A stretch of 9,401 nt of DNA from Bdellovibrionales bacterium (lineage in GTDB: Bacteria; Bdellovibrionota; UBA2428). Numbering within the stretch: position 1 is the stretch's first letter; the number at the start of each line of letters is the position of its first letter. The translations under genes were made by a program, and so were the position numbers. The notes below the pieces were generated by a model. The model did not search any database and was not told the origin of the DNA. It was given only the letters and a program-made list of their open reading frames with translations. Positions 1-9,401 of the stretch are shown in pieces. The stretch is taken from contig JAFEAR010000110.1 in NCBI GenBank assembly GCA_018266335.1, positions 1-9,401 of the forward strand, given 5' to 3'.

Positions 1-176
1 AAGCTGAGAGAATCCGCCCGCGTCGGGAGTTAGCGCGTAGCCTTCGAGTTCATGCATCGCAAGTTAGTGCTCTTGGCGATGCGGGGCGCTGTTTCGTTGC
101 AAGCGAATGTTTTTGGCTGTTGGTGGCGCAATCGGGGCGCGAGAAATGATTGCGGTTATTCGTCTGAGCTCCCAAT

Positions 177-233
177 AAAAATGTGTACTCGGATAATTTT
201 TTAGAAATTTTTAGAGGTTTTTGTGAGATTTTT
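177..233. promoter_or_regulatory. Helically phased A/T-tracts, probable intrinsic DNA bend
   Basis: T-runs lie at 197-202, 208-212, 218-222 and 229-233, with centres about 10.5, 10 and 11 bp apart. This is the helical repeat of B-DNA. An A5 run at 177-181 sits a further two turns upstream. Phased A-tracts of this kind are known to curve DNA and can act as UP elements or as sites for nucleoid proteins. A TTGACG hexamer follows directly at 235-240, but no good -10 lies 16-18 bp beyond it. The phasing is read directly from sequence; the bending and any regulatory role are inferred. Confidence 0.55.
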
Positions 234-309
234 ATTGACGCGATTTTGCGCACTGTAGGCTGTCTGCCATGCGTAAATTGGGCTTTGTTTTTTCAAAAAT
301 AATTCGCGA

Positions 310-342
310 CGCGCAAAAGTTTGCGTGGTGAGGCGCTAGCGC
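310..342. promoter_or_regulatory. Two adjacent dyads, possible operators
   Basis: The first dyad is CGCAAA at 312-317 and TTTGCG at 320-325, separated by two bases and extendable by one wobble and one C-G pair to 310-327. The second is the perfect 10-bp palindrome GCGCTAGCGC at 333-342. Their centres are about 19 bp apart, near two helical turns. Such spacing would suit a dimeric DNA-binding protein, but no regulator gene is adjacent, so operator function is only a guess. Confidence 0.3.
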
Positions 343-403
343 GCTCTGCGTGGCTCTCTAGTTTTTATCTGAGTCGCCATGAAAAAGTGCGTTGAAAAAC
401 TCA

Positions 404-412
404 TGTTATAGA
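404..412 (+). promoter_or_regulatory. Extended -10-like element close to the HNH start
   Basis: TGTTATAGA fits the extended -10 pattern TGnTATAAT at five of the six -10 hexamer positions plus the TG. There is no recognisable -35 about 17 bp upstream. A transcript beginning some 7 bases downstream would start at or next to the ATG at 420, making the mRNA leaderless. This agrees with the absence of a Shine-Dalgarno before that ATG. It is a weak call from one short motif. Confidence 0.3.
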
Positions 413-419
413 ACTCATC

Positions 420-1427
420 ATGAATTCGATTCGTGCACTGAAAGATTCGGAACTTCTCTCTACAACCAAAGAGCTCGTGCAAAAAGAGCGCACGGTTACG
501 ATGGAAGTTTTGCGGCACTTGCAAGAAATTGAGCGGCGCAAGTTGTTTGCGGATCTTAGGTATCCTTCGCTCTTTGAATATGCCGTGCACGAGCTGAGTT
601 ACTCCGAAGCTGCCGCGGGCCGACGCATTCAGGCTATGCGCCTTATGACCGAGCTTCCCGAGGTAGCACCTAAGATTGAATCGGGTGCACTGAGCCTTAG
701 CAACATTTGCCAGGCTCGGAGCTTCTTTCGGGAAATGAATAAGGCGCGGCCCGAAACGGCCTTGAGCCGGGAGCAGAAGACCGAGGTGCTGGCACAGTTA
801 GAAGATAAATCAGCTCGTGAGGGGCAAAGAATTTTGCTTTCCATTAGCCCCACTCACGCACTGCCCCGGGAGCGCGAGCGGATAGTGAGCACTGAGCATT
901 CGGAAGTTAACTTTTTAATGAGCCAAGAACTTAAAACTAGCCTTGGCGAAGTTCGGGCCCTTCTGGGTGAGCGGGGTGCGCAGCTGAGTCTTGCCGCGCT
1001 GGTCGCCGAAATGGCGCGGCTTAGCAAAGAACGGCTCCTTGAGCAGCGCTTTGGCAAAAACCGCGTTAGGCAGACCACAGCAAAAATTGAGAAGTTGGGC
1101 TCCGATCCCATTGAGCTGGATGCGGACAATCAAATTTCATCGCAAATCTCCGCACCGCCAAACTCCGGCACTTCCACTACCGACGTCGGCGAAGCGCTGC
1201 GTCAGCGTACTCGCTACATTCCACGCGCGGTTAAGCACGCGGTTTGGCGCAAGGCAGAGGGCAAATGCGCGCGGTGTGGATCTACGCACCGGCTGAACTT
1301 CGATCACATCCGGCCCTTCGCTCTGGGCGGCGACTCGACCGCCCAAAACATTCAGCTGCTCTGCAGTTCTTGCAACCTTAGGCGGGGGATTCAGTCCTTC
1401 GGGACTCAAACTATGCGGCGCGGGTGA
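420..1427 (+). CDS. HNH endonuclease family protein
   Basis: A 335-residue protein with a C-terminal HNH nuclease domain. The domain shows a CxxC pair (C283, C286), the DH of the active site (D295, H296), a conserved N310 and a second CxxC (C315, C318); the four cysteines probably bind structural zinc around the beta-beta-alpha-metal fold that nicks or cuts DNA. Residues 1-210 are helical and charged, and resemble the N-terminal region of HNH proteins common in Bdellovibrio-like genomes, often in several copies. Residues 212-262 look like a disordered linker. ATG 420 is the first start after an in-frame TGA at 393-395; no Shine-Dalgarno precedes it. The gene stands alone, converging on mscS. 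The target and biological role are unknown; mobile-element homing or defence are both possible. No sign of truncation. Confidence 0.85.
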   Translation: MNSIRALKDSELLSTTKELVQKERTVTMEVLRHLQEIERRKLFADLRYPSLFEYAVHELSYSEAAAGRRIQAMRLMTELPEVAPKIESGALSLSNICQARSFFREMNKARPETALSREQKTEVLAQLEDKSAREGQRILLSISPTHALPRERERIVSTEHSEVNFLMSQELKTSLGEVRALLGERGAQLSLAALVAEMARLSKERLLEQRFGKNRVRQTTAKIEKLGSDPIELDADNQISSQISAPPNSGTSTTDVGEALRQRTRYIPRAVKHAVWRKAEGKCARCGSTHRLNFDHIRPFALGGDSTAQNIQLLCSSCNLRRGIQSFGTQTMRRG

Positions 1428-1435
1428 GTAGCAAG

Positions 1436-1459
1436 GAGGGCGTAAAACCTTACGCCCTT
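1436..1459. terminator. Bidirectional hairpin between convergent genes
   Basis: GGGCGTAA (1438-1445) pairs perfectly with TTACGCCC (1450-1457) across an AACC loop, with an extra A-T pair and a G-T wobble outside. It lies 8 bp after the HNH stop and 4 bp after the mscS stop on the other strand, the right place for a shared terminator. The T-runs on either side are poor (TTGGCTTT on plus, TCCTTG on minus), so it may terminate inefficiently or mainly protect 3' ends. Confidence 0.55.
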
Positions 1460-1463
1460 GGCT

Positions 1464-2513
1464 TTAACTGCTTAAGCTAGGCTTGTTCACAAACTCCAGA
1501 GTTTGGGTGGGGAAGGCGAAGCTGATGCCGCGTTGCTCGAAGCTTTCGAGAATGGCGAATTGGAGTTGTTGCTGGAGGTCGAGCACGTCCTTCATGACTG
1601 GCGCGTTGATGAGCAGCACGACTTCGAAGTTAAGGCTGTAAGCGCCAAATTCTACGAAGTGAGCGCGCTCGCAGGTTACTCCGGGCACTTGGGCGGCGAG
1701 AGATTTGATGAGCTCCGGAATGCTCTGAATCGTTTTAAAGGGCAGTCCATAGACCACGCCCAGACGCAGCGTAATGCGGCGGCTGTTGAATTCGGAAGGC
1801 TTGGTGATGCGAGTTTTGGTGAGGTCCGAGTTGGCCACGATAATCACTTCGCCCGTGTTGGCGCGAATGCGTGTGGTGCGCAGGCCGATGTCCTCTACCT
1901 TGCCCGCCACGTTGTCGAAGCTAACGGCATCGCCCACGTCGAAGGGATGATCCAAATAAATAATGAAGCAGCCAAAGGCATCGCCCAGCAGATTTTGCGC
2001 GGCGAGGGCGATGGCGATACCACCAATACCCAGGCCCGTAAGCAGTGAGCCCACATTGAAGCCCAAGTTGGAGAGCATGAAGAGCACGCCCATGGTCCAA
2101 ATGGCGAATTTAATGATGACGCGCAAGTTCTTAGCGGCATTGCGCAGCGATGGATTGTCTTTAGATCCGCGCATGAGGGACTGCGCAATGAGCACCGATG
2201 CCGAATCGCCCAACAGCAGCATGACCTGCACCCCGATGAGTCCGGTGAAAATAATGCGGAGGGTGATTTCTACTTTTTGGTGCACGTCCACCATGGAGAG
2301 CGTGGCGTAGGCGGCGGCCAAGAAGAGCGTGGAGATGCGAATGCGCTCGACGGTTAAATGAAAGGGGCTATTGCGACGTTTGGCGACGGCAATGAGTTTG
2401 CTGCGAATAAAACTCAGAACCAGGAAAGTGCCAAAGCCAACGGCGATGGCCAAAAAGTAGCGCCAGAGAGGGTTGCCGAGATATTCCGCGTTTAAGAACT
2501 CAAGACTGCTCAT
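1464..2513 (-). CDS. mscS: MscS-family small-conductance mechanosensitive channel
   Basis: A 349-residue inner-membrane channel that would open under membrane tension and release solutes after osmotic downshock. Three N-terminal hydrophobic helices lie near residues 16-38, 58-76 and 83-112. The pore-lining helix follows near 138-190, with the Gly/Ala-rich packing pattern (GLGIGGIAIALAAQNLLGD) typical of MscS TM3. The cytoplasmic beta domain includes GKVEDIG and the IIVANS stretch at 204-229, and an alpha/beta C-terminal domain completes the family layout. The start at 2513 is chosen because its ATGA overlaps the stop of the upstream cheX-like gene, the classic coupling arrangement; an in-frame ATG at 2534 would add seven residues. 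It is the last gene of the cheY-cheX-mscS operon. The symbol denotes the family, not proven orthology. Confidence 0.9.
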   Translation of the reverse strand: MSSLEFLNAEYLGNPLWRYFLAIAVGFGTFLVLSFIRSKLIAVAKRRNSPFHLTVERIRISTLFLAAAYATLSMVDVHQKVEITLRIIFTGLIGVQVMLLLGDSASVLIAQSLMRGSKDNPSLRNAAKNLRVIIKFAIWTMGVLFMLSNLGFNVGSLLTGLGIGGIAIALAAQNLLGDAFGCFIIYLDHPFDVGDAVSFDNVAGKVEDIGLRTTRIRANTGEVIIVANSDLTKTRITKPSEFNSRRITLRLGVVYGLPFKTIQSIPELIKSLAAQVPGVTCERAHFVEFGAYSLNFEVVLLINAPVMKDVLDLQQQLQFAILESFEQRGISFAFPTQTLEFVNKPSLSS

Positions 2514-3394
2514 TGCTTCATACTGATAACGCATTCAACCATGAGTCGTCCATCCGCGCAGTCGAAGGGAATGCAGAAGCAGTGTCCGGTGACGGCGTGA
2601 CGAATTTCGTGACCGGGTCCTGTCACGACGCTCGGAAGGGCGGGGCTAATGGTGTGGCCGGCGGCGTTGAGGTCGCGCTTGGCGTTACCAAAAATAATGT
2701 TGGTCATTTCGGAGACGGCATCTTTGACGTCGTCGTTCACTTCCTTCACGGTCTCGCCCAACATGTTTTCGTAAATTTTGAGCACGAGCGATTTTTGGAA
2801 GCAAATTGCCATCGAACCCACGAAACGATCGGAGTTCATGGCGATGATACCCGAAATGTCGCCAATGGCGCGGGCCGATTCATTGGGTTGGCGCAGGTAG
2901 GGGGTGCCGCGCTTGAGTTCGATCTGGGCCATGGACTTAATCACGTCCACCACGGCACCAATGAGCGGAATCATAAAGCTAGCGTCGACTTTTTTCTTCT
3001 GCTCTGCACCGTCTTCGGTGGTAGAGAAAAACATACCGTTGAGAATAGTGAGCATACCCGCAAGGTCGTCGGGCTTGTCGGTGAACTTAACGTGGTTGTG
3101 CGTGATGACGATTTGCTCGTCCTCAATGTCTTTGCCGAGCACCAGCCAGGGAATGGCTTTTTGTGTTTTCTGCATCTGCGTCCAGTTGAAAAGGTGCGTA
3201 GGGTCGTTCATGGAGGGTTTGCCCGTGCGCAGAATGAAGCAATCGTAGGCTTGGTTCATGGCCCGCTTGATGGCGTCGGCGGGCGAGGTTGTTACGGTGA
3301 GGGATTTAACTACGGGCTGCAGGGCTTCGGCCACCGATTTGGCGAGGGCGGCATCATCACAGAGAAGGAGGAGGCTTTTGTTGGAGAGCGACAT
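2510..3394 (-). CDS. Degenerate receiver domain fused to CheX-type phosphatase
   Basis: A 294-residue cytoplasmic protein. Residues 136-294 match the CheX family of CheY-P phosphatases and keep the catalytic ExxN signature in SEMTN (E229, N232), which in this family positions the water attacking phospho-aspartate. Residues 6-121 have the spacing of a response-regulator receiver: a DD pair (13-14) and a Lys-Pro (K107-P108). However, the phosphoacceptor position in the FILRTGKP strand is arginine (R56), so it cannot be phosphorylated in the normal way. The ATG at 3394 is preferred over an upstream TTG at 3400, because AAGGA sits 8 bases before the ATG and only 2 before the TTG. It lies 11 bp after cheY and overlaps mscS by 4 bp. 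Likely role: dephosphorylating the neighbouring CheY. The pseudo-receiver may dimerise or sense. Confidence 0.82.
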   Translation of the reverse strand: MSLSNKSLLLLCDDAALAKSVAEALQPVVKSLTVTTSPADAIKRAMNQAYDCFILRTGKPSMNDPTHLFNWTQMQKTQKAIPWLVLGKDIEDEQIVITHNHVKFTDKPDDLAGMLTILNGMFFSTTEDGAEQKKKVDASFMIPLIGAVVDVIKSMAQIELKRGTPYLRQPNESARAIGDISGIIAMNSDRFVGSMAICFQKSLVLKIYENMLGETVKEVNDDVKDAVSEMTNIIFGNAKRDLNAAGHTISPALPSVVTGPGHEIRHAVTGHCFCIPFDCADGRLMVECVISMKQ

Positions 3395-3402
3395 GGTCAA
3401 GT

Positions 3403-3407
3403 TCCTT
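3403..3407 (-). promoter_or_regulatory. Shine-Dalgarno of the cheX-like gene, overlapping the cheY stop
   Basis: On the minus strand AAGGA includes the last two bases of the cheY TAA stop and lies 8 bases before the ATG at 3394. It fixes the start choice and implies that ribosomes finishing cheY can reload for cheX. Confidence 0.7.
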
Positions 3408-3810
3408 AGGGGTTGTGCTTCTTGAATACGGCTAAAAGTTTCTCAGCAAAGGTCGACGGGCTGAAAGGTTTAACCACGTAGTTGCTAACGCCCAGCTTGA
3501 CGGCTTCGAGAATGTTTTTGGACTCGGCCTCGGCCGTGACCATCAAAAAGGGCGTGGTTTTGGTGGCCGGATTCTCCCGAACCCGCTTCAGAAACTCAAT
3601 GCCCTGCATTTTGGGCATGTTCCAATCGGAAACGATGAGGCCAAAGGGTTTGCCTTCGGCCGCGGCTTTTTCCACCATAACTACCGCGTCGGCAGCATCC
3701 TCGGCTTCGGTGACGTCCTTGATCCCAACTTGGGCAAGGGCGTTAATGACTAATTTGCGCATGGTCTTAAAGTCATCGCAGACCATGACTTTTGTGGTGG
3801 GTGGAAACAT
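3406..3810 (-). CDS. cheY: CheY-like single-domain response regulator
   Basis: A 134-residue receiver domain with no output domain. All catalytic positions are intact: the acidic pair D12-D13, phosphoacceptor D62 in SDWNMP, T92 in the MVTAEA strand, and K114 in VVKPF. The switch aromatic is Y111, equivalent to Tyr106 of E. coli CheY. It would accept phosphate from a CheA-type kinase and act through protein contact, classically at a flagellar switch. No kinase or flagellar gene is next to it, so the partner is unknown. The start is set by a strong Shine-Dalgarno six bases upstream. It is the first gene of a three-gene operon with the CheX-like phosphatase and mscS. It could be an orphan CheY paralog and not the main chemotaxis CheY. 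Confidence 0.93.
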   Translation of the reverse strand: MFPPTTKVMVCDDFKTMRKLVINALAQVGIKDVTEAEDAADAVVMVEKAAAEGKPFGLIVSDWNMPKMQGIEFLKRVRENPATKTTPFLMVTAEAESKNILEAVKLGVSNYVVKPFSPSTFAEKLLAVFKKHNP

Positions 3811-3816
3811 TCGCGG

Positions 3817-3825
3817 ACCTCCTCC
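3817..3825 (-). promoter_or_regulatory. Strong Shine-Dalgarno of cheY
   Basis: On the minus strand this reads GGAGGAGGT, near-perfect complementarity to the 16S rRNA tail, ending six bases before the ATG at 3810. It is the best ribosome site in the window and suggests that CheY is made in excess of the two downstream products. Confidence 0.8.
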
Positions 3826-3869
3826 AAATAGCTACAGATAAAAGTAACAGGTTTTTGCTTCGCGCAGTA

Positions 3870-3900
3870 GACTTCCGTGCGGGTAAACTCACCCGAAGTC
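3870..3900. promoter_or_regulatory. Bulged hairpin between divergent cheY and hrpB
   Basis: GACTT (3870-3874) pairs with AAGTC (3896-3900) and CGGGT (3880-3884) pairs with ACCCG (3891-3895), around a six-base loop, with CCGTG left as a one-sided bulge. It sits 24 bp before the hrpB GTG and about 60 bp before cheY, within the only place where promoters for both genes can lie. It may be a 5' UTR structure or a protein site. I could not pick convincing -35/-10 pairs on either strand. Confidence 0.35.
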
Positions 3901-3924
3901 GGAGCGCTGTGCTAGAAAGAAGGC

Positions 3925-6468
3925 GTGGCTTCCCCGCGTCTATCCGAGTTGCCTATCGACGAAATTTTGCCGCAAGTGCGCGAGTCTTTGCGTGCGCACC
4001 GCAACCTGGTCTTGGTAGCCGCTCCCGGTGCCGGAAAAACGACGCGTATCCCCCAAATTTTCCTACAGTCGAATGAGAATACAATTTCACATGGCCAAAC
4101 GCTCCTCCTGCAACCGCGTCGCATTGCTGTGCGTAGCTCGGCCCGCAGAATTGCGTGGGAAACCGGAGTGACGCTGGGCGAAGAAGTGGGTTTTCAGGTT
4201 CGCTTTGAAAATCAATCTTCCGCGCGCACTCGATTGAAAGTGATCACCGAAGGAATTTTGACACGTCAGTTACAGTCCGACCCCACTTTGGCGGGGGTGG
4301 GTACGGTCATTCTGGATGAATTTCACGAACGCAGTTTGCATACGGACCTAGCGCTTGCGCTGCTACGCGAATTGCAACAGAGCTTGCGCGAGGATTTGCG
4401 CATTATTGTCATGTCGGCCACGCTCGATGCGGCTTCCGTGGCGCAATTTTTGGGCGATTGCCCCATTATTGAGTCGGCGGGGCGCGCGTTTCCGGTCCAG
4501 GTAAGTTATCGTCCCCGGAGCTCGGTCTGGTCTGATACCCGGACACTTGAAGATGACGTTTTGGCTGCCGTGTTAGGTCTGACCACCGCCGCGGACGACG
4601 ACGGAGGACATGTCATCGTTTTTTTGCCTGGGACCGGCGAGATTGCGCGCGTGGAGCGTCGATTGGCTTCGGTGGCGGTTGCCAAACAGTGGGCGGTATT
4701 GCCCTTGCATGGTTCTCTCAGTAGCGATGAGCAGGATCGGGTGCTCGGGCCGCTCTTAGCCCCGTTCACGCGCAAAATTATTCTGGCCACGAATATCGCT
4801 GAGACTTCGCTCACCATCGATGGCGTGAACGGCGTGGTGGATTCAGGATTGGCGCGGGTCATGCGCTGCGATCCGAAATTCGGTTTGGAGCGCTTGGAAC
4901 TCGCGCGTATTTCGGCGGCCTCCAGCACGCAGCGGGCTGGCCGTGCCGGGCGGCAGCGCCCTGGTCGCTGCGTGCGCCTGTGGAGTGCCCACGAGCAGGC
5001 CCAGTTGCGAGAGTTCGAAGCCCCCGAAATTGCGCGGGTGGATTTGACCGCAACTTGCCTGGCGCTGGCGGAGTGGGGCGTAAGTGACTTTGCTAACTTT
5101 GGCTGGTTCGAAGCTCCGCCCGCGGCTCAGTTAGATTCAGCGCTCGCATTGCTCCGGCGTTTGCGCGCGATTGATTCCGATGGACGTATCAGCACTACCG
5201 GGCGCGATATTCTCGGCTTTCCTGTTCATCCACGTCTAGGCCGCTTGTTGGCTCTCGCGACGTCGTCCCGTGATCCTGCGCACTGGCAAGAAGCGGCGAG
5301 CATTGCGGCCTTGCTCAGCGAGCGCGATGTTCTCAAACCGCGTGATGAATCTGCCCATGCCTCGGGAGAGTCAGATTTGGACGAGCGATTAGATTTGTTA
5401 CGGCGGGGAGCGGCGCGTTCGATTGCGATGGTGCGCGATGCGCTTGTATCATTGGTTCGTGCCCAGAGCGGTGTTCGACGGCCCGAGGCAAATTTTTCGT
5501 GGGACGCTGTGGACGCACTCTGTTTGTCCTTTCCTGATCGCGTGACTCGCCGGCGGGCGGCGGGAAGTCCGAAAGGCGTGATGGTAGGGGGACGGGGCAT
5601 CACTCTAGCGGCGGCGTCGGTGGTGCGTGATGCGCCACTTTTTTTGAGTCTCGATCCTCAGGAGCAACGTCGGGACGGAAAACTAGAAGCACAAACAAAT
5701 TTGGCGGTGCAAATTTCGGTGGATCGCTTGCGGCGATTATTTCCGGATCGAGTGGAAGAGCGAACGGAGGCACGGCTCGATGAGGCTCGCGGCACCGCGA
5801 CGGGTTGGCGTGCTCTCTATTTCGAAGACCTCGCGCTGACCGATCCTGTGCCCGTTGCTCTGGCCGCAGGTCAAAAGCAGGAACTGATGCGTGAGTCTTT
5901 GCTGCGCGCGCCCCGTAGTTTCTTTGCGGAAGATGAAGGTGCGGCGGCCTGGCTGCGGCGTTACGAGTTCTTGCGGCGTTGGCTACCCGAGTTGGAGTGG
6001 CCGGAGTTGAGCGATTCGTTTTTGACTCAGGTGCTGAGTGCATTGCTCGATGAGGGGACCATGGCGAACATGAGCTCGGCAGCTAAAGTGGAGGCCCTCG
6101 AGCAACACCTGGATTACAAAATTCGCCAGCTGCTGCGCGAGGAAGCGCCCGAATCGCTCGTGGTGCCCAGTGGGAGCCGTATCCGCTTGCAATACGACGC
6201 GCAGGGGGAAGTAAGCATGGCGGTGCGTCTGCAGGAAATTTTTGGCTGGACCGAAACTCCGCGTCTCGCGCGCGGCCGTGCGCCCGTGGGCCTAGAACTG
6301 TTGGGTCCTAACTTTCGGCCGGTGCAAATCACCCGCGATTTGGTCAGCTTTTGGAGCCGGGGGTATCCCGAAGTTCGCAAGGAATTGCGGGCAAAATATC
6401 CGCGCCACAGTTGGCCCGACAATCCTTTGACGGCTAAACCCGAAGCCAAGGGGCGGCGTAGAAATTAG
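3925..6468 (+). CDS. hrpB: ATP-dependent helicase HrpB (DEAH/RHA family)
   Basis: An 847-residue superfamily 2 helicase, close to the roughly 810 residues of E. coli HrpB. In order: Walker A APGAGKTT (33-40), motif II DEFHER (131-136), motif III SAT (164-166), motif V with ATNIAETSLTIDG (288-300), and motif VI QRAGRAGR (336-343). The C-terminal HrpB-specific region contains the VRLQEIFGWTETPR block and the terminal DLVSFW...YPEVRKELRAKYPRHSWPDNP-type ending that distinguishes HrpB from HrpA. It should couple ATP hydrolysis to remodelling of RNA or RNA-protein complexes; its natural substrate in bacteria is not well established. The GTG at 3925 is used because a TAG stop lies in frame at 3913-3915, and family members begin similarly just before LPIDEILP. 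The purine run AGAAAGAAGG precedes it. It is transcribed alone and divergent from cheY. Confidence 0.95.
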   Translation: MASPRLSELPIDEILPQVRESLRAHRNLVLVAAPGAGKTTRIPQIFLQSNENTISHGQTLLLQPRRIAVRSSARRIAWETGVTLGEEVGFQVRFENQSSARTRLKVITEGILTRQLQSDPTLAGVGTVILDEFHERSLHTDLALALLRELQQSLREDLRIIVMSATLDAASVAQFLGDCPIIESAGRAFPVQVSYRPRSSVWSDTRTLEDDVLAAVLGLTTAADDDGGHVIVFLPGTGEIARVERRLASVAVAKQWAVLPLHGSLSSDEQDRVLGPLLAPFTRKIILATNIAETSLTIDGVNGVVDSGLARVMRCDPKFGLERLELARISAASSTQRAGRAGRQRPGRCVRLWSAHEQAQLREFEAPEIARVDLTATCLALAEWGVSDFANFGWFEAPPAAQLDSALALLRRLRAIDSDGRISTTGRDILGFPVHPRLGRLLALATSSRDPAHWQEAASIAALLSERDVLKPRDESAHASGESDLDERLDLLRRGAARSIAMVRDALVSLVRAQSGVRRPEANFSWDAVDALCLSFPDRVTRRRAAGSPKGVMVGGRGITLAAASVVRDAPLFLSLDPQEQRRDGKLEAQTNLAVQISVDRLRRLFPDRVEERTEARLDEARGTATGWRALYFEDLALTDPVPVALAAGQKQELMRESLLRAPRSFFAEDEGAAAWLRRYEFLRRWLPELEWPELSDSFLTQVLSALLDEGTMANMSSAAKVEALEQHLDYKIRQLLREEAPESLVVPSGSRIRLQYDAQGEVSMAVRLQEIFGWTETPRLARGRAPVGLELLGPNFRPVQITRDLVSFWSRGYPEVRKELRAKYPRHSWPDNPLTAKPEAKGRRRN

Positions 6469-6594
6469 TCAGAGTTGAGTTGTATCAGTCGCTTGACTCG
6501 CTGCGTGTTAAACGAGTTTTCCTGAGCTAAGTCCCAGAAAAAAAAGATCTCAAACCCCCTCAACTCATTTCAAAAGTTGGCCGATGAGTTCTGC
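6469..6594. other. hrpB to lipoprotein intergenic region
   Basis: These 126 bases should hold the end of the hrpB transcript and a promoter for the envelope operon. A short hairpin (ACTCG 6496-6500, CGAGT 6513-6517) runs into TTTT at 6517-6520 and may be a weak terminator. Perfect 8-base inverted arms GAGTTGAG (6472-6479) and CTCAACTC (6559-6566) enclose most of the region. A TTGACT hexamer at 6493-6498 resembles a -35 but has no partner -10 at normal spacing. An A8 run lies at 6538-6545. Confidence 0.4.
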
Positions 6595-7299
6595 ATGACC
6601 GGGACTACACACCTATCTTTCTCCACGATTGGCAAGGCGCTTGCGCTCTTGATGTTGTCGGCGTGCGCCTCGAAAAGTGTGGAACTGGTCTCCGAACCCG
6701 CTGGCGCCGAAGTACAAACGGTGAACGGTGAAGTGCTAGGGAACACGCCGCTCGTACTTAAAGACGACGTGCTCCAAAAGACAACTTCTAGTGACGGACT
6801 TCTTTCGGTGCGCTTCGTGGGTCCGGGTTACCTGCCGCAAACTCTATTAGTTGAAGTGCGCGGGGCGGACACTTACCGGGTCCAACTCGTCAAACTCGAC
6901 GAAACTTTCTTCCGTAAATATATCCTTCGCGATTTCTCGACCGAGCACAACGCGTTGGTGCGCGACATCCTCAACATTCAGGCCATGATGCGCGCTAAGA
7001 AATATGACGAGGCCGAAAAGGCGCTCGTAGTTTTTCAGCAGCGCTTTCCGACCATTGCGGTGGCGCAAGTTATGATGGCTAACCTGCAACTCGTGCGCGG
7101 CGATCGTGTTGCCGCTCGTCGTTATCTTTTGCAAGCGCAAGCTCTGGATCCCACGGATCCCGTAGTGTCGCGCATGCTGGGTTCGACCAACGAAGCCCGG
7201 GGCATGGTCCTCGAGAAAAAAGCCTCAGCGGAAGAAAGCAAGCCCGTTCTACCTAAGGCGCTTGCTAATCCGCAGAACGACACGAAGGCGGACGAGTGA
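6595..7299 (+). CDS. Lipoprotein with PEGA-like and TPR-like regions
   Basis: A 234-residue predicted lipoprotein. A short hydrophobic signal ends in the lipobox LSAC, so C24 would be lipidated; the next residue is Ala, not Asp, which in Lol-sorting logic favours the outer membrane. Residues 29-100 resemble a PEGA domain (VELVSEPAGAEVQ, then GNTPLVL and a GYLPQTLLVEV strand), a small beta fold common in surface or envelope proteins. Residues 119-192 form two TPR-like helical pairs (KKYDEAEKALVVFQQRFP, then GDRVAARRYLLQAQALDP), a protein-binding module. The tail from 207 is charged and probably disordered. ATG 6595 is preferred over an in-frame TTG at 6577, which has no Shine-Dalgarno and would add a charged N-terminus. 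Its TGA shares one base with the next ATG, so the two are probably coupled. A likely periplasmic partner of the FliF/FliG-like protein. Confidence 0.8.
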   Translation: MTGTTHLSFSTIGKALALLMLSACASKSVELVSEPAGAEVQTVNGEVLGNTPLVLKDDVLQKTTSSDGLLSVRFVGPGYLPQTLLVEVRGADTYRVQLVKLDETFFRKYILRDFSTEHNALVRDILNIQAMMRAKKYDEAEKALVVFQQRFPTIAVAQVMMANLQLVRGDRVAARRYLLQAQALDPTDPVVSRMLGSTNEARGMVLEKKASAEESKPVLPKALANPQNDTKADE

Positions 7300-9161
7300 T
7301 GAAGACCAAATTCTCACTACTCCTAACTCTGGCCTTATCCTTCGTTGGTTTCGCTGCGCATGCGCAGGTAGAAGTCAGCACCGAAGCCGAGCAGCTCAAG
7401 CAGTCCATTGAAGGCAAGATTCAACGCACCCTCGACACCTACCTGGGTGGAAAGTCCAAAGTGATTGTGAACGTTCGCTTCCGGGCGCCCACCGCCAAGG
7501 AAGATGATGCCGTCGCTAATATCGATACCTGGATGGACCTAGGTTACGTCACGGCACCGAATGAAGGCGTGGCAAGCAACAAGATTCGCTTTAAAGCTGC
7601 CGAAGTAGATATTCGCGTGTCCGATCAATTGGACGATGCGACGGTGCAGCAAATTCAGTTGCTCGCGAATAACGCTCTCGACGGAATGAATCCCGATGTA
7701 AAAATTTCGCGCGTGGCCTTTTTGGAACCGGACGCCTTACAGGCGGCGAATGGCGCAACGCCCGGCAAAGCTGCTGACCGTACACCGGCTTCCGTAACGC
7801 CCGAAGAACCCAAGTCCGAAGTGAGTGTCTTTGAAAAGCTCATCCAAAAATACGGCGCGCTGATTCCGCTCGCTGCGGCCCTGGTGTTGGGCCTGGGTCT
7901 GCTCCTCTCCTCGTCCATCGCTTCCACCGTTATTTCGCGCTCTGCGGGCGAAATCGCGGCGGGCATTCGCTCCATGCGTGCGACCGTAAGTTCGAACCCC
8001 GAAAAGCCGCTCACGGTAGCGGCTCCCCTGGGCCTCGATATAAAATCTAGTGAAGTGAGTGCGGCGAAAGCGCCGCCCGTGGCGCCGCGCCTGCGGGAGC
8101 ACTTTAAGAATCTCGCCTTCGTGAAGAAGACGCTCCTTGAAAATCCTCTCGCTTTTGTGCGCGTCCTCGGTGATTCCCCGGAAGATCAGCGCGGGCTTAA
8201 GTGGTTGCTGGCGAATTTGGACGACGCCGAGCGGGCATCGCTTAAGTCGGTGCTCGGGCGCGAACGTATTCTAACGCTCACCCAGGCCATCAACGTGGAG
8301 GGTCCGTGGGATCCGGCTTCGTGGTTGCAGGGCACTGTAGAGAACGCCGTGCTGCGCGAAGTTGCCGGCACTTCTGTGGTGGAGCGGGCGCTCGAAGGCG
8401 ATCAAGCTTTCCGTTTGTCCATGGCCCCCGTGGAAGATCTGTTCCAAGCGGTCGAGGAATCTAATGATCCTGCCTCCTGGCGCGTAGCGCTGGAGTTCTT
8501 GCCGCGCGAAAAAATTGGTGTCGTGCTGCGTGCGAGCGATAGTTCCGTGTGGCAGCGCATGTTGGCGGGCTCGGATTTGGACCGCGATGCTTTACGCCAG
8601 GCTGCGGGCCGCATCTTAGACCGCGTGGGCCAGAACGCCCGCGATCCGCGCACGGCCGTGCAGGCCGAAGATAAGCGTCGCTTCTACGCGAACATTTTGC
8701 TCGATCCCGCAATCGATTCGATTCTCGCTAAGACTCTGGGCGAAGACGATCAGTTCCTGGACGACCTTGCGACCATGGCACCCGATTTCGTAGCCTTGCT
8801 CCGCACGAAGGTGTGGACGCCGCGGAGCTTAGATGCCGTGGATCATGAAGCATTGCGCGAAGCTTTCTTGCCGCTCAGCCCGGCCCAAAAAATGTCCGTT
8901 ATGCTGGCTCTACCGGCAACCGTATCGCAACGCTTTGAAGATTTTCTTCCCGAGGGAACCGGCCGTACGATCGTGCTCGATCAATTGCGCCGCGCACGCG
9001 AACGGCAAGACTTGCAGGAGTTCGATGCGGCTACTCGTTTGGCGCGCGAATTCCTGGATTACCTCCGCAAGCAAGCTGACTCCGGTCGCTTGGCGCTGAG
9101 GAAGGCCTCCACCGAGCTTCCTCCCGTTAGCGGCGAGGGAGACGAAGAGCAGGCGGCGTGA
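7299..9161 (+). CDS. FliF-like periplasmic domain fused to FliG-like cytoplasmic domain
   Basis: A 620-residue protein with a signal peptide (MKTKF, hydrophobic core, predicted cleavage after AHA at residue 22). Residues 28-143 follow the last ring-building domain of FliF: an SIEGKIQRTLDTYLG helix, a VIVNVRF strand, a short variable insert, an AEVDIRV strand, then a helix ending in VKISRVAF. A Pro/Ala linker (144-175) leads to one membrane segment (about 186-210). The cytoplasmic part resembles FliG: an N-like helical region (268-335), a middle ARMC-like module (375-445), and a C-terminal module (465-600) ending in ARLAREFLDYLRKQADSGRL in the manner of FliG's RRLEEEGEI end. The FliM-contact EHPQ position reads NDPA (389-392). 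The start is ATG 7299, overlapping the lipoprotein stop; a GTG three bases upstream is possible. It may form an inner-membrane ring or motor scaffold; function unproven. Homology is from pattern only. Confidence 0.72.
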   Translation: MKTKFSLLLTLALSFVGFAAHAQVEVSTEAEQLKQSIEGKIQRTLDTYLGGKSKVIVNVRFRAPTAKEDDAVANIDTWMDLGYVTAPNEGVASNKIRFKAAEVDIRVSDQLDDATVQQIQLLANNALDGMNPDVKISRVAFLEPDALQAANGATPGKAADRTPASVTPEEPKSEVSVFEKLIQKYGALIPLAAALVLGLGLLLSSSIASTVISRSAGEIAAGIRSMRATVSSNPEKPLTVAAPLGLDIKSSEVSAAKAPPVAPRLREHFKNLAFVKKTLLENPLAFVRVLGDSPEDQRGLKWLLANLDDAERASLKSVLGRERILTLTQAINVEGPWDPASWLQGTVENAVLREVAGTSVVERALEGDQAFRLSMAPVEDLFQAVEESNDPASWRVALEFLPREKIGVVLRASDSSVWQRMLAGSDLDRDALRQAAGRILDRVGQNARDPRTAVQAEDKRRFYANILLDPAIDSILAKTLGEDDQFLDDLATMAPDFVALLRTKVWTPRSLDAVDHEALREAFLPLSPAQKMSVMLALPATVSQRFEDFLPEGTGRTIVLDQLRRARERQDLQEFDAATRLAREFLDYLRKQADSGRLALRKASTELPPVSGEGDEEQAA

Positions 9162-9169
9162 GGCAAGAC

Positions 9170-9401
9170 ATGAGACTGGGATTGCCGCTCATTTTGGCTG
9201 CGGTGTTGGCACCGGCCCTGGCCCGCGCGGACGAGGAACAAGCCACTGTACGCAATGCACCCAAACTCGTTTTGCGTACGAGTACCGGCATTTTTACTAA
9301 CCGTGGCAGTCGTAAAACAAAAACGGCCACGAGCTTCGGTGGTTTCAACATCGGTATGCACTACTTCCTAACGCCGGCTCTCTCGGCGGGCCTTTTCTAT
9401 A
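9170..9401 (+). CDS. Secreted, probable outer-membrane beta-barrel protein (partial, 3' end beyond window)
   Basis: The first 77 codons are present and the frame stays open to the edge. A signal peptide is clear: MRLG, a hydrophobic core, and a predicted cut after ARA near residue 20. The mature start is DEEQAT. The visible mature part has short stretches of alternating polarity with aromatic ends (KLVLRTSTGIF, then GGFNIGMHYFL and LSAGLFY), separated by a polar loop (TNRGSRKTKTAT). This is like the first strands of an OmpA/OmpW-type barrel. ATG 9170 has GAGG six bases upstream, overlapping the previous TGA; the gap to the FliF/FliG-like gene is 8 bp, so it is the same operon. The family cannot be named from this fragment. 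It would be the outer-membrane member of the complex. Confidence 0.7.
   Translation, partial: MRLGLPLILAAVLAPALARADEEQATVRNAPKLVLRTSTGIFTNRGSRKTKTATSFGGFNIGMHYFLTPALSAGLFY

Follow-up and report, generated by a model that had tools for sequence, protein, structure and literature searches.

The gene at positions 7299..9161 (forward strand) of the window, by which we mean the whole stretch of 9,401 nucleotides analysed here, encodes a single chain of FliF(RBM3)-TM-FliG type. A signal peptide is followed by one ring-building domain, one membrane helix and ~400 cytoplasmic residues. The initial annotation had described the product as a FliF–FliG-type protein made as one chain; this observation is confirmed, and the interpretation that came with it is supported in part. 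The reading we favour, with a probability of roughly 0.55, is that the protein is the subunit of an inner-membrane ring built from parts of the MS-ring and C-ring type, located outside the flagellum and joined to a lipoprotein and a probable outer-membrane barrel. The order of the genes is read directly from the DNA, and the domain identities rest on resemblances found by profile and fold comparison.

The gene and the layout of its product

The reading frame ends at 9161 and can start at GTG 7296 or ATG 7299, giving proteins of 621 and 620 aa, respectively. The ATG is the start used in P0003, the database copy of the protein, while residue numbers in this text are counted from GTG 7296. A hydropathy peak with alanine at -1 marks a putative signal peptide at 7299..7364 (+), with cleavage likely after AHA, and both the hydrophobic N-terminus and the alanine at -1 recur in all six aligned sequences. 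The single membrane helix, residues ~187-210 (7854..7925, +), is equally constant, with hydropathy values of 2.25-2.52 in six of six members. Both features had been claimed from the sequence of this one gene and are borne out by the family. Hydropathy thus suggests that the protein likely has an exported N-terminus, one membrane helix and a cytoplasmic C-terminal part. The ~400 residues following the membrane helix are mostly helices in the predicted model.

Members of the family

The window protein and six relatives were found among 5.8 billion clustered proteins. The relatives are 47-52% identical to the window protein in the search's own alignment. Because one of them, P0009, nearly copies part of P0004, it was excluded from alignment A2, which has six rows; alignments A1 and A3, from which the two structure models were made, contain it. 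P0009 lacks a short internal piece of P0004 and differs from it at the C-terminus, perhaps an artefact of assembly or frame.

Searches of the clustered proteins score just those candidates that share short exact words with the query, and in the first and the alignment-based protein searches the best 7995 candidates by shared words were scored. A wider search with an alignment or with residues 458-602 gave no members beyond the six relatives. Scans with short-peptide patterns, which distant relatives could escape, found none in 84,980 species genomes; the same kind of scan found none in viral contigs, and tblastn none in plasmids. With six relatives in 5.8 billion proteins and none from the genome, viral and plasmid scans, the family is rare within the searchable data. 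Comparison of the window protein with Pfam, NCBIfam, PADLOC and PDB sequences yielded nothing usable, nor did NCBIfam with the six members or Pfam with three pieces of the window protein, including the FliG_C-like piece.

A periplasmic domain of the RBM3 type

FliF has three periplasmic RBM domains and two membrane helices. Here, only ~160 residues separate the signal peptide from the membrane helix, the predicted model places one folded domain between them, and a signal peptide, whose cleavage is putative, accompanies a single helix. The domain (7380..7730, +) has the helix-strand-strand-helix order of FliF RBM3, with a last strand that is short or not called in the predicted model. In HMM-HMM comparison with FliF RBM3, residues 25-150 give P 1.5e-5 when the collar columns are omitted (reversed query, 0.16). 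With the collar bounds set in six different ways, P ranges from 1.5e-5 to 4.3e-3, the latter with the collar kept in. The RBM2 profile gives P 4.5e-4 (reversed, 0.086) and the RBM1 profile does not match these residues (P 0.55). When the columns were shuffled in blocks of four, none of 200 shuffles reached the RBM3 score and none of 200 the RBM2 score. The proposal of a FliF-like periplasmic part that retains the membrane-proximal ring domain alone is supported: the predicted model has one such domain, it is of the RBM3 type and RBM1 is unmatched.

A stretch of ~37 residues (7485..7595, +) lies between the first two strands, as judged from the secondary structure of the model and from the alignments, and it contains a conserved W-x-DL-x-YV. 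It may be the counterpart of the collar insertion of FliF RBM3.

A cytoplasmic part of the FliG type

The case for FliG is strongest at the C-terminal end, residues 484-606 (8745..9113, +). Pfam FliG_C matches the same place in three of six members (E 2.3e-4, 3.3e-3 and 0.013), spanning the 108-position profile from position 2 or 3 to its end. All three matches fall under the curated cut-off, the best scoring 21.8 bits against 23.3 bits, and Pfam finds no FliG_C match in the window protein, P0007 or P0008. In HMM-HMM comparison, residues 455-606 match FliG 190-331 with P 7.4e-4 (reversed, 0.34); none of 200 shuffles reaches the score, the best of them coming close (25.3 versus 26.8). The sub-segment 505-606 favours FliG N (P 0.0019) over FliG C (P 0.036) in the profile comparison, and such cross-matching of segments between FliG N and C may stem from helical repeats.

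The preceding helical part, residues 262-452 (8079..8651, +), is FliG-like by fold, as seen in Foldseek and VIA rows, and its sequence tests are weak. FliG is the first Foldseek row for both predicted models. For the cytoplasmic model the five best rows are all FliG (best E 0.1), and the FliG rows span the entire model; no row for either model is at E 0.001 or better. A likeness to FliF is also seen. The outcome that would have spoken against the initial annotation, predicted folds resembling neither FliF nor FliG, thus did not occur. By sequence, residues 262-606 do not match whole FliG significantly (the score is equalled or exceeded by 7 of 120 shuffles), and neither residues 262-360 nor 361-452 match FliG N or M above their reversed controls; one reversed control, at P 0.0084, is better than the forward match at P 0.082. 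The registers of the helical repeats also differ between methods, VIA placing 259-358 on FliG M and the profiles placing 392-604 on FliG 127-326. An attempt to place the N and M modules by profile was abandoned. Of the claimed succession of FliG N, M and C modules, the C-type end is supported, and N and M as separate modules find no support in the sequence comparisons.

EHPQ, the motif with which FliG contacts FliM, is not kept. With the E. coli sequence as master, P127 and Q128 align with P392 and A393, the E and H lying beyond the alignment; with the Aeromonas sequence as master, EHPQ aligns with NDPA. An invariant ENPL at 282-285 is, by eye, an alternative counterpart of EHPQ. The stretch that holds it, residues 273-290 (8112-8165, +), has a by-eye likeness both to the EHPQ region of FliG M and to the FliG-binding tail of FliF. 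As a FliF tail motif this stretch was not retained: the tail profile, compared with residues 262-360, falls on 273-290 with a non-significant P of 0.09.

The two halves of the chain might resemble FliF and FliG by chance: one could be a generic alpha/beta domain and the other a generic helical repeat, neither descended from the flagellar proteins. The individual matches are weak, a row with the OsmC fold equals the FliF row in Z in the structure comparison, the comparison with whole FliG is inside the shuffle noise, and a reversed segment reached the P of 0.0084 against FliG N given above. Against this, FliG_C is found at the same place in three of six members over nearly the full model, FliG heads the Foldseek rows of both models, the RBM3 profile match is equalled by none of 200 shuffles, and the two halves independently indicate one machine. 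We regard a chance resemblance as very improbable.

The torque-helix site

The strongest conservation in the protein is found within its FliG_C-like end. Residues 552-569 (8949..9002, +) align with the torque helix of FliG in the residue map, and in the conservation scan no 12-residue stretches of the protein are better conserved than those beginning at 552-554, whose mean pairwise identity is 0.97. The torque charges of E. coli FliG are K264, R281, D288, D289 and R297. In the profile alignment, whose register is uncertain, one of the five is kept, D288 falling on the invariant D562, and R297 aligns with an invariant D. The MFxF hinge is not kept either; FliG MFLF aligns, again in an uncertain register, with an invariant VWTP. 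Because conservation peaks here while MFxF and most charges are not kept in the alignment, the site looks kept but rebuilt, and we infer from these sequence patterns that it may persist as a contact surface remodelled for a different partner.

Such a surface raises the question of a powered rotor, in which a stator of the MotAB, TolQR or ExbBD type pushes on the FliG_C surface, the ring turns and the lipoprotein and barrel move with it. The coincidence of the most conserved stretch with the torque helix speaks for this; the retention of only D288 among the five charges and the invariant D opposite R297, in that uncertain register, speak against it, as does the scan of eight window proteins, which gave no stator-like match. 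Active rotation of this kind seems unlikely.

Gene neighbourhood

The gene directly upstream (6595..7299, +) encodes a lipoprotein, with a lipobox LSAC recognized by eye and weak PEGA and TPR matches under the Pfam cut-offs; its stop codon and the ATG of the fusion gene share one base. The downstream gene (9170..9401, +), truncated by the end of the window, begins 8 bases past the fusion gene, and an alternative start at GTG 9158 would overlap it. Its product has a signal peptide followed by a strand-like pattern and is a probable outer-membrane barrel, a label given by eye since its 81 residues have no Pfam match.

The other window genes scanned encode an HNH endonuclease, MscS, a CheX-domain protein, CheY and HrpB. 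The scan of eight window proteins turned up no flagellar structural gene. The HNH endonuclease (420-1427, +) is extended by a long N-terminal part and weakly matches models for IscB, type II restriction and PtuB. At 2510-3810 (-) a response regulator resembling CheY (124 bits against the CheY model, below its cut-off of 189) is followed by a protein with a C-terminal CheX domain, which also matches FliY weakly (E 0.038). The two are likely a chemotaxis regulator beside its phosphatase, and with these genes in the window the host is probably chemotactic.

Accessory periplasmic rings of flagellar motors are known, for example the E-ring and FlgV, and the fusion protein could likewise sit at the flagellar base, reinforcing or anchoring the motor of a flagellated host. 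The CheY-like and CheX-domain proteins, whose genes lie on the opposite strand at a distance of 3.5-4.8 kb, fit such a role. Their genes are, however, oppositely oriented, with hrpB and the lipoprotein gene lying in between; none of the eight window proteins scanned is a flagellar structural protein, and the FliM-contact motif is not kept in the alignments. We hold an accessory motor ring to be doubtful.

Comparison with known ring proteins

Like FliF, the fusion protein has an RBM3-type domain whose first two strands are separated by an insert, and a membrane helix comes next in the chain. It differs from FliF in having one RBM only, with RBM1 unmatched, a signal peptide in place of the N-terminal anchor helix, a short insert in place of the collar and an attached FliG-type part. 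With FliG it shares the C-terminal FliG_C-type domain and a helical cytoplasmic part of similar length, but this part is covalently joined to a membrane ring domain, and EHPQ, MFxF and most torque charges are not kept in the alignment. Among other ring proteins, SctJ of the injectisome carries a lipoprotein signal and two RBMs ahead of its TM helix; to our knowledge neither SctJ nor SpoIIIAG, the ring protein of sporulation, has a FliG-type part. Engineered FliF-FliG fusions exist in the literature.

The initial annotation knew of no named system of this shape. A natural FliF-FliG fusion, different in layout, has been described in the Chlamydiaceae, which are not thought to be flagellated (Bergeron 2016, PMC4768692). 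According to that description, by which it is set apart here, the Chlamydiaceae protein is ~330 aa long and has two TM helices; one of its domains is RBM2-like, another is RBM-like, and its cytoplasmic part shows homology to FliG M (PMC4768692). Both are single chains that join FliF-type ring domain(s) to a FliG-type cytoplasmic domain. The present protein, with 620 aa, a signal peptide, one TM helix, one RBM3-type domain and a terminal FliG_C-type domain, does not have the layout described there (PMC4768692). As a Chlamydiaceae FliF-FliG fusion has been described (PMC4768692), the class is already known. The present family is of the same kind, and what is new is its length, the number of TM helices and of ring domains, and the FliG_C-type end.

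A proposed membrane ring outside the flagellum

A chain of FliF-FliG type whose neighbouring genes include none for building a flagellum may form a small membrane ring outside it. In the single-chain ring that we favour, the exported N-terminus would fold as one RBM3-type domain and pack side by side with its neighbours into a periplasmic ring. The single membrane helix would connect this ring to the FliG-type cytoplasmic part, which would form a second ring, and a partner would dock on the highly conserved FliG_C surface. Its likely partners in the envelope are the two co-encoded proteins, the lipoprotein (PEGA, TPR) and the probable barrel of the outer membrane; ring, lipoprotein and barrel together would span the envelope outside the flagellum. 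We infer that such an assembly may form a ring with these partners and may rotate, transmit force or conformation and so couple cytoplasm to periplasm. A bolder version, which we think rather improbable, is a free-standing rotary machine: a stator acting on the remodelled FliG_C of a fused MS/C-ring would drive a complex of lipoprotein and barrel that faces the outer membrane and the peptidoglycan, and the machine would work with neither export apparatus nor filament.

FliF and FliG have mostly been seen as parts that are meaningful inside the flagellum. If the proposal is true, the one-chain version shows MS-ring and C-ring parts working at equal subunit numbers and offers a simple ring for structural work. 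It would also allow the role of rotor parts outside flagella to be asked about, in a family that keeps the FliG_C-type end, the part that meets the stator in flagella.
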